A DNA stretch of 64,000 nt from Deferrisoma camini S3R1 (GTDB lineage Bacteria; Desulfobacterota; Deferrisomatia; Deferrisomatales; Deferrisomataceae), in the NCBI RefSeq assembly GCF_000526155.1, contig NZ_JAFN01000001.1:3660264-3724263 (forward strand). The letters are read 5' to 3'. Positions 1-64,000 of the stretch are shown here, piece after piece. The notes under the pieces were generated by a model. That model worked only from the letters and a program-made list of their open reading frames with translations. It made no database searches and was not told the origin of the DNA. Positions within the stretch are counted from its first letter, which is position 1. Each line of letters opens with the position of its first letter. A program made the position numbers and the translations under genes.

Positions 1-1
1 G

Positions 2-781
2 GGGCTGCCCCTTTCCCTTCCGAACGTGGTGGCCGGCCACCCCCGGGCGGATGAGGTGGCCCTGATCCCGATCGTGTCCTCGGCCCGGGCCCTGCGGGTG
101 TTGGGGAGGCGTTGGGCCGCGGCGGGCCGCCGGCCCGACGCCGTGGTGGTCGAAGGGCCCCTGGCCGGCGGGCACCTGGGATGGAAGACGGCCCAGGAGG
201 TGGAGGACCCCGCCCACCGGCTGGAGGTGCTCCTGGACGAGGTGCTGGCCGAGGCCCGGCGCCAGGGGGGCATTCCCGTGATCGCGGCCGGGGGGATCTT
301 CGACCGGGCCGACGTAGAGGCCATGCTCTCCCGCGGCGCGGCAGCCGTCCAGCTGGGCACCCGGTTCCTCGTCACCGAGGAGAGCAGCGCCTCTCCGGCC
401 TACAAGCGGGCTGTGGTGGCGAGCACGGCCCAGGACGTGGAGGTGGCGATGGAGCCCGGAAGCCCCTGCGGGCTGCCGTTTCGGGTGCTCCGGTCCTCCA
501 CCATGTACCGGCTGGCCGCGGGCGGAGCCTTGCGGGTGCGGTGCGACAAGGGGTACCTGCGAGGGCCCCACGGGTGCCTGGCCGTGCGGGAGCAGGGCCG
601 GTATTTCTGCATCTGCAACGGGCTGCTGAGCTCGGCGGGATACAATACCGGCGAGGAGCCCCCCCTCTACACCGTGGGGGCGAACGCGCCGCGGGTGGAC
701 CGGATCCTTCCCGTGGCCGAGCTCATGGCCGAGCTGGTCGGGGCGAAGCCCGTCACCCTGCCCCAGGCGGTCAACGCCTGA
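2..781 (+). CDS. Nitronate monooxygenase-like FMN protein (5' end outside window)
   Basis: This is the C-terminal part, about 259 residues, of a TIM-barrel flavoprotein of the nitronate monooxygenase / 2-nitropropane dioxygenase family, which oxidises alkyl nitronates or acts as an FabK-like enoyl reductase. The frame is open from the first bases of the window, so the start lies upstream. The segment [10 protein letters not shown], then a glycine-rich AAGGIF and LGTRFL, are the usual FMN-phosphate-binding part of this family. The last 90 residues carry an unusual cluster of four cysteines ([12 protein letters not shown], then CIC), which could bind a metal or Fe-S centre. The regulator gene follows after about 50 bases with no obvious terminator. 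Family assignment is firm; the substrate is not known. Confidence 0.8.
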
Positions 782-831
782 GGCATCCTCCAGGCACCCG
801 GCCGGCGAGGCCCCACTCCCGGAACCCCCCC

Positions 832-2265
832 ATGGCGGAGCTGAGCGACATCCTCTCGGTGATCGCCGAGGCCCTGGGTCCCTACGACCCCGACGAGGCG
901 GTGGTGGAGGCCCTGCGCACCCTGCTCGACAACCGCTACGAGGGGCTGATCGTGGTGGATGCCGAGGGCCGGGTCGTGTACATGAACCGGGAGAACGAAA
1001 GGTTCCTCGGCCTGGCCCGCGGGGCCGCCAAGGGCCGGCACATCACCGACCTGATCCCTTCCTCCCGCCTCCACGTGGTGTGTCAGACCGGCCGAGCCGA
1101 GGTGGGTCACCTGCAGGAGATCGAGGGCAAGACCAAGGTGGTGGCCCGGATCCCCCTGCGGCGCGACGGCCGCGTGGTGGGCGCCATGGGCTCGATTATG
1201 TTCCGCGACCTTCGCGAGGTGGACCGCCTCGCCCGCAAGGTTCGGGTGCTCGAGGACCAGGTCGCCAGCTACCAGCGCAAGCTCCGGCAGCTGCCCCAGC
1301 GAAACCGCTATACCTTCGACAACATCCTGGGCCGGGGCCGCAGGCTGCGCGAGGCCGTGGACCTGGCCAAGCGGGTGGCCCGGTCCGACGCGGACGTGCT
1401 CCTGGTGGGGGAGACCGGCACCGGCAAGGAGCTGTTCGCCCACGCCATCCACAACGAGAGCCCCCGGGCCCACGGCCCGTTCGTGCGGCTGAACTGCGCC
1501 GCGATCCCCCGGGACCTGGCCGAGTCGGAGCTGTTCGGGTACGAGCCCGGCTCGTTCTCGGGCGCCGACCGCAAGGGGCGGATCGGCAAGTTCGAGCAGG
1601 CCCACGGGGGCACCATCTTCCTCGACGAGATCGGCGAGCTCCCCTTAGACATCCAGGCCAAGCTCCTCCGGGTGCTGCAGGAACGGGAGGTGGAGAGGCT
1701 GGGGGGCACCGGCCCCCGGTACGTGGACTTCCGGCTCGTGGCGGCCACCAACGTGGACCTGAAGGACCTCGTAGAGGCGGGACGGTTCCGGGCCGACCTG
1801 TACTTTCGCATGAACCGGATGCTGGTGTACCTGCCTCCCCTCCGGGATCACCCGGAGGACATCCCCTTGTACGTCGAGCACTTCCTGGAGACCCACTACG
1901 ACTTCGAGGGGACCGGCAAGCGCCGCATGGCCCCCGAGGCCCTGGCCGCCCTCCAGGCCTACCCCTGGCCCGGGAACGTGCGGGAGCTCCAGAACGTGGT
2001 GGAGCGGGTGGCGTGGAACGCCACCGGCCCGGAGATCCGTCTTGCGGATCTGCCGCCCCAGATCCTCACCGCCGACCCCGCCGCCCGGGCGGCCGGGGGG
2101 GAGGGGGAGGGCACGCTCCTGCGTCAGGCGGTGGAGGAGGCCGAGAAGCGGGTGATCCGCCGGGTGCTCCAGATCACCGGCGGCAACAAGAAGCGGGCGT
2201 GTGAGCTGCTGGGCATCCACCGGGCTACCCTGTACCAGAAGCTAGCGCGCTACGGCGAAAAATAG
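832..2265 (+). CDS. PAS-domain sigma-54-dependent transcriptional activator
   Basis: This 477-residue enhancer-binding protein activates RNA polymerase carrying sigma-54. An N-terminal PAS-type sensor spans roughly residues 30-130 (ending near [12 protein letters not shown]), followed by a short coiled linker. The AAA+ domain has Walker A GETGTGKE (193-200), a sigma-54 contact loop written GSFSGA (240-245) instead of GAFTGA, and Walker B FLDEIGE. A Fis-type helix-turn-helix ends the protein. There is no receiver domain, so a ligand or redox cue sensed by PAS is likelier than phosphorylation. The ATG at 832 is chosen because it begins the conserved PAS region; upstream codons belong to the overlapping oxidase gene. 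The next promoter downstream is of sigma-54 type and has two inverted-repeat sites, so this protein probably controls it. Confidence 0.93.
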
Positions 2266-2317
2266 CCGCCCAATCCCTTCCTTCGGGGCGACCCCGATGC
2301 CCCGCCACGGCGTGACG

Positions 2318-2335
2318 TGTCGTGAAAAATAGACA
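2318..2335. promoter_or_regulatory. Putative upstream activator site 1 (TGTC-N10-GACA)
   Basis: An inverted repeat TGTC-N10-GACA lies in the gap between the sigma-54 activator gene and the decarboxylase genes. It starts exactly 84 bases before the second site (eight helical turns) and is centred about 204 bases before the predicted transcription start, both typical of enhancer sites for sigma-54 activators. The assignment to the neighbouring regulator is inference. Confidence 0.6.
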
Positions 2336-2401
2336 TGTCGTGCTGTCCCTACACGCCTCGCCCCCTATTGTGGGGCCCTTTCCCGCGTTTTTCCCGGCCA
2401 G

Positions 2402-2419
2402 TGTCTATTTTTTTAGACG
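2402..2419. promoter_or_regulatory. Putative upstream activator site 2 (TGTC-N10-GACG)
   Basis: The second inverted repeat reads GTGTCTA-T6-TAGACGC overall, so the core is TGTC-N10-GACG, one base off the first site. It is centred about 120 bases before the predicted start of the sigma-54 promoter at 2506-2521. The rest of the 350-base gap shows no gene. Confidence 0.6.
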
Positions 2420-2505
2420 CTCCTTCGGGGGGAGCAGTAGGGATGTTCTCCGTCATGTGCGTTTAACCATATGAAATTGTTGCATTAATGTTTCTTTTGT
2501 CCTTT

Positions 2506-2521
2506 TGGCACGCTCCCTGCA
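2506..2521 (+). promoter_or_regulatory. Sigma-54 (-24/-12) promoter of the decarboxylase operon
   Basis: The sequence TGGCACG-N4-CTGCA matches the consensus TGGCACG-N4-TTGCA at all but one position, with the obligatory ten bases between GG and GC. Transcription should start near 2532, giving a leader of about 85 bases to the first start codon at 2616. A sigma-54 activator gene lies immediately upstream. Confidence 0.8.
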
Positions 2522-2615
2522 GGAGATCCCGTGGGGCCGGACGAGCCCGTTCCGGCCATCCCGGGTCTGCCGTCCCGTGGCGCCCGGTCGGTCTGCGGGG
2601 GGAGGAGGTTCTCCC

Positions 2616-2750
2616 ATGGGTGAGGTGGTGCGGATCTTTGCGGCCGGAACGGCCGCGGTGTTCGTGGGCATGGGGCTCGTGTATGCGGCGGTGCGGCTGG
2701 TGGCGTTTGGAGTGGACCGGTGGGCCCGGGGCCGGGAGGAGACGCCGTGA
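2616..2750 (+). CDS. Small membrane subunit of sodium-pumping decarboxylase (OadG/GcdD-like)
   Basis: A 44-residue protein with a single hydrophobic helix (about residues 5-30) followed by a basic and acidic tail, the layout of the gamma or delta subunits that anchor biotin-dependent sodium pumps. A strong ribosome-binding site (GGGGGAGGAGG) precedes the ATG. Its stop codon overlaps the GTG start of the beta subunit gene (GTGA), so the two are probably translationally coupled. The protein is too short and variable to identify by sequence alone; the call rests on topology and position. Confidence 0.65.
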   Translation: MGEVVRIFAAGTAAVFVGMGLVYAAVRLVAFGVDRWARGREETP

Positions 2751-3874
2751 GCCCCGTGGTCGGGTGGTTGGCGGACCTCGGGGCGCAGACCGGGTTCCTG
2801 GGCCTGTCCTGGGGGCATCCGGTGATGTGGGCCCTGGCCGGCGGGTTCCTGTACCTGGCCATCGCGAAGAAGTTCGAGCCCTTGCTGCTCGTGCCGATCG
2901 CGTTCGGGATGCTGGTGGTGAACCTGCCGGGGACCGGCCTGATGGAGCCCGGGGAGGGGCTGCTGTGGCGGTTCTTCCACTACGGGATCGAGTGGGAAGT
3001 GATCCCGCCGCTGATCTTCCTGGGGCTCGGGGCCATGACCGACTTCGGCCCGCTCCTGAGCCAGCCTCGCCTGATCTTCCTCGGCGCGGGCGCCCAGGTG
3101 GGGGTGTACATCACGTTCTTCTGCGCCCACCTCATGGGGTTCGATCTGAAGGAGGCGGCCACGATCGGGATCATCGGCGGGGCCGACGGCCCCACCACCA
3201 TCTACCTGGGGTCCCGGCTGGCGCCCCACATGCTCGGCACCGTGGCCGTGGCCGCCTACTCGTACATGGCCATGGTGCCCCTGATCCAGCCGCCGATCAT
3301 GCGCCTCATGACCACCCGGCAGGAGCGTCGCATCCGGATGTCCAAGGCCCGCAAGGTCCATCCGCTGGAGAAGATCCTGTTTCCGGTGGTGGCCGCCGTG
3401 GCCGTGATCCTGCTGGTGCCGGCCTCGGCCCCCCTGATGGCCATGTTCATGCTGGGCAACCTGTTCCGGGAGTCCAAGGTGGTGGATCGGTTGACCGGGG
3501 CGAGCCAGAACGAGCTGATGAACATTGTGACGATCCTGCTGGGGATCAGCGTGGGGGCCACCATGCGGGCCGAGACCTTCCTCCAGCCCCGGGTCATCTT
3601 CGTGTTCGTGCTGGGCCTGTTCGCCTTCATGGTGAGCACCGCGTCGGGGATCGCGCTGGCCAAGCTGATGAACCTGGTGAGCCGGGACAAGGTGAACCCC
3701 CTGCTGGGGGCCGCCGGGGTGAGCGCCGTGCCCATGGCCGCCCGGGTGGTCCACAAGGTGGCGTCCGAGGAGGACCGGCAGAACTACCTGCTGATGTACG
3801 CCATGGGCCCGAACGTGGCCGGGGTGTTGGGGACCCTGATCGCCGCGGGCGTGTTCCTGGCCATGGCGGGGTGA
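2747..3874 (+). CDS. Sodium ion-translocating decarboxylase beta subunit
   Basis: This 375-residue polytopic membrane protein belongs to the OadB/GcdB/MmdB family. In the complete enzyme it removes CO2 from carboxybiotin and couples this to outward sodium pumping. The family signature GGADGPT is at residues 144-150, and the C-terminal part carries the conserved GAAGVSAVPMAARVV helix. Length is normal. The start is the GTG overlapping the stop of the small subunit. The same family serves oxaloacetate, methylmalonyl-CoA, malonate and glutaconyl-CoA decarboxylases; the acyl-CoA dehydrogenase downstream favours glutaconyl-CoA. The carboxyltransferase (alpha) subunit is not encoded in the window. 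A bulged hairpin at about 3881-3909 follows the stop. Confidence 0.93.
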   Translation: MSPVVGWLADLGAQTGFLGLSWGHPVMWALAGGFLYLAIAKKFEPLLLVPIAFGMLVVNLPGTGLMEPGEGLLWRFFHYGIEWEVIPPLIFLGLGAMTDFGPLLSQPRLIFLGAGAQVGVYITFFCAHLMGFDLKEAATIGIIGGADGPTTIYLGSRLAPHMLGTVAVAAYSYMAMVPLIQPPIMRLMTTRQERRIRMSKARKVHPLEKILFPVVAAVAVILLVPASAPLMAMFMLGNLFRESKVVDRLTGASQNELMNIVTILLGISVGATMRAETFLQPRVIFVFVLGLFAFMVSTASGIALAKLMNLVSRDKVNPLLGAAGVSAVPMAARVVHKVASEEDRQNYLLMYAMGPNVAGVLGTLIAAGVFLAMAG

Positions 3875-4029
3875 GGGGTGGTCCCGGACCGCGAGGTGGT
3901 GGTCCGGACGCGTGGTCTTGTTCGGAACACTCGGAGATCAAAAGGGTTGCGAGCTTTCTCGCCCCACAGCTTCCCAGCCTCCCCGCGGGCCGAAGGCCCA
4001 AGGGGTGGAACGGAAAGGAGAATTGCATC

Positions 4030-4248
4030 ATGATGGAAGTCCGAGCGCCGATGGCCGGCAACGTGTGGAAGGTGGAGTGCGCCGTCGGGGACGCCGTGGC
4101 CGCGAACGACCCGGTGGTCATCCTGGAGGTGATGAAAATGGAGGCGGAGGTGTACGCCCCCGTCGCCGGGGTGGTTCGGGAGGTGCGGGTGCAGCCCGGG
4201 GACGCGGTGGAGGAGGATCAGGTTCTCATCGTCATCGAGCCGGCGTGA
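4030..4248 (+). CDS. Biotin/lipoyl attachment protein (biotin carboxyl carrier)
   Basis: A free-standing 72-residue biotinyl domain. The biotinylation motif EVMKME places the acceptor lysine at residue 36, with the usual hairpin symmetry of the fold on both sides (APMAGNV at the start, APVAGVV after the lysine). It would carry carboxybiotin between a carboxyltransferase and the membrane beta subunit encoded upstream. A good ribosome-binding site (AAAGGAG) precedes the ATG pair at 4030/4033. The carrier is a separate gene, as in the glutaconyl-CoA and methylmalonyl-CoA decarboxylases, rather than fused to an alpha chain as in OadA. Confidence 0.93.
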   Translation: MMEVRAPMAGNVWKVECAVGDAVAANDPVVILEVMKMEAEVYAPVAGVVREVRVQPGDAVEEDQVLIVIEPA

Positions 4249-4276
4249 AACAACCCATAGTTAAGGAGGAGATGCC

Positions 4277-5434
4277 ATGGTTTTCGAGCTCACCCCCGAA
4301 CAGAAGATGGTCCAGGAGCAGGCCCGGCGGTTCGCCGAGAACGAGATCAAGCCCTACGTGGAGAAGGAGGAGGCCGAGCACGCGTTTCCCTTGGAGAGGG
4401 TGCGCAAGATGGCCGAGCTCGGCTTCTTCGGGTGCGGCATCGACGAGAAGTACGGAGGCAACGGCATGGGGCTGCTGGAGAGCGTGCTCCTGGCCGAGCA
4501 GATCGCCAAGGTCAGCCCCTCGTGGAGGCTGCCGTTCAACATGCAGAACCTGGGTCCGGCCCTGACGGTGCAGAAGTTCGGGACCGAGGAGCAGAAGGAG
4601 AAGTACATCCCCGGCTGGGTGAGCGCCGAGAAGATCGGGTTCTTCGCGATCACCGAGCCCAACAGCGGCTCGGACGTGGCCGGCATGAAGACCACGGCCA
4701 CCGACAAGGGGGACCACTGGGAGCTCAACGGCACCAAGACCTGGATCTCCAACGCCCACGTGGGCGACGTGGGCCTGGTGTACGCCTACACCGACCGGGC
4801 CAAGAAGTACCAGGGCATGACCTGCTTCATCGTGGACCTGAAGAACACCGAGGGCATCACCACCCGCGGCATCGAGACCAAGCTGGGCCTGCACTGCGCC
4901 CCGACCGGCGAGATCTACTTCGACGGCGCGAAGATCCCCAAGGACTCGGTGCTGGGACAGGTGGGCGAGGGTTTCAAGATCTGCATGTGGCAGCTCAACA
5001 ACACCCGCCTGGGCTGCGCCGCCGGGGCCCTGGGCTGCGCCGGCGGGCTGCTGGATCTGGCGATCCAGTACGCCAACGAGCGCACCCAGTTCGGGAAGCC
5101 CATCGGGCAGTTCCAGATGATCCAGGCCTCGATCGCCGAGCTGGTGGCCGAGCACCACGCGGCCCAGCTCCTGGTGTACCGGGCCGCCTACCTGAAGGAC
5201 AAGGGCCTGCCCAACCAGTTCGAGACCTCGATCGCCAAGTACTACTCAGCCGAGGCCGCCGTGCACGCGGCCAACGAGGTGATGAAGATCTACGGCTCCT
5301 GGGGCTACTCCACCGAGTACCCGGTGGAGCGCTACTTCCGGGACGCCAAGTCCTACCAGGTGGTGGAGGGCACCTCCAACATCCAGAAGCTCATCATCGC
5401 CGGCATCGCCCTGGGCAACGCCCCCAACCGGTGA
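4277..5434 (+). CDS. Acyl-CoA dehydrogenase, possibly non-decarboxylating glutaryl-CoA dehydrogenase
   Basis: A 385-residue FAD-dependent acyl-CoA dehydrogenase of normal length. Visible signatures are AITEPNSGSDV, NGTKTWISN, the NERTQFGKPIG region and the catalytic glutamate E364 in VEGTSN. The ribosome-binding site TAAGGAGG is 5-6 bases before the ATG. Segments such as TATDKGDHW, APTGE, the QFGKPIG block and GYSTEYPVERYFRDA resemble, from memory, the non-decarboxylating glutaryl-CoA dehydrogenase of Desulfococcus; this has not been checked by alignment. Such an enzyme makes glutaconyl-CoA, the substrate of a sodium-pumping decarboxylase like the one just upstream. A short-chain or branched acyl-CoA substrate remains possible. 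A terminator follows at 5457-5490. Confidence 0.85.
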   Translation: MVFELTPEQKMVQEQARRFAENEIKPYVEKEEAEHAFPLERVRKMAELGFFGCGIDEKYGGNGMGLLESVLLAEQIAKVSPSWRLPFNMQNLGPALTVQKFGTEEQKEKYIPGWVSAEKIGFFAITEPNSGSDVAGMKTTATDKGDHWELNGTKTWISNAHVGDVGLVYAYTDRAKKYQGMTCFIVDLKNTEGITTRGIETKLGLHCAPTGEIYFDGAKIPKDSVLGQVGEGFKICMWQLNNTRLGCAAGALGCAGGLLDLAIQYANERTQFGKPIGQFQMIQASIAELVAEHHAAQLLVYRAAYLKDKGLPNQFETSIAKYYSAEAAVHAANEVMKIYGSWGYSTEYPVERYFRDAKSYQVVEGTSNIQKLIIAGIALGNAPNR

Positions 5435-5456
5435 CGCCCCTCCCCCCTCCGGCACG

Positions 5457-5490
5457 AACGCCCCGGCCGCCTGCGTGGTCGGGGCGTTTT
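5457..5490 (+). terminator. Rho-independent terminator after acyl-CoA dehydrogenase
   Basis: The stem AACGCCCCG pairs with CGGGGCGTTTT, with further G-U-assisted pairing inside, followed by a short T run. It lies 23 bases after the stop codon and separates the decarboxylase/dehydrogenase unit from the ligase gene. Confidence 0.75.
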
Positions 5491-6135
5491 CGTCTGGGAA
5501 GCCTCGGTGGGCCACGGGGCGGCTCTCCGGTTCTCGCCCAGCCCTCCACCAGGCCCCATGCCCCCGAGTTGTGGCGCCAGCAACGTCCGGGCTGAAAGCG
5601 GAGGGGGCATGGGGCCCGCTTCCGGCCGCGCGCGAAGCCGGGCATGAGATTCGCCGCGCAGGCACGGGGCAGCCACCGTGGTTTCCTAACAGGCCGGCCG
5701 GAGCCGAGCGGTTTCAGGGTACAAGCGTTGAAGGCGCTGCGCGGCGAGCTAAGGGGCCGCACGCGGCTCTCCAGCAGACCCCATGCCCCCGAGAAGCTCT
5801 GGTGGCGGCTCGGGAGCCGCCCGCCCATCTGCCCACCGGGCCGAGGGCCCGATGTTATGGTCTTTCGACCGACGACCGTAGACCGTAGCCGCCCCATGTT
5901 TTGTCTCCGGAAACCCGGGTCCAGGGGTTGCATACCGACCGTGCGTTTGGTAAACAGGGGAACGTTTCGATCCCGTGTTTTCCCCGGCGGAAGGCCCCGT
6001 GCCGGCGAGCGGCCGAACGGGCGCGGTGGAAAACGGTCGGGGTCGTTTGAATCTTCACCGCTCGCGTCGCATGCCGCGGGACGCGAGCCGCCCTGCCCTT
6101 ACCCCCTCCAGCCTGGACGAAGGGAGCGCAAGATC
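5491..6135. other. Long gap with dispersed and heptamer repeats
   Basis: No credible gene lies in these 645 bases. Two partial copies of a dispersed repeat occur at about 5518-5568 and 5739-5793, sharing the string CCCCATGCCCCCGAG. A second repeat segment lies at 5610-5662. Three degenerate heptamers occur at 5867-5887. A perfect 9-base-pair hairpin (GCTCGCGTC / GACGCGAGC, 6060-6088) lies about 48 bases before the ligase start, within its likely leader. Confidence 0.6.
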
Positions 6136-7650
6136 ATGAACATCGCCGACACCCTGGACCGGAACAACATTTTCTTTCCGGAACGCGAAGCCATCGTCTA
6201 CGGTGACCAGACCTGGACCTACGGCCGGTTTTGGACCGACGCGAACCGCCTGGCCAACGCGCTCACCGCGCTCGGGGTGAAGCAGGGGGACAAGGTCTGC
6301 CTGTTCCTCACCAACTGCCCCGAGTTCATCATCGCCTACTACGCCTGCCAGAAGGTGGGGGCTGTGGCGGTCTCGATCTCGAGCATGTGTAAGGCGGACG
6401 AGGTGGAGTACATGGTGAACGACTCCGAGGGGGTCGTCCTGATCACCGAGGAGGGCCTGATGGAGAACGTGCCGGCCCGGGACAAGATGCCGGGGCTGCG
6501 CACCGTGGTCTCCATCGACGGCGGCTCGGGGGACCGGACCTGGGACGAGTTGCTCGAAGGCGGCTCGTCGGAGTTCCGCACGGTGTACACCGACCGCCAC
6601 GACGGCGCGGCCATCATCTACACCTCGGGCACCACCGGGAAGCCCAAGGGCGTGGTGCTGACCCACGGCAACGTGGTCTCGAACACCAACGCGGCCAAGT
6701 ACATGTGTCAGATGCGGCCCGACGACCGGGCCATCTGCTTCCTGCCCATCTACCACTCGTTCGCCCAGAACTTCATCTTCAACTCGGTGGTCCAGTCCGG
6801 GGGCACCCTGGTGCTCCACAAGAAGTTCGACCTGGACCGGGTGCTGGAGAGCCTCAAGAACGATCGGATCACCCGGTGGTACGCCGTTCCGGCCATCTAC
6901 ATCATGGTGCTGAACGATCCCCGCTCCGCCGAGGCCATGAAGACGGTGCGGTACTGCTTCTCGGCGGCCTCGGCCATGCCGGGCGAGGTGGCCCGCCAGT
7001 GGAAGGAGAAGTTCGGCCTGGTGATCAACGAGGGCTACGGCCTGACCGAGACCACCCCGTTCACCACCTACAACCACGAGTTCCGGCACAAGGAGGGCTC
7101 GGTGGGCACGGCCATCATGGACGTGGAGGTGCGCATCGCCGACAACGACGGCAACGAGGTGCCCCGCGGGGACCTGGGCGAGATCTGGATCAAGGGCCCC
7201 AACGTCATGAAGGAGTACTACCGCAAGCCCGAGGCCACGGCCGAGACCATCGTGAACGGGTGGCTGCGCTCGGGCGACATCGGGTACATGGACGACGAGG
7301 GGTACGTGTTCATCGTGGACCGGCTGAAGGACATGATCAACTCGGCCGGGCTCAAGATCTGGCCCCGGGAGGTGGAGGAGGTGATCTACACCCACCCCAA
7401 CGTGCGCGAGTGCGCGGTGATCGGGGTGCCCCACGAGGTGTTCGGCGAGACCGTGAAGGCCGTGATCGCCCTGAAGGAGCCGGGCAAGACCACGGCCGAG
7501 GAGATCATCGACCTGGTGAAGCAGCACCTGGCCGACTACAAGGCCCCGCGGATCGTGGAGTTCCTGGACGAGCTGCCCAAGAACCCCACCGGAAAGATCT
7601 TGAAGCGGGAGCTCAAGGAGCGGGAGAAGAAGCTCCGGGGTGGCGCATAG
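6136..7650 (+). CDS. AMP-forming acyl-CoA ligase
   Basis: A 504-residue class-I adenylate-forming enzyme that activates a carboxylic acid to its CoA thioester through an acyl-AMP intermediate. The AMP-binding motif YTSGTTGKPKG, the GYGLTETTP motif, the SGDIGYMDDEGYVFIVDR hinge and the C-terminal catalytic lysine K487 in PTGKILKRE are all present. Length and domain order are those of long-chain/aryl acid CoA ligases; the sequence does not reveal the acid used. The ATG at 6136 is preceded by GAAGGGAG. Neighbouring thiolase, IorAB and TRAP transporter genes suggest activation of an imported organic acid. Confidence 0.92.
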   Translation: MNIADTLDRNNIFFPEREAIVYGDQTWTYGRFWTDANRLANALTALGVKQGDKVCLFLTNCPEFIIAYYACQKVGAVAVSISSMCKADEVEYMVNDSEGVVLITEEGLMENVPARDKMPGLRTVVSIDGGSGDRTWDELLEGGSSEFRTVYTDRHDGAAIIYTSGTTGKPKGVVLTHGNVVSNTNAAKYMCQMRPDDRAICFLPIYHSFAQNFIFNSVVQSGGTLVLHKKFDLDRVLESLKNDRITRWYAVPAIYIMVLNDPRSAEAMKTVRYCFSAASAMPGEVARQWKEKFGLVINEGYGLTETTPFTTYNHEFRHKEGSVGTAIMDVEVRIADNDGNEVPRGDLGEIWIKGPNVMKEYYRKPEATAETIVNGWLRSGDIGYMDDEGYVFIVDRLKDMINSAGLKIWPREVEEVIYTHPNVRECAVIGVPHEVFGETVKAVIALKEPGKTTAEEIIDLVKQHLADYKAPRIVEFLDELPKNPTGKILKRELKEREKKLRGGA

Positions 7651-7668
7651 GGAGTGATCGAAACTTCC

Positions 7669-7696
7669 GACCGGAGACCGTCGACCGTTGACCGAA
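7669..7696. repeat. Degenerate heptamer repeat, 4 units
   Basis: Four back-to-back heptamers of the form GACCGNN (ending GA, TC, TT, AA) sit directly between the ligase stop and the ribosome-binding site of the thiolase-like gene. The same heptamer family occurs at 5867-5887, 27868-27902 and 40033-40046. Confidence 0.8.
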
Positions 7697-7716
7697 CTTC
7701 AGAGGGAGGAGGAACC

Positions 7717-8916
7717 ATGTTCACGAAGGCGTACATCCCGTTCCGAGGTTACTACTCGAGCCCGTTCGCCAAGTGGCAGGGCACCCTGTCCACCGAGCAC
7801 TCCCTGAAGCTGGGGGCCCAGACCGCGGCCCGGTGGTTCGCCGACAAGGGCTGGGACCCCAAGCAGTTCGACTACCTGTACCTCGGGTACACCATCCACC
7901 AGAAGCAGGCGTTCTACGGCGCTCCCTGGGTGGCCGGCATGATCGGGGCCGAGGAGGTGCCGGGGTGCAACGTGAGCCAGGCGTGCTCCACCTCGACCAC
8001 CTGCCTGTACTACGCGGCCGCCGGGCTGGAGTCCGGGGCCATGGGCCACGTGCTCACCCTGATGACCGACCGGTGCTCCAACGGCCCCCACGTCCTGTGG
8101 CCGAACCCCCTGGGCCCGGGCGGGCAGATGGTCGCGGAAGACTGGGTCATGGAGAACTTCAACCGGGACCCGTTCGCCAAGAACGCCATGATCCAGACCG
8201 CGGAGAACGTGGCCAAGGAGATCGGGGTCACGAAGGAGGAGTGCGACGAGCTCACCGCGATCCGGTACGAGCAGTACACCAAGGCCCTGGAGAACGACCG
8301 GGCGTTCCAGCGACGGTACATGTTCCCGGTGGAGGTGCGGGTGAGCAAGAAGAAGACCCTCACCCTGGAGGCGGACGAGGGCATCATCCCCACCGACCGG
8401 GAGGCCCTGGCCAAGCTGCCGCCGGTGCTTCAGGGCGGGGTGCACTCGTTCGGGGCCCAGACTCACCCGGCCGACGGCAACTGCGCCGTGGTGGTGACCA
8501 CCCGGGACCGGGCCCGGGAGCTGTCGGCCGACCCCGGCGTGGAGATCCAGATCCTGTCCTACGGGTTCGCCCGGGTGCGCAAGGGGTTCATGCCCATGGC
8601 GCCGGTGCCGGCGGCCCGGATGGCCCTGGAGCGGGCGGGCATCACCATCGACCAGGTGGCGGCGCTCAAGACCCACAACCCGTTCGTGGTGAACGACATC
8701 TACTTCGCCCGGGAGTTCGGTATCGACCCGGCGCAGGCCAACAACTACGGAAGCCCCCTCATCTTCGGCCACCCCCAGGGCCCCACCGCCGGCCGGTGCG
8801 TCATCGAGATGATCGAGGAGCTGGTGGAGAAAGGAGGCGGGTACGGCCTGTTCACCGGGTGCGCGGCCGGCGACACCGGCGCCGCCCTGGTGGTCAAGGT
8901 GGACTCCAAAGGTTAG
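7717..8916 (+). CDS. Thiolase-family protein
   Basis: A 399-residue thiolase-fold protein. The acyl-accepting cysteine is C90 in SQACSTST. A GHPQGPT motif (H352) and a C-terminal cysteine C382 in TGCAAGDTG match the usual GHP and CxG positions of thiolases. Thiolases cleave or form 3-oxoacyl-CoA, but divergent members of this kind can act on branched or aromatic chains or act with partner proteins. The start is supported by AGGGAGGAGG seven bases upstream. It lies 46 bases before iorA, and the ligase, thiolase and iorAB genes look like one transcription unit. Confidence 0.85.
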   Translation: MFTKAYIPFRGYYSSPFAKWQGTLSTEHSLKLGAQTAARWFADKGWDPKQFDYLYLGYTIHQKQAFYGAPWVAGMIGAEEVPGCNVSQACSTSTTCLYYAAAGLESGAMGHVLTLMTDRCSNGPHVLWPNPLGPGGQMVAEDWVMENFNRDPFAKNAMIQTAENVAKEIGVTKEECDELTAIRYEQYTKALENDRAFQRRYMFPVEVRVSKKKTLTLEADEGIIPTDREALAKLPPVLQGGVHSFGAQTHPADGNCAVVVTTRDRARELSADPGVEIQILSYGFARVRKGFMPMAPVPAARMALERAGITIDQVAALKTHNPFVVNDIYFAREFGIDPAQANNYGSPLIFGHPQGPTAGRCVIEMIEELVEKGGGYGLFTGCAAGDTGAALVVKVDSKG

Positions 8917-8962
8917 CGACCTCCGGTTCCTGCGGGACCGGCCCCACGACGAAGGAGAAGCC

Positions 8963-10726
8963 ATGAAAGAAGTGCTGTCCGGAAACGAGGCCATCGCCAG
9001 GGGGGCGTGGGAGGCCGGGGTGCGCTACGCCGCGGCCTACCCCGGGACCCCCTCCACCGAGATCCTGGAGAACATCGGCACCCGGTACCGGGACGACATC
9101 TACAGCCAGTGGTCGCCCAACGAGAAGGTGGCCCTGGAGACCGCGGTGGGGGCGTCGATCGCCGGGGTGCGGGCCCTGGCCGCCATGAAGCACGTGGGCG
9201 TGAACGTGGCCGCCGACCCCCTGTTCACGGCCTCGTACACCGGGGTGCGGGGCGGGCTGGTGCTGGTGTGCGCCGACGACCCGAACCTCCACTCCAGCCA
9301 GAACGAGCAGGACAACCGCAACTACGCCAAGTTTGCCAAGATCCCCCTCGTGGAGCCCTCGGACTCCCAGGAGGCCAAGGAGTTCCTGAAGATCGCCTTC
9401 GAGATCTCGGAGCAGTTCGACACGCCGGTGCTGTTTCGCACCACCACCCGCATCTCCCACTCCAAGTCCATCGTGGCGCTGGGGGATCGGGCCGACCTGC
9501 CCCGGCCCGACCACATGGAGCGGGACGTCAAGAAGTACACGATGCTGCCGGCCTACGCCCGGCCCAAGCACCCCAAGATCGAGGAGCGGCTCCAGAACCT
9601 GCGGGCCTACGGCGCCACGAGCCCCCTGAATCGGGTGGAGATGGGGGACCGGTCCGTGGGGATCGTGGCCTCGGGCATCGCGTACCAGTACGCCAAGGAG
9701 GCGCTGCCCAACGCGAGCTTCCTGAAGCTGGGGCTGACCTATCCCATCCCCGACGACCTGGTGCGCGAGTTCGCCTCCCAGGTGGACCAGCTGATCGTGG
9801 TGGAGGAGCTCGACCCGTTCCTGGAGGAGCAGATCCGGCTCCTGGGCATCGAGGTGGCCCACGGCAAGGACTGGTTCCCGATCACGGGGGAGCTCTCCCC
9901 CGAGATGGTGGCCGAGCGGCTCACGGGCCAGGCCTTCGATCACCAGCCCGCGGCCGAGGGGCTGCCCGTGCGGCCGCCCGTGCTGTGCCCGGGGTGCTCC
10001 CACCGGGGCGTGTTCACGGTGCTCCGCAAGCTCAAGGTGTACGTGTCGGGCGACATCGGCTGCTACACCCTCGGTGCCCTTCCCCCGTTCGAGGCGCTCC
10101 ACGCCTGCCTGTGCATGGGCGGGTCGATCACCATGGCCCACGGCATCTCCAAGGCCATGGGCGAGGTGACCGACCGCAAGGACAAGACCGTGGCCGTGAT
10201 CGGGGACTCCACGTTCTTCCACTCGGGCGTGACCGGGCTCATGGACATGATCTGGAACGGCGGCCACTCCGTGGTGATGATCCAGGACAACCGCATCACG
10301 GCCATGACCGGCGGCCAGGTGACCCCGGGGATCGGCAAGACCCTGATGGGCGCGGACTCCCCGGCCATCGACATCGAGAAGCTGGTGGTCACCCTGGGGG
10401 TGAAGCCCGAGAATGTGCGGGTGGTGAGCGCCTACGACCTCAAGGAGATCGAGACGGTCCTCAAGGAGGAGCTCGACAAGCCCGAGCCCTCGGTGGTGAT
10501 CACCAAGGATCCCTGCGTGCTCCAGTACCGCGTGAAGAACACCCCCATGCGGGTGGATCCCGAGGCGTGCACCGCCTGCGGGGTGTGCCTCCGGACCAGC
10601 TGCATCGCCCTGGGCATGGTCGGCGAGGGGGACGCGAAGCACGCCGAGATCGATCCCAACTTCTGCACCGGGTGCACCGTGTGCGCCCAGGTCTGCAAGT
10701 TCGACGCCATCCGGCCCCAGGAATAG
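8963..10726 (+). CDS. iorA: Indolepyruvate:ferredoxin oxidoreductase alpha subunit
   Basis: This 587-residue subunit binds thiamine diphosphate. With IorB it converts aryl-2-oxoacids plus CoA to aryl-acetyl-CoA, CO2 and reduced ferredoxin, in the cytoplasm. The N-terminal pyrimidine-binding part contains PGTPSTE; the thiamine-diphosphate signature begins at GDSTFFHSG (residue 414 on) and continues to QDNRITAMTGG. The last 50 residues form a two-cluster ferredoxin domain starting at C536 (CTACGVC ... CTGCTVCAQVC). Length matches archaeal and deltaproteobacterial IorA. The ATG is preceded by GAAGGAGAAG. The exact 2-oxoacid, or a reductive role, cannot be told from sequence. Confidence 0.95.
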   Translation: MKEVLSGNEAIARGAWEAGVRYAAAYPGTPSTEILENIGTRYRDDIYSQWSPNEKVALETAVGASIAGVRALAAMKHVGVNVAADPLFTASYTGVRGGLVLVCADDPNLHSSQNEQDNRNYAKFAKIPLVEPSDSQEAKEFLKIAFEISEQFDTPVLFRTTTRISHSKSIVALGDRADLPRPDHMERDVKKYTMLPAYARPKHPKIEERLQNLRAYGATSPLNRVEMGDRSVGIVASGIAYQYAKEALPNASFLKLGLTYPIPDDLVREFASQVDQLIVVEELDPFLEEQIRLLGIEVAHGKDWFPITGELSPEMVAERLTGQAFDHQPAAEGLPVRPPVLCPGCSHRGVFTVLRKLKVYVSGDIGCYTLGALPPFEALHACLCMGGSITMAHGISKAMGEVTDRKDKTVAVIGDSTFFHSGVTGLMDMIWNGGHSVVMIQDNRITAMTGGQVTPGIGKTLMGADSPAIDIEKLVVTLGVKPENVRVVSAYDLKEIETVLKEELDKPEPSVVITKDPCVLQYRVKNTPMRVDPEACTACGVCLRTSCIALGMVGEGDAKHAEIDPNFCTGCTVCAQVCKFDAIRPQE

Positions 10727-10753
10727 GGCCGCACTGCCTTGACGGAGGGTTCC

Positions 10754-11326
10754 ATGAAAACCGTGAATCTGTTGCTGAGCGGGGTCGGGGGTCAGGGCGT
10801 CATCCTGGCGAGCGCGATCCTGTCCCGGGCGGCCCTTCTGCAGGGCCTCGACATCAAGCAGAGCGAGGTCCACGGCATGAGCCAGCGGGGGGGCAGCGTG
10901 GTGAGCCACGTGCGCGTGGGCGAGAAGGTGCACTCCCCCCTGGTGGCCGAGGGCGGGTGCGACATCCTCCTTGGGTTCGAGCCGCTCGAGGCCCTTCGGT
11001 TCGCCCACTGGGTGCGCAAGGACGGCACCATCGTGTACACCCCGGACCGGGTGAACCCGTCCACCGTGTCGGCCGGCCTGGCCGAGTACCCGGACGACGT
11101 GGAGGAGCGGCTCCGGACCTACCCGGTGAACCTGGTGCGGGTGGAGGCGGCGGCCCTGGCCGAGCGGGCGGGCAACCGCCGGGCCGCCAACGTGGTGCTG
11201 GTGGGCGCGGCCTCCCGTTACCTGGACTTCCCCCTGGAGGTCTGGGAGAAAGCCGTGGAGGAGAGCGTGCCGCCCAAGGTGCGCGACGTGAACCGCGAGG
11301 CGTTCCGGCTCGGCCGGGAGGCCTGA
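10754..11326 (+). CDS. iorB: Indolepyruvate:ferredoxin oxidoreductase beta subunit
   Basis: A 190-residue gamma-domain type subunit that pairs with IorA. The N-terminus LLSGVGGQGVILAS and the SQRGGSVVSHVR segment are family hallmarks. It starts 27 bases after iorA with GACGGAGGG as ribosome-binding site, so the two are co-transcribed. A very strong terminator follows 25 bases after the stop. Confidence 0.95.
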   Translation: MKTVNLLLSGVGGQGVILASAILSRAALLQGLDIKQSEVHGMSQRGGSVVSHVRVGEKVHSPLVAEGGCDILLGFEPLEALRFAHWVRKDGTIVYTPDRVNPSTVSAGLAEYPDDVEERLRTYPVNLVRVEAAALAERAGNRRAANVVLVGAASRYLDFPLEVWEKAVEESVPPKVRDVNREAFRLGREA

Positions 11327-11350
11327 TCCGGGCTGGGTTCGCAGACGTGG

Positions 11351-11385
11351 AAAGAGGGGGCACGGACGTCCGTGCCCCCTCTTTT
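11351..11385. terminator. Perfect 34-base palindromic terminator after iorB
   Basis: A 17-base arm (AAAGAGGGGGCACGGAC) is followed at once by its exact complement, ending in CTTTT. It can terminate in both directions and isolates the TRAP genes from the iorAB unit. Confidence 0.85.
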
Positions 11386-11437
11386 GGGACCCGGGGATCG
11401 GGTAGACCGTTGTTTGGTTGTGACGGGGGTGAACCGT

Positions 11438-11450
11438 GTTTTGATCAAAC
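11438..11450. promoter_or_regulatory. Palindromic operator-like site before TRAP genes
   Basis: The string GTTTTGATCAAAC contains the perfect 10-base palindrome TTTGATCAAA and lies about 18 bases upstream of the putative -35 box. A related half, CGTTTGATTGG, occurs about 60 bases downstream. A repressor or activator site is plausible; no cognate regulator is evident. Confidence 0.4.
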
Positions 11451-11467
11451 GAACAGCATTTTCGCGC

Positions 11468-11496
11468 TTGATCCGCAACCGAACGAATGGTAGGTT
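11468..11496 (+). promoter_or_regulatory. Possible sigma-70 promoter of dctP
   Basis: TTGATC, a 17-base spacer and TAGGTT lie 83 bases before the dctP start. Both boxes are imperfect, so this is a candidate only. Confidence 0.35.
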
Positions 11497-11578
11497 ATCA
11501 ACCGCGTTTGATTGGCGCTCCCCGACAGGGGCGGGGAAAGCGGCGGTTCATCCACCCCCTCACGAAAGGAGAGGAAGC

Positions 11579-12634
11579 ATGCGACACTGGAAGCACTTGA
11601 CAGCCCTGGTCGTTGCGGCGGGCGTGGCCCTGAGCCTCGGGGTCGGCATGGCGGCGAAGAAGAAAAATCCGCTCGAGGCGTGGAAGCCCAAGTTCGACCC
11701 CTCGGGCGCCAAGTACGTGATGAAGGTGTCGAACATCTCCCATCCGGTGATCGAGGGGATCGCGGTGGGCTACCGCATCCGGGACGAGCTGTGGAAGCGC
11801 ACCAACGGCCAGATCTACTTCGACTACTATCCCCTGGCCCAGCTCGGCGGCGAGGTGGAGGTGCTGAACCAGCTCGTGATGGGGGCCGTGCAGGGCATGC
11901 TGTGCTCCTCGGTGGCCGTGACCAACATCGCGCCCCGCATGGGCCTGGTGAACCTGCCGTTCCTCATCAACTCCTTTGACAAGCTCGACAAGTTCATCGC
12001 CAACAAGGAGCTGTTCAACGAGTTCCTGTCCAGCGCCGAGGACAAGGGCATCATGGGCGTGGACATCACGGGCTACGGCAACTACGGCTGGGCCACCACC
12101 AAGCCGGTGCGCACCTACGAGGACGCCAAGCCCCTGAAGTTCCGGATCGCCGAGGCCGCGGTGAACCAGAGCCTGTACAAGGCGTGGGGTCTCAACGCGG
12201 TGGTGATGCCGTGGCCCGACGTGCACATCGCGCTCAAGCAGGGCGTGATCGACGCCCTGGACCACACCCCGATGGTGTGCAACATCACCAAGAAGTTCGA
12301 GGTGGCCAAGTACTTCACCCAGATCAACTACGCCCAGGGCCTGTTTATCCACCTGATCAACAAGGCCTGGTTCCAGAGCCTGCCCAAGGACCTCCAGAAG
12401 ACCCTGCTCGACGTGATCCGCGAGGAGTGCGCCAAGACCCGCGTGCTGACCCGTCAGCAGGAGGAGCGGGAGATCGAGAAGGCCAAGGCCAGCGGCGTGC
12501 AGTTCTTCACCCTGCCCGAGGAGGACATGAAGCTGCTTCGCCAGAAGGGCGACGTGGTCCACAAGGAGTGGGCCGACAAGATCGGTCCGGAGTACCTGAA
12601 GAAGGTGCAGGACTTCATGGGCTACAAGCTCTAG
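11579..12634 (+). CDS. dctP: TRAP transporter substrate-binding protein (DctP family)
   Basis: A 351-residue periplasmic solute receptor with a signal peptide (residues 1-25, ending GVGMAA) and the DctP fold. The PLKFRIAE segment contains the arginine that in this family binds the substrate carboxylate, and the ligand is therefore expected to be an organic acid. Start ATG follows GAAAGGAGAGG. It is separated from dctQ by a hairpin with a T run, a common arrangement that allows excess receptor over the membrane parts. Substrate identity is unknown; neighbours suggest a dicarboxylate or aromatic acid. Confidence 0.92.
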   Translation: MRHWKHLTALVVAAGVALSLGVGMAAKKKNPLEAWKPKFDPSGAKYVMKVSNISHPVIEGIAVGYRIRDELWKRTNGQIYFDYYPLAQLGGEVEVLNQLVMGAVQGMLCSSVAVTNIAPRMGLVNLPFLINSFDKLDKFIANKELFNEFLSSAEDKGIMGVDITGYGNYGWATTKPVRTYEDAKPLKFRIAEAAVNQSLYKAWGLNAVVMPWPDVHIALKQGVIDALDHTPMVCNITKKFEVAKYFTQINYAQGLFIHLINKAWFQSLPKDLQKTLLDVIREECAKTRVLTRQQEEREIEKAKASGVQFFTLPEEDMKLLRQKGDVVHKEWADKIGPEYLKKVQDFMGYKL

Positions 12635-12644
12635 ACGAGCACCC

Positions 12645-12691
12645 GGGCCGGGGGCGCTGCCGACGAGGTGTCGGGGCCCCCGGCCCGTTTT
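12645..12691 (+). terminator. Intra-operon attenuator between dctP and dctQ
   Basis: Perfect 11-base-pair stem (GGGCCGGGGGC / GCCCCCGGCCC) followed by GTTTTG, 10 bases after the dctP stop. It probably reduces read-through into dctQ and dctM. Confidence 0.7.
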
Positions 12692-12713
12692 GTTCCCACG
12701 GGAGGAGACTTCC

Positions 12714-13232
12714 ATGGTTCGCAAGGTCCTGTACGTGCTCGACCGGGTCCTGACCTTTTTCGAGGAGTGGACCCTGTTCCTCACGGTGATGGTCGCTCTT
12801 TTGGCCCTGTTTGTGAGCGTTGTCACGCGCTACACCATCACCTACACCCTGACCTGGCCCGAGGAGCTGGTGCGGGAGGTGATCATGTACACCACGTTCA
12901 TCGGGTCGGCCGCGGCGGTGAAGAACCGGGCCCTGATCCGGATCGACGCGGTTCCCAATCTGTTTCCGTGGATCCGGAAGCCTCTGGACTTCCTCAACCA
13001 CGCGGTCGTGTTGGTGTTCGGGGTGTTTATGACCTACTACGGCTGGAAGCTCGTGCAACTCCAGTACGTGACCAAGCAGACCACCATCATCCTGAAGATC
13101 CCCCAGTACCTGCTCTACCTCATGCTGCCGGGAATGGGGATCCTGATGATCCTGCGGCTCCTGCACGTGGTGTACGAGGACATCACGGGCCGGCCGGTGG
13201 CGGGCGAGCCGGATGCCGAGTCAGCGGATTAG
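12714..13232 (+). CDS. dctQ: TRAP transporter small permease (DctQ)
   Basis: A 172-residue inner-membrane protein with four predicted helices and the typical WPEELVRE motif of DctQ small subunits. It links the receptor to the large permease. The ATG at 12714 follows GGGAGGAG; a GTG-less upstream extension in the same frame has no ribosome-binding site. It ends 15 bases before dctM. Confidence 0.92.
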   Translation: MVRKVLYVLDRVLTFFEEWTLFLTVMVALLALFVSVVTRYTITYTLTWPEELVREVIMYTTFIGSAAAVKNRALIRIDAVPNLFPWIRKPLDFLNHAVVLVFGVFMTYYGWKLVQLQYVTKQTTIILKIPQYLLYLMLPGMGILMILRLLHVVYEDITGRPVAGEPDAESAD

Positions 13233-13247
13233 ACGGGAGAGCGGACC

Positions 13248-14567
13248 ATGGAAATGAATAACACCATTTACTACGTGCTGCTGCTCCTGCTCGGCGGGCT
13301 CGCCACCACCATCCCGGTGTACATGTGCCTGTTTTTCACCGGGGTGATCGGGCTGGCGTTCTTCGCCATGACGAGCATGCCCTTCGACACCCAGTCGATG
13401 CTCCTGGCCCAGGCGTTTTACCGAAGCATGGACAAGTTCGCCCTGGTGGTCGTGCTGTTCTTCATCCTGTGCGGGAACATCATGACCTCGGGTTCGATCG
13501 TGGACAAGCTGATCAAGACGGCCAAGGCCGTGGTGGGGTTCTTCCCGGGCGGGCTGGGCATGGCCGGCGTGGTGGCCTGCGGTCTGTTCGGTGCCATCTC
13601 GGGGTCCACCGTGGCCACGGTGGTGGCCATCGGCGGGTTCATGATCCCGGCCCTGATCGCGGAAGGGTACGACGAGAAGTACAGCGTGGGGGTCATGACC
13701 TCGGCCCCAATCCTGGGGATCATCATTCCGCCGTCGATCTCGATGATCCTGTACTCCATGATCACCAACGACTCCCTGGCGGCCCTGTTCATGACGGGGT
13801 TCGTGCCGGGGTTCCTGATCACCCTGGCCATGTGCGTGTACACGTACTACGTATGCAAGAAGAGCGGGTTCCGGATGCAGAAGCCGCCGCCGTTCCGCGA
13901 GTTCATGGCGGTGATTCGGGAGAGTTTCTGGGCCCTGATGCTCCCGGTGATCATCTTCGGCGGGATCTTCTCGGGCGTGTTCACGGCCAACGAGGCCGCG
14001 GTGGTGGCCTGCGTGTACGCCTTCATCGTGGAGATCTTCATCCACAAGGACATGGGGTTCGCCGACGTCAAGAAGGTGGTCGTGTCGTCGGCCGTGACCT
14101 CTGCCACCCTGCTGGTGATCGTGGCTGGGGCCACGGTGTTCGGCAAGTACCTCACCGTGGAGCGCCTGCCCCAGATCATCACCGAGGCGGTCACCTCGAA
14201 CATCACGAACAAGTGGGTGTTCCTGGCCGTGGTGAACGTGTTCCTGCTCATCGTGGGCATGTTCATGGACATCATCTCGGCCACGCTGATCCTGACCCCC
14301 ATCTTCCTGCCCATGCTCTACCAGTTCGGGATCAACAGCCTTCACTTCGGGCTCTTGATGACCGTGAACCTGGGTATCGGGTACATCACGCCGCCCATGG
14401 GGGTGAGCCTGTACATCACCGGAGCCGTGGCCAAGAAGGACCTGATCTACGTCACCCGGGCCGTGATGCCGTTCATCCTGCTCCAGCTCATCGTGCTGGC
14501 GATCCTCACGTACATTCCGGATCTGGTGCTGTTCCTGCCCAAGTTCTTCTATCCGAACAGTTTCTAG
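13248..14567 (+). CDS. dctM: TRAP transporter large permease (DctM)
   Basis: A 439-residue membrane protein with about twelve helices, the sodium-driven transport subunit. Family motifs include the GxxSGS-type segment FGAISGSTVATV, GIIIPPSI and the C-terminal GYITPPMGVSLY. Length is normal for DctM. The universal stress gene follows after 12 bases, so all four genes probably share a transcript. Confidence 0.95.
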   Translation: MEMNNTIYYVLLLLLGGLATTIPVYMCLFFTGVIGLAFFAMTSMPFDTQSMLLAQAFYRSMDKFALVVVLFFILCGNIMTSGSIVDKLIKTAKAVVGFFPGGLGMAGVVACGLFGAISGSTVATVVAIGGFMIPALIAEGYDEKYSVGVMTSAPILGIIIPPSISMILYSMITNDSLAALFMTGFVPGFLITLAMCVYTYYVCKKSGFRMQKPPPFREFMAVIRESFWALMLPVIIFGGIFSGVFTANEAAVVACVYAFIVEIFIHKDMGFADVKKVVVSSAVTSATLLVIVAGATVFGKYLTVERLPQIITEAVTSNITNKWVFLAVVNVFLLIVGMFMDIISATLILTPIFLPMLYQFGINSLHFGLLMTVNLGIGYITPPMGVSLYITGAVAKKDLIYVTRAVMPFILLQLIVLAILTYIPDLVLFLPKFFYPNSF

Positions 14568-14579
14568 GAGGGAGGCGGC

Positions 14580-15473
14580 ATGGCCATTCGTACGCTGGTG
14601 TGCACCGACGGGTCCCAGCCGAGCGCCCGGACCCTGGACTACGTGATCCAGCTGGCAAAGCGCATCCCGCTGGAGCCGGTGCTGGTCCACGTGATCGATC
14701 TGAAGAAGCTCGAGTACCGGATGATCGCGGACATGTACCTGGACATCATCCGGGAGCAGGCCCGGCGGGGCGGCGACCTGGTGCTGGAACGGGAGGCGGC
14801 CCGGGCCCGGGAGGCGGGGGTCGAGCTGGAGACGCGGCTCCTGGAGGGATCGCCCGGCCAGGTGATCTGCCGGGCGGCCGAGGAGCTCGGTGCGGCTTTG
14901 GTGGTGCTGGGCCGGAGGGGCCACTCCGACATGCAGGATCTCCTGTTCGGCTCCATCTCGAGCCACGTGGTGCACCACACGGACCGCCCGGCCCTGGTGG
15001 TGAAGCGCACCGGCCGGTTTCTGGAAGGGAGTCCCGAGCGCCGTCCGATCCGATGCCTGTTGGGCATGGACGGCTCAGACGCCTCGGAGCGGTGCCTGGA
15101 CGCCCTGGCCACCATCAAGGAGGCCGCCGCCGGGATCCACGTGACCCTGATCCACGTGATCAACCCCAAGGTGCACGGGCTCCAGGAGCTGCCGGCCAAG
15201 GCCCGGTACGAGGCCTTGAGCAACCTGTTTGCCCAGGGGGAGGAGCTGCTGGAGCGCGGTGCCGAGCGGCTGCGCAAGCTCGGCTTCGAGGTGGCCACCC
15301 GGGTCGAGGAGGGAGCGGTGGGCAAGACCCTGTGCCGGATCTACGAGGAGGACGAGCACGACATCGTCATGGTGGGCCGCCGGGGGCTCAAGGAGGCTTC
15401 CGAAGTGTTCGTGGGCTCGGTGTCCCACCACGTGATGCACCACTGCGCGGGCCACGTGCTGATCGTGCCCTGA
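14580..15473 (+). CDS. Tandem universal stress protein
   Basis: A 297-residue cytoplasmic protein made of two UspA domains. Both carry the ATP-binding pattern G-x2-G-x9-G-S (GRRGHSDMQDLLFGS and GRRGLKEASEVFVGS), so both may bind nucleotide. The start has an excellent ribosome-binding site (TAGGAGGGAGG). UspA-type genes often follow TRAP permeases and may modulate transport or signal energy state; here the spacing of 12 bases after dctM supports a common role. Confidence 0.92.
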   Translation: MAIRTLVCTDGSQPSARTLDYVIQLAKRIPLEPVLVHVIDLKKLEYRMIADMYLDIIREQARRGGDLVLEREAARAREAGVELETRLLEGSPGQVICRAAEELGAALVVLGRRGHSDMQDLLFGSISSHVVHHTDRPALVVKRTGRFLEGSPERRPIRCLLGMDGSDASERCLDALATIKEAAAGIHVTLIHVINPKVHGLQELPAKARYEALSNLFAQGEELLERGAERLRKLGFEVATRVEEGAVGKTLCRIYEEDEHDIVMVGRRGLKEASEVFVGSVSHHVMHHCAGHVLIVP

Positions 15474-15484
15474 ACCGTTCCAGC

Positions 15485-15532
15485 GAGAAACCACGGCCGC
15501 CCCAAGCTTACCCCGGAGGAGGCCGTTTTCTC
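15485..15532. terminator. Bidirectional terminator between usp and roadblock genes
   Basis: GAGAAA-cc-ACGGCC can pair with GGCCGT-TTTCTC across a 20-base loop, between two convergent stop codons. T runs are present on both strands. Confidence 0.6.
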
Positions 15533-15557
15533 GGTACGACCACGCGGTCCGGCAGGA

Positions 15558-16058
15558 TCACAGTCCGGTGTCCAGGAGCTTGTTGAGCTCCCGGGGGGTA
15601 GCCCCCGCCAGGGGGGACGGCCGGCGAGGCCCCGTCCGGCGTTTGTGGAGCAAGCCCTCGATCTCGGCGAGGGCACGGCGGTGGCGGAGCCGGGCCCGGA
15701 CGCGGTCGAGCCCGGTGGGAGGGTTGGGGGGGAACACCACCGCAAGTGCCACGTCCGCCGCCCGGGTGATGTGCAGCACGTCCCGCTCCCCCTTTTGAAA
15801 CACCACGGCCCCCCCCGACTCCCCCAGCAGGCTCTCGATCTGGGCCGCCGCGCTCGACAGGGATGCCACCAGGCTGCCGAGGGGCTCCAGGTCGGGCAGG
15901 GGATCCGGGCCGCACACGGCCAGGGGGCGGCCGCAGGATTCGGCGAGGAACACGAGGCGGGCCTGGTGCTCGGCGCGAACCCGCTCGAGCACCCTCTGGA
16001 GCGCCTGGTGGGTCTCCTCGTCCAAAACCAGCTCGGAGACCGCTTCGTAGCCTTCCAT
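15558..16058 (-). CDS. Roadblock/LC7-domain protein
   Basis: A 166-residue cytoplasmic protein with the roadblock/LC7 pattern: an N-terminal helix (LDEETHQALQRVLERV), the strand ARLVFLAESCGRPLAVCG, the helix LGSLVASLSSAAAQIESLLG and the strand pair ending VVFQKGERDVLHI. Such proteins, like MglB, regulate small GTPases that control polarity or motility, or serve as dimeric scaffolds. No GTPase gene is adjacent. The ATG is preceded by GGAGG. The C-terminal 55 residues are basic and unlike the core. Confidence 0.75.
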   Translation of the reverse strand: MEGYEAVSELVLDEETHQALQRVLERVRAEHQARLVFLAESCGRPLAVCGPDPLPDLEPLGSLVASLSSAAAQIESLLGESGGAVVFQKGERDVLHITRAADVALAVVFPPNPPTGLDRVRARLRHRRALAEIEGLLHKRRTGPRRPSPLAGATPRELNKLLDTGL

Positions 16059-16189
16059 GGCGCCTCCGGTCGAAGGTTCCCCGGGTCGTCCTTGCCCGGG
16101 AGGGGGGATCCGGTTCCAGATCGGACCCGACGGGCGGGGACTTGAGGAGGTCGCTCCCCCGCCCCCGCCGGCGGCGGGGGCGGGCAGGC

Positions 16190-16888
16190 TCACGGCGGGG
16201 GCCGGCCGTCTCGGCCACGAAGCCCCGCAAGAAGTCGGTCCAGGTCCGGGGGGAGGGGGGCCTCCAGGCTCAGGGACGCGCCGGTGACGGGGTGCTGGAA
16301 CGCAAGCTTCCATGCGTGGAGCGCCTGGCGGTTCAAGCGGGTGCGCCCCCTCTCCTCCCACGCGTAGTGCCGGTCACCCACGAGGGGGTGGCCCGCCGCC
16401 CGGAACTGGACCCGGATCTGGTTCTTGAGGCCGGTTTCGAGCCGGACCTCCACCAGGGTCGCGTCGGCGAACCGTTCGAGCACCCGATAGTGGGTGACCG
16501 CGGGGGTTCCTCCCCGCTCCACCACCCTCTGCCGGAAACCGTCGCGGGTGAGCTCGAGCCGGTGACGCAGGGTTCCCTCGTCCCCTTCGAGCCGGCCGCG
16601 GACCACCGCCAGATACACCCGCTCCGGGGTGCGGGCCCGAAACTGGGCCACGAGCCCCTCCCAGGCCTTTCGCCCCTTGGCGAACACCACGAGGCCCGAT
16701 GTGTACCGGTCGATCCGGTGCGCGGCCCGGGCCGTGCGCTTCTGGGAGATCAGGTAGCGATTCAGCAGCTCCTGGAGGTTGCGGGCCTGGGTCCCGGGCA
16801 CCGGCACCGTCAGCAGGCCGGCGGGCTTGTCCACCACGATCAGGTGGGGGTCCTCGAACACGATGCGGAAGCGTTTGGAAGGCGGCAC
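16190..16888 (-). CDS. RluA-family pseudouridine synthase
   Basis: A protein of about 232 residues that isomerises uridine in RNA. The motif AAHRIDRYTSGLVVFAK contains the catalytic aspartate; VDKPAGLLTVP and the LKNQIRVQF segment complete the fold. It lacks an S4 domain and is short, as in RluA/RluC-like enzymes lacking extra domains. The start is uncertain: a GTG at 16888 is chosen because it precedes the first conserved strand (FRIVFEDPHLIVVDKPAG); no strong ribosome-binding site is visible. A GC-only hairpin lies just past its stop (16155-16185). Confidence 0.85.
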   Translation of the reverse strand: MPPSKRFRIVFEDPHLIVVDKPAGLLTVPVPGTQARNLQELLNRYLISQKRTARAAHRIDRYTSGLVVFAKGRKAWEGLVAQFRARTPERVYLAVVRGRLEGDEGTLRHRLELTRDGFRQRVVERGGTPAVTHYRVLERFADATLVEVRLETGLKNQIRVQFRAAGHPLVGDRHYAWEERGRTRLNRQALHAWKLAFQHPVTGASLSLEAPLPPDLDRLLAGLRGRDGRPPP

Positions 16889-17056
16889 GGTTTTCGCCTT
16901 TGGAGCGGGGGAGAACGGAGCTTCGTGCGGGGGGCTCGCCCCCCCTCCGAAAGGGAGCAAATAAGGGTTAAGAGTACCCGAAGCCGAACCGATAAGAGAA
17001 GGACCTTTGTCACGAGGCGGAGGGCACCGCCACCAACCGAGCGGGGAGGAGAACCC

Positions 17057-17911
17057 ATGCGGACGAACCGGTGGAAGCAGATCTCGCGGTACGGATGGCT
17101 GATCGCGGTAGTGGCCCTGTTGGGCGCCTGTGGGGACGCCAACCTGTTCGACGGGGCGTCCGACCCGTCGGGGAGCCAAGCGGAGATGGAGCAGGGCCTG
17201 GCCGCGCTGGACCAGCAGAACTGGGACGACGCGATCGAGACCTTCTCGGCGATGGACACCTCGGATCCCGAGGTGCGCAAGTACCTGGCCAGTGCCTACC
17301 TGGGCAAGGCCGGATTCGACACGCTGGATCTCGTGGACCGCATGGCCCAGGCTCAGGAGACCGGGCAGGCGGACAGCGTGGCGTATGAGGCCGTGACCGA
17401 CATTTTCGACGAGGACGGCGACGGTCAGATCTCGGCCACGGAACTGGATGAGAAGTTGGGGTTGTTGGAGAAGGCCCTGGCCGTGTTCGGGGTCGACGCC
17501 GGGGGGGGCGCGGCCGCGCGGATGGCGGCGGCCGTGGACACTTCTGGGTTGACCGACGACGAGATCTTCCAGGCCGGGGTGCTGGCCGCGATCCACGCCG
17601 TGCTGGGCGTGGTGGAGCAGTTGGAGTACCCGGCGGGATCGGGGAACCATCTCTTGACGGTTGGCGAGCTCAGGAAGCATCCGGCGGTGATCGACGGCGT
17701 GACGGTCCCGGACGGGTTCGACGACGACCTGGCATGGGTCCGCGAGGCGGTGGGCGTGCTGTCCCCCGAGCTCCTGGTGGGCTCGACCCCTAGGGACGGC
17801 AACGACATCGCCGAGGACTTCGACCGGTTCCTGCAGGACATCGGGTACCTGCCGGGCGAGCAGGTGACCAACCAGGAACTTCGTGATTTCCTCCACCAAA
17901 TGATCCAGTAG
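17057..17911 (+). CDS. EF-hand lipoprotein
   Basis: A 284-residue secreted lipoprotein. The signal peptide ends in the lipobox LLGAC, with the acylated cysteine followed by GD. A tetratricopeptide-like stretch (residues about 50-90) precedes one canonical EF-hand loop DEDGDGQISATE, expected to bind calcium. Start ATG follows GGGGAGGAG. The next gene encodes an outer-membrane protein 13 bases downstream, and the pair probably works together at the cell envelope. I do not recognise a specific function. Confidence 0.75.
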   Translation: MRTNRWKQISRYGWLIAVVALLGACGDANLFDGASDPSGSQAEMEQGLAALDQQNWDDAIETFSAMDTSDPEVRKYLASAYLGKAGFDTLDLVDRMAQAQETGQADSVAYEAVTDIFDEDGDGQISATELDEKLGLLEKALAVFGVDAGGGAAARMAAAVDTSGLTDDEIFQAGVLAAIHAVLGVVEQLEYPAGSGNHLLTVGELRKHPAVIDGVTVPDGFDDDLAWVREAVGVLSPELLVGSTPRDGNDIAEDFDRFLQDIGYLPGEQVTNQELRDFLHQMIQ

Positions 17912-17924
17912 AAAGGGGGCCGAG

Positions 17925-18989
17925 ATGAAGCGGAGCGTGGTGTGGGCGGCGCTGGTGTCCTTGTGCTTTGCGGGCCCGTGGGCCTCGGCCCGGGAGCTCC
18001 CCCGGTACTTCCAGGCGGTGCGGCCCCTGGGCATGGGCGGGGCGTTCACCGCCGTGGCCGACGACGAGAACGCGTTGTTCTACAACCCGGCGGGACTCGA
18101 CAAGGTGCAGCACTGGGGCATGGGGTTGGTGAACCCCCTGGTGGAGGTGGGCGAGAAGGGCCTCGATCTGTACAACGACGCTCGGGACACCGACTTCAAC
18201 GACACGACAGAGGTCACGGACCTGCTGCGGGACTACATCGGCGAGTACCTCCATTACCGGGCCGCCCTCTTTCCCTATTTCGTGCGGCACCGGTTCGCCC
18301 TGGGGGTGCTGGGGCAGGTGAACGTGAACGTCCAGCCCCACAACGTGGCGTTCCCGGAGGCAGAGGTGGACGTGTCGAGCACGGTGGGGGCCCACCTGGG
18401 CCTCGGGTGGGGGTTCTTCGAGAACCGGCTGCGCCTCGGCGGTACCCTGAAGTACGTGAAGGCCTACCGGCTCCAGGAGGTGTACACCGCGGCGGACATC
18501 GCTTCGGACGACTTCGAGGACCAACTGAGCGACGACCTCAAGGACGGCGCCGGGTTCGGGTTCGACCTGGGGGCCATGTACACGTTTCCCGTGCTCCTGA
18601 AGCCGACCGTGGGCGTGACGGTGCTGAACGTGACCGACACCGACCTGGGGGACGCCGGCGAGCTGCCCCAGCAGGTCAACGTGGGGCTTTCGGTGGAGCA
18701 CTCGTTCTCGTGGCTGACCCTGTTGGGCGCGGCGGACTGGGTGGACGTCACGAACAACGTGGGTGAGGACGACGACGTGTACAAGCGCCTCCACCTCGGG
18801 GTGGAGGCCCGGCTGCCGAAGGTGTTGTCCCTGCGGGCCGGCCTGTACCAGGGGTACAGCTCGTTCGGGGCCACCCTGGATCTTTGGGTGCTGCGCCTCG
18901 ACTACGCCACGTACGCCGAGGAGATCGGCAGCGCCGCGGGCGAGCGCGCGGACCGCCGCCACGTGATCCAGGCGACCTTGGGGTGGTGA
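17925..18989 (+). CDS. Outer-membrane beta-barrel protein (PorV/FadL-like)
   Basis: A 354-residue protein with a signal peptide (cleavage after ASA) and the N-terminal segment GMGGAFTAVADDENALFYNPAGL, which is typical of PorV, UPF0164 and FadL-like barrels. The remainder alternates hydrophobic and polar residues and ends on an amphipathic strand with a terminal tryptophan (QATLGW), as outer-membrane barrels do. Function could be uptake of hydrophobic compounds or a shuttle for surface proteins. It is co-transcribed with the EF-hand lipoprotein. Confidence 0.75.
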   Translation: MKRSVVWAALVSLCFAGPWASARELPRYFQAVRPLGMGGAFTAVADDENALFYNPAGLDKVQHWGMGLVNPLVEVGEKGLDLYNDARDTDFNDTTEVTDLLRDYIGEYLHYRAALFPYFVRHRFALGVLGQVNVNVQPHNVAFPEAEVDVSSTVGAHLGLGWGFFENRLRLGGTLKYVKAYRLQEVYTAADIASDDFEDQLSDDLKDGAGFGFDLGAMYTFPVLLKPTVGVTVLNVTDTDLGDAGELPQQVNVGLSVEHSFSWLTLLGAADWVDVTNNVGEDDDVYKRLHLGVEARLPKVLSLRAGLYQGYSSFGATLDLWVLRLDYATYAEEIGSAAGERADRRHVIQATLGW

Positions 18990-19184
18990 CACGGTTGACA
19001 CCCGCGTTTCTTGCGATAGGCTCAGTTGTGTCTGGGGGCCGTCCGGTTCCGGGCGGCCGGGTCGCATGGGTACCCGGGCCCAGGCGCGGTCGGGGCGCCG
19101 CGACAACCCACACGTTCCCAAGGGAGTGTAAGATGCGTTGATCCGGCCCCGACGGCCTCGCGACCGCAGGCGGCCCCAGACCCC

Positions 19185-19224
19185 ACGAGGACCCCGGCGA
19201 CGGATCGGTTGCCGGGGTCCTCGT
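19185..19224. terminator. Perfect 14-base-pair hairpin before glycogen genes
   Basis: ACGAGGACCCCGGC pairs fully with GCCGGGGTCCTCGT across a 12-base loop. It is followed by CCTTGCC rather than a T run, so it may be a terminator for the preceding genes or a leader structure for the debrancher gene starting 41 bases later. Confidence 0.5.
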
Positions 19225-19265
19225 CCTTGCCGCTCCCCCCAACTCGTTCCCATCGGAGCCTCCCC

Positions 19266-22200
19266 ATGGAGCTCACCCAGTCCCCCGAACCCGGGGCGCA
19301 GCTCCGGGCCTTCCGGGGAGACGTTCTCGCGCTCGCCCTCGAGGTCTTGCCGCCGGGGAGCGGGGCGGCGTTCGTGCGCACCAACCTGGGCCGGGCCGCC
19401 ACGGGCCGGGCCGAGGTCGTGGCCGAGGTGGAAGACCGGCGGCCGGCCCTGGGCCGGGACTGGCACGACGTGCCCATGGAGCCCGTGGGGCCGGGACGGT
19501 TCCGGGCCCGTCTGCCCCTGGCCGAGACGGGGGTGTTCGAGGCCAAGGCCTTCTTCCTGCCGGCGGGCCGGCGGGACCCCGTGTGGCCCCCCGGGCCGAA
19601 CCTCTGGATCAAGGTGGCACCCGCCCACACCGTGGCGGTGAACAGCCTCTACACCGCGTTCGTGCGCATGTTCCGGCGGTCCGGCGGCGGCGATGCGGGA
19701 GCCGGCCCCTGCGAGGGGCTGCTGGACGGGCTGGGGTACACCGTGATCCCCCCCTCCGGAACGTTCCGGCAGCTGATCCGGCGGCTCGACCACGTGCTGG
19801 GGACCCTGCGCTGCCGGATCGTCCAGCTCCTTCCGATCCACCCCGTGCCCACCACCTACGCCCGCATGGGGAGGTTCGGAAGCCCCTACGCGGGGTTGGA
19901 CTTCTTCGACGTGGACCCCGCCCTGGCCGAGTTCGATCGGAAAACGACCCCCCTGGACCAGTTCCGCGAGCTGGTGGACGCGGTGCACGCCCGCGGGGGA
20001 CGCCTCTTCCTGGACATCCCCATCAACCACACCGGCTGGGCCTCGTGGCTGCAGATCCACCGGCCCCACTGGTTCGCCCGGGACGAGGGAAGGCGGTTCG
20101 CCTCGCCCGGGGCGTGGGGCGTGACCTGGGAGGATCTCAGTAAATTGGACTACCGGCACCGGGACCTGTGGCGGTACATGGCCCGGGTGTTCCTGTACTG
20201 GTGCCGCCAGGGGGTGGACGGGTTCCGGTGCGACGCGGGCTACATGGTGCCGGTGGAGGTGTGGCGGTATCTGGTGGCCCGGGTGAGGCAGGAGTACCCG
20301 GATACGGTGTTCCTGCTCGAGGGGCTGGGCGGACCCATGGCCTCCACCGAGGCGCTTCTGTCCGACGCGGGGCTGGACTGGGCCTACTCGGAGCTGTTCC
20401 AGAACTACGATCGGGCCCAGATCGAGGCCTACCTTCCCGGCGCCGACGCCCTCTCCACGACCCGAGGGCTCCTGGTCCACTACGCCGAGACCCACGACAA
20501 CAACCGCCTGGCCGCCACCTCGGAGGCGTTCGCCCGGCTGCGCACGACGCTCACGGCCCTGTTGAGCCGGGAGGGAGCCTTCGGCATCACCTGCGGGGTG
20601 GAGTGGCTCGCCCCCCAGAAGCTCGACGTCCACGGCGCCTCGGACCTGAACTGGGGCGCCGAGCCGAACCTGGTGGCGTGGATCGCCCGGCTGCACGCCG
20701 TGCACGAGACCCACCCCGCGTTCCTTCCCGGGGCCCGGATCCGTCTGGTGCACCGGGGCCCGGGCAACGTGCTGGCGGCCCGCCGGGACGCCGCCCAGGG
20801 GGGCCAGCCCCTCCTGGTCGTGGCCAACCTGGACCCCACGGCCCCGGCCCGGGTCGCATGGGACCCGGGCGCCACCCCGGCCGGCCCGGGCCTGTGGGAT
20901 CTCCTCACCGGCGAGCGGGTCGAGCCGGAACCCTCCCCCCACGGCCCCTCGGTGGCCCTGGGTCCCGGTCAGGTCCGGTGCCTCAGCCCAGACCTATCCG
21001 CGGTGGAGGCGGTGGAGCGGGCCTTGGCAGCGCCCCCCCGCGAGCCCGAGGCCGTGCGGCGGCAGCGTCTGCGGGCGAAGGCGCTCGACCTGGTCCGGTG
21101 GTACGGGCGGGAACAGGAGGTTCGGGACCGCCTGGACGAGCTCGCCGAGGCGCTCGGCCGCGATCCTGCCGACGCCTGCGGCCGGATCGCGGGCCGCGAG
21201 TGGCCTCCTGTGACCCGGTGGACCTGGCCCGAGGACACGCGGCGGAGGGTGCCCGTGCCGGCGGGGCACGTGATCTTGGTCACGGCGCCCCACCCGTTTC
21301 GGGCCGACCTGCGGGTGGGCGACCGAACCGTGGCCCGGGAGGACTCGCTCCCGCTGGGGGAGGGCCGGTTCTGGGCCGTGGTGGTCCCCGGGATCCGGCC
21401 GGAGCACGAGCAGCGGGCCGGTCTGGCCGTGCGGGTGCACGCCCCCGAGGGGACCCGGGCCACCGAGGCGCCGATCCTGCTCCTGGGCGCCGAGGAGCCC
21501 GCGGTCCGCCTCGTGTACGACGCCCGGGAGATCGAAAGGAAGCGGCCCTACGCCCTGCTGACCAACGCCCGGGGGGCCATGGCCCAGGTCCGAGCGGGGT
21601 GGGGCGAGGTCGAGAGCCTGTACGACGCCTGGCTCGCCGGCAACCTCGATCCGAACGTTCCCGTGGACCGCCACGCGATGCTGGCCCGGATGCGCGGATG
21701 GGTGGTGGTGCGGGGGTACAGCCAGGCGCTGGGTCGGGCCTGCACCGAGCGGTTCGAGGCGGCCCCGGGCGGCCCGGCCTCCTGGCGGTTCTCGGTGCCG
21801 TGCGGCATGGGCCGGCGGGTGGTCCTGGAGGCCGTGCTCCGGTTCTCCCCCGACGAGAACGCCGTGCACCTCGAGGTCCACCGGCCTCCGGCCGGTGAGG
21901 ACCCAGAGGCCCTGCCCGACGAGGAGCCGGTGCGGGTGGTGCTGCGGCCCGACGTGGAGGACCGCCCGAACCACGACCACACCAAGGCGTTCGCCGGCCC
22001 GGAGTCGGCGTGGCCGCCGGCGGTGCGGCCGCTTCCGGCCGGGTTCGAGTTCGCGCCCGGCCCGGAACGCAGACTGCGGGTCACCGCCCTTCCCGGCACG
22101 TTCGTGGCCGAGCCGGAGTGGCTGTACGGTCTGAAGCATTCGTGGGAGGCCTCCCGGGGCATCGACCCGCTGTCGGACCTCTTCAGCCCCGGATACCTGC

Positions 22201-23519
22201 GGGTGCGGCTGGCAGGGGGCGAGCGAGCGCTGATCCGGGCCGAGATCCTCACGGGCCAGGAGTTCCCGGCGATCCACCCCCGGCCGGGCGCGCGGCGGCC
22301 CCGGGGCCGGGAGCCCCTGGGGGCGGTGCTGCGCGCCGGCTTGGACCCGTTCCTGGTCCACCGGGAGGGGGGCCTCACCGTGATCGCTGGGTATCCGTGG
22401 TTCCTGGACTGGGGCCGGGATGCGCTGATCTTCGTGCGGGGGATGCTGGCGGCCGGCCTGGCCGAGGAGGCCCTGGAGATCCTGCTCGGGTTCGCCCGGT
22501 TCGAGGACCGCGGCACCCTGCCCAACATGATCCGAGGGGCGGACGCCTCGAACCGGGACACCTCGGACGCCTCCCTGTGGCTCGCCGTGGCGGCCGGCGA
22601 GGCGGCCGGGGTGCTGGGGCCGGCGGTGTGGGCGCGGCGGTGCGGGGCCCGGACGCTGGCGGACGTGGTCCGGTCGATCGGCAGCCACTATCTGGAGGGC
22701 ACCCCCAACGGGGTGGGGGTGGACCCCGCAACCGGCCTGGTGTTCAGCCCGGCCCACTTCACCTGGATGGACACGAACCATCCGGCCGGCACGCCCCGGC
22801 AGGGGTATCCGGTGGAGATTCAGGCCCTGTGGCACGAGGCGCTGGGCGTGGTGGAGACCCTCGACGACGCGTCGCGGTGGCGCCAGGTCCGGGCCCGGCT
22901 GACCGCCTCGTTCGCGGAGCTCTTTTTCCGGGAGGACGAGGGGTTCCTGTCGGACTGCCTCCACGCCCCCCCGGGCCGGGGCGCGCGGGAGGCCGAGCCC
23001 GACGACCATCTGCGGCCGAACCAGCTCCTGGCCCTGACCCTGGGCCTGTTCACCGACCCGGGCCGGTGCCGCAGGGTGCTCGAACGGTGCCAGGCGCTGC
23101 TGGTTCCGGGCGCGATCCGGAGCCTGGCCGACCGGCCGGTGCGTCACCCCCTGCGGGTGGAGCACCAGGGCCGACGGGTCCTCGACCCCTGCCGGCCCTA
23201 CCGGGGGCGGTACGAGGGGCCCGAAGACCCGGACCGCAAGGTCGCCTATCACAACGGCACCGCGTGGACCTGGCCGTTCCCCCTGTACGCCGAGGCGTTG
23301 TGGCGGGTGTTCGGCGACGGGGCGGCCGGCGAGGCCCGATCGCTCCTCTACTCGGTCTGGGGCCTCCTGGAGGCCGGATGCGCGGGCCTCGTGCCCGAGA
23401 TCCTGGACGGCGACGCCCCCCACGCCCAGCGGGGATGCGGGGCGCAGGCTTGGGGGGTGTCGGAGTTCGTGCGGGTGCTTGCACTTCTGGATGGGAGGGA
23501 TAAGGTGGAGCCGCGATGA
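19266..23519 (+). CDS. Fused glycogen debranching enzyme (GH13 + GH133)
   Basis: A 1417-residue two-domain enzyme. The first half is an alpha-amylase-type barrel with nucleophile D323 (GFRCDAG), acid/base E352 (LLEG) and third carboxylate D411 (ETHDNN), suited to 4-alpha-glucanotransferase action. The second half, from about residue 1000, is a GH133 amylo-1,6-glucosidase with WFLDWGRDALIF, NMIRGADASNRDTSDASLW and TAWTWPFPLY. This is the architecture of eukaryotic glycogen debranching enzyme, unlike the one-domain GlgX of most bacteria. The ATG at 19266 follows CGGAGCC. Its stop overlaps a possible ATG of the next gene. It would release branch glucose from limit dextrins left by GlgP. Confidence 0.92.
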   Translation: MELTQSPEPGAQLRAFRGDVLALALEVLPPGSGAAFVRTNLGRAATGRAEVVAEVEDRRPALGRDWHDVPMEPVGPGRFRARLPLAETGVFEAKAFFLPAGRRDPVWPPGPNLWIKVAPAHTVAVNSLYTAFVRMFRRSGGGDAGAGPCEGLLDGLGYTVIPPSGTFRQLIRRLDHVLGTLRCRIVQLLPIHPVPTTYARMGRFGSPYAGLDFFDVDPALAEFDRKTTPLDQFRELVDAVHARGGRLFLDIPINHTGWASWLQIHRPHWFARDEGRRFASPGAWGVTWEDLSKLDYRHRDLWRYMARVFLYWCRQGVDGFRCDAGYMVPVEVWRYLVARVRQEYPDTVFLLEGLGGPMASTEALLSDAGLDWAYSELFQNYDRAQIEAYLPGADALSTTRGLLVHYAETHDNNRLAATSEAFARLRTTLTALLSREGAFGITCGVEWLAPQKLDVHGASDLNWGAEPNLVAWIARLHAVHETHPAFLPGARIRLVHRGPGNVLAARRDAAQGGQPLLVVANLDPTAPARVAWDPGATPAGPGLWDLLTGERVEPEPSPHGPSVALGPGQVRCLSPDLSAVEAVERALAAPPREPEAVRRQRLRAKALDLVRWYGREQEVRDRLDELAEALGRDPADACGRIAGREWPPVTRWTWPEDTRRRVPVPAGHVILVTAPHPFRADLRVGDRTVAREDSLPLGEGRFWAVVVPGIRPEHEQRAGLAVRVHAPEGTRATEAPILLLGAEEPAVRLVYDAREIERKRPYALLTNARGAMAQVRAGWGEVESLYDAWLAGNLDPNVPVDRHAMLARMRGWVVVRGYSQALGRACTERFEAAPGGPASWRFSVPCGMGRRVVLEAVLRFSPDENAVHLEVHRPPAGEDPEALPDEEPVRVVLRPDVEDRPNHDHTKAFAGPESAWPPAVRPLPAGFEFAPGPERRLRVTALPGTFVAEPEWLYGLKHSWEASRGIDPLSDLFSPGYLRVRLAGGERALIRAEILTGQEFPAIHPRPGARRPRGREPLGAVLRAGLDPFLVHREGGLTVIAGYPWFLDWGRDALIFVRGMLAAGLAEEALEILLGFARFEDRGTLPNMIRGADASNRDTSDASLWLAVAAGEAAGVLGPAVWARRCGARTLADVVRSIGSHYLEGTPNGVGVDPATGLVFSPAHFTWMDTNHPAGTPRQGYPVEIQALWHEALGVVETLDDASRWRQVRARLTASFAELFFREDEGFLSDCLHAPPGRGAREAEPDDHLRPNQLLALTLGLFTDPGRCRRVLERCQALLVPGAIRSLADRPVRHPLRVEHQGRRVLDPCRPYRGRYEGPEDPDRKVAYHNGTAWTWPFPLYAEALWRVFGDGAAGEARSLLYSVWGLLEAGCAGLVPEILDGDAPHAQRGCGAQAWGVSEFVRVLALLDGRDKVEPR

Positions 23520-23584
23520 CGAGGGGCGGGTCGGACCACCCATTGCCCTCGGCCGAGAGCCGAGGCGAACGTTCGAGGGAGACC

Positions 23585-23872
23585 ATGGCGAGAACCAAGC
23601 GAACCAAGACGGGAAGACGGCGGGTTCGATTCGAGTACCGGGCCGAGCCGGGCCACCGGGTGTGCGTGGCCGGGAGCTTCAACGGGTGGGACCCCCGGCG
23701 CACGGTGCTGGTGGACCGGACCGGAAAGGGCGACTACAGCCGGGCGGTCCTGCTGGTGCCCGGCCGGTACGAGTACAAGTTCGTGGTCGACGGCGTGTGG
23801 TGCGTGGACCCGGAGAACCCCCGGTGGGTCCCCAACGAGTTCGGCACGCTCAACAGCGTGCTCGATCTGTGA
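23585..23872 (+). CDS. Stand-alone CBM48 glycogen-binding protein
   Basis: A 95-residue protein consisting of one early-set/CBM48 domain (VCVAGSFNGWDPRRT, VPGRYEYKFVVDGVW), like the carbohydrate-binding domain of AMP-kinase beta subunits or isoamylases, with a basic N-terminus. It has no catalytic part and may act as a glycogen-binding adaptor. The ATG at 23585 has GAGGGAG upstream; an alternative ATG at 23516 overlaps the debrancher stop (ATGA) and would add 23 residues. It sits between debrancher and glycogen synthase genes. Confidence 0.82.
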   Translation: MARTKRTKTGRRRVRFEYRAEPGHRVCVAGSFNGWDPRRTVLVDRTGKGDYSRAVLLVPGRYEYKFVVDGVWCVDPENPRWVPNEFGTLNSVLDL

Positions 23873-23919
23873 AGGCTCGTCGATCGGGAGGTCTGGCGAG
23901 GCCCTGAGGGGAGGTGCGA

Positions 23920-25425
23920 GTGCGACGGCGGAGACCCAGGATCCTGATCGTGACTCCGGAGATCACGTACCTCCCCGAGGGCATGGGCAACCTGTCGAAC
24001 CGGCTCACGGCCAAGGCCGGGGGGCTGGCCGACGTGTCGGCCTCGTTGGTGGCCTCGCTCCACGACCTGGGGGCGGACGTGCACGTGGCGCTGCCCCACT
24101 ACCGCCAGCTGTTCCACATCGACATCGGCCGGTTCATCAGCGACGAGCTGCGCACGTACCTGAGCAAGCTTCCCGAGGACCAGGTCCACCTGGCGGAGGA
24201 TCGGATCTTCTACTACCGCGACGCGGTCTACAGCGGCTACGAGACCGAGAACCTCAAGCTGGCCCTGGTGTTCCAGCGGGAGGTGATCAACAACATCATG
24301 CCCAGGGTCCGGCCCGACCTGGTCCACTGCAACGACTGGATGACGGGCCTGGTGCCGGCCCACGCCCGCCGGCTGGGGATTCCGAGCCTGTTCACCGTGC
24401 ACAACATCCACAGCCGGGAGACCACCCTGGCCCGGGTGGAAGACCTGGGCATCGACGCTGCCGAGTTCTGGCAGAACCTCTACTACGTGAGCCTGCCGGG
24501 CCCGTACGAGCAGACCCGCGAGGCGGTACCGATCGACCTGCTCACGAGCGGGATCTTCGCCGCCCACTTCATCAACACGGTGAGCCCCTCGTTCCTCCGG
24601 GAGATCGTGGAGGGGCGCCACGACTTCGTGCCCGCGCCGGTTCGGGACGAGATCCGGAACAAGCACGACGCCGGTTGCGCCGCTGGCATCCTGAACGCGC
24701 CGGACCCCTCGTACCATCCGGTGCGGGACGACGCCCTGGTGGCCCGCTACGGCCCCGAGCGTCACGCCGAGGCGAAGCGGGAGAACAAGCTGGCGTTCCA
24801 GCGCACCCTGGGGCTCGAAACCGACCCCGAAGCCCCGCTGTTCTTCTGGCCGTCGCGGCTGGACCCCGTGCAGAAGGGCTGCGACCTGCTCGCCCACATC
24901 CTGTACGAGACCGTGTCGGCCCACTGGGCCGAGGGGCTGCAGGTGGCGTTCGTGGCCAACGGCCCGGCCGCCGAGGTGTTCGCGGAGATCGTCCGGTTCC
25001 ACGGCATCGGCCAGAGGGTGGCGGTCCATCCGTTTCGTGAGGACCTGTCGCGGCTGGGGTACGCGGCCGCGGACTTCGTCTTGATGCCGTCGCGGTTCGA
25101 ACCGTGCGGGCTGCCCCAGATGATCGGCATGCTCTACGGCGCGCTGCCCGTGGTTCACGACACCGGGGGGTTGCACGACACCGTGGAGCCGCTGGATCCG
25201 CACGCCGGCCGGGGCAACGGGTTCCGGTTCGAGGTGTACGATCCCCCGGGGCTGCGGTGGGCGATCGAGCAGGCCGTGGCGTTCCACCGCCTGCCCCCCG
25301 GGGTTCGGGCCCGGGAGATCCGGCGGATCATGGCCGAGGCGGCCGGCCGGTTCACCCATGCCGAGACCGCCCGGCGCTACATCGAGCTCTACGAGCGCAT
25401 GCTCGCGCGGCCGTTGGTGGGATGA
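23920..25425 (+). CDS. glgA: Glycogen synthase (GT5)
   Basis: A glucosyltransferase of about 501 residues that extends alpha-1,4-glucan from ADP-glucose (or UDP-glucose). The nucleotide-binding KAGGLADV motif is near the N-terminus after an insertion, and the C-terminal SRFEPCGLPQM motif supplies the catalytic glutamate. HCNDWMTGL is the conserved middle segment. Two in-frame GTG codons occur at 23914 and 23920; the second is preferred because GGGGAGG lies five bases before it. Its stop overlaps the glgB start as ATGA. No glgC gene for ADP-glucose synthesis is in the window. Confidence 0.93.
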   Translation: MRRRRPRILIVTPEITYLPEGMGNLSNRLTAKAGGLADVSASLVASLHDLGADVHVALPHYRQLFHIDIGRFISDELRTYLSKLPEDQVHLAEDRIFYYRDAVYSGYETENLKLALVFQREVINNIMPRVRPDLVHCNDWMTGLVPAHARRLGIPSLFTVHNIHSRETTLARVEDLGIDAAEFWQNLYYVSLPGPYEQTREAVPIDLLTSGIFAAHFINTVSPSFLREIVEGRHDFVPAPVRDEIRNKHDAGCAAGILNAPDPSYHPVRDDALVARYGPERHAEAKRENKLAFQRTLGLETDPEAPLFFWPSRLDPVQKGCDLLAHILYETVSAHWAEGLQVAFVANGPAAEVFAEIVRFHGIGQRVAVHPFREDLSRLGYAAADFVLMPSRFEPCGLPQMIGMLYGALPVVHDTGGLHDTVEPLDPHAGRGNGFRFEVYDPPGLRWAIEQAVAFHRLPPGVRAREIRRIMAEAAGRFTHAETARRYIELYERMLARPLVG

Positions 25426-27431
25426 TGGGGGCGACCGACCGTGCCCCCCCCTGGGGGGACCCGTGGCTCGAACCGTATCGGCACGCGATCGAGGCCCGCC
25501 GGAGCCGGATCCACCGGTGGGCCCGGCGGCTCACCGGGGGGCGGACCTCGATCGCGGACTTCGCCAGCGGCCACACCTACTTCGGCCTCCATCGGACGCC
25601 GGAGGGATGGCGCCTGGCCGAGTGGGCGCCGGCGGCCGAGGCGATATATCTCGTCGGTGACGTCACCGGATGGGAGGAACGGGAGCCGTTTCGGTTCCGT
25701 CGGCTGGACGCCCACGGCCGTTGGGAGCTTGTGCTGCCGGCCGATGCCCTGTGTCACGGCCAGCACTACAAGCTCCGGATCCACTGGGCCGGGGGGGCGG
25801 GCGACCGGATCCCGGCCTGGGCCCGCAGGGTGGTCCAGGACCCGGAGACCGGGCTGTTCAGCGCCCAGGTGTGGGCGCCGGATCGGCCGTACCGTTGGCG
25901 CCACCCCAGACCGGAGCCCTCCGCCGAGGCGCCCCTGGTGTACGAGGCCCACGTGGGCATGGCTCAGGAACGGGAAGGGGTCGGCACCTACGCCGAGTTT
26001 CGGGACCGGGTGCTGCCTCGCATCGTGCGGGCCGGCTACAACACCGTGCAGCTCATGGCCGTGGCCGAGCACCCCTACTACGGCTCGTTCGGATACCACG
26101 TGTCGAGCTTCTTCGCGGCCTCGAGCCGGTTCGGCACCCCCGAGGACCTGAAGTCCCTGGTGGACGCGGCCCACGGGCTGGGGCTCCGGGTCACGATGGA
26201 TCTCGTGCACTCCCACGCGGTCAAGAACGAGAACGAGGGCCTGGGGCGGTACGACGGGACCCGGCACCAGTTCTTCCACGCCGGGCCCCGGGGGGAGCAC
26301 CCGGTGTGGGACTCGCTCCTGTTCGACTACGGGAAACCCGAGGTGCTCCACTTCCTGCTCTCGAACTGCCGGTTCTGGCTGGACGAGTACCGGATGGACG
26401 GGTTCCGGTTCGACGGGATCACGAGCATGCTGTTCCTGCACCACGGTCTGGGGCACACGTTCTCGGGGTACGACGAGTACTTCGGACCCCAGGTGGACGA
26501 GGACGCGTACGCCTACCTGGCCCTGGCCAACGAGGTGGTCCACCAGGTTCGGCCCGGCGCGCTCACCGTGGCCGAGGACGTGAGCGGCATGCCCGGGCTG
26601 TGCGCCCCCGTGGGGCAGGGTGGCGCCGGGTTCGACCGCCGGCTGGCCATGGGGGTGCCGGACTGCTGGTTCCGCCTGGTGCGCGAGGTGCCCGACGAGG
26701 CCTGGGACCTGGGGTGGGTGTGGCACGAGCTCAACAACCGGAGGCCCGAAGAGCGGGTGGTGAGCTACGCCGAGAGCCACGACCAGGCCCTGGTGGGGGG
26801 CAAGACCCTCGTGTTCGAGCTGATCGGTGACGCGATGTACGGCCACATGCGGCGGGACGACCCCGACCTGCGGGTGGAACGGGGCGTTGCGTTGCACAAG
26901 ATGATCCGGCTGGCCACCCTGGCCACGGCCGGGCACGGGTACCTCACGTTCATGGGCAACGAGTTCGGCCACCCCGAGTGGGTGGACTTCCCCCGGCAGG
27001 GGAACCGGTGGTCTTATCGCTACGCCCGGAGGCAGTGGAGCCTGGCCGACGATCCGGACCTGAGGTACCACGGCTTGGCCGAGTTCGACCGACAGATGAT
27101 CGGTCTCGCCCGGAAAGAGGGGTTCGTGGGGCGGGACGAGCCGCAGCTCCTGCTCCTGCGCTCCGAGGACAAGATCCTGGGGTTTGCCCGGGGCCGGCTG
27201 TTCTTCTTCTTCAACTTCCACCCCACCCGGTCCCGCACGGAGTACCCGGTGGAGGTGCCGGCCGGGGCCTACGACTTGGTCCTCGACACCGACGAGCCCC
27301 GGTTCGCCGGGCCCGGCCGCCTGGTGCCGGGCCAGCGGTTCCTCACCCATCCCCTGCCCGGCGGAACCCTGGGGATCCGGCTGTACCTGCCCAGCCGGTG
27401 CGCCCTGGTGCTGCGGCGCGAGGCCGGATGA
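25422..27431 (+). CDS. glgB: 1,4-alpha-glucan branching enzyme, eukaryote-like type
   Basis: A 669-residue branching enzyme: N-terminal CBM48 (about residues 40-140), then the GH13 barrel with nucleophile D331 (GFRFDGITSM), acid/base E385 (VAEDVSGM) and D454 (ESHDQAL), then an all-beta C-domain. The segments LVHSHAVKNENEGL, YDGTRHQFFHAGPRG and the LLSNCRFWLDEY stretch are those of subfamily GH13_8 (eukaryotic and some bacterial), not the common bacterial GH13_9. The ATG overlaps the glgA stop, implying translational coupling. Confidence 0.93.
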   Translation: MMGATDRAPPWGDPWLEPYRHAIEARRSRIHRWARRLTGGRTSIADFASGHTYFGLHRTPEGWRLAEWAPAAEAIYLVGDVTGWEEREPFRFRRLDAHGRWELVLPADALCHGQHYKLRIHWAGGAGDRIPAWARRVVQDPETGLFSAQVWAPDRPYRWRHPRPEPSAEAPLVYEAHVGMAQEREGVGTYAEFRDRVLPRIVRAGYNTVQLMAVAEHPYYGSFGYHVSSFFAASSRFGTPEDLKSLVDAAHGLGLRVTMDLVHSHAVKNENEGLGRYDGTRHQFFHAGPRGEHPVWDSLLFDYGKPEVLHFLLSNCRFWLDEYRMDGFRFDGITSMLFLHHGLGHTFSGYDEYFGPQVDEDAYAYLALANEVVHQVRPGALTVAEDVSGMPGLCAPVGQGGAGFDRRLAMGVPDCWFRLVREVPDEAWDLGWVWHELNNRRPEERVVSYAESHDQALVGGKTLVFELIGDAMYGHMRRDDPDLRVERGVALHKMIRLATLATAGHGYLTFMGNEFGHPEWVDFPRQGNRWSYRYARRQWSLADDPDLRYHGLAEFDRQMIGLARKEGFVGRDEPQLLLLRSEDKILGFARGRLFFFFNFHPTRSRTEYPVEVPAGAYDLVLDTDEPRFAGPGRLVPGQRFLTHPLPGGTLGIRLYLPSRCALVLRREAG

Positions 27432-27919
27432 CTTTCGCTAGGACGCTAGGACGCTGGGAGGCTTGAAAATATGCGTAATATCAAAGCGTTCCGAGCATGG
27501 CCACGCCTCTTTGGTGTCACCTCGCGGTCTCGGGGGGGCAGGGGGCTGGATTCGGCTAGGCGGCCTGGCGGTTCTCGAACCCGCCAAATATCGGGGGTAT
27601 GCTCTGGTGTCGTGTTTCGGAAATTTCGTGCTGTTCCCAAGGGGTGGGGCTGGGGGCCCCTCCTTCGCTGAACGGCCTCGCAGGGGCCGCCTCGGCGCGG
27701 TCCGCCGCGGCGCGTGAGGGCACGCGCCGCGGCCGATCCCCTGGCGCCGGGCGGCCCGGGCTGCTCGGCCGTCGCGCTTCGTCGGAGCCCCCAGCCCCAC
27801 CGATCGTTTGGCGGCGGTTCGGGGAAGCGGCCTAGCTGCCCAGCCCCCCAGCGGACCGAAGGCCCTAGACCGACGACCAACGACCAACGACCGACGACCG
27901 AAGTTACAAGGATGCCTTC
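27432..27919. other. Gap with dispersed repeats before glgP
   Basis: No credible gene. Right after glgB there are tandem 8-mers (GCTAGGAC twice, then GCTGGGAG). At about 27835-27866 lies the segment CCCAGCGGACCGAAGGCCC, also found in similar form near 3971-4000 and 5830-5852, followed by five heptamers at 27868-27902 that end 17 bases before the glgP start. Confidence 0.6.
27868..27902. repeat. Degenerate heptamer repeat, 5 units
   Basis: Five contiguous heptamers: GACCGAC, GACCAAC, GACCAAC, GACCGAC, GACCGAA. This is the longest of four such arrays in the window and lies directly upstream of the glgP start region. Confidence 0.85.
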
Positions 27920-30472
27920 ATGCATATGCGCACGTTTTCCGTGACCCCCAGGCTCCCCGAGCGGCTTGCGCCGCTCCTGGAGATCGCCCACAACCTCTGG
28001 TGGGTGTGGAACCCCGAGGCGGTGGACCTGTTCCGCCGCATCGACCACGACCTGTGGTCGGCCACCGGCCACAACCCCGTCGCGCTGCTGGGCCGGGTGG
28101 ATCAGGACCGACTCGAGTCCCTGGCCCGGGACCCGGTGTTCGTGGCCCACATGGACCGGGTGGCCCAGGCCCTGGGCCGATATCTCTCGATGCCCACGTG
28201 GGTCTCTCAGGCCTACCCCGAGCTGGAGGCCGCCCGGGTGGCCTACTTCTCCATGGAGTTCGGGATCCACGAGTGCCTGCCCGTGTACGCGGGCGGGTTG
28301 GGCGTGCTGGCCGGCGACCACCTGAAGAGCGCCAGCGAGCTGGGTCTTCCGTTCGTGGGCGTGGGGCTCCTGTACCGCCAGGGGTACTTCCACCAATACC
28401 TGACCCACGACGGGTGGCAGCAGGAGGTGTACCCCGAGAACGACGTGTACAACATGCCCCTGCGGCCGGTGCGCACGGACGACGGCGAGCCGGTGGAGGT
28501 GGAGGTGCGCATGGCGGGCCGGCCGGTGCGGATCCGGGCCTGGCGGGCCCAGGTGGGGCGGATCCCGCTGTACCTGCTCGACACCAACCTGGCGGCCAAC
28601 GATCCGGCGGATCGGGCGATCACCCACCAGCTGTACGCGCCGGGGGAGGGGATGCGGATCCGCCAGGAGGTGGTGCTCGGGGTGGGCGGGGTGCGGATGC
28701 TGGAGGCCGTTGGGGTGGAGCCGGCCGTCTGCCACATGAACGAAGGGCACTCGGCGTTCCTCGGCCTGGAGCGGATCCGGGTGCTCATGGAGCGCACCGA
28801 GCTGTCGTTCGCCGAGGCCTTGGAGGCGGTGCGGGTGGGGAGCGTGTTCACCACCCACACCCCGGTACCCGCGGGCATCGACCTATTTCGGCCGCCGGAG
28901 ATTGAGCAGTACCTGGGCGACATCCTCAAGGAGATGGGGATCGGGGTCGGGGACCTGATGGCCCTGGGTCGGGAGAACCCCGCCGACCCCGACGCGCCCC
29001 TGTCCATGGCCGTGCTGGCCTTGAGGCTCAGCGGCCACCGCAACGGGGTGAGTCGGCTCCACGGCCGGGTGTCCCGTCGGATGTGGGCCGGGGTGTGGCC
29101 GGGCATCCCCGAGGAGGAGGTGCCCATCGGCCACGTGACCAACGGCATCCACGTGCGCAGTTGGCTGTCGGACGAGATGGCCCGTCTGTTCGATCGGTAC
29201 CTGGGCCCGTCGTGGGTGGACGAGCCCTTGGACCAGGCCATGTGGAAGCGGGTCCACGACATCCCGGACAACGAGCTGTGGCGGGCCCAGGAGCGGCTCC
29301 GGGAACGGCTGGTCGGGTTCGTGCGGAGGCGTCTGCGGGCCCAGTTGGAGCGCCGCGGAGCGAAGCCCGACGAGGTGCGGGCCGCCGACGAGGTGCTCGA
29401 CCCCGAGGCCCTCACGATCGGGTTCGCTCGGCGGTTCGCCACCTACAAGCGGGCCGTGCTGCTCTTTCGGGACCCCGAGCGCCTGGCCCGGATCCTCAAC
29501 CACCCGGACCGGCCGGTCCAGATCCTGTTCGCGGGCAAGGCCCACCCGGCCGACAACGAGGGGAAGAAGTTCATCCAGGAGATCGTGCACCACTGCCGGC
29601 AGAAGGAGTTTCGGAACCGGGTGGTGTTCCTCGAGGACTACGACGTCAACCTGGCCCGTTACCTGGTCCAGGGGTGCGACGTATGGCTGAACACCCCCCG
29701 CCGGCCCTTGGAGGCCTGCGGCACCAGCGGCATGAAGGTGGTGCCCAACGGGGGGCTCCACCTCAGCGTGCTCGACGGGTGGTGGGACGAGGCCTATGAC
29801 GGCGAGGTGGGCTGGGCGATCGGCCACGGCGAGGAGTACCAGAACCCGGACCTGCAGGATCGGGTGGAGAGCCTGGACCTGTACGACCTGCTTGAGAACG
29901 AGGTGGTGCCCCTCTACTACACCCGCGGAGACGACGGGCTGCCCCGGGGTTGGATCCAGCGCACGAAGACGGCCATGGAGCGCCTGACGCCCGTGTTCAA
30001 CACCAACCGAATGGTGCGGGAGTACGCCGAACGGTATTACCTGCCGGCCCTGTCCCTGTGGACCCGGTTTGCCCAGAGCAACCATCAGGCCGCGCGAGCC
30101 CTGGCGCGGTGGAAGGCGCGGGTGCGGGAGGCGTGGGCCGGGGTCCGGGTGGCCGAGGTGTGGGCCGACGACGGTGCCGAGCGGCGGGTGGGCGACGAGT
30201 TCGCCGTGCGGTGTCTGGTGCACCTGAACGGTTTGGCCCCGGAGGACGTGCAGGTGGAGGCCTACTACGGCCTGTTGGATCCCTCGGGCCAGGTGGCGGC
30301 CCCCGCCCGCAGGGCCCTGCGGTCCGAGGGCCGTCGGGAGGACGGGGGTTGGGAGTTCGCCGGTCAGATCCCGTGTGAGCGCACGGGCCGGTACGGGTAC
30401 GTGGTGCGGGTGCTGCCCCACCATCCCAACCTGACCAGCCCCTGGGACCTTGGGCTGGTGGTGTGGGGCTAG
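27920..30472 (+). CDS. glgP: Alpha-glucan (glycogen) phosphorylase
   Basis: An 850-residue GT35 enzyme releasing glucose-1-phosphate from glycogen. The pyridoxal-phosphate lysine is K606 in GTSGMKVVPNGG; ISMEF-like YFSMEFGIHE, YAGGLGVLAGDHLKSAS and the NEGHSAF segment are typical. It belongs to the TIGR02094-type phosphorylases, with an N-terminus (PLLEIAHNLWWVWNPEA) found in Thermotoga and deltaproteobacterial members rather than the E. coli form. The start ATG-CAT-ATG has AAGGATG upstream. Its stop overlaps the stop of the convergent PilZ gene by four bases. Confidence 0.95.
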   Translation: MHMRTFSVTPRLPERLAPLLEIAHNLWWVWNPEAVDLFRRIDHDLWSATGHNPVALLGRVDQDRLESLARDPVFVAHMDRVAQALGRYLSMPTWVSQAYPELEAARVAYFSMEFGIHECLPVYAGGLGVLAGDHLKSASELGLPFVGVGLLYRQGYFHQYLTHDGWQQEVYPENDVYNMPLRPVRTDDGEPVEVEVRMAGRPVRIRAWRAQVGRIPLYLLDTNLAANDPADRAITHQLYAPGEGMRIRQEVVLGVGGVRMLEAVGVEPAVCHMNEGHSAFLGLERIRVLMERTELSFAEALEAVRVGSVFTTHTPVPAGIDLFRPPEIEQYLGDILKEMGIGVGDLMALGRENPADPDAPLSMAVLALRLSGHRNGVSRLHGRVSRRMWAGVWPGIPEEEVPIGHVTNGIHVRSWLSDEMARLFDRYLGPSWVDEPLDQAMWKRVHDIPDNELWRAQERLRERLVGFVRRRLRAQLERRGAKPDEVRAADEVLDPEALTIGFARRFATYKRAVLLFRDPERLARILNHPDRPVQILFAGKAHPADNEGKKFIQEIVHHCRQKEFRNRVVFLEDYDVNLARYLVQGCDVWLNTPRRPLEACGTSGMKVVPNGGLHLSVLDGWWDEAYDGEVGWAIGHGEEYQNPDLQDRVESLDLYDLLENEVVPLYYTRGDDGLPRGWIQRTKTAMERLTPVFNTNRMVREYAERYYLPALSLWTRFAQSNHQAARALARWKARVREAWAGVRVAEVWADDGAERRVGDEFAVRCLVHLNGLAPEDVQVEAYYGLLDPSGQVAAPARRALRSEGRREDGGWEFAGQIPCERTGRYGYVVRVLPHHPNLTSPWDLGLVVWG

Positions 30473-31203
30473 GGTCGGATGCCCTTACGGAGGAGGTCCA
30501 CCTGGGCCTGGACGATGAAACGGCCCAGGCGCCCCTCGGTTCGGCCGGAGAGGGGGGAGAAGCGCAGCCTGGCGAACCCCGGGAACGGGGCCGTGCCCTC
30601 GTCGGGTCGGGCCTCCAGCACCTGGGCGGCCAGGCCCGAGAGCACCTCGCTGGGCGCAAGCCGGATCCAAAGAAGGATCCACGACCCCGGCCGGGGCAGG
30701 GGCGGCGCGGCCGAGATCCTGGCCCCCCCGATGCTCACGTCCAGCACCACGCAGGGCCGCCGGTCGCTCACCCGGGTCGCCAGCGTCTCCAGGGCCGAAC
30801 CGCGGCCCGCTGCGGGCGCCGGTTCCGGCAGCTCGGCCCACTCCGCCTTGAGGGAGCAGGCAAGCCGGTAGGCGGCCCGACGGTTGATTCGCTCCACGCC
30901 GCCTGTGTCCACCCGCAGCACCCGGAGGCCGTCGGTCCCCGCTTCCAGCTCCCCCCGCAGGCACAGGATGCCGCGGGTGCCCGGCACCCGGAACTCGGCA
31001 CGGGTGCCGGCGGGGGCGGGCTCGGGGCGAGAGGCGTCCAGGGGGGCCAGCACCACCCGGCCCCCCTGGACGTCCACGCAGGCCGCGTCCACGGGGAGGC
31101 GTTCCCCGTCGGTCACCAGGAACCCCCGGGCCTGGAGGACCTCCAGGGCCCAAGGAGGAAGATTACGAGCCGAGCTTTCGGATTCGTTCGGTGGGGGATT
31201 CAA
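30469..31203 (-). CDS. PilZ-domain protein (YcgR-like)
   Basis: A protein of up to 244 residues with an N-terminal YcgR-N-like beta domain and a C-terminal PilZ domain that binds cyclic di-GMP. The binding residues are visible in INRRAAYRL (RxxxR) and VLDVSIGGARI (DxSxxG). As last gene of a flagellar unit it probably acts as a c-di-GMP-dependent motor brake. The start is uncertain: the TTG at 31203 overlaps fliN by 41 bases and lacks a clear ribosome-binding site; a GTG at 31116 is the next option. Confidence 0.82.
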   Translation of the reverse strand: MNPPPNESESSARNLPPWALEVLQARGFLVTDGERLPVDAACVDVQGGRVVLAPLDASRPEPAPAGTRAEFRVPGTRGILCLRGELEAGTDGLRVLRVDTGGVERINRRAAYRLACSLKAEWAELPEPAPAAGRGSALETLATRVSDRRPCVVLDVSIGGARISAAPPLPRPGSWILLWIRLAPSEVLSGLAAQVLEARPDEGTAPFPGFARLRFSPLSGRTEGRLGRFIVQAQVDLLRKGIRP

Positions 31204-32170
31204 TTTCGGTGATCCGCAGCGCGAAGTGGTCGGAGCTGACCACCACCAGCTCGCCCTTGGCCAGCACCTGATTGTTGACCACCAGCTCCACGGGCGCCTC
31301 GGTGTCCTTGTCCAGATCGATGATGGACCCCGGCCGGAGCCGCTGGATCTCCTTGAGGGACATCTCGGCCTCGCCCAGGCGCACGGTGGCCTCGACCTCG
31401 AGCTCGAGGATCAGGTCGATGTTCCGGATGTCCGGCGGGGCCGGCTGCTCTCCCCCCGGCGCGGCGGCGGCCCCCGTGGGGGGGGCCGAGGGAGCCGACA
31501 CCACGCCGACGGACGGCCCCTCTTCCTCCTCCTCCCGGAGGATCTTGGCCATCTCCTGGGCCACATTGACGGGCAGGAGGACCCGGAGGGGGGTCTCGAG
31601 GATCCCCTCCACCTTGATGGTGCCCACCGCCAGGAACGCCTGGTCGCCCCAGGAGAGGACCTCGGTGAGGGCTCCCTCGTCCACGGTCTGGACCTGGGGC
31701 GGATCGAACCCCACCTCTCGGCCCATGGTGGCCGAGAGCGGCGGAGCGCCGCTTCCCGCCACCTGGGTCAGGGCCTCCTTGAGGGCGTCGAGGTCGGCCT
31801 CCTCCAGTTCCTCCTTCGCCTCCCCCTCGCCGCCCAGGATCAGGTCCGCCAGCATCGAGGCCTCCCGGTGGCGCAGCAGGAACGCCATCTCCCCGGAGAA
31901 TCCGGACCGGAACGGAAACCGGACCAGCAACCCCTTGTCCGCGGACAGGTCCGACAGGCTCACCACCTGGCCGAGGCCTTCGGTGACCTGGGCCGGCCGG
32001 GCCAGGAGGGCCGCCAGGGCCGAGTTGGCCGACGCGAAGAACACCCGCGCGGCCTTCTCAACGGCCTCCACCTCGGCCGGGCTGAGGTCGGCGGCCGGCA
32101 CGTCGCCGATGTCGTCCGCGGCGGCGCTCAGCAGTCGGTCGATCTCGTCTTGGCTCAGGATGTCCGACAT
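31163..32170 (-). CDS. fliN: Flagellar motor switch protein FliN/FliY
   Basis: A 335-residue switch protein. The N-terminus MSDILSQDEIDRLL resembles FliM/FliY; the middle is a CheC-like domain without the clear phosphatase motifs being obvious; an alanine/proline-rich linker (residues about 215-240) leads to the C-terminal SpoA/FliN domain (LELEVEATVRLGEAEMSLKEI ... RITEI). The length and three-part layout fit FliY rather than the short FliN of enterics. It lies 25 bases after fliM on the same strand and forms part of the C-ring that sets rotation direction. Confidence 0.9.
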   Translation of the reverse strand: MSDILSQDEIDRLLSAAADDIGDVPAADLSPAEVEAVEKAARVFFASANSALAALLARPAQVTEGLGQVVSLSDLSADKGLLVRFPFRSGFSGEMAFLLRHREASMLADLILGGEGEAKEELEEADLDALKEALTQVAGSGAPPLSATMGREVGFDPPQVQTVDEGALTEVLSWGDQAFLAVGTIKVEGILETPLRVLLPVNVAQEMAKILREEEEEGPSVGVVSAPSAPPTGAAAAPGGEQPAPPDIRNIDLILELEVEATVRLGEAEMSLKEIQRLRPGSIIDLDKDTEAPVELVVNNQVLAKGELVVVSSDHFALRITEIESPTERIRKLGS

Positions 32171-32195
32171 GCTCTCTCCCGCGAGGGGCCGGGGC

Positions 32196-33248
32196 TCAGC
32201 CCGACCCGGTCTCCAGGGCTTGGAACCCCTCCCCGCCCTCGGAGGACGGCTCGGGTTCCTCGTCCACGATGGGGGCCTCGATCCGGACCGCCTTGCGCCC
32301 CTTCCGGGCCCCGAACACCGCCCGGAACTTGGGAATGCCCTCCACCGACACCGTGACGGACTGGTGAAGATCCGCTCCCAACGGGAACAGATCCCCTTCC
32401 TTCAGGGCCAGGATCTGCCGGATGGTCATGCGTTGGCGGCACAGGTCCGCGCTCAGACCCGCCACCGCCCGCGCGATGACCTCGTCGATCCGGCGGTAGT
32501 CGGCTTCGGTCATCCGGGTCGTGATGTCGGTCTGGTGCTCCTGCCGCAGTTCCACGGCGAAGGGCTCCAGGTAGATCGCCGGGATGCACAGGTTCATCAT
32601 GCCCGAGGTCTGGCCCACCTTCACCTCGAACACGATCACCACCACGATCTCGTTGGGGGCGACGATCTGCACGAGCTGAGGGCTCGTCTCCCTGCGGTCC
32701 AGCTCGAACCGGGTCTCCCCGATGGTGCGCCATGCGTCGTGCAGATCCTTGAGGGCCATGTCGATGAACCCCTCGATCAGGGCCTGCTCGATGGGGGTGA
32801 TCTCCCGGTTCAAGGTGGGGGTCTCGGACGATCCCCCCATCAGCTTCTCGATCACCGCGAACACCAGGGTGGGGTTGACCTCGAAGGCCAGGGTCCCCCC
32901 CTGGGGCACGATCTTGACCACGTTGATGCAGGTGGTCTCGGGGAGGCTCATCAGGAACTCGGCGTAGGAGAGCTGGTCCACGCTCAGGAGCACGATGTCC
33001 GAGATGGTGCGCAGGTACGCCGAGAGGTCCAGGGCCAGATTGCGGGCGTAGCGCTCGTGCAGGAAGTGGAGGCTCTGGAGGACGTTCTTCGAGATCCGGT
33101 TGGGCCGCTTGAAGTCGTAGCGGCTCGCCCGCTTGCGGTACCGGGTGGGGGTGGGCTTGGCCTCGGGCTTGGCCGGAGCCGCCTCCTGCTGGAGCGGGAT
33201 GCTCTGGAGCAGGGCGTTGACTTCTTCCTGGCTGAGAAGTTCCGACAC
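32196..33248 (-). CDS. fliM: Flagellar motor switch protein FliM
   Basis: A 350-residue C-ring protein. The N-terminal CheY-P-binding peptide LLSQEEVNALLQSI is present, followed by the CheC-like middle domain (ISKNVLQSLHFLHERYARNL, the GGSSE loop) and a C-terminal SpoA domain (LKEGDLFPLG, VSVEGIPKFRA). The GTG at 33248, with GAGGA upstream, is preferred over an earlier in-frame codon because it places the CheY-binding motif at the N-terminus. Confidence 0.93.
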   Translation of the reverse strand: MSELLSQEEVNALLQSIPLQQEAAPAKPEAKPTPTRYRKRASRYDFKRPNRISKNVLQSLHFLHERYARNLALDLSAYLRTISDIVLLSVDQLSYAEFLMSLPETTCINVVKIVPQGGTLAFEVNPTLVFAVIEKLMGGSSETPTLNREITPIEQALIEGFIDMALKDLHDAWRTIGETRFELDRRETSPQLVQIVAPNEIVVVIVFEVKVGQTSGMMNLCIPAIYLEPFAVELRQEHQTDITTRMTEADYRRIDEVIARAVAGLSADLCRQRMTIRQILALKEGDLFPLGADLHQSVTVSVEGIPKFRAVFGARKGRKAVRIEAPIVDEEPEPSSEGGEGFQALETGSG

Positions 33249-33396
33249 CTTCGTCCTCGTGCGGCGCGGGCCGCCTCGCACGGGGCGGCCGTGTACGCAG
33301 GGCTACCGTATTCGGATCGGCAGATCGGTCTCGGTTCGTGAGGGGCGCGGCGCCCCCCCCGCAGGTTCCACGCCCCAGGCGCGTGCGGCCGCCGGA

Positions 33397-34140
33397 TCAC
33401 TCGTCGAACATGCCCTCCAGGAGCCCGCGCAGCCGGAGCACGGCGGCCGAGTGGAGCTGGCTCACCCGCGACTCGGTGACGCCGAGGATCTTGCCCACCT
33501 CCTTCATGGTCAGTTCGTTGAAGTAATACAGCTTGAGCACCAGCGACTCTTTTTCCGGCAGCTCGTCGATCTTCCGGGCCAGGATCTCGCGAACCTCCTG
33601 CTTGCGGAGCAGCTCGAACGGGCTCTTCTCGGGCTCGTCGGGGATGTACTCCCCCAGCTCCCTGGCCTCGTCGTCGTCCTCCACCTCGCCGCCGGGCCGG
33701 TTCAGGGAGAGAAGGGAGAGCCCCCTGGCCTTGTACAGGAGCTCGTTGAACTCCTCCATGGTGATCCCCATGGCCGCGGCCACCTCTTCATGGGTGGCCG
33801 GCCGCTGGAGCTGCTGCTCCAGCCGGTGGAACACCTGGGCGAGCTCCCGCTCCTTGCGCCGCATGGACCGTGGAGCCCAGTCCTGCTGCCGCAGGTAGTC
33901 GAGCATGGCCCCCCGGATCCGGAACTCGGCGTAGGTCTTGAACTTGACCCCCCGGTCCGGCACGAACTTGTCGATGGCGTCGATGAGGCCGAGGACCCCC
34001 GTGTTGATGAGGTCGTCCACCTCGATGGAAGAGGGGAGCCGGGCTGCCAGCCGCTCGGCGATGTACTTGACGAGGGGCGCGTACTCCTCGATGAGCTCGT
34101 CCCTGCTGCGCTGGGGCTCGGCGGCGGAAATGGCCGACAC
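33397..34140 (-). CDS. fliA: Flagellar sigma factor (sigma-28)
   Basis: A 247-residue sigma factor of the FliA/WhiG type: region 2 (LVKYIAERLAARLPSSIEVDDLINTGVLGLIDAI ... KTYAEFRIRGAMLDYLR), region 3 (PATHEEVAAAMGI) and region 4 (SLVLKLYYFNELTMKEVGKILGVTESRVSQLHSAA). It directs late flagellar transcription. The GTG at 34140, with GAAGGAG, gives the normal length; a longer frame reading upstream would cross a terminator and promoter. A good vegetative promoter lies at 34196-34224. Confidence 0.94.
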   Translation of the reverse strand: MSAISAAEPQRSRDELIEEYAPLVKYIAERLAARLPSSIEVDDLINTGVLGLIDAIDKFVPDRGVKFKTYAEFRIRGAMLDYLRQQDWAPRSMRRKERELAQVFHRLEQQLQRPATHEEVAAAMGITMEEFNELLYKARGLSLLSLNRPGGEVEDDDEARELGEYIPDEPEKSPFELLRKQEVREILARKIDELPEKESLVLKLYYFNELTMKEVGKILGVTESRVSQLHSAAVLRLRGLLEGMFDE

Positions 34141-34195
34141 TCCTTCGGGTTCGAGACGGCTGGGGAAGGGCGAGATGAGGGGAAAACCGGCGCGT

Positions 34196-34224
34196 ATCCT
34201 AGCATCGGGCCCAGGGTGTGTCAA
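34196..34224 (-). promoter_or_regulatory. Sigma-70-type promoter of fliA
   Basis: On the minus strand a perfect TTGACA is followed by a 17-base spacer and TAGGAT, about 55 bases before the fliA start. It suggests that fliA, fliM, fliN and pilZ are transcribed together from a housekeeping promoter. Confidence 0.7.
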
Positions 34225-34245
34225 CGCGGGCCCACCCCCGTGGCG

Positions 34246-34282
34246 AAAACACAAAACGCCCCTCTTCCCCGCTGGAGAGGGG
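34246..34282 (-). terminator. Terminator after the FlgM-like gene
   Basis: On the minus strand CCCCTCT pairs with AGAGGGG across a 10-base loop, followed by GCGTTTTGTGTTTT. It separates the FlgN/FlgM-like pair from fliA. Confidence 0.75.
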
Positions 34283-34309
34283 TGGATTCCGGCGGAGGGC
34301 GTCCCGTGC

Positions 34310-34651
34310 TCAGCCCAGGTAGAGGGCCCGGAGCCGGGCCTCCAGCTCTTGGGGCGGCACGCCGTCGTCGGCGATTTCGTCACGGTGCCGGGTGAGGAGC
34401 TCGTCCCTCGTGCTGCGGATCCTCGCCTGGCGGGCGTCGGGGTCGATGCCGGGCTCGTTGCGGTCCACCAAGACGGCGGCCAGGTTCCCCACCCACTGGA
34501 CCTTCTGGGCCGTGGGACTCAGGTTGACCCGGTCCGCCGCCAGGGAGGCACCGGCCCGCGCCGACACCTTGGGCCGGTGGACCTTGCCCAGCCGGTCCTG
34601 CCTGGCGTAGGTGCGCAGCACGTTGTGCACCGTGAATTGGGAGATGCCCAT
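34310..34651 (-). CDS. Probable FlgM-like flagellar regulator
   Basis: A small 113-residue protein beginning MGISQFTVHNVLRTYARQ. The middle carries DRVNLSPTAQKVQ, similar to the short motif before the sigma-binding helices of FlgM anti-sigma factors, and the rest is helical and charged. It lies immediately upstream of fliA and downstream of a FlgN-like gene, the usual place for flgM. The similarity is weak and other hypothetical flagellar proteins share this N-terminus, so the call is tentative. If correct it would hold FliA inactive until the hook is complete. Confidence 0.5.
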   Translation of the reverse strand: MGISQFTVHNVLRTYARQDRLGKVHRPKVSARAGASLAADRVNLSPTAQKVQWVGNLAAVLVDRNEPGIDPDARQARIRSTRDELLTRHRDEIADDGVPPQELEARLRALYLG

Positions 34652-34801
34652 GGTCCCATCCCTGGGAAAGGGTCTGATCCTTCGAATTGACCCATCGGCA
34701 CGGGCCGACGAAGACTTTAGCGGAAAATGCGGTTACTCCGGAGGCCGGGGCAGGGGGCCTGCCTCCGGCCGGGCACGAATCTGGCGATGCTTTCGTTGGA
34801 A

Positions 34802-35149
34802 CTACTTTTTGCCGTAGGCCGCGAGGGCCCGGCCGGGCGGGGCCTTGGGAAGGGGGCGGGCGGGGACGAGTTCCTGGCAACGGGCCTCGGCCGCCACGAG
34901 CCGCTCGGTGACGGATCGCAGCTCCTGGAGCGTGGCCGCGAAGCCGGGGGCCTGCCTCGCCTCGGGGGGGGCCCCCTGGACCCGGCCCCAGCACTGGGCA
35001 GCCGCCCCCACGAGGGTCTCCTTGCGGGTCAGGATCTCGATCAGGCGATCGTAGCGGGCGGACCGCAGGCACGCCTCCTGCTCGGCCGTGAGGTCGAGGA
35101 GCTCCCGGTAGAGGGCCAGGCACTTTTTCAGGTCGTCGATCGGATCCAA
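34802..35149 (-). CDS. Probable FlgN-like flagellar chaperone
   Basis: A 115-residue, almost entirely helical protein (LKKCLALYRELLDLTAEQEACLRSARYDRLIEILTRKETLV) matching the size and heptad pattern of FlgN/FliT-type chaperones for hook-filament proteins. Start appears to be a TTG at 35149, as no ATG or GTG fits better. It begins the minus-strand flagellar group and is followed after 150 bases by the FlgM-like gene. That gap contains a repeat-associated hairpin at 34738-34768. Assignment rests on shape and context. Confidence 0.5.
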   Translation of the reverse strand: MDPIDDLKKCLALYRELLDLTAEQEACLRSARYDRLIEILTRKETLVGAAAQCWGRVQGAPPEARQAPGFAATLQELRSVTERLVAAEARCQELVPARPLPKAPPGRALAAYGKK

Positions 35150-35271
35150 TGGAGGGTCTCGTTTCTCGGCATCGCGTGCGACGGCCGGATGGGGGGTCGT
35201 CGCACGGGGCGTTGCCTCGGCCGGCCCGATCCGGTAGGAAAGGGCCCGAACCCTTTGCCCGGAGGCCGCCC

Positions 35272-35538
35272 ATGGGAATCGACCGGTACGATCAGGAGAT
35301 GCACCCGCGCTGCCCGCCCCTCGGGGGCGAGGTCCCTTTCTATCACTGCCGGCGGGTGAACCGCGGGCTCCCCTGTCACCGCATTGTACTGTGCTGGGCC
35401 GACCGGGTCGACATCGCCTCGTTCATCCGGGAGAACTACTCCCAGGAGGAGATCGAGGCCATGAGCCGGCCTCCGGAGTCCCGGCTGGCCGTGATGTTGG
35501 AGACCGCCCAGCGGGTGAAAAAGGAGCGGGGCCGGTGA
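35272..35538 (+). CDS. Conserved hypothetical Cys/His-rich small protein
   Basis: An 88-residue protein with cysteines and histidines spread through its first 45 residues (HPRCPPLGGEVPFYHCRR, LPCHRIVLCW), suggesting a zinc site, then an acidic helical tail (FIRENYSQEEIEAM). The ATG at 35272 follows GGAGG. Its stop overlaps the GTG start of the next gene (GTGA). I recall similar uncharacterised proteins from Desulfuromonadales but cannot name a function. Confidence 0.7.
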   Translation: MGIDRYDQEMHPRCPPLGGEVPFYHCRRVNRGLPCHRIVLCWADRVDIASFIRENYSQEEIEAMSRPPESRLAVMLETAQRVKKERGR

Positions 35539-36017
35539 CCGGGCCGGTGATCTACGTGGACGCCGACGGCTGCCCGGTCAAGGACGAGGTGTACCGGGTG
35601 GCCCGCCGGGTCGGAGCCCGGGTGTACGTGGTGAGCGCACGGCCCCTGGCCGTGCCCAAGGACCCCCAGATCCAGGCCGTGGGGGCGGGGGGCGCGTTCG
35701 ACGCGGCCGACGACTGGATCGCCGAGCGGGTGGGGCCGGGGAGCGTGGTCGTGACCACCGACGTGCCCCTGGCTGCCCGGTGCGTGGACAAAGGGGCCTG
35801 GGTTCTCGGCCCCAAGGGAAACCTGTTCACGCCCCACAACATCGGGGAGGCCCTGGCCCGGCGGGAGCTCAACGAGCAGCTGCGCCAGATGGGTCTGCCC
35901 GCTGGAGGCCCCGCCCCGTTCCAGAAGGCGGATCGGTCCCGCTTCCTCCAGCGCCTGGACGAGGTTCTCCAGGCGATCCGCCGGGGGATCGCATCGCCTC
36001 CTGCGACGTACTACTGA
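35535..36017 (+). CDS. YaiI/YqxD (UPF0178) family protein
   Basis: A 160-residue protein of the DUF188 family with the N-terminal VDADGCPVKDEVYRVA and the internal VVTTDVPLAARCVDKGAWVLGPKG, both diagnostic. The fold is PIN-like, which suggests nuclease or nucleic-acid binding, but the activity is unproven. The GTG start overlaps the stop of the preceding small gene, so the two are coupled. Confidence 0.88.
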   Translation: MTGPVIYVDADGCPVKDEVYRVARRVGARVYVVSARPLAVPKDPQIQAVGAGGAFDAADDWIAERVGPGSVVVTTDVPLAARCVDKGAWVLGPKGNLFTPHNIGEALARRELNEQLRQMGLPAGGPAPFQKADRSRFLQRLDEVLQAIRRGIASPPATYY

Positions 36018-36314
36018 CCGGCGGCCAGAGAGGCGGGCTCCCGGCTTGCCAAGACCTTCAAACGTATTGCCAGGGCACGGGGTGGGGGCCTGGTTCCGGC
36101 CGGGCGCGAGTGCAGCATCCGATCGCCGCGCCTTCTCATGCCGCCGCTTGCCCGTCGATCCATGCCACGATAGCGGAAACCTTGGGATCCTGAGGGGATC
36201 CGCACGTTCGGAGGACGCGGCGAGCGAAGGGGCCGCACCCGGCGCTCCACCAGACCCCCACCCCGTGCTCCCCGAGGGGAAGGGAGGACGGGCCTTGGAA
36301 TATTTTCGTTGGAA
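36018..36314. repeat. Composite intergenic repeat next to the insertion sequence
   Basis: About 300 bases without a gene. The segment at 36083-36140 (core CCTGGTTCCGGCCGGGCGCG) resembles 5610-5662 and 34745-34790. The segment at 36214-36257 aligns to 5739-5782 with only about five mismatches in 44 bases (shared core AAGGGGCCGCAC). It may be a REP- or MITE-like family. The final TTCGTTGGAA also abuts the stop codon of the FlgN-like gene at 34802. Confidence 0.65.
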
Positions 36315-36318
36315 TTAG

Positions 36319-37858
36319 TTCTACTTTGTCAGATTTTCATAACGCTTGGCTTTGATTGGCTTTTCTGGTGTGCGATGCCATCGCGGATGCCCTTCGCCGG
36401 TGACGTCGGGCCATCTGCGCCAAGGCGTCTTCCAGTGTCGCGTTCGCGCGCGGCAGCAAAACGCTGAGCACTTCCCGCACGTCGCGCGCGCTCAACAAGG
36501 GGAACGCACCACGATGCTTTCGGCGTGCCTCCAACAAGAACAACAACGCCATCAGCACCATCGCCATGTGGTGATGCCACCCCTGCCACAACCGCACCTG
36601 ATACTCGGCCATGCCCACTTCGCTCTTGGCCTCCTGCAGGCTTCGCTCCACCCAATAGCGCTGCCCCTGCATGTACGCCAATCGCCGCACCGACGTCTGC
36701 TCCGGCGCGTTGCTCAGCGTGTACTTGATCTCCCCCGGGTTGCGCACCGAGCGCCGCACAATCAGGTGCCAGCAGTGGGCCTTGGACTCCCGCCCGTCCC
36801 ACACCCACACTCTGCGGTGAAGCACCTCCACCCACAGTGGGCCCTTCGTGGAGTCCCGATACGACAAACGCCGCCAGGCCTCCCCCGGTTGGTTGCGCAC
36901 CCACGCATCCACCCGGATCGGTTCCGGCCCCTGCGCCCGAGGCCGTTGGGGCGCTCTCCCACGCGCACTGCGCCGCGGGGGTACCTGGGGCCGAGGATCC
37001 TCCAGGTAGATCCGCTGGGACGCCTTCACATCCACCACGAACACTTCCCCGTCGGCGTCCAACCCCCGCAGGAACTTCGGGTCGGCCCCGTAGAACGAAT
37101 CTGCCCCCACCCAGGCGAACTCCACCCCCAGGCGCCGGGCGTGCCGAACCATCTCCAAGGCCAGTTCCGGTTTGGTGCGATACCCCCGCTCGGCTTCCGG
37201 AACCTTCGCCCGCTTGCACCGGGCCGAATCCTCGGCCCACGCCTTCGGCAGGTACAGCCGTGCATCGGTGAGCGTCACCTCCCCGTCGCGGGCCAGGGCG
37301 GCAAACACGCCCACCTGGCAGTTCTCCACCTTGCCCAGGCGCCCACACCACTGGCGCGCAACGCCAACCGATCGGTCGCCCTTCTTGGGGAACCCACTTT
37401 CGTCCACGATCAGACACGTGTTGGGGGAGCCTCCCAACAACCGGTCGGCGTCACGGGCCACATGGTCGATCACCTCGCGGTGATCCCACGGGGAGTACGA
37501 CACAAAATGCTGCAGGCGTTGGTCGTCGGCGTCCGGAACGACTTCTGCGATGCGCTCCATGTTTCGCTTCCGGGCTTGCGCCAAGCCGGCAAAATACGCC
37601 TCGGCGGCCTTCACGCACGAGCGGGTACGAGAGGTGAAATGCGATCGGTAGCGTGCTGTGAACCGATCCAGGTCGTGCTCCAACTCCGCGAGGGGGTGAG
37701 GGGAGCTGGCTAGATTAGAAGAATTATTACCTAGTCAGTTCCGATTTAGTAATCATTCTAATCCTCCTTTTATTTCAAAGTGTTACGATGAATCCCAGAG
37801 CTACTATACTTCCGGACCCGCTCTTTGCCAAGGCCTCGGCGAATCTGACAAAGTAGAA
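36319..37858. mobile_element. Complete IS701-type insertion sequence
   Basis: A 1540-base element bounded by perfect 17-base terminal inverted repeats (TTCTACTTTGTCAGATT at the left, its complement at 37842-37858). It is flanked by the direct repeat TTAG (36315-36318 and 37859-37862), which fits the YTAR target preference of the IS701 family. The right-hand TTAG contains the stop codon (TAA on the minus strand) of the oxidoreductase gene, so insertion left that gene intact. Confidence 0.93.
36337..37683 (-). CDS. IS701-family DDE transposase
   Basis: A 448-residue transposase filling the element. The DDE residues are suggested by IVDESGFPKKG, VGADSFYGAD and the C-terminal RSLQEAKSEVGMAEYQVR, the usual spacing of the IS701 group. 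The reading frame is unbroken, so the element may be active. The only start in the right place is a TTG at 37683; codons further upstream run to a stop at 37735-37737 without ATG or GTG. Its stop lies 18 bases inside the left end. Confidence 0.92.
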   Translation of the reverse strand: MEHDLDRFTARYRSHFTSRTRSCVKAAEAYFAGLAQARKRNMERIAEVVPDADDQRLQHFVSYSPWDHREVIDHVARDADRLLGGSPNTCLIVDESGFPKKGDRSVGVARQWCGRLGKVENCQVGVFAALARDGEVTLTDARLYLPKAWAEDSARCKRAKVPEAERGYRTKPELALEMVRHARRLGVEFAWVGADSFYGADPKFLRGLDADGEVFVVDVKASQRIYLEDPRPQVPPRRSARGRAPQRPRAQGPEPIRVDAWVRNQPGEAWRRLSYRDSTKGPLWVEVLHRRVWVWDGRESKAHCWHLIVRRSVRNPGEIKYTLSNAPEQTSVRRLAYMQGQRYWVERSLQEAKSEVGMAEYQVRLWQGWHHHMAMVLMALLFLLEARRKHRGAFPLLSARDVREVLSVLLPRANATLEDALAQMARRHRRRASAMASHTRKANQSQAL

Positions 37859-39922
37859 TTAGCAACCCACCCTCCGCACCGCACACAACAGGGCCTTCAT
37901 CTGGGGGTAGCCGAAGATCGGCTCCCGGCATCGGGCGTCCGTGAGCCGGTTTGCGTTCCGATCGCCTTCCCACCCGTGGGGCACGAACACCACGCCTTCC
38001 GCGACCCGGGGATCCACCCGCACCCGCATGCGCACCCGTCCCCGGTCGGTCTCGATCTCGGCCAGGTCGCCGTCGCGCAGGCCCTGGAGGGCCGCGGTCT
38101 CGGGGCCGATCTCGGCGTAGGGTTCCGGGCTGTGTTGCACGAGCCGCCGGATCCCCCGGAACTGGCTGTGGGTGTAGTAGTAGTTCCGGTGGCCCGTGGT
38201 CAGGATCAAGGGGTAGCGCTGCCTGAGCTCGGGCGGGGCGCCGAGGGGGCTTCGTTCCGGCTCCAGGTACACCGGCAGGGGGGCGGCGCCGGCACAGGCC
38301 ATGGCCTCGCTGTAGATCTCGATCTTCCCCGAGGGGGTGGGCAGGCTCGGGGGCATCTCGTACCTCTTCTCGCCGTAGAAGGCCCCCTCGGGTTTCTCGT
38401 GGAGGAGCTCGTCGAAGGTGAGGCCCGTGGTTTCGAGCTCGAACCGGACGAACTCCTCCTCCGTACGCCAGGGGAAGTGCTCCTCCAGGCCCAGCCGCCG
38501 GGCCAGCTGGGTGAACACCCACCACTCGGAACGGGACTCCCCAAGGGGCTCGATGCACCTCTTCCGGAGCATCATGTACGGCAGGCAGTGGCACACGTTG
38601 TATGTGTAGGCCACGCCCCATTTCTCCAGGTGGGAGCAGGCCGGAAGCACGTAGTGGGCCTCTCGTGCGGTCTCGGTCAGGAACAGGTCGTGGACCACCA
38701 GCAGGTCCAGCCTACGGAACGCCTCCCGGAACGCGTTCGAATCGGGCATGGAGACCAGGGGGTTGCCCCCCACCACGTAGAACGCCTTGAGCCGCTCGGG
38801 AACCGCCTCGGGCACCTTGGTCACGACCCCGTAGGGGCTCTTTCGGCCCCACAGGTCCACGAACAGGGGGTACTCGTCGGAACCCAGCGGATCCCCGGAC
38901 ACCCCGAGGCCCACGTTGCCGAACCGGGGGCGGGGGCTGATCACCCACCCCCCCGGCACGTTGATGTTTCCGGTGATCACCTGGAGCACCGAGAACGCCC
39001 GGCTCGCCTGCACCCCGGCCGCGGTCTGATCCTGGGTGCAGGTGCCCTGGTAGATGCTGGCGCCCTTGGTCCTGGCCATCCATCGGGCCAGTTCCCGGAT
39101 CCTCTCGGCCGGAACCCAGGTGAGCTCCTCGGCCCACTCGGGGGTGAACGGCCGTACGTGCTCCACGAGCCGGTCGAACCCGATCGCGAACGCCTCGACG
39201 AACCGCCGATCGTACAGCTCGCTTGCGACGATCTCGTGGATCATGGCCAAGGCCATGGCCGCGTCCGACCCGGGCCGGATCCGCAGGTACAGGTCGGCCC
39301 GGTCGGCCAGGGGGATCCGACGGGGATCGATGACCACCAGTTTGGCCCCCCGGGCCAGGTTCCGCTCGATGGCCAGCTTCAGGGGGAAGTCGCTGGCATC
39401 GGGGTTGTGGCCCCACAGGATGTAGAGCTTGGAGTCGAGCTCCTCGGTCGGGTACTTGCCGAAGGTGATCTGGCGGGCCCGGATGCGCATCCGGTAGCAC
39501 ACGCTCTCCACCGAGAAGAAGTTGGGGGAGCCGAAGGCCGCCTTGAACCGCTGGGCCAGGCCGGCCATCTCCAGGTTCTCGACCCCGATGGACCCGCTGA
39601 ACATCCCGAGCACCTGGGGCCCGAACTCCCGGCGCAGCCGGTCGAGCCGGGCGGCGATCTCGTCGAGGGCCTGCTCCCACGAGATCTCCCGGAACCCACC
39701 TTCCACCTTTTTCAGCGGGTTGAGGATTCGGTCGGGATGGTAGACGTTCTCGAGGGCCGCCTCGCCCCGTGGGCACAGGCGGCCCCGGTTCAGCGGGTGG
39801 GACTCGAGCCCCTCCACCGCCACGGCCCGTCCGTTCTCCACGGTCACCTTGCATCCGCAACTGTGGTAGCACAGGGTGCAGTCGGTGTAGACCACGCGGG
39901 TGTCGGCAGCGGTGTCGCGCAT
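37859..39922 (-). CDS. Molybdopterin (Mo/W) oxidoreductase, soluble type
   Basis: A 687-residue DMSO-reductase-family enzyme. An N-terminal [4Fe-4S] site is formed by C15, C18, C22 and C50, and C142 (SVESVCYRMR) sits where the metal-binding residue is expected, so the metal is probably cysteine-ligated. QGTCTQDQTAAG, GNINVPGGWV and TPSGKIEIYS are typical cofactor-contact segments. There is no twin-arginine or other signal peptide, so it is cytoplasmic. Its layout and several segments recall acetylene hydratase and formate dehydrogenase-like enzymes, but the substrate is unknown and no partner subunit is adjacent. An insertion sequence abuts its stop codon without harming it. Confidence 0.88.
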   Translation of the reverse strand: MRDTAADTRVVYTDCTLCYHSCGCKVTVENGRAVAVEGLESHPLNRGRLCPRGEAALENVYHPDRILNPLKKVEGGFREISWEQALDEIAARLDRLRREFGPQVLGMFSGSIGVENLEMAGLAQRFKAAFGSPNFFSVESVCYRMRIRARQITFGKYPTEELDSKLYILWGHNPDASDFPLKLAIERNLARGAKLVVIDPRRIPLADRADLYLRIRPGSDAAMALAMIHEIVASELYDRRFVEAFAIGFDRLVEHVRPFTPEWAEELTWVPAERIRELARWMARTKGASIYQGTCTQDQTAAGVQASRAFSVLQVITGNINVPGGWVISPRPRFGNVGLGVSGDPLGSDEYPLFVDLWGRKSPYGVVTKVPEAVPERLKAFYVVGGNPLVSMPDSNAFREAFRRLDLLVVHDLFLTETAREAHYVLPACSHLEKWGVAYTYNVCHCLPYMMLRKRCIEPLGESRSEWWVFTQLARRLGLEEHFPWRTEEEFVRFELETTGLTFDELLHEKPEGAFYGEKRYEMPPSLPTPSGKIEIYSEAMACAGAAPLPVYLEPERSPLGAPPELRQRYPLILTTGHRNYYYTHSQFRGIRRLVQHSPEPYAEIGPETAALQGLRDGDLAEIETDRGRVRMRVRVDPRVAEGVVFVPHGWEGDRNANRLTDARCREPIFGYPQMKALLCAVRRVGC

Positions 39923-40032
39923 GGCATCTCTCCAGGGGATGGGGGGAAGTCCCTCAGGCCCCTGCGGGGCCTTCAGAGACTGGAGACCGGAAACTCGAGA
40001 TTATCGAACCGGGCCGCAGGGCCGGGGCCGGA

Positions 40033-40046
40033 GACCGACGACCGAA
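40033..40046. repeat. Degenerate heptamer repeat, 2 units
   Basis: Two contiguous heptamers (GACCGAC, GACCGAA) upstream of the oxidoreductase and aconitase genes, matching the arrays at 5867, 7669 and 27868. Confidence 0.5.
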
Positions 40047-40117
40047 AGACCCAAGCGAGTACGTTACTACTCCCGCCCGGCACACAAAAGGGTCGATGGG
40101 TCCCCTGCCCCGGTCGT

Positions 40118-40135
40118 TGTCGCCTCGGGGCGACA
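40118..40135. promoter_or_regulatory. Putative activator site before aconitase (TGTC-N10-GACA)
   Basis: The hairpin-like inverted repeat TGTCGCC-TCGG-GGCGACA contains the same TGTC-N10-GACA core as the site at 2318-2335. It is centred about 109 bases before the predicted start of the sigma-54 promoter at 40210-40225, an ideal enhancer distance. Confidence 0.55.
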
Positions 40136-40209
40136 GAATTCCCGCGAGGCCGGCAGCTGGAGCGGGCACGGGCGATGATTCGTCCCGGGAAAACAGGAGG
40201 TTGTGTGGA

Positions 40210-40225
40210 TGGCACGCGCCCTGCT
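40210..40225 (+). promoter_or_regulatory. Sigma-54 (-24/-12) promoter of the aconitase unit
   Basis: TGGCACG-N4-CTGCT matches consensus apart from one base, with the required ten bases between GG and GC. Predicted start near 40236 gives a leader of about 260 bases before acnA, containing a 31-codon open frame. Confidence 0.72.
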
Positions 40226-40301
40226 TGGAGTGGGCTGGTGAGGGCGGTAGGCGGCCGCTCCAGATTTCCCTTTTCCCGATTCCGTCCCCCAGGAGACGTC
40301 C

Positions 40302-40397
40302 ATGCGTTGCCGTTCCCACCGTCTGGTGTTCCTGTCCGATCGGTTCGTGTGTCGCTACTGCGGCTGGGTGTGGCGGGTCACCCGCCGGTGGGGGTGA
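40302..40397 (+). CDS. Possible 31-residue CxxC small protein or leader peptide
   Basis: A short frame with ATG at 40302, preceded by AGGAG at six bases, encodes MRCRSHRLVFLSDRFVCRYC followed by GWVWRVTRRWG. C18 and C21 form a CxxC pair and the protein is very basic. It is the first frame after the sigma-54 promoter and lies 97 bases before acnA. A 6-base-pair hairpin (GGCGGG / CCCGCC, 40372-40386) covers its last codons. It could be a real small protein, a regulatory leader peptide, or chance. Confidence 0.35.
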   Translation: MRCRSHRLVFLSDRFVCRYCGWVWRVTRRWG

Positions 40398-40494
40398 CGC
40401 CGAGAGGCGACAGGGGCGGCCCCTTGCGAAGGCCACGGCGGTGTGGAATCCTTTGCGGCTCTTCATGTGACCCCAGCCCAGGAGGAGCCGCACG

Positions 40495-43272
<2,778 letters not shown>

Positions 43273-43519
43273 TACCAAGTCGCGTTCAAAGCTATTGCCC
43301 CCCTGATCAGAGGGGCAAGGGTCCTGTCGGAGAGCCGGGCGCGGCCGTGTCAGGGCCCAGGATTCAGAGGACAGTGGACAGAAGAATCGCAGGAGCGGTT
43401 TTCCCTGTCTTCTGTCCACCGAGCCCTGATTCCTGAAAGGCAGGTCCCTTGCCCCGCCTCCGGCTGGGTACCCTATGGATGGCAACTTGCGCATGAGCCG
43501 GCCCCCCGGGTGCCAGGGG
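43273..43519. other. Convergent gap with two inverted repeats
   Basis: A 24-base imperfect palindrome (TTGCCCC ... GGGGCAA, centre CTGATCAG, 43295-43318) follows acnA. A separate perfect 12-base inverted repeat (GTGGACAGAAGA at 43374-43385, complement at 43408-43419) follows it. Neither has a T run, though either may end transcription of the two converging units. No gene is seen. Confidence 0.5.
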
Positions 43520-44305
43520 TCAACCGTCCCCCAGTACGAATCGGCCCTCCCGGTCGAAGGCGCGGCGGTACCCGGCTACCAGGGACAGCACCGAGCCCAC
43601 GGCGGTGGCCGCCGAGATCATCAGGAGCACCACGATCTGGTAGGCGGCCGCCACCCGGGGGTCGGTGCCCGAGAGCACCTGGCCGGTCATCATCCCCGGG
43701 ATGAACACGATTCCGGCCGCCGCCATGGAGTTGAGGGTGGGGATCAGCCCGGCCCGCAGGGCGGAGCGGGCGCTGGGGAGCACGGTCTCCCAGGGGGTGG
43801 CCCCGAGGGCCAGGAGGGCCTCGATCTCGCGGGTGCGGGACCGCAGGTCGGCGAACAGCCGGTCGAGGCACACGGCCACGCCGTTCAGGGAGTTCCCGAT
43901 GACCATGCCCCCGATGGGAATCACGTACCGGGGCTCCCACCAGGGGTCCACCCGGACCACGAGAGCGGTCACGGCCAGGGTCACGGTGAAGCCGGAGACC
44001 GCCAGAGCCCCAAGGCCCCGCAGGAACAGCCCGGGCGGGGCCCCCCTGAGCCGGGCGGTCAGGGTCTGGGCGGCCACCACGATCATCCCCCCGAGAATGC
44101 CGAGCACCAGCCACGGGGTGCCCACCCCGAACACCCACCGCAGCACGAACCCCAAGGCGAGAAGCTGCACGTAGGCCCGCGCCGCAGCCGCCAGGATCGA
44201 CCGGGTGAGCCCCAGCGCGAGGGCCAGCGACAGACCCGCTGCCGCGGCGAGAAAGCCCGAGGCCAATGCGAGCTGGCCGGGACCGATGGGGATCGCCCCG
44301 CTCAC
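43520..44305 (-). CDS. fetB: FetB-type ABC exporter permease
   Basis: A 261-residue membrane protein with about seven helices and the family segment VIPIGGMVIGNSLNGVAV, followed by the cytoplasmic loop LALGATPWE that contacts the ATPase, and the TAAAGIVFIPGMMTGQ-like helix. FetAB exports iron and protects E. coli against oxidative stress. The GTG at 44305 overlaps the fetA stop by four bases (GTGA), so the two are coupled. Upstream in-frame codons lie inside fetA and are ignored. Confidence 0.88.
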   Translation of the reverse strand: MSGAIPIGPGQLALASGFLAAAAGLSLALALGLTRSILAAAARAYVQLLALGFVLRWVFGVGTPWLVLGILGGMIVVAAQTLTARLRGAPPGLFLRGLGALAVSGFTVTLAVTALVVRVDPWWEPRYVIPIGGMVIGNSLNGVAVCLDRLFADLRSRTREIEALLALGATPWETVLPSARSALRAGLIPTLNSMAAAGIVFIPGMMTGQVLSGTDPRVAAAYQIVVLLMISAATAVGSVLSLVAGYRRAFDREGRFVLGDG

Positions 44306-44955
44306 CCCGCCGCCTCCCACCGGCCGTCCCGGATGCGATACCGCCGGGCGACGCCGGGCCAGGGCGCCCCGTGCCCGGCGACCACGGCCGCTCCGCCCGC
44401 GGCGGCGAACTGGGCCACCCTCCGGCACACCCGGCCGGCCGCGTCGGGGTCCAGGTTGGCTCCGGGTTCGTCGAGCAGGAGCACCCTGGGTCCGGCCAGC
44501 AGGGCGCGGATCAGGGCGAGGCGGGCCAGCTGCCCCTGGCTCAGTTCCCCCACCGACCGGTCGAGCCCGATGTCTGCGAGGCCCAGTGCATCGAGCTCCG
44601 TCCGGAACGTGTCAGGGCCCGGGGGCCGGGCCTCCCGCCGCACCCGCAGGCCCCAGGGGGCCTCGAGGTCCGGGGCCACGCGGTCGGCCAGGCCGACGGG
44701 GGGGAACGGCACGAGCGTGACCCACGCCCGCCACCGGTGGGGGGCGACGTCCCGGGCCCTCTGCCCCTGAAACCGGAGCTCCCCCTCCCAGGGGGTGAGC
44801 CGGGCCAGGGCACGGAGCACGGTGGTCTTGCCGGCGCCGGACGCCCCCTCCACCCACACCACCTCGCCCGGCCCGAGCCGCAGCTCCACCCCGGACACCA
44901 CGGTGTCCCCCCCCGCCAGGGCCTTCATCCCGTTCGCCTCGAGGATCGGCTCCAC
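44302..44955 (-). CDS. fetA: FetA-type ABC transporter ATPase
   Basis: A 217-residue ATPase with Walker A GASGAGKTT, signature LSQGQLARL, Walker B RVLLLDEPGANLDPD and an H-loop in VAGHGAP. It pairs with the permease encoded by the overlapping next gene. The signature has glutamine in place of the usual second glycine (LSQGQ), which is common in this family. The start is a GTG at 44955 preceded by GGAGGG. It is divergent from the outer-membrane/cytochrome genes. Confidence 0.9.
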   Translation of the reverse strand: MEPILEANGMKALAGGDTVVSGVELRLGPGEVVWVEGASGAGKTTVLRALARLTPWEGELRFQGQRARDVAPHRWRAWVTLVPFPPVGLADRVAPDLEAPWGLRVRREARPPGPDTFRTELDALGLADIGLDRSVGELSQGQLARLALIRALLAGPRVLLLDEPGANLDPDAAGRVCRRVAQFAAAGGAAVVAGHGAPWPGVARRYRIRDGRWEAAG

Positions 44956-45019
44956 CTCTCTCGCCCTCCGCGCCGGATCCCGGCCACTGTGCCGGCCGGC
45001 CCGGGGGACGTCAAGGGGT

Positions 45020-45066
45020 GGTCATTGGATGGCCACCTCCGGTGGCAACCTGGTCGTCCAGTGACC
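45020..45066 (+). promoter_or_regulatory. Structured leader element before the cytochrome genes
   Basis: A 10-base-pair outer helix (GGTCATTGGA with TCCAGTGACC, one G-U pair) encloses a 6-base-pair hairpin (GCCACC-TCC-GGTGGC) and a one-sided 10-base bulge AACCTGGTCG. It lies 260 bases before the barrel gene in the divergent gap with fetA. It could be an RNA regulator or, as DNA, an operator. It does not match a riboswitch class I can name. Confidence 0.4.
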
Positions 45067-45264
45067 ATCTGCGGCTACGGCCGCCGACCGAGAGCAGGGG
45101 TTTGGCGGGAAATTCAGACCCCAGGGGGGCGGCACGGATCGTGCTAAAGGGCCGGGGGGCAGGTGTCTGCGTTGCCACCGAGGTTTTTGGCGCCATACTG
45201 CCCGACGGCGACCTTGCGGTGGATGTGGTGTGGGACGGACGAGGAGTGGGCAACCATGCGGGTA

Positions 45265-45303
45265 CGGGGCCCCAGCCCATGAATGATCCGGGCTGGGGCC
45301 CCG
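45265..45303 (+). promoter_or_regulatory. Perfect 14-base-pair hairpin just before the ribosome-binding site
   Basis: CGGGGCCCCAGCCC pairs with GGGCTGGGGCCCCG over an 11-base loop, and the Shine-Dalgarno sequence AAAGGAGG begins four bases later. No T run follows, so it is more likely to stabilise the message or tune translation than to terminate. The rest of the 368-base gap (44956-45323) shows no gene. Confidence 0.55.
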
Positions 45304-45323
45304 GAGAAAGGAGGCGGAGCCGG

Positions 45324-46532
45324 ATGAGAAGGAGGGCAGGAGCCTGGATCGGCGCGTTGGTGCTCGTCCTGGCCCCCGGCTGGGCGGCCGGGGCCTCGCT
45401 CCATGGACGGGCCTCCACCGTGCTGCAGTGGTGGGAGAGGGCCTATGACGGGCGGGACATCACCCCCCTGTCCCAGTACCTCTCGTTCGTCGCCTCGGAC
45501 CTCTGGCAGGGCCAAGACCTCTCCATCCGGGGCTATGGTCAGCTCACGAAGGACCTGACCGGCGGGGACCCCTGGAGGGGCAAGGTGTTCTACCTGTATG
45601 CCGACTGGAACGACCTGTGGGGGGACCGCCTCGACCTCGCGGCCGGCAGGCAGTTCGTGCAGAACGCGGCCGGCTCGGCGGTGATGGACGGCGCCGACCT
45701 GCACCTGCGGGTGGCCGGGCCGGTGGCGGTGCGCCTGTTCGGTGGGGGCGACGTCCAGTACGTGAACGAGTACAACTCGGGTGACGCCTTGGGCGGGTTC
45801 TCGGTGTACCTGGACGGGCTGGAGCACACGTTCGCCGAGTTGGCCCTGTTCACCAAGTACGACAAGTACGACCTGGCCCGACTCATGGCCGGGGCGTCGG
45901 TGAGCCAGGACCTGTGGAACTGGGGCCGGGCGTACGGGGACCTGCAGTACGACTACCTGGGCGACACCGTGAGCGAGACGCTGCTGGGGCTTCGGCTGTT
46001 CCCCTGGGCCGGCTGGATCTTCACGGGCGAGTACTTCGAGAGCCTGCCGGTGTTCGACTCGACCAGCATCTACTCGGTGTTCGCCACCGAACGGTACAAG
46101 GAGGGCCGGCTGAAGGCGAGCTACGACGTGGCGCCCAACGTGAGGCTCTACGCCGAGGTGATCCGGGCCTGGTACGAGGAGGGCGATCGGGCCTTCGAGG
46201 GGGAGGTCGGGACCCGGATGTTCGACGTGTACGGGGCCCGGATCGACTTTTCGCTGAACCGGCGCCGGGGGTATGGGGGCGAGCTGGACGGCTTCCGCCT
46301 GGTGGCCGGCCGCAACTTCTGGAACGACCACCTGTTCGTCGAGGCGGGTGCCGAGTACCAGGCGTTCCAACGCGAAGAGGATCAGGACGACGACACCACC
46401 TCGGCGTACTGGGGTTACGTGGAGTACCGCTGGACCCGGACGCTCGCCACCTCGGTTCGGCTCGAGAACCTCGTCGACGGCGGCGGTGAGAACCATCTGG
46501 AGGGGCTCCTCCGGGTGGACTGGGACTTCTAG
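45324..46532 (+). CDS. Outer-membrane beta-barrel (porin) of a cytochrome locus
   Basis: A 402-residue protein with a signal peptide (residues 1-24, ending GWAAGA). The mature part is a run of amphipathic strands rich in tyrosine, tryptophan and aspartate and ends in WDF, the usual aromatic terminus of outer-membrane barrels. It matches no named family I recognise, but position directly before an 11-heme and a 24-heme cytochrome is that of the porin in porin-cytochrome electron conduits. ATG 45324 follows AAAGGAGGCGG. The next gene starts 17 bases later. Confidence 0.78.
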   Translation: MRRRAGAWIGALVLVLAPGWAAGASLHGRASTVLQWWERAYDGRDITPLSQYLSFVASDLWQGQDLSIRGYGQLTKDLTGGDPWRGKVFYLYADWNDLWGDRLDLAAGRQFVQNAAGSAVMDGADLHLRVAGPVAVRLFGGGDVQYVNEYNSGDALGGFSVYLDGLEHTFAELALFTKYDKYDLARLMAGASVSQDLWNWGRAYGDLQYDYLGDTVSETLLGLRLFPWAGWIFTGEYFESLPVFDSTSIYSVFATERYKEGRLKASYDVAPNVRLYAEVIRAWYEEGDRAFEGEVGTRMFDVYGARIDFSLNRRRGYGGELDGFRLVAGRNFWNDHLFVEAGAEYQAFQREEDQDDDTTSAYWGYVEYRWTRTLATSVRLENLVDGGGENHLEGLLRVDWDF

Positions 46533-46549
46533 GAAAGGAGGGACGAGAC

Positions 46550-47410
46550 GTGCGTGCGCGATCGCTTCATGTCCTGGGGGCGGCTTGGCTCACCGCGGCC
46601 CTCCTGGTCGGGCCGGCCCGGGCCCAGGAGTTCACCCACGAGACCCACCGGCAGGAGGGGGTGACCGAGTGCACCGTCTGCCACAAGCCGGGGGCCCTGA
46701 CCATCGTGCCTCCCAGGAAGACCTGCCTCGACTGCCACGAAAAGGCCGAGCTCGACACCTACACCTTCGGCAAGCTCAAGACCCACGGCCCCTTCTGGGC
46801 CACCGAGCACGAGCGTGACGCCGAGGCTTCGAACGCGAACTGCTCCTCGTGCCACGAGCAGAAGTTCTGTCTCGACTGCCACAAGGGCGACCCCAAGCAT
46901 CAGCGCCCCGACATGCACGTGGCCGACTACCTGGAGATCCATCCCATCAAGGCCTGGGGCAACGAGGACGCCTGCCGGAAGTGCCACGAGGTGAGCTTCT
47001 GCACGGACTGTCACAAGCGGTTCCGCGGCGAGGATCTGAAGGTCCTGAGCCACCGGCGCGGATGGTCCGACAAGCCCGTGGGGGACGGGGGCCGGCGGCA
47101 CGCCGAGCAGTTCCAGGCCGATCCGGACAGCTGCCGGCAGTGCCACCCGGAAGGGATCCTGTCGAGCCACCAGTGGACGAGCGATCACCAGCGGGAGGCG
47201 CGCCGGAGCCTGACCACCTGCCAGTCGTGCCATCCCCGGGGCAAGGTCTGCCTACGGTGCCACAGCGCCACCCAAGGTCTGAAGGCCAGCCCCCACCCCA
47301 AGAACTGGAACAGCAACCACGAGCGGCTGGCAAGGGCCTCGGATGAGCGGACCTGCGAGAAGTGCCACGAGCCCAAAGGCAGGGATCCCGTGTGCCAGCG
47401 GTGTCATTGA
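46550..47410 (+). CDS. Periplasmic 11-heme cytochrome c
   Basis: A 286-residue secreted cytochrome with a signal peptide ending ARA and eleven CxxCH motifs (CTVCH, CLDCH, CSSCH, CLDCH, CRKCH, CTDCH, CRQCH, CQSCH, CLRCH, CEKCH, CQRCH), about one heme per 24 residues. No lipobox is seen, so it is probably soluble in the periplasm or held inside the barrel protein encoded just upstream. The GTG start follows AAAGGAGGG. The high heme density fits electron transfer along a wire rather than catalysis. Confidence 0.92.
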   Translation: MRARSLHVLGAAWLTAALLVGPARAQEFTHETHRQEGVTECTVCHKPGALTIVPPRKTCLDCHEKAELDTYTFGKLKTHGPFWATEHERDAEASNANCSSCHEQKFCLDCHKGDPKHQRPDMHVADYLEIHPIKAWGNEDACRKCHEVSFCTDCHKRFRGEDLKVLSHRRGWSDKPVGDGGRRHAEQFQADPDSCRQCHPEGILSSHQWTSDHQREARRSLTTCQSCHPRGKVCLRCHSATQGLKASPHPKNWNSNHERLARASDERTCEKCHEPKGRDPVCQRCH

Positions 47411-47487
47411 GCGAAGGGAGGGAGACCATGGATCCCAAGGGAACCGGTTCGACGGGAGTCCGAGAACCCAGCGGAAAGGAGAGGCGC

Positions 47488-50400
47488 ATGATGCGGAGAC
47501 GAACGCTCTGGACGGGGTTGGCGCTCCCCGTGGCCGTGGCCGGACTGCTGGCGGTGGCCGGGTGCGGCGAAGGCGCCCGGGAGCCGGCCGGCCGGGGCGA
47601 CACCCTGGCCGACGAGGCCACCTCCGAGGCCCTGCAGAAGGCCTCGTACGTGGGGTCGGAGACGTGCCTCAAGTGTCACGCCGAGAAGGGGGGATGGGCT
47701 CACAGCCTCCACAAGTTCAAGCTGCGGGCCTTGGACGAACCGGGCGCCACCGGCACGGTGTTGGTCAACGATTCCGACGGCAACGGGGTCGATGATTTCA
47801 CGGACGGCCTCGACTTCAACGATCCCAAGCCCGGCTACGACGTGACCGGGTTCGATACCCAGGCCTCCAAGGGAGTGGCCCCGGTTCTCGGCAAGGAGGG
47901 CGGCACCCCCACGATCACGATCGGAGAGGTCACGTATGAGGTCAAGTACGTGCTGGGCGGCAACGGCAAGTGGAAGCAGCGCTACGTCACCCAGATCGGC
48001 AACTCCCATTACATCCTCCCGGTTCAGTACAACGAAACCACCCGCCAGTACGTGGCATACTCCCCCGGGAACTGGTACGACGAGAACGGGGACCCGATCT
48101 ACGCAGCCGGTGAGACGCCTCTGACAAAGGGGCGCGTCAACGACTCCTACGAGCGGCGCTGCACGGGGTGCCACAACACCGGGCTGGCGGCCCGGGTGGT
48201 GTTCGTGAACGGGGAGTGGGTCGCGGATCTCGACAACGGCGAACGCAACGTGGGGTGCGAGGCCTGCCACGGCCCGGGCAGTCGGCACGCCGCCGCGCCC
48301 ACGGCCGAGGGGAGCATTGTCAACCCCGACCACATCGCGGCCGAGCGGGACGTGGACGGAGACGGCGACACCGATACGGTGGACACCCTGCTCCTCAAGA
48401 ACTCGGTGTGCACGTCGTGTCACAGCCGGGGGAGCGGCAAGTTCGAGGCCAACGGGGCCGCCACGGGGTACCCGTCCCAGGCGGCGGCCGACGGTTCGTT
48501 CGTTCCGTTTCTGCCGGGGGAGTATTGGCTCGACTACTACATCCCCACCACGAAGGACGGGGACCTTTGGAAGGATCCCGACACGGGGGCGGTTCTGGGC
48601 TCCAAGGCCCACCACCAACAGGGCATGGACCTGAACCTGGGGCCCCACGCCCCGGACAAGCCGTATGACGCCCCCTGTTTCGAGTGCCACGATGTCCACC
48701 GGGGCGCCGACGAGGTCGAGGCCGCGATCGCGGGGGAGATCGAAGGGGTGACGATCCCGGTGGAGGACGGCGAGGCCGACGGCGTGGTGCTGTGCCTGGC
48801 CTGCCATGCCGGGTTCGGGCCTTTCGGCAGCCTCGACAAGGACACCCTTCGTGCTGCCGTTGAGGGCGATACCACGGCCGAGGCGACCGTAGAGGAGACC
48901 GTGAAGGGGCATACGAGGCACCCTGCCGAGGTGTCGGAGTGCGCCAACTGCCACATGCCCAAGACGGCCAAGAGCGCGATTAAGTACGATATCCGAAGCC
49001 ACACGTTCGAGATCATCGAGCCCAAGGAGTCCAAAACCACGGCTGCGGGAATTCCCAATGCCTGCGGGGGCTGCCACGTGCAAGGGTTGGAGGAGTCCCA
49101 GGACGCATGGGCCGACCGGCTCCAGGGGTACTTCGAGTATCTGTTCGAGGGGGGCGAGACGATCACGGTGGTCGACGACGGTTACGTCGGCACGAAGGTG
49201 TGCGCCACCTGCCACGAGGAGCAGTACGAGGAGTTCAGACTCTCGGGCCACAACTACAAGCTCAACAAGGTGGTGGCCGGGCGCAAGCCCACCTACCCCT
49301 TCTCCGAACTCCCCGACGCCTCGGTGTTCGGGGTGGACGGCCTCACCGACGGCGACAACACCCTCGGGCCTCCGGCGGACTACGGCGACGTGAGCTACGT
49401 CATCGGCGGGTACGGCTGGAAGGCACGGTTCATCGACAAGAACGGCTACATCGTCACGGGCGCCGACACCCAGTACAACCTGCCCCGAACCGATCTGGAG
49501 GGCACCTACCCGGACCTCGGGAAGTGGGTGGCCTACGACGACGGCGTGGTCGACAAGGAGTACAATCAGGGCTGCTTCAAGTGCCACACCACGGGCGCCG
49601 AGGACCTGAACGACCCGGACAACGTGAACCCCGATCTCCCGGGGTTCGGCGGCGACCGATTCGCCATGCCGGGCATCCAGTGCGAGCGGTGCCACGGCAT
49701 GGGTGCCAAGCACGCCAACTCGCTCGACCCGGAGGACATCGACCACCCCGAGGACGAGGCGGGAAGCATGGAGGCCAGCGATCTGTGCGGCGAGTGCCAC
49801 ACCCGAGACGGCGAGAACCGGATCGCCGCTTCCGGGGGGCTCGTGAAGCACCACGAGCAGTACGACGAGTTCCTCCGGCTTCCGATCGACGCCGACGGCA
49901 CTGTGACGGGGGCGGCCGAAGGAGGCCACTACACCAGCGGCGTGGGCTGCGTGGGGTGCCACGATCCCCACAAGACCACCCGGTACCAAGACGTGGCGTC
50001 CACGGGCCGGGCGATCCGCCAAGAGTGTATCGACTGCCACGAGGGCTACGACGAGTTCACCGAGGAAGCCGCTCCCATGGCCGGCGAGGTGGACTGTGAG
50101 GACTGCCACATGCCGCGAATGGCCAAGAGTGCCGTCAAGAGCGAGGCAGAGGGCTCGGGCCCGGCCCTGGGCGACATTCGCAGCCATATTTTCAAGATCG
50201 ACACCTCGGCCTCCTCCCAGTTCACGTCGGACGGAAAGCTGGCGTTCCCGGCGATCACGGCCGAGTTCGCCTGCAAGACCTGCCACAACGGCGAGGAAGA
50301 GACCGATGAGGTCGACTTCGAGATCCGGGTCCACGTACAGACCCCAGACGAGTCGCCCACCTACGTGGGCACGGCCACCTGTGCCGTGTGCCACGACGAG

Positions 50401-51495
50401 CAGTATCAGGAGTTCAAGCTGTCCGGGCACAACTACAAGCTGAACCAGGTGACCTTCGACACCAAGCCCACCTACCCGTTCTCCGAGATCCCGGACGCAT
50501 CGGCCTTTGGGGTGGACGGCCTGACCGATGGCGACAATGCGTTGGGGCCGCCGACCTCGTACGCGGACGTGGCCTACGTGATCGGCGGATACGGCTGGAA
50601 GGCCCGGTTCATCGACAAGAACGGGTACATCGTGACCGGTGCGGACACCCAGTACAACCTGCCCCGAACCGATCTGGAGGGCACCTACCCGGACCTCGGG
50701 AAGTGGGTGGCCTACGACGACGGCGAAGTGGACAAACCCTACGACTACTCCTGCTTCAAATGTCACACCACCGGTCCGGAGAACCTGGGTGACCCCAATG
50801 CGAACCCGGGCCTTCCGGGGTTCGGGGGGGACCGGTTCGCCGAGGCCGGCATCCAGTGCGAGGCGTGCCACGGGCCGGGATCGAGCCATGCCCTCTCGCG
50901 CAACCCCGAGCACATCGAGATCGACACCACGGCCGAGCTGTGCGGCCGGTGCCACACCCGCGACGCTCAGGGCCGGATCGCGGCCTCGGGGGGGCTGGTG
51001 AAGCATCACGAGCAGTACGATGAGCTGCGTGGCATCAACCCCGACGATGTGAATGCCGGACCCACCGGTGCACACTACAACGCGGGCATTACCTGCGTTA
51101 CCTGCCACGACCCCCACAAGACCACCCGGTACCAAGACGTGGCGTCCACGGGCCGGGCCATCCGCCAGGAGTGCATCGACTGCCACGAGGGGTACGACGA
51201 CCTGACGGTGGACGCGATGGAGGGCGAGGTGGAGTGCGAGGACTGCCATATGCCGCGCCTTGCCAAGAGCGCGGTGAAGAGCGATCCTGAGGGACCGGCG
51301 CCGGCGTTCGGTGGCATCCGCAGCCATATCGTGAAGATCGATCTGTCTGCGGCGGACCAGTTCACCTCGGACGGGAAGTTCGCGTATCCCTGGATCACCA
51401 GGAGCTTCGCTTGCATGGCGTGCCACAACGATGCGGAGGAGCCGGCGGACGACGCGACCGGCTTCACCGGGAACATGCACGTATCGACTCCGTAA
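47488..51495 (+). CDS. 24-heme cytochrome c lipoprotein with three octaheme modules
   Basis: A 1335-residue protein whose signal peptide ends in the lipobox LAVAGC, so it is lipid-anchored, probably at the outer membrane surface. It contains 24 CxxCH motifs in three sets of eight. Module 1 spans hemes 1-8 (from CLKCH to CGGCH), module 2 hemes 9-16, module 3 hemes 17-24. Modules 2 and 3 share long identical stretches of protein and DNA 1179 bases apart; module 1 is diverged. The ATG at 47488 with AAAGGAGAGG is preferred because it starts the signal peptide; an ATG at 47428 would bury it. Probably the outward terminus of an electron conduit. Confidence 0.92.
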   Translation: MMRRRTLWTGLALPVAVAGLLAVAGCGEGAREPAGRGDTLADEATSEALQKASYVGSETCLKCHAEKGGWAHSLHKFKLRALDEPGATGTVLVNDSDGNGVDDFTDGLDFNDPKPGYDVTGFDTQASKGVAPVLGKEGGTPTITIGEVTYEVKYVLGGNGKWKQRYVTQIGNSHYILPVQYNETTRQYVAYSPGNWYDENGDPIYAAGETPLTKGRVNDSYERRCTGCHNTGLAARVVFVNGEWVADLDNGERNVGCEACHGPGSRHAAAPTAEGSIVNPDHIAAERDVDGDGDTDTVDTLLLKNSVCTSCHSRGSGKFEANGAATGYPSQAAADGSFVPFLPGEYWLDYYIPTTKDGDLWKDPDTGAVLGSKAHHQQGMDLNLGPHAPDKPYDAPCFECHDVHRGADEVEAAIAGEIEGVTIPVEDGEADGVVLCLACHAGFGPFGSLDKDTLRAAVEGDTTAEATVEETVKGHTRHPAEVSECANCHMPKTAKSAIKYDIRSHTFEIIEPKESKTTAAGIPNACGGCHVQGLEESQDAWADRLQGYFEYLFEGGETITVVDDGYVGTKVCATCHEEQYEEFRLSGHNYKLNKVVAGRKPTYPFSELPDASVFGVDGLTDGDNTLGPPADYGDVSYVIGGYGWKARFIDKNGYIVTGADTQYNLPRTDLEGTYPDLGKWVAYDDGVVDKEYNQGCFKCHTTGAEDLNDPDNVNPDLPGFGGDRFAMPGIQCERCHGMGAKHANSLDPEDIDHPEDEAGSMEASDLCGECHTRDGENRIAASGGLVKHHEQYDEFLRLPIDADGTVTGAAEGGHYTSGVGCVGCHDPHKTTRYQDVASTGRAIRQECIDCHEGYDEFTEEAAPMAGEVDCEDCHMPRMAKSAVKSEAEGSGPALGDIRSHIFKIDTSASSQFTSDGKLAFPAITAEFACKTCHNGEEETDEVDFEIRVHVQTPDESPTYVGTATCAVCHDEQYQEFKLSGHNYKLNQVTFDTKPTYPFSEIPDASAFGVDGLTDGDNALGPPTSYADVAYVIGGYGWKARFIDKNGYIVTGADTQYNLPRTDLEGTYPDLGKWVAYDDGEVDKPYDYSCFKCHTTGPENLGDPNANPGLPGFGGDRFAEAGIQCEACHGPGSSHALSRNPEHIEIDTTAELCGRCHTRDAQGRIAASGGLVKHHEQYDELRGINPDDVNAGPTGAHYNAGITCVTCHDPHKTTRYQDVASTGRAIRQECIDCHEGYDDLTVDAMEGEVECEDCHMPRLAKSAVKSDPEGPAPAFGGIRSHIVKIDLSAADQFTSDGKFAYPWITRSFACMACHNDAEEPADDATGFTGNMHVSTP
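49465..49546 (+). repeat. 82-base exact repeat, copy 1 (in 24-heme gene)
   Basis: This stretch, coding for DTQYNLPRTDLEGTYPDLGK and the residues after it, is identical at every base to 50644-50725, exactly 1179 bases (393 codons) downstream, including third codon positions. Confidence 0.9.
50644..50725 (+). repeat. 82-base exact repeat, copy 2 (in 24-heme gene)
   Basis: Second copy of the 82-base repeat. Another exact block of about 47 bases (around 49973-50020, encoding HKTTRYQDVASTGRA) is repeated near 51113-51160, so the whole module looks recently duplicated or gene-converted. Confidence 0.9.
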
Positions 51496-51517
51496 CGTAC
51501 GGCAGACCTGGGACGGC

Positions 51518-51552
51518 GACGGGCCGGGTTCCGGTGAGGGGCCCGGCCCGTC
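51518..51552 (+). other. Hairpin between cytochrome and sensor genes
   Basis: Perfect 11-base-pair stem (GACGGGCCGGG / CCCGGCCCGTC) without a T run, ending 16 bases before the binding-protein start. It may partly separate the two halves of the locus. Confidence 0.45.
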
Positions 51553-51568
51553 GTGTAGGAGTTCGTGC

Positions 51569-52429
51569 GTGAGAGTGCTTGTGGTCGTGGTGATGGCGTT
51601 GCTCGGGGTGGCGTGGCCCTGGGAGGCCCCGTCCGCTCCCCCCCTGCGGCTCGGCGTGGCCTCGATTTTGTCGCCCGAGGTGGCGCGGCCGCTCTATCTG
51701 CCCCTGGCCCGCGCCCTGGGTAGCCGGCTGAACCGGCCGGTCGACCTGGTGCAGCGGTTCGGGTACGGCCGCCTGAACGATCTGCTGGCGCGGGGTGAGC
51801 TGGATATGGCGGTCCTGTGCACGGGCGGGTACTGCGACGTGGTGAGCCGAGGCGGCGGGGAGCCCCTGCTCGTGCCCGTCATGGGTGGCAGCCCCCGGTA
51901 TCGGGCCCTGCTGGTGGTCCGCAGGGGGAGCGGGATCGGGTCGTTCGCCGACCTCGAGGGGCGGACCATGGTGTTCACCGACCCCCTGTCGTTGACCGGT
52001 TTCGTGTATCCCTGGGCGCGACTGAAGGAGTTCGGGGGGGCGCGGCGCTGGTTGGGCGACTACTTTTTCTCCCGGAGCCACGACCGATCGCTCCGGTGCG
52101 TGGCCCTGGGGCTGGCGGACGCGGCCTGCGTGGACAGCCGGGTGTGGGGGTACCTCGTGGCGACCCGCCCCGACACGGTGGCGGGCCTCGTGGTCGTGGC
52201 GCGGTCCGAGGAGTTTCCGATTGCTCCCCTCGTGGTGTCGAAGCGCCTGTCCCTCGGAGTCCGGGCCGAGCTCAAGCGGGCCCTGGTGACGCTGTCCCAG
52301 GACGGGGAGGGGCAGATGGCCCTGGCCCAACTGGGGATCGACGGCTTCGTGGACCCGGATCCCGAGGGGTACGCGCGGGTGCTCGATCTGTTCCGCCGGG
52401 TCGAGGCCGAGGTGGGCCGTGAGCCCTGA
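51569..52429 (+). CDS. PhnD-type periplasmic binding protein
   Basis: A 286-residue secreted binding protein with a hydrophobic signal segment (VRVLVVVVMALLGVAW). The motifs LRLGVASILSPE at the mature N-terminus and LDMAVLCTGGYC, then DLEGRTMVFTDPLSLTGF, are those of phosphate/phosphonate-type receptors (PhnD family). No ABC permease is adjacent; instead its 3' end overlaps a histidine kinase gene by 11 bases, as in sensor systems where a binding protein presents a ligand to the kinase (for example the PhnD-like domain of TtrS). Start GTG at 51569 follows TAGGAG. Confidence 0.85.
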   Translation: MRVLVVVVMALLGVAWPWEAPSAPPLRLGVASILSPEVARPLYLPLARALGSRLNRPVDLVQRFGYGRLNDLLARGELDMAVLCTGGYCDVVSRGGGEPLLVPVMGGSPRYRALLVVRRGSGIGSFADLEGRTMVFTDPLSLTGFVYPWARLKEFGGARRWLGDYFFSRSHDRSLRCVALGLADAACVDSRVWGYLVATRPDTVAGLVVVARSEEFPIAPLVVSKRLSLGVRAELKRALVTLSQDGEGQMALAQLGIDGFVDPDPEGYARVLDLFRRVEAEVGREP

Positions 52430-53873
52430 TCGGCCCGTCCGCGGGACCGATCGCCCTCCCGCCGGGTGGGGCGGGTGGGGGCTGGTGCCGTCCCTGTGGG
52501 CGGTGATGGTGGCCCTCTCGCTGGGCGGGGTGGTGCTGACCGCGGTCTGGTTCGAGCGGGGGGCGGTGAGCGTGCTCGAGGACATGCGGGCCGAGCGGGC
52601 GGCGGAGGTGGCGAGCCTGGGGGCGCGGCTGGCCTCACCCCTGCTCGCCACGGACGACCGCTACGAGCTGTACCGCCTGGTGGACGGTCTGGTCACCAGC
52701 GCCCCCCACACGTGGTTCGCGGCCGCGGTGTGGGATGCCCAGGGGCGGGTGGTGGTGTTCCGGACCCAGCTGCCTGGGTGGGAGCCGGAGCCGGGTCCCC
52801 CTTCCGGCCGGACCGGAGCGGACGACGATCTGAAGGCGAGCGTGAGGCCGGCCGAGGTGGACGGTGCGGTTCTGGGATGGTTCGGGGTGTATTACGATCG
52901 AGCCGGCATCAAGGCGCGGGTGGCCCCGGTCCACCGGGCCCTTTGGCGGGTGGCCGCCCTCCTCATGGCCGTTTCGGTCGCAGTATCGGTGGTGGCGGCT
53001 GCACGCATCTCGGGGCCGATCCGGAGGCTGGATCGGGTCGTGGCCCGGGTGAGCGACGGGGACTTCACCGTCCGGGCCGACGAGACCGCCTGGGGCGAGG
53101 CGGGGCGGCTGGCCAAGGGGGTGAACGGGATGCTCGACCGGATCGAAGCGTTGGTCTCCGAGGTCCGGCGGGCCGAGGCCGCGTCCCGGCGAGCCGAAGA
53201 GCTGGAGAGCCTGGCGCATCTGGGCGGCGGGCTCGCCCACGAGATCAAGAATCCCCTGACCACGGTCCGGCTTCTTCTCGAGTCCATGGGCCGCGAGGCC
53301 CCCGAGGACTCCCCCCGCGTGGAGGTGGCCCGCCAGGACCTGGATCTTCTCGCAAGCCAGGCGGCCAAGATCGACGCGGTCCTGGAGGAGTTTGTTCGGT
53401 TCGCCCGACCCCGGCCCCTGCGGCCGGCGCCGGTGGACCTGGAGGACCTGGTGGGGGCCGTGGCCGAGGCCCAGGCCGTGGCGGCCCGGCAAAGAGGGGT
53501 GCGGATCCATGTGTACCCGGGACCGCCGGTACGAGTGACGGCCGACCGGCAACGACTGGAGCAGGCCCTGACGAACCTGGTGGCCAACGCCCTGGCCCAC
53601 TCGCCGCCCCAGGGCACGGTGAGGCTGGGGTGGTCCGCGGATGGCGATCGGTTCGCCCTGTGGGTCGAGGACGAGGGAAGGGGGATCCCCGAGGAGCTCC
53701 GAAGCCGCGTGTTCGAGCCGTTCTTCACCCGGCGGGAGGGCGGGTTGGGTCTGGGGCTCAGCATCGCCCGGTCGGCGGTGCTCCAGCACGGGTGGGACAT
53801 CGACGTCGAGGCCCCGGAACACGGTGGGGCCCGTTTCGTGATCCGGGGGGCCGTGGAAGCACAGGAGGCGTAG
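52419..53873 (+). CDS. Membrane sensor histidine kinase
   Basis: A 484-residue kinase. Two membrane helices (about residues 22-45 and 175-195) enclose a periplasmic domain of some 130 residues, followed by HAMP (ISGPIRRLDRVVARVSDGDF), HisKA with phospho-acceptor H274 (LAHEIKNPLTTVR) and HATPase_c (N box NLVANALAHS, EDEGRGIP, GLGLGLSI). The GTG start lies inside the binding-protein gene and its stop touches the next GTG, so all three are translated in tandem. It probably senses the binding protein in the periplasm. Confidence 0.93.
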   Translation: MSPDRPVRGTDRPPAGWGGWGLVPSLWAVMVALSLGGVVLTAVWFERGAVSVLEDMRAERAAEVASLGARLASPLLATDDRYELYRLVDGLVTSAPHTWFAAAVWDAQGRVVVFRTQLPGWEPEPGPPSGRTGADDDLKASVRPAEVDGAVLGWFGVYYDRAGIKARVAPVHRALWRVAALLMAVSVAVSVVAAARISGPIRRLDRVVARVSDGDFTVRADETAWGEAGRLAKGVNGMLDRIEALVSEVRRAEAASRRAEELESLAHLGGGLAHEIKNPLTTVRLLLESMGREAPEDSPRVEVARQDLDLLASQAAKIDAVLEEFVRFARPRPLRPAPVDLEDLVGAVAEAQAVAARQRGVRIHVYPGPPVRVTADRQRLEQALTNLVANALAHSPPQGTVRLGWSADGDRFALWVEDEGRGIPEELRSRVFEPFFTRREGGLGLGLSIARSAVLQHGWDIDVEAPEHGGARFVIRGAVEAQEA

Positions 53874-55271
53874 GTGGGTATTGTAATCCTGGTGGACGAC
53901 GATCCGGACATTCGATACTCGTTCGGCCGTGCCCTCGGGCGGGACTACGACGTTCGGGCCTGCGCGTCGGCCGAGGAGGGCCTGGCGGCCGTGGAGGCCG
54001 ATCCCGGAGGCGTTGACCTGGTGCTTCTCGACATTCGGATGCCGGGCCGGGACGGGTTCTGGCTGCTGGAGAGGCTGCGTTCCTCCCATCCGAACCTCCC
54101 GGTCGTCATGGTCACCGCCTACGGAGACACCGAGACGGCGATCCGGGCCATGAAACAGGGGGCCTACGACTACCTCGTCAAGCCGTTCGACGTGGGGCAC
54201 GTGCAGACCCTGATCGAGGCCGCCCGCAAGCAGCGGGCCCTGACCCGCTCGGCCGTCTCCTTGGGGCCCGAGGCGGAGGCCGGCGCAGACCGAATCATCG
54301 GCAACTCCCCGGCGATGGTTCGGGTGTACAAGCGAATCGGTCAACTGGCGGCCACGAGCCTCCCGTGCTTGATCACCGGCGAGACGGGCACGGGCAAGGA
54401 ACTCGTAGCCCGGGCCCTGGTCCACCACGGAGACCGGGCGGGGAGGCCGTTTCTCGTGGTGGACTGCGCCGCCGTGCCCAAGGATCTGTTGGAGTCGGAG
54501 CTGTTCGGCTACGAGGAGGGCGCGTTCACGGGCGCCCGAAAGGGGGGCAAGCTGGGGAAGTTCGAGCTGGCCCACGGGGGCACCCTGTTCCTGGACGAGA
54601 TCGCCGAGATCCCGGTGGACCTCCAGGCGAAACTCCTCCGGGTCCTGCAGGGCGGCCGGATCCAGCGGGTGGGTGGGGCCGAGGAGATCCCGGTGGACGT
54701 CCGGGTGGTGGCCGCCACCTGCGCCGACCTGGAGGCACGGGTGGCGGACGGCACGTTTCGTTCGGACCTGTTCTACCGAATCAACGTGGGCCGCATCCAC
54801 CTCCCGCCGCTGCGGGAGCGGCGGGAGGACATCCCCGCCCTGGTCCGGTACTTCGCCCGCAAGCACGGGGCCGCCGTGGGCCGAACCGTGACCGGGGTGT
54901 CTGAGGACCTGATCCGCACGTTCCAGGCTCGGTCGTGGCCGGGAAACGTGCGGGAGTTGGAGAACGAGGTGCGTCGGCTCCTGGCCTCGACCCGCGGGGA
55001 GGTCCTGGCCCCGGAGTTGGGTGTGGCGTGCGCGGAGGACACGGCGGTCTGCTCCGAGCTTCGCTCCCTGGCGGCCCGGGTCCTCGACGAAGGCCCGACC
55101 GACGCGTTCCATTCGTTCGTGGCCCGGGCCGAAGCGAGCCTGATCGCCGAGGCCCTGGAGCGAACGGGCGGCAACGTGAGCGCCGCGGCCCGGCTGCTCG
55201 GCATCACCCGCCTCACCCTGCGGAAGAAAGCCGAAACCTACGGGATCCGGGTTCGGGACCCCGCCGTTTGA
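53874..55271 (+). CDS. NtrC-family sigma-54 response regulator
   Basis: A 465-residue regulator: receiver domain with phospho-acceptor D53 (LLDIRMPG), AAA+ domain with Walker A GETGTGKE (169-176) and a canonical GAFTGA loop (216-221), Walker B FLDEIAEIP, and a Fis-type DNA-binding helix-turn-helix (GGNVSAAARLLGITRLTLRKK). It is the partner of the kinase encoded immediately upstream. Target promoters are probably sigma-54-dependent; none with correct spacing was found before the cytochrome genes, so its targets may lie outside the window. Confidence 0.94.
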   Translation: MGIVILVDDDPDIRYSFGRALGRDYDVRACASAEEGLAAVEADPGGVDLVLLDIRMPGRDGFWLLERLRSSHPNLPVVMVTAYGDTETAIRAMKQGAYDYLVKPFDVGHVQTLIEAARKQRALTRSAVSLGPEAEAGADRIIGNSPAMVRVYKRIGQLAATSLPCLITGETGTGKELVARALVHHGDRAGRPFLVVDCAAVPKDLLESELFGYEEGAFTGARKGGKLGKFELAHGGTLFLDEIAEIPVDLQAKLLRVLQGGRIQRVGGAEEIPVDVRVVAATCADLEARVADGTFRSDLFYRINVGRIHLPPLRERREDIPALVRYFARKHGAAVGRTVTGVSEDLIRTFQARSWPGNVRELENEVRRLLASTRGEVLAPELGVACAEDTAVCSELRSLAARVLDEGPTDAFHSFVARAEASLIAEALERTGGNVSAAARLLGITRLTLRKKAETYGIRVRDPAV

Positions 55272-55310
55272 GCCGGGTCGATGTTTCGGCCCCCCGTGCC
55301 ACGGTCGGCT

Positions 55311-55490
55311 AGCCCGCATTATTCATGAGCGTTCGTCGCGAAACCGTCGAGTGTGAGTGAGATCGGGGCAAGCGCAGCAACGAGGGGCGCAGGCGTACTG
55401 GACGGTACGTCGAGCCCCGAGGCGCGAGCACGCCCCGAGATGGCGTGCAATCGGCGGTTGCAGCAGAAGGCTTCATGAATAATGCGGGCT
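55311..55490. mobile_element. 180-base MITE-like element
   Basis: Perfect 18-base terminal inverted repeats (AGCCCGCATTATTCATGA and its complement at 55473-55490) bound a 180-base stretch without a gene. The arms are far more AT-rich than the surroundings, and the inside holds partial symmetry around GTACTGGACGGTAC. It looks like a non-autonomous transposon or the remains of an insertion sequence; flanking target copies are not clear (CTAG and CTGG). The remaining gap to 55741 holds the acsA promoter. Confidence 0.75.
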
Positions 55491-55610
55491 GGGGCGCCGG
55501 GAGTTTCGCAGATCCTCTCCTTTCTCGGTTTCCGGGAGCCGCTCTTCCCACGACGCAGAAGTCCCTTCTCCCGGCTGTTCCCACGTGTGATCCTAACGAC
55601 GTTTGGGGTA

Positions 55611-55640
55611 TTGCGCGACTTCGGTTCGCATGGGTATACT
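55611..55640 (+). promoter_or_regulatory. Sigma-70-type promoter of acsA
   Basis: TTGCGC, an 18-base spacer and TATACT, about 100 bases before the acsA start. The -10 box matches at five of six positions and the -35 box at four of six. Confidence 0.5.
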
Positions 55641-55741
55641 CAGAACCGCGTTTGGGTTCGTGAGGGGCGACCCCGGGGGAGGAGAAGGGGAAACCGCCGG
55701 GTCGCGTTTTCGTTCAACCCGTTGGGAGAAGGAGGTCAGTC

Positions 55742-57712
<1,971 letters not shown>

Positions 57713-57734
57713 CCGTCCCCCCTTTGATGGATCG

Positions 57735-57766
57735 AAAAGGCCGGCCCCTTGCAGGGCCGGCCTTTT
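57735..57766 (+). terminator. Terminator after acsA
   Basis: Perfect 13-base-pair stem (AAAAGGCCGGCCC / GGGCCGGCCTTTT) with a six-base loop and T run, 22 bases after the stop. Confidence 0.9.
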
Positions 57767-57877
57767 CTTGGTCGCCGATCTTCGAGAGCCGAGAGAAGGC
57801 GCGGGCCGTTCTTCTCCCTGGCCTTCCCACCTCGAGCTGTGGTACCCGTTGGGGCCTTCGCGATCGGAGGCTCTCGG

Positions 57878-58762
57878 ATGCGTACCCAGCCCAAAGCCGC
57901 CCCGTGGGCCGTGGATCTGGCCCTGGTGACGGTGGTCCTCCTGTGGTCCCTGAACTTCGTCATCCTGAAGGCGGCCCTGCCCCGGTTCGACCCCCTGGCC
58001 CTCGCGGCGTTGCGGTTCATGGGGATCGCCGTGCTGTTCGAGATCCTTCTGCGATTCAAAGGGGTCGAGGGGCGCCTGGATCGCGCCGACCGCAAGGCCT
58101 TCGTGGGGTCGGCCCTGGTGGGTTACACCCTGTACCAGGGGCTGTTCATCCTCGGGCTCCATCGGGGCACCGCGTTCTCCACCGCGCTCATGATCAACAC
58201 CGGCCCGATGTGGGCCGCCCTGATCCTGACCCTCTGGGGGCTGGAGAGGGTCGGCCGCCGCCAATGGGCCGGCATCTTCCTGGCCCTGGTGGGGCTCGTG
58301 TTCTACGTCGGCCCCCGCCTCCTCGCCCGGGGAGGTGGCGGGGTCGGGGATCTCCTGGCCTTGGGGGCGGCCGTGTCGTGGTCGTGCTACGGCATCCTCA
58401 ACAAGCCGCTGCTCAAGAGGTACGGGGCGTTCTACCTCACCACCCGCACGTTCCAGATCGGCGCGGCCCTCTTCCTGCCGTTCGCGGTGCCTGCGCTCCT
58501 TGGCCAGGACTGGGCCGGCATCGGCCCGGCCGGCTGGGCGGCCGTGGCCTACTCCGTGGTGTTCCCCATCGTGGTGGCCGTGAGCCTCTGGAACTGGGCC
58601 ATCGGGCAGCGGGGCGTGAGCCGCACCGTGGTGTACCAGTACTTGGTACCCGTGGTGAGCGGTCTGCTCTCCTGGCTCTGCCTGGACGAACCCTTCACCC
58701 CCCAGAAGCTGGCCGGCGGGGCTCTTGTACTGGCGGGTGTGGCCCTGAGCCGAAGGGGTTGA
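57878..58762 (+). CDS. EamA/DMT-superfamily permease
   Basis: A 294-residue inner-membrane protein with ten predicted helices in two EamA repeats (LLWSLNFVILKAALPRFDPL and the second-half WSCYGILNKPLLKRYG). Such proteins export amino acids or metabolites. The ATG at 57878 is chosen because the first helix begins 12 residues later; upstream codons overlap the acsA terminator. The substrate cannot be told. Confidence 0.88.
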   Translation: MRTQPKAAPWAVDLALVTVVLLWSLNFVILKAALPRFDPLALAALRFMGIAVLFEILLRFKGVEGRLDRADRKAFVGSALVGYTLYQGLFILGLHRGTAFSTALMINTGPMWAALILTLWGLERVGRRQWAGIFLALVGLVFYVGPRLLARGGGGVGDLLALGAAVSWSCYGILNKPLLKRYGAFYLTTRTFQIGAALFLPFAVPALLGQDWAGIGPAGWAAVAYSVVFPIVVAVSLWNWAIGQRGVSRTVVYQYLVPVVSGLLSWLCLDEPFTPQKLAGGALVLAGVALSRRG

Positions 58763-58844
58763 CCCGGCCTGCTCCGGCCGGACCACCAACTTGCGCAGCG
58801 CCTCACGCCCCCCCACAGGCCGTTTCCACTGTGCGAGGCTCAGG

Positions 58845-59192
58845 ATGCCGCTGCTGGCGCGCCAGATGTTGGGAAAGATCCGCCGGCTCTGGCTCGTCTG
58901 GCTTCGTCCTCGATACGTGGCCCGGAAACGCCGGGAGCGGACCGGCCGGTGCCTGCGGTGCGGGCGTTGCTGCAGCCTTGCGTTCACCTGCCCGATGTTC
59001 GCCGGGCAAGGACTCTGTTTGACCTACGGTGCGATCCGACCCCGCGTTTGCGCCGCGTTCCCGATCGATGAGCGGGACCTCGCGGAGATCCGCGCGAGCG
59101 GCGGCGCGTGTGGGTCGTATCGCCCTATTTCCTGCCGGACGAGGCCCTGCTCCAGATGCTGGCCGTCCAGACCCGGGCCGGGGTCGAGGTGA
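58845..59192 (+). CDS. YkgJ-like cysteine-cluster protein with altered C-terminus
   Basis: A 115-residue protein. After a basic N-terminus it shows the YkgJ family pattern of CLRCGRCCSLAFTCP, then RPRVCAAFPIDERDL and a further cysteine in GACGS, which together probably hold an iron or zinc centre. Family members usually stop soon after that last cysteine; here the frame runs on for about 20 residues of unrelated sequence (YRPISCRTRPCSRCWPSRPG) that is the out-of-frame start of a phospholipase-D fragment. The 3' end was probably joined to foreign sequence by a deletion or rearrangement near 59100. Confidence 0.65.
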   Translation: MPLLARQMLGKIRRLWLVWLRPRYVARKRRERTGRCLRCGRCCSLAFTCPMFAGQGLCLTYGAIRPRVCAAFPIDERDLAEIRASGGACGSYRPISCRTRPCSRCWPSRPGPGSR

Positions 59193-59554
59193 CGGTCGTC
59201 GTTCCAGAGCGTTCGAACCATCGGCTGGCGGACTGGGCACGGGAACGCCCGTTGCAGATCCTGCGGGACGCGGGAGCCCGGGTCCTGGGATACGGCCGCA
59301 GCATGATCCATGCGAATCTCGTCGCCGTCGACGAGAGCTTCGGTCTTTTCGGATCGGCCAATCTGGACATGCGAAGCCTCTATCTGAATTTCGAGGTCGG
59401 GCTGGCGCTCTACACCCCGGCGGACGTCAGAGCGCTCCGGCGGATTGCCGCCGAATACGCGTCGGCGTCCGGACCCCTGGCGTTTCCTCACCGCAGGGGC
59501 AACGTGGGAGAACTCCTGGTGGACTTGGCGGAACTCTTGGCACCCCTTTTGTGA
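59108..59554 (+). pseudogene. Cardiolipin synthase-like phospholipase D, C-terminal fragment
   Basis: About 148 residues of the second catalytic half of a cardiolipin synthase: VWVVSPYFLPDEALLQML, then MIHANLVAVDE and FGSANLDMRSLYLNFEVGL. The HKD motif is degenerate (HAN instead of HxK). The N-terminal half and membrane helices are missing, and the 5' edge overlaps the end of a YkgJ-like gene in another frame. It is best read as a remnant, although a short protein could still be made from the GTG at 59108. Confidence 0.75.
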
Positions 59555-59572
59555 CGGCGGGAGACGGGAGTC

Positions 59573-61267
59573 GTGTACTCGGTTACCGAACGGATCCTGA
59601 CGCTCCTGGCGGCCCATCCCCATCCGGTGACCTTCTTCCTGCTGGTGCTCACGGGACTGGGGCTTCCCGTGCCGGAGGACGTGATCCTTCTGGCGGCCGG
59701 GGCCGTGGTGAGCTGGGGGCGCACCGGCTACTACCCTATCGTGGGGGCGGCCCTCCTGGGGGTGCTGGTCGGGGATCTCCTGCTCTTCCTCCTGGGGCGG
59801 AGATACGGTCCCAACGTCCTCAAACATCGACCGTTTCGGTACCTGGCGAGCCCACGGCGCATGGACCGGGCGCGGGACATGCTGGCCCGTCGAGGCGCGG
59901 GAGCCGTGTTCCTCGCTCGGTTCGTCGCGGGGGTGCGGTTTGCGGTGTTCTTTGTGGCCGGGGCGAGCGGCATGAACGCGGCCACGTTCGTTCTGCTCGA
60001 CCTCACGGGGGCCGTGCTCTCGGTTCCCCTGGTGGTCCTCGTGGGGTACGTGTTCGGCTCGAACCTGGAGGAGGCCCTGGGCTTCCTCCATGCCCACCGC
60101 TGGCAGGTGCTCGCCGCCGCGGTCGGCTTGGTGCTGGCGGGGTGGGCCCTCGTTCGGGTGGGCCGGGCCCTCGGCCTGTGGAACCGGATCCGGCGGGCCG
60201 GGGCGGCCCTGGCCGGCGGGTACCTGGGACGCCGCCGGTGGTTTCGTTTGGCCCTGCTGGCCGCGGCATTGGGCGGTGTGGTCTACTACGCGGCGGTGGC
60301 CGCCCAACCGCTGCCCGCGGCCGACCGGAACTTCCGGGAGATCGCCCGGATTCCCGCCGTGGGCCCGGGAGAGCCGTTCAGCTTTGCGGTGTTGGGCGAC
60401 AACCGCAACAGCCAGACGGTGTTCACGGAGATTCTCCGGCGCATCGATGCGGATCCCGACATCCGGTTCGCGGTGGACCTGGGAGACCTGGTATTCGACG
60501 GCGAGAGGGAGAAGTACCGGTTCTTCTTGGAGCAGATCGGCGGATTCACGAAGCCCCTCCTGGTGGCGCCGGGAAACCACGACATCCGCGAGGGCGGCCG
60601 CGCCGTGTACTATGACGCGTTTGGCCCATTCTACTACTCGTTCCGGGTGGGCGACGCCCTGTTCGTGGTGCTGGACGACGCCGACGAGGTGGGATTCACG
60701 CCGTCCCAGTGGGCCTGGGCCGAGCGCGTGGTGAAGGAATCGGGCGCCGCGCACACGTTCGTGATGTTTCACGTGCCGCTGTTCGATCCCCGCCACCGCA
60801 CGGACCTCGACTGGCTCAAAGCCGTGCTGCCGGGGCCCGCCCGGAACTGGATGTTCCACCACAGCCTGGCCGACGACGCGAAGGCCCGGGAGTATGCGGC
60901 AGCGTTCCGGCGGTGGGGGGTCACGAGGCTGTACTGCTCCCACGTTCACGGCTTCTACCGGGGAGAGTGGGCCGGCGTGCCGTTCACCCTGACGGGGGGT
61001 GCCGGCGCCCCGCTGGTCGGGGTCGACCCCGAGCACGATTTCTACCATTACGTGAAGGTCACGGTGGGACCCGGGGGCGTGCGCGAGGAGGTGGTTCGGA
61101 TTCCTTCGCCCTCGTTCGGGCTTCTGGCCCGCGCCGGAAACCTGGTTTTTCTGCATCTGAGAAGCTTCGTGGCCACCCACGTCCCGGGTACGGTTCTGTT
61201 CCTCGTGTTCGCGGTGGGCGCGTGGGACCTCCTGGCTGCCCGGCGCGGTCGGGAGAACGCAGCGTGA
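59573..61267 (+). CDS. DedA membrane protein fused to a metallophosphoesterase
   Basis: A 564-residue fusion. Residues about 1-190 form a DedA/SNARE-associated domain (GLPVPEDVILLAAG, GDLLLFLLGRRYG, FLARFVAGVRFAVFFVAGASG). A further membrane helix (about 225-242) leads to a calcineurin-like phosphoesterase with metal ligands D276 (GDNRNS), D305 (LGDLV), N335-H336 (GNHD), H400 (MFHVP), H457 and H459 (SHVHG). A last helix (VPGTVLFLVFAVGAW) ends the protein. Some DedA proteins flip undecaprenyl phosphate; a phosphoesterase on the same chain suggests coupled lipid-phosphate processing. The GTG start follows CGGGAG. Its stop overlaps the PAP2 start by one base. Confidence 0.9.
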   Translation: MYSVTERILTLLAAHPHPVTFFLLVLTGLGLPVPEDVILLAAGAVVSWGRTGYYPIVGAALLGVLVGDLLLFLLGRRYGPNVLKHRPFRYLASPRRMDRARDMLARRGAGAVFLARFVAGVRFAVFFVAGASGMNAATFVLLDLTGAVLSVPLVVLVGYVFGSNLEEALGFLHAHRWQVLAAAVGLVLAGWALVRVGRALGLWNRIRRAGAALAGGYLGRRRWFRLALLAAALGGVVYYAAVAAQPLPAADRNFREIARIPAVGPGEPFSFAVLGDNRNSQTVFTEILRRIDADPDIRFAVDLGDLVFDGEREKYRFFLEQIGGFTKPLLVAPGNHDIREGGRAVYYDAFGPFYYSFRVGDALFVVLDDADEVGFTPSQWAWAERVVKESGAAHTFVMFHVPLFDPRHRTDLDWLKAVLPGPARNWMFHHSLADDAKAREYAAAFRRWGVTRLYCSHVHGFYRGEWAGVPFTLTGGAGAPLVGVDPEHDFYHYVKVTVGPGGVREEVVRIPSPSFGLLARAGNLVFLHLRSFVATHVPGTVLFLVFAVGAWDLLAARRGRENAA

Positions 61268-62052
61268 TGCGGGTCTCCCTCCTGGCCGTGGCCCTCGCCC
61301 TCATCATGGTGTCGGCGAGCTCGGCCTCTGCCGGGGTGGGCCGAGACCCGGTCCGGGCTGGTCGGGACGCCCTCGCGTACGCCGTGACCCCGGCCGGCTG
61401 GGGTGCCGAGGAATGGGGCCGGTTCGGGCTCGCCGCGGGGGCGGTGGCGGCCGTGGGGGTGGCCGACGAGGGCGTCCGGGTCTCCGTACGAGACGTCCGC
61501 ACCGGGTTCACGGGGGATCTCGCCCGGGCGGTGAAGGGGCTCGGCGAGCCCCTGGGCTGGGGCGGGGCTGTGGTCGCGGCCACGTACCTGGGGGGCTGGG
61601 CGGCCGGAGCCGACGACGTGCGGGAGACCGGGTTTCGCATGGCCGAGGCCGGCGTGCTTTCGCTGGCGGCGGCATCGGTGCTCAAGGTCGCCGCAGGCCG
61701 AAGCCGGCCCGGGGAGGGGCAGGGCGCCGGCACGTTTCGGCCGCTCCGGGGCGGTCTGGGCGGCGGGCGCTCGTCGTTCCCCTCAGGCCACACCACGTTC
61801 GCCTTCGCCGTGGCCGCGGTGGCGGCCGAACGGGTGCCGGGTTCGGGCTGGGTGGCCTATCCGCTCGCGGCGCTCGTGGGCTGGTCGCGCCTCCACGACG
61901 ACGACCACTGGGCGAGCGATGTCGCGGCGGGGGCCGCCCTGGGCGCGGCCACCGGCTGGTGGGCGGCGCACCGCCCGGATGAGTCCGCCGCCCGGCTGGT
62001 GCCCTGGGTCGGCCCGGGCGGGGGAGGCCTGGCATGGGCCGGAGAGTTCTGA
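61267..62052 (+). CDS. PAP2-family phosphatase
   Basis: A 261-residue protein with a signal peptide or first helix (ending SSASA) and the complete three-part PAP2 catalytic signature: K140-x6-RP (KVAAGRSRP), P172-SGH, and S207-R-x5-H214-x3-D218. Members dephosphorylate lipid pyrophosphates such as undecaprenyl pyrophosphate, or phosphatidic acid. The ATG overlaps the stop of the DedA fusion by one base, so translation is coupled, and it overlaps the next gene by 19 bases. Confidence 0.9.
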   Translation: MRVSLLAVALALIMVSASSASAGVGRDPVRAGRDALAYAVTPAGWGAEEWGRFGLAAGAVAAVGVADEGVRVSVRDVRTGFTGDLARAVKGLGEPLGWGGAVVAATYLGGWAAGADDVRETGFRMAEAGVLSLAAASVLKVAAGRSRPGEGQGAGTFRPLRGGLGGGRSSFPSGHTTFAFAVAAVAAERVPGSGWVAYPLAALVGWSRLHDDDHWASDVAAGAALGAATGWWAAHRPDESAARLVPWVGPGGGGLAWAGEF

Positions 62053-63233
62053 GCCGGCCGCGCCTTCCCGGCACGGTCCGGGCGCTCGGGTGGGTGAGCC
62101 TGCTCACCGATCTGTCGAGCGAGATGATCTATCCCCTGCTCCCGGCGTTTCTCACGGGCGTCCTGGGGGCGGGGGCCGGAGCCTTGGGGGTGATCGAGGG
62201 GGTGGCCGAGGCCACGGCGTCGGTGCTCAAGTGGGTGTCGGGCCGGTGGTCCGACCGGATGGAGCGCCGGAAGCCGTTGGTGCTGGTGGGGTATACGGTG
62301 TCCGGGATGAGCCGCCCCCTGATCGGGGCGGCCTCCTCGTGGCTCGGGGTGCTGGGACTGCGGTTCTCGGATCGGGTGGGCAAGGGGCTTCGCACGTCCC
62401 CGCGCGACGCCTTGATCGCCGAGGCCGTGGCGCCCGAACAGCGCGGCCGGGCGTTCGGATTCCACCGGGCCATGGACCACGCGGGTGCCGTGGTGGGGCC
62501 CCTGGTGGCCGCGGCCCTGCTGGGCTGGGGCGTGCCGCTCCGCGTCGTGTTTGGGCTGGCCGCGCTGCCCGCAGCGGCGGTGGTCGTTGTGATCGCGCGA
62601 GGAGTTGCGGAGTCTCCCCGTTCTGCTCCGCAACCCGATCCGTCCCTGGCCGCGGCCCCAAAGCCGGGGGGATTCGGCCCCGGCTTCGGACGGTTTCTGC
62701 TGGCCCTGGCGGTGTTCACCCTGGGCAACTCTACCGACGCGTTTCTCCTGTTCCGGATGTCCGAGCTGGGGGCCCCGGCTGCCAGCGTGGCCGTGTTGTG
62801 GGCGGCCCACCACGGGGTGAAAACCGCGGCAACCCTCTGGGGGGGCCGGATCGTGGACCGGCTAGGCCCGCGACGGTGCCTCACAGCCGGGTGGTTGTGG
62901 TACGCCGTGGTCTACCTCGGCTTCGCCCTGGCGCGGGGGCCGGGCGCGGGCGTGGTGTGGTTCCTGGCTTACGGCCTCTATCACGGGTTGGCCGAGCCCG
63001 CCGAAAGGGCATGGACCGCCGCCCTGGCCCCCCGGGGCGTCCGGGGCGCCGCCTACGGGTGGGTTCACGGGGCGATGGGGCTCGCCGCCCTGCCTGCGAG
63101 CCTTCTTTTCGGGGGCCTCTGGGAGGCCTGGGGGGCTCCGGTGGCCTTCGGTGTCGGGGCGGCGCTGGCAGTGGGCGCGGCGGCGCTGCTGGCGGGCGTA
63201 CCGAGCCGTCCCGTCGGCGGCGCGAACGCCTGA
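62034..63233 (+). CDS. Major facilitator superfamily permease
   Basis: A 399-residue inner-membrane protein with about twelve helices. The loop segment DRVGKGLRTSPRDALI between helices and SDRMERRKP after helix 2 are typical of MFS efflux-type proteins. The N-terminus (LTDLSSEMIYPLLPAFL) is that of a widespread MFS group of unknown substrate. It starts inside the PAP2 gene, suggesting one operon with the DedA fusion. Confidence 0.88.
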   Translation: MGRRVLSRPRLPGTVRALGWVSLLTDLSSEMIYPLLPAFLTGVLGAGAGALGVIEGVAEATASVLKWVSGRWSDRMERRKPLVLVGYTVSGMSRPLIGAASSWLGVLGLRFSDRVGKGLRTSPRDALIAEAVAPEQRGRAFGFHRAMDHAGAVVGPLVAAALLGWGVPLRVVFGLAALPAAAVVVVIARGVAESPRSAPQPDPSLAAAPKPGGFGPGFGRFLLALAVFTLGNSTDAFLLFRMSELGAPAASVAVLWAAHHGVKTAATLWGGRIVDRLGPRRCLTAGWLWYAVVYLGFALARGPGAGVVWFLAYGLYHGLAEPAERAWTAALAPRGVRGAAYGWVHGAMGLAALPASLLFGGLWEAWGAPVAFGVGAALAVGAAALLAGVPSRPVGGANA

Positions 63234-63329
63234 GCGGCCGCGCACGGACTTCCTCCCGTCCCCAGGGCGGACCGCCTCCCGGCCGGTCCCCGCCCGCAAA
63301 GAGGCTCCCGCCGAAGAGTCGGTCCAGGG

Positions 63330-64000
63330 CTACGGCGAGATCCAGGTGCTCGTCCCGTCGGAGATCGACTCCAGCACCGGATCGATCATCCGCAGCTCCA
63401 GCTCGCTCTCGCTCTGGTCCACGAACACCCGGGCCGTGGCCTGGGGGCTCGTGCGGCCTGCCTCCACCACGGTGGTGGTGAGGAACGGGAACGCGGTGGG
63501 GTCCGAGCCGCCCACTCGCACGCGGAAGTCCACGAGATTCCGCTGGGCCGGGTCCACCTCCGGGTACTTCGTGCTGAGATCGGAGGGGGCGGCCTGGGTC
63601 TGTCCCCCGGGTACCGCGACGATCACGAGGGGCCCGAACGCCGGCCTCATGCGCAGGTAGAACGGGGCGCTCCGGTCCTGCCCGGCCACCTGGACCGTGG
63701 CCCCCCCGCCCTTGCGGCTCGCCCGGGCGCTGGCTCGGGCCAGGATCCGGGCCGTGCGCAGGTCCAGATCGGACTGGGTTAGCCGGGCGAGCCACGCCAC
63801 CCGGGCCCCGGCCTGGGGGTCGCCCTGCACCGCGTTCTCCGGGATCACCAGGGCCACCTGGTCCAGGGCGTAGGCGTGGGACGTATGGTTGGCCGAGTAG
63901 TTCTCCGGGGCTATGGAGTCGTTGATCACGTTGGCCAGCACCCCCGCGATGAGGCCTGCGGTGAGCTGGGCGCCGCTCACCTCGAACCGGAGGGATTCGG
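63330..64000 (-). CDS. Hypothetical protein (5' end outside window)
   Basis: At least 222 residues on the minus strand, open to the window edge, so the start lies beyond 64000. The readable part has no membrane helix but an alternation of strands, several YxxVDPAQRNLVDFRVRV-like beta segments and a C-terminus ending STWISP. I do not recognise the family. It converges with the MFS gene; the 96-base gap between them holds no clear terminator. Confidence 0.6.
   Translation of the reverse strand, partial: ESLRFEVSGAQLTAGLIAGVLANVINDSIAPENYSANHTSHAYALDQVALVIPENAVQGDPQAGARVAWLARLTQSDLDLRTARILARASARASRKGGGATVQVAGQDRSAPFYLRMRPAFGPLVIVAVPGGQTQAAPSDLSTKYPEVDPAQRNLVDFRVRVGGSDPTAFPFLTTTVVEAGRTSPQATARVFVDQSESELELRMIDPVLESISDGTSTWISP

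Follow-up and report, generated by a model that had tools for sequence, protein, structure and literature searches.

Several described systems share part of their design with the locus studied here, which lies in a 64,000-nucleotide stretch of Deferrisoma camini S3R1 DNA (the window). Bifunctional proteins with an N-terminal DedA domain and a C-terminal PAP2 or rhodanese domain (COG0586; P. aeruginosa PA4011 and PA1209) have the same domain order and a phosphatase partner (PMC10127716, PMC12893004); in the window, however, the partner is a metallophosphoesterase (MPE) with two membrane helices of its own, and PAP2 is a separate gene. Fusions of DUF368 (PopT) with PAP2 or BacA join a lipid-carrier transporter to a lipid phosphatase, as here (PMC9876793), although that transporter family is unrelated and no DUF368 protein was found in the window genome. 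PopT, which a preliminary description of the locus had listed as a DedA protein, in fact belongs to DUF368 (PMC9876793, PMC12893004). UptA, a member of the DedA family, has in common with the window protein the VTT domain and the arginine pair required to bind C55-P (PMC11474028), whereas the window domain is a predicted transporter that scores 52 bits against an equivalog cut-off of 250, and a more UptA-like DedA is encoded elsewhere in the genome. The esterase shares its fold (Z 22-23 over 217-240 residues) and six metal ligands with GpdQ and the purple acid phosphatases; it differs from them in sequence (15-20% identity), in a lysine or arginine in place of the DxH histidine and in being anchored at both ends. 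PlcP-Agt operons, in which the gene for an enzyme that cleaves phospholipids adjoins one for a diacylglycerol glycosyltransferase (PMC4796936, PMC8528852), may be analogous to clusters of MPE with GT4 glycosyltransferases; the window esterase differs from PlcP in being predicted extracytoplasmic, purple acid phosphatase/GpdQ-like, tied to DedA and free of a Pho box. The open question behind this locus is how lipid carriers and phospholipids are returned across the inner membrane, and what determines which DedA protein handles which lipid.

The fusion gene

The fusion gene and its parts are as follows:

59573..61267, forward strand: DedA-metallophosphoesterase fusion gene (564 aa, GTG start, TGA stop; same fusion in the sibling, L058/L032)
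59669..60049, forward strand: DedA/VTT domain (residues 33-159; PF09335, 64 bits, cut-off 33.9)
60236..60304, forward strand: membrane helix before the esterase (residues 222-244; AlphaFold2 helix, sibling hydropathy)
60374..61108, forward strand: calcineurin/purple-acid-phosphatase-type metallophosphoesterase, predicted extracytoplasmic (residues ~268-512; Pfam, model and conservation)
61181..61261, forward strand: C-terminal membrane helix (residues 537-563; AlphaFold2), followed by an arginine-rich tail, predicted cytoplasmic

The reading frame is unbroken and carries both Pfam domains (VTT_dom and Metallophos) on one chain, in the order DedA, helix, MPE, C-terminal helix. The sibling genome G200 (L058) encodes the same fusion (567 aa, 94% identity), and the two copies differ mainly at third codon positions in every part, the linker included; for the MPE part, there are 35 third-position differences versus 14 at first and second positions. 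Since the fusion recurs in G200 and third-position changes dominate even in the linker, an assembly slip, a frame error or a chimeric reading frame is ruled out, and the fusion proposed in the preliminary description is confirmed. It is not widespread in the phylum: among 395 genomes examined, it was found in the window's genus only. A literature search returned nothing relevant on a published DedA-metallophosphoesterase fusion, in agreement with the preliminary description, whose author knew of none.

In the DedA half, R116 and R122 align with R112 and R118 of UptA, two arginines that lie in the second re-entrant region. The pair is also retained in the alignment by a second DedA-MPE fusion (L085, see below), yet the two fused DedA parts are unlike each other: that of L085 is UptA-like (112 bits with the UptA equivalog NF052604), while that of the window is divergent, and both fall below the curated cut-off. 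The separate, more UptA-like DedA of the window genome (119 bits) is encoded beside an ArnT-like transferase. Structural models of the DedA and esterase domains were built from separate alignments; confidence for DedA was mostly 50-75 in the whole-chain model and 83 in the DedA-only model.

The esterase half matches Metallophos (PF00149) at residues 270-459 with 32.2 bits versus a cut-off of 21.5, and most of its model has pLDDT >90; the Z score was 23.1 against GpdQ and ~22 against purple acid phosphatases. Its metal ligands D276, D305, N335, H400, H457 and H459 are each kept in at least 48 of 50 homologues. The histidine of the first (DxH) motif is absent, with lysine or arginine (K/R278) at this position in 47/50. 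The ligand tyrosine of purple acid phosphatases, expected three residues past the GD aspartate, was not found; the window has F308, and this position varies across the family (F, Y, P, Q and others). The MPE apparently represents an uncharacterised subfamily, marked by the K/R replacement and present in many phyla.

Residues 190-224, an arginine-rich stretch on the predicted cytoplasmic side of helix 222-244, contain eight K/R and no D/E. Unfused MPE homologues are signal-anchored or signal-peptide proteins; many retain two membrane anchors, while some have no C-terminal helix and look secreted. Because of this positive-inside topology and the signal-anchored homologues, the MPE is predicted to lie outside the cytoplasmic membrane, and a cytoplasmic esterase is disfavoured. 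A topology placing the two domains on incompatible sides, which the preliminary description had named as refuting its reading, was not seen.

Operon and deletion

The genes flanking the fusion are:

58791..59192, forward strand: Cys-rich open reading frame (CLRCGRCC), whose 3' end enters the cardiolipin synthase remnant out of frame; left side of the deletion
59108..59554, forward strand: cardiolipin synthase (cls) remnant, C-terminal third with the second PLD motif (PF13091, 68 bits), directly upstream of the fusion
61267..62052, forward strand: PAP2 phosphatase (261 aa, signal-like N terminus; PF01569, 70.5 bits vs 27.2; motifs)
62034..63233, forward strand: MFS permease (399 aa; PF07690, 118.7 bits)

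The operon of the preliminary description holds in its PAP2 part. The PAP2 start overlaps the stop codon of the fusion (TGATG, a translational overlap), and the catalytic motifs K..RP, PSGH and SR..H...D are all readable. With the YbjG-type undecaprenyl-diphosphate phosphatase model (NF008813), this PAP2 scores 22.2 bits, below the curated cut-off of 229. The MFS part is not conserved: no MFS gene follows PAP2 in G200, the nearest sibling. Its place as a core component is doubtful, though related permeases (43-60% identity) occur near the MPE in L062, L077, L101 and L113. Within the genus, PAP2 adjoins the MPE in two of three genomes; in the third, G176, selD comes after the MPE and the PAP2 orthologue is on a different contig.

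The cls remnant had not been noticed earlier. It matches the bac_cardiolipin profile at positions 334-483 only, whereas the sibling gene is complete (462 aa, L032 6818-8206). Two blastn blocks (window 58790-59115 to L032 5780-6106, and window 59090-62037 to L032 7743-10698) delimit a deletion of ~1.64 kb in the window relative to the sibling, in which one PAP2 gene and most of cls are gone; the intact order in the sibling is PAP2-cls-[DedA-MPE]-PAP2.

Gene neighbourhood and the second fusion

Among 133 immediate neighbours of MPE genes, representing 110 Pfam families, PAP2 ranks first (13/133) and VTT second (10/133). Genes for PAP2 or DedA make up 24/144 at positions +-1 versus 10/228 at +-4 to 6 (Fisher p = 8e-5), with the proviso that these counts are not phylogenetically independent and that many loci come from metagenome bins. 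DedA or PAP2 lies within two genes at 23/75 MPE loci, and two-thirds of the loci have neither. In L101 and L115, the MPE adjoins genes for DedA-PAP2(-LssY_C) fusions.

The second DedA-MPE fusion, in L085, stands in the gene order PAP2 > DedA-MPE > DedA > GT4. Grouping it with the window fusion as one clade was rejected (p-AU 1.2e-7; 8.7e-6 with L059), which rules out a single origin; by this sequence-based test, the DedA-MPE join arose twice independently. Since DedA has twice been tied covalently to an outer-face enzyme, the substrate of the esterase would name the lipid of the DedA protein. GT4 genes of one family lie one to four genes from the MPE in eight loci (L070, L071, L073, L077, L082, L085, L091 and L098), and an alpha-monoglucosyldiacylglycerol synthase model was best or second best for five of the six proteins tested, with scores below the cut-off. 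No GT4 gene of this family is present in the window or sibling locus. In the window's clade, cls immediately precedes the fusion; it is also found near the MPE in ANME-1.

Given the second join and the frequent DedA and lipid-phosphatase neighbours, the MPE probably belongs to a little-known gene set for processing and recycling envelope lipids. This wider neighbourhood suggests a lipid-processing cassette, undescribed in the literature searched, in anaerobes, vent bacteria and methane-oxidising archaea. As a tentative extension, which we rate somewhat short of even odds, a new subfamily of doubly anchored extracytoplasmic MPEs may form the core of an undescribed envelope cassette that has spread horizontally. 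Its other members would be DedA, PAP2, MFS and a diacylglycerol-type GT4, joined in some cases by cls, and it would occur across many bacterial phyla as well as in ANME-1 archaea. Its role would be to couple hydrolysis of lipid phosphate in the outer leaflet to lipid return, and on at least two occasions it would have been reduced to a fusion of DedA with the esterase.

Upstream of MPE operons, Pho boxes were not enriched (three sites versus ~1 expected), and the window has none; Pho regulation is therefore unsupported. The sibling alone carries a Pho-box-like repeat.

Proposed function and alternatives

Sequence and models show the fusion, a second and independent one, the recurring gene neighbours, intact motifs in both the esterase and PAP2, the two arginines of DedA and the predicted topology. 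From these we propose, with a probability of about 0.5, a membrane protein in which DedA is bound to a two-metal phosphoesterase outside the cytoplasmic membrane, so that hydrolysis of membrane-lipid phosphate is coupled to lipid return. Acting at the outer leaflet, the esterase, held by helices on both sides, would hydrolyse a phosphate or head group of a membrane lipid; its partner PAP2 would take off lipid phosphate on the same side, and the DedA part would carry the product lipid back to the inner leaflet for reuse. We infer catalysis, the identity of the lipid, the direction in which it moves and the coupling of this movement to hydrolysis. The lipid-carrier recycling module of the preliminary description thus survives in part: the fusion, the predicted periplasmic esterase, PAP2 and DedA as commonest neighbours and the two joins speak for it, but undecaprenyl phosphate is not assignable by sequence, since both the UptA score of the fusion and the undecaprenyl-diphosphate phosphatase score of PAP2 are far below their cut-offs, and cls and GT4 point as much to glycerophospholipids. 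Nor would the module be the sole route of carrier recycling, with BacA and a separate, more UptA-like DedA in the window genome.

As to the lipid, we place a glycerophospholipid-derived product, namely diacylglycerol that would feed glycolipid synthesis at loci with a GT4, slightly ahead of undecaprenyl (pyro)phosphate. For the latter, undecaprenyl phosphate would be produced from the pyrophosphate on the outer side by the esterase, by PAP2 or by both, and then flipped back by the DedA half of the fusion. The preserved arginine pair (PMC11474028), the absence of DUF368 from the window genome, the DedA-PAP2 and DUF368-BacA/PAP2 fusions already known (PMC9876793, PMC10127716) and the UptA best match of the L085 DedA are consistent with this, as are the PAP2 neighbours in G200, L085, L115 and L064, whose best model is the YbjG-type phosphatase (90-112 bits), and the sister genus G151, where a PAP2 of the window type has an ArnT-like transferase on one side and a UptA-like DedA on the other. 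All these NCBIfam scores, however, are below curated cut-offs, and NCBIfam has few DedA models, so that UptA as best match discriminates little. BacA is present in both fusion genomes, which rules out the window locus as the sole undecaprenyl pyrophosphatase, and the separate DedA of the window genome is the more UptA-like; a second pyrophosphatase fold next to PAP2 would be redundant, and cls and the diacylglycerol-type GT4 would be left unexplained. We regard this branch as rather unlikely taken singly. The two neighbours suggest that phospholipid-to-glycolipid processing fits at least as well: by analogy with PlcP-Agt, for which operons with a glycosyltransferase are an established precedent (PMC4796936, PMC8528852), the esterase would act like a phospholipase C outside the membrane, PAP2 would dephosphorylate phosphatidate, DedA would return diacylglycerol or another lipid, and GT4 would glycosylate it. 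The closest fold, that of the glycerophosphodiesterase GpdQ, the eight GT4 loci with their diacylglycerol-synthase matches, cls and MPE-GT4 fusions in three genomes of related bacteria all point this way. Against it stand the missing GT4 at the window and sibling loci, the sub-threshold GT4 scores, the lack of Pho-box enrichment and the loss of catalytic residues in the MPE-GT4 fusions; we consider it a possible, though by itself still improbable, branch of our proposal.

Outside the proposed coupling, the fusion might be a mere anchor, with a periplasmic esterase that scavenges phosphate from glycerophosphodiesters or nucleotides in solution and has no substrate in common with DedA. The best fold matches do act on soluble phosphodiesters and monoesters, and the apparently secreted homologues would agree with this; we nevertheless find it unlikely, in view of the recurrent DedA and PAP2 neighbours, an independent fusion to a different DedA, the two anchors kept in many homologues and the absent Pho-box signal. 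Still less probable is a lipid-binding or regulatory esterase part that controls DedA instead of acting as a catalyst. The K/R replacement in most homologues would suit such a role, and the degenerate MPE-GT4 fusions show that an MPE domain can persist without catalysis, but the six other metal ligands are kept in nearly all members, including that of the window.

Fusion gene and operon

The preliminary description had placed a DedA-metallophosphoesterase (MPE) fusion, a PAP2 gene and an MFS gene in one operon, read as a possible self-contained lipid-carrier recycling module. The genes, with the domains that Pfam assigns to them, are:

59573-61267, DedA-MPE fusion (GTG start, 564 aa; VTT_dom 33-159 and Metallophos 270-459, both above Pfam cut-offs)
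61267-62052, PAP2 gene (Pfam), overlapping the stop codon of the fusion
62034-63233, MFS gene (Pfam)

The fusion was borne out: this single ORF with both domains recurs in the sibling genome G200 (94% identity), and third-codon-position differences prevail in each segment. Because it is intact in both genomes with mostly third-position changes, the fusion is, judged by sequence, a maintained gene and no artefact (the window genome is a single contig of 4.24 Mb). The PAP2 gene follows the fusion in G200 too; relative to G200, the MFS gene is additional in the window genome. As to the topology raised in the preliminary description, the stretch before helix 222-244 carries positive charges and no acidic residues, and the C terminus is positive; this pattern predicts that the esterase should lie outside the cytoplasmic membrane.

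The architecture is apparently undescribed: a literature search (subscription papers and InterPro outside its scope) found no fusion of a DedA or SNARE-associated protein with a metallophosphoesterase. DedA fusions with PAP2 and with rhodanese are on record (PMC10127716), and analogous fusions are DUF368-PAP2/BacA (PMC9876793). Known DedA-enzyme fusions and the window fusion alike carry DedA and an enzyme on one chain; the partner in the window fusion differs in belonging to an apparently uncharacterised esterase subfamily.

The G200 order is response regulator, histidine kinase, small membrane ORF, Cys-rich ORF, PAP2 (226 aa, YbjG-like), cardiolipin synthase (cls, 462 aa), DedA-MPE and PAP2, the regulator, kinase and Cys-rich labels being assigned by reading translations. 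Two window-genome blocks align to this locus (L032) at 5780-6106 and 7743-10698; relative to G200, ~1.64 kb is missing, with loss of the PAP2 copy upstream of cls and of two-thirds of cls at its 5' end, and the regulator/kinase region is also absent. A cls remnant (59108-59554) is left, and the Cys-rich ORF runs into it in a different reading frame (58725-59115); a second, full-length cls (40% identity) lies elsewhere in the genome. In G176, the third genome of the genus, the contig begins within the linker, and only the esterase side is visible, followed by selD. A fragment of a second window-type PAP2, ~10 kb downstream of the operon (L146:8470-8724, G000:C1:3732436-3732735; ~48-54% identity, 144-aa open frame) is perhaps a decayed copy.

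Esterase family and neighbourhood

Scanning named genomes gave 79 MPE loci in many phyla (e.g., Nitrospirota, Aquificota, Campylobacterota, Cloacimonadota, ANME-1 archaea), almost all encoding a stand-alone protein of 260-400 aa; the unfused proteins whose full sequence was read start with a signal or anchor, and many also end in a helix. In an alignment of 50, the six metal ligands are kept and the DxH histidine of the first motif is K/R in 47. The family is recognisable by its GGAGA and FYHY blocks. Within ANME-1/Methanophagales, loci L068, L072, L074, L078 and L079 retain the esterase. The AlphaFold2 model, of high confidence in the esterase region, matches GpdQ (Z 23.1), Rv0805 and purple acid phosphatases (Z ~22) equally well.

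The esterase sits in a recurrent envelope-lipid neighbourhood. When the Pfam families of 133 immediate neighbours were counted with none preselected, PAP2 (13) and VTT (10) were the top two of 110; the expectation at genome density is 0.2 (5 such genes in the window genome, assuming an estimated ~3,800 genes). With custom-built profiles, PAP2 or DedA occupied 24/144 positions at ±1 versus 10/228 at ±4 to 6 (Fisher p = 8e-5); it should be noted that the loci are related, and independence is hence overstated in these statistics. Arrangements vary from clade to clade: PAP2 is 3' (L064, L092, L095, L097) or 5' (L073, L085, L086, L098, L115), DedA is 3' (L117, L120, L130), or DedA flanks both sides or a DedA-PAP2 fusion adjoins (L099, L101, L107). 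One glycosyltransferase family 4 (GT4) family recurs in eight loci, and cls is close to the esterase in ANME-1 loci (downstream in L068, L078 and L079; 583 bits in L079 versus cut-off 290).

A second fusion

Locus L085 encodes a 539-aa DedA-esterase fusion (VTT 34-155, Metallophos 252-428) in the order PAP2 > DedA-MPE > DedA > GT4. In the esterase tree it clusters with unfused L073, L077, L086 and L093, apart from the window clade, and the DedA parts share 18% identity (UptA scores 52 bits for the window fusion versus 112 bits for L085). A single clade of fused proteins was rejected (p-AU 1.2e-7; 8.7e-6 with L059 included). By these sequence comparisons, the fusion evolved twice. When linked genes fuse twice independently, this is classically taken to show that their functions are coupled.

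Which lipid

We give about an even chance (0.5) to the fusion coupling lipid-phosphate hydrolysis to DedA transport, and keep the lipid general because the evidence for both candidates is mixed. Undecaprenyl phosphate is suggested by YbjG-like PAP2 neighbours, by the UptA-type arginine pair, by L085's UptA-like DedA, and by the sister genus G151, where an ArnT-like transferase and, on the other side, a UptA-like DedA flank a window-type PAP2 (53%); however, every score is under the curated cut-off, both fusion genomes have BacA, and the window genome has a better UptA candidate at another locus. We lean slightly toward a glycerophospholipid, to which point the cls neighbours, the GT4 proteins (alpha-monoglucosyldiacylglycerol synthase is first or second best model for 5/6 tested), the modelled GpdQ-like fold and, by analogy, the PlcP-Agt precedent (PMC4796936, PMC8528852), although the diacylglycerol-type GT4 is absent from the window locus and the Pho-box is not enriched.

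A Pho-box-like triple repeat, TTGTAAT-GTTC-CTGTCAT-GGTC-CCGTAAC (L032:5667-5695), lies upstream of the intact G200 operon (8/200 shuffles give as many matches) and is not in the window. At L056:1366-3332 and L145:6670-9791, a UptA-like DedA is directly 3' of an ArnT-like transferase, and in the sister genus a PAP2 separates the two; this set would be a natural undecaprenyl-phosphate release-and-return operon.

Three genomes carry MPE-GT4 fusions with a degenerate esterase (L147:3990-6344, L148:2950-5163, L149:1889-4093), their GT4 being nearest to monoglucosyl-diacylglycerol synthase (model run on L147). In L148, a DedA-PAP2 ORF lies ~1.1 kb upstream of the MPE-GT4 fusion.
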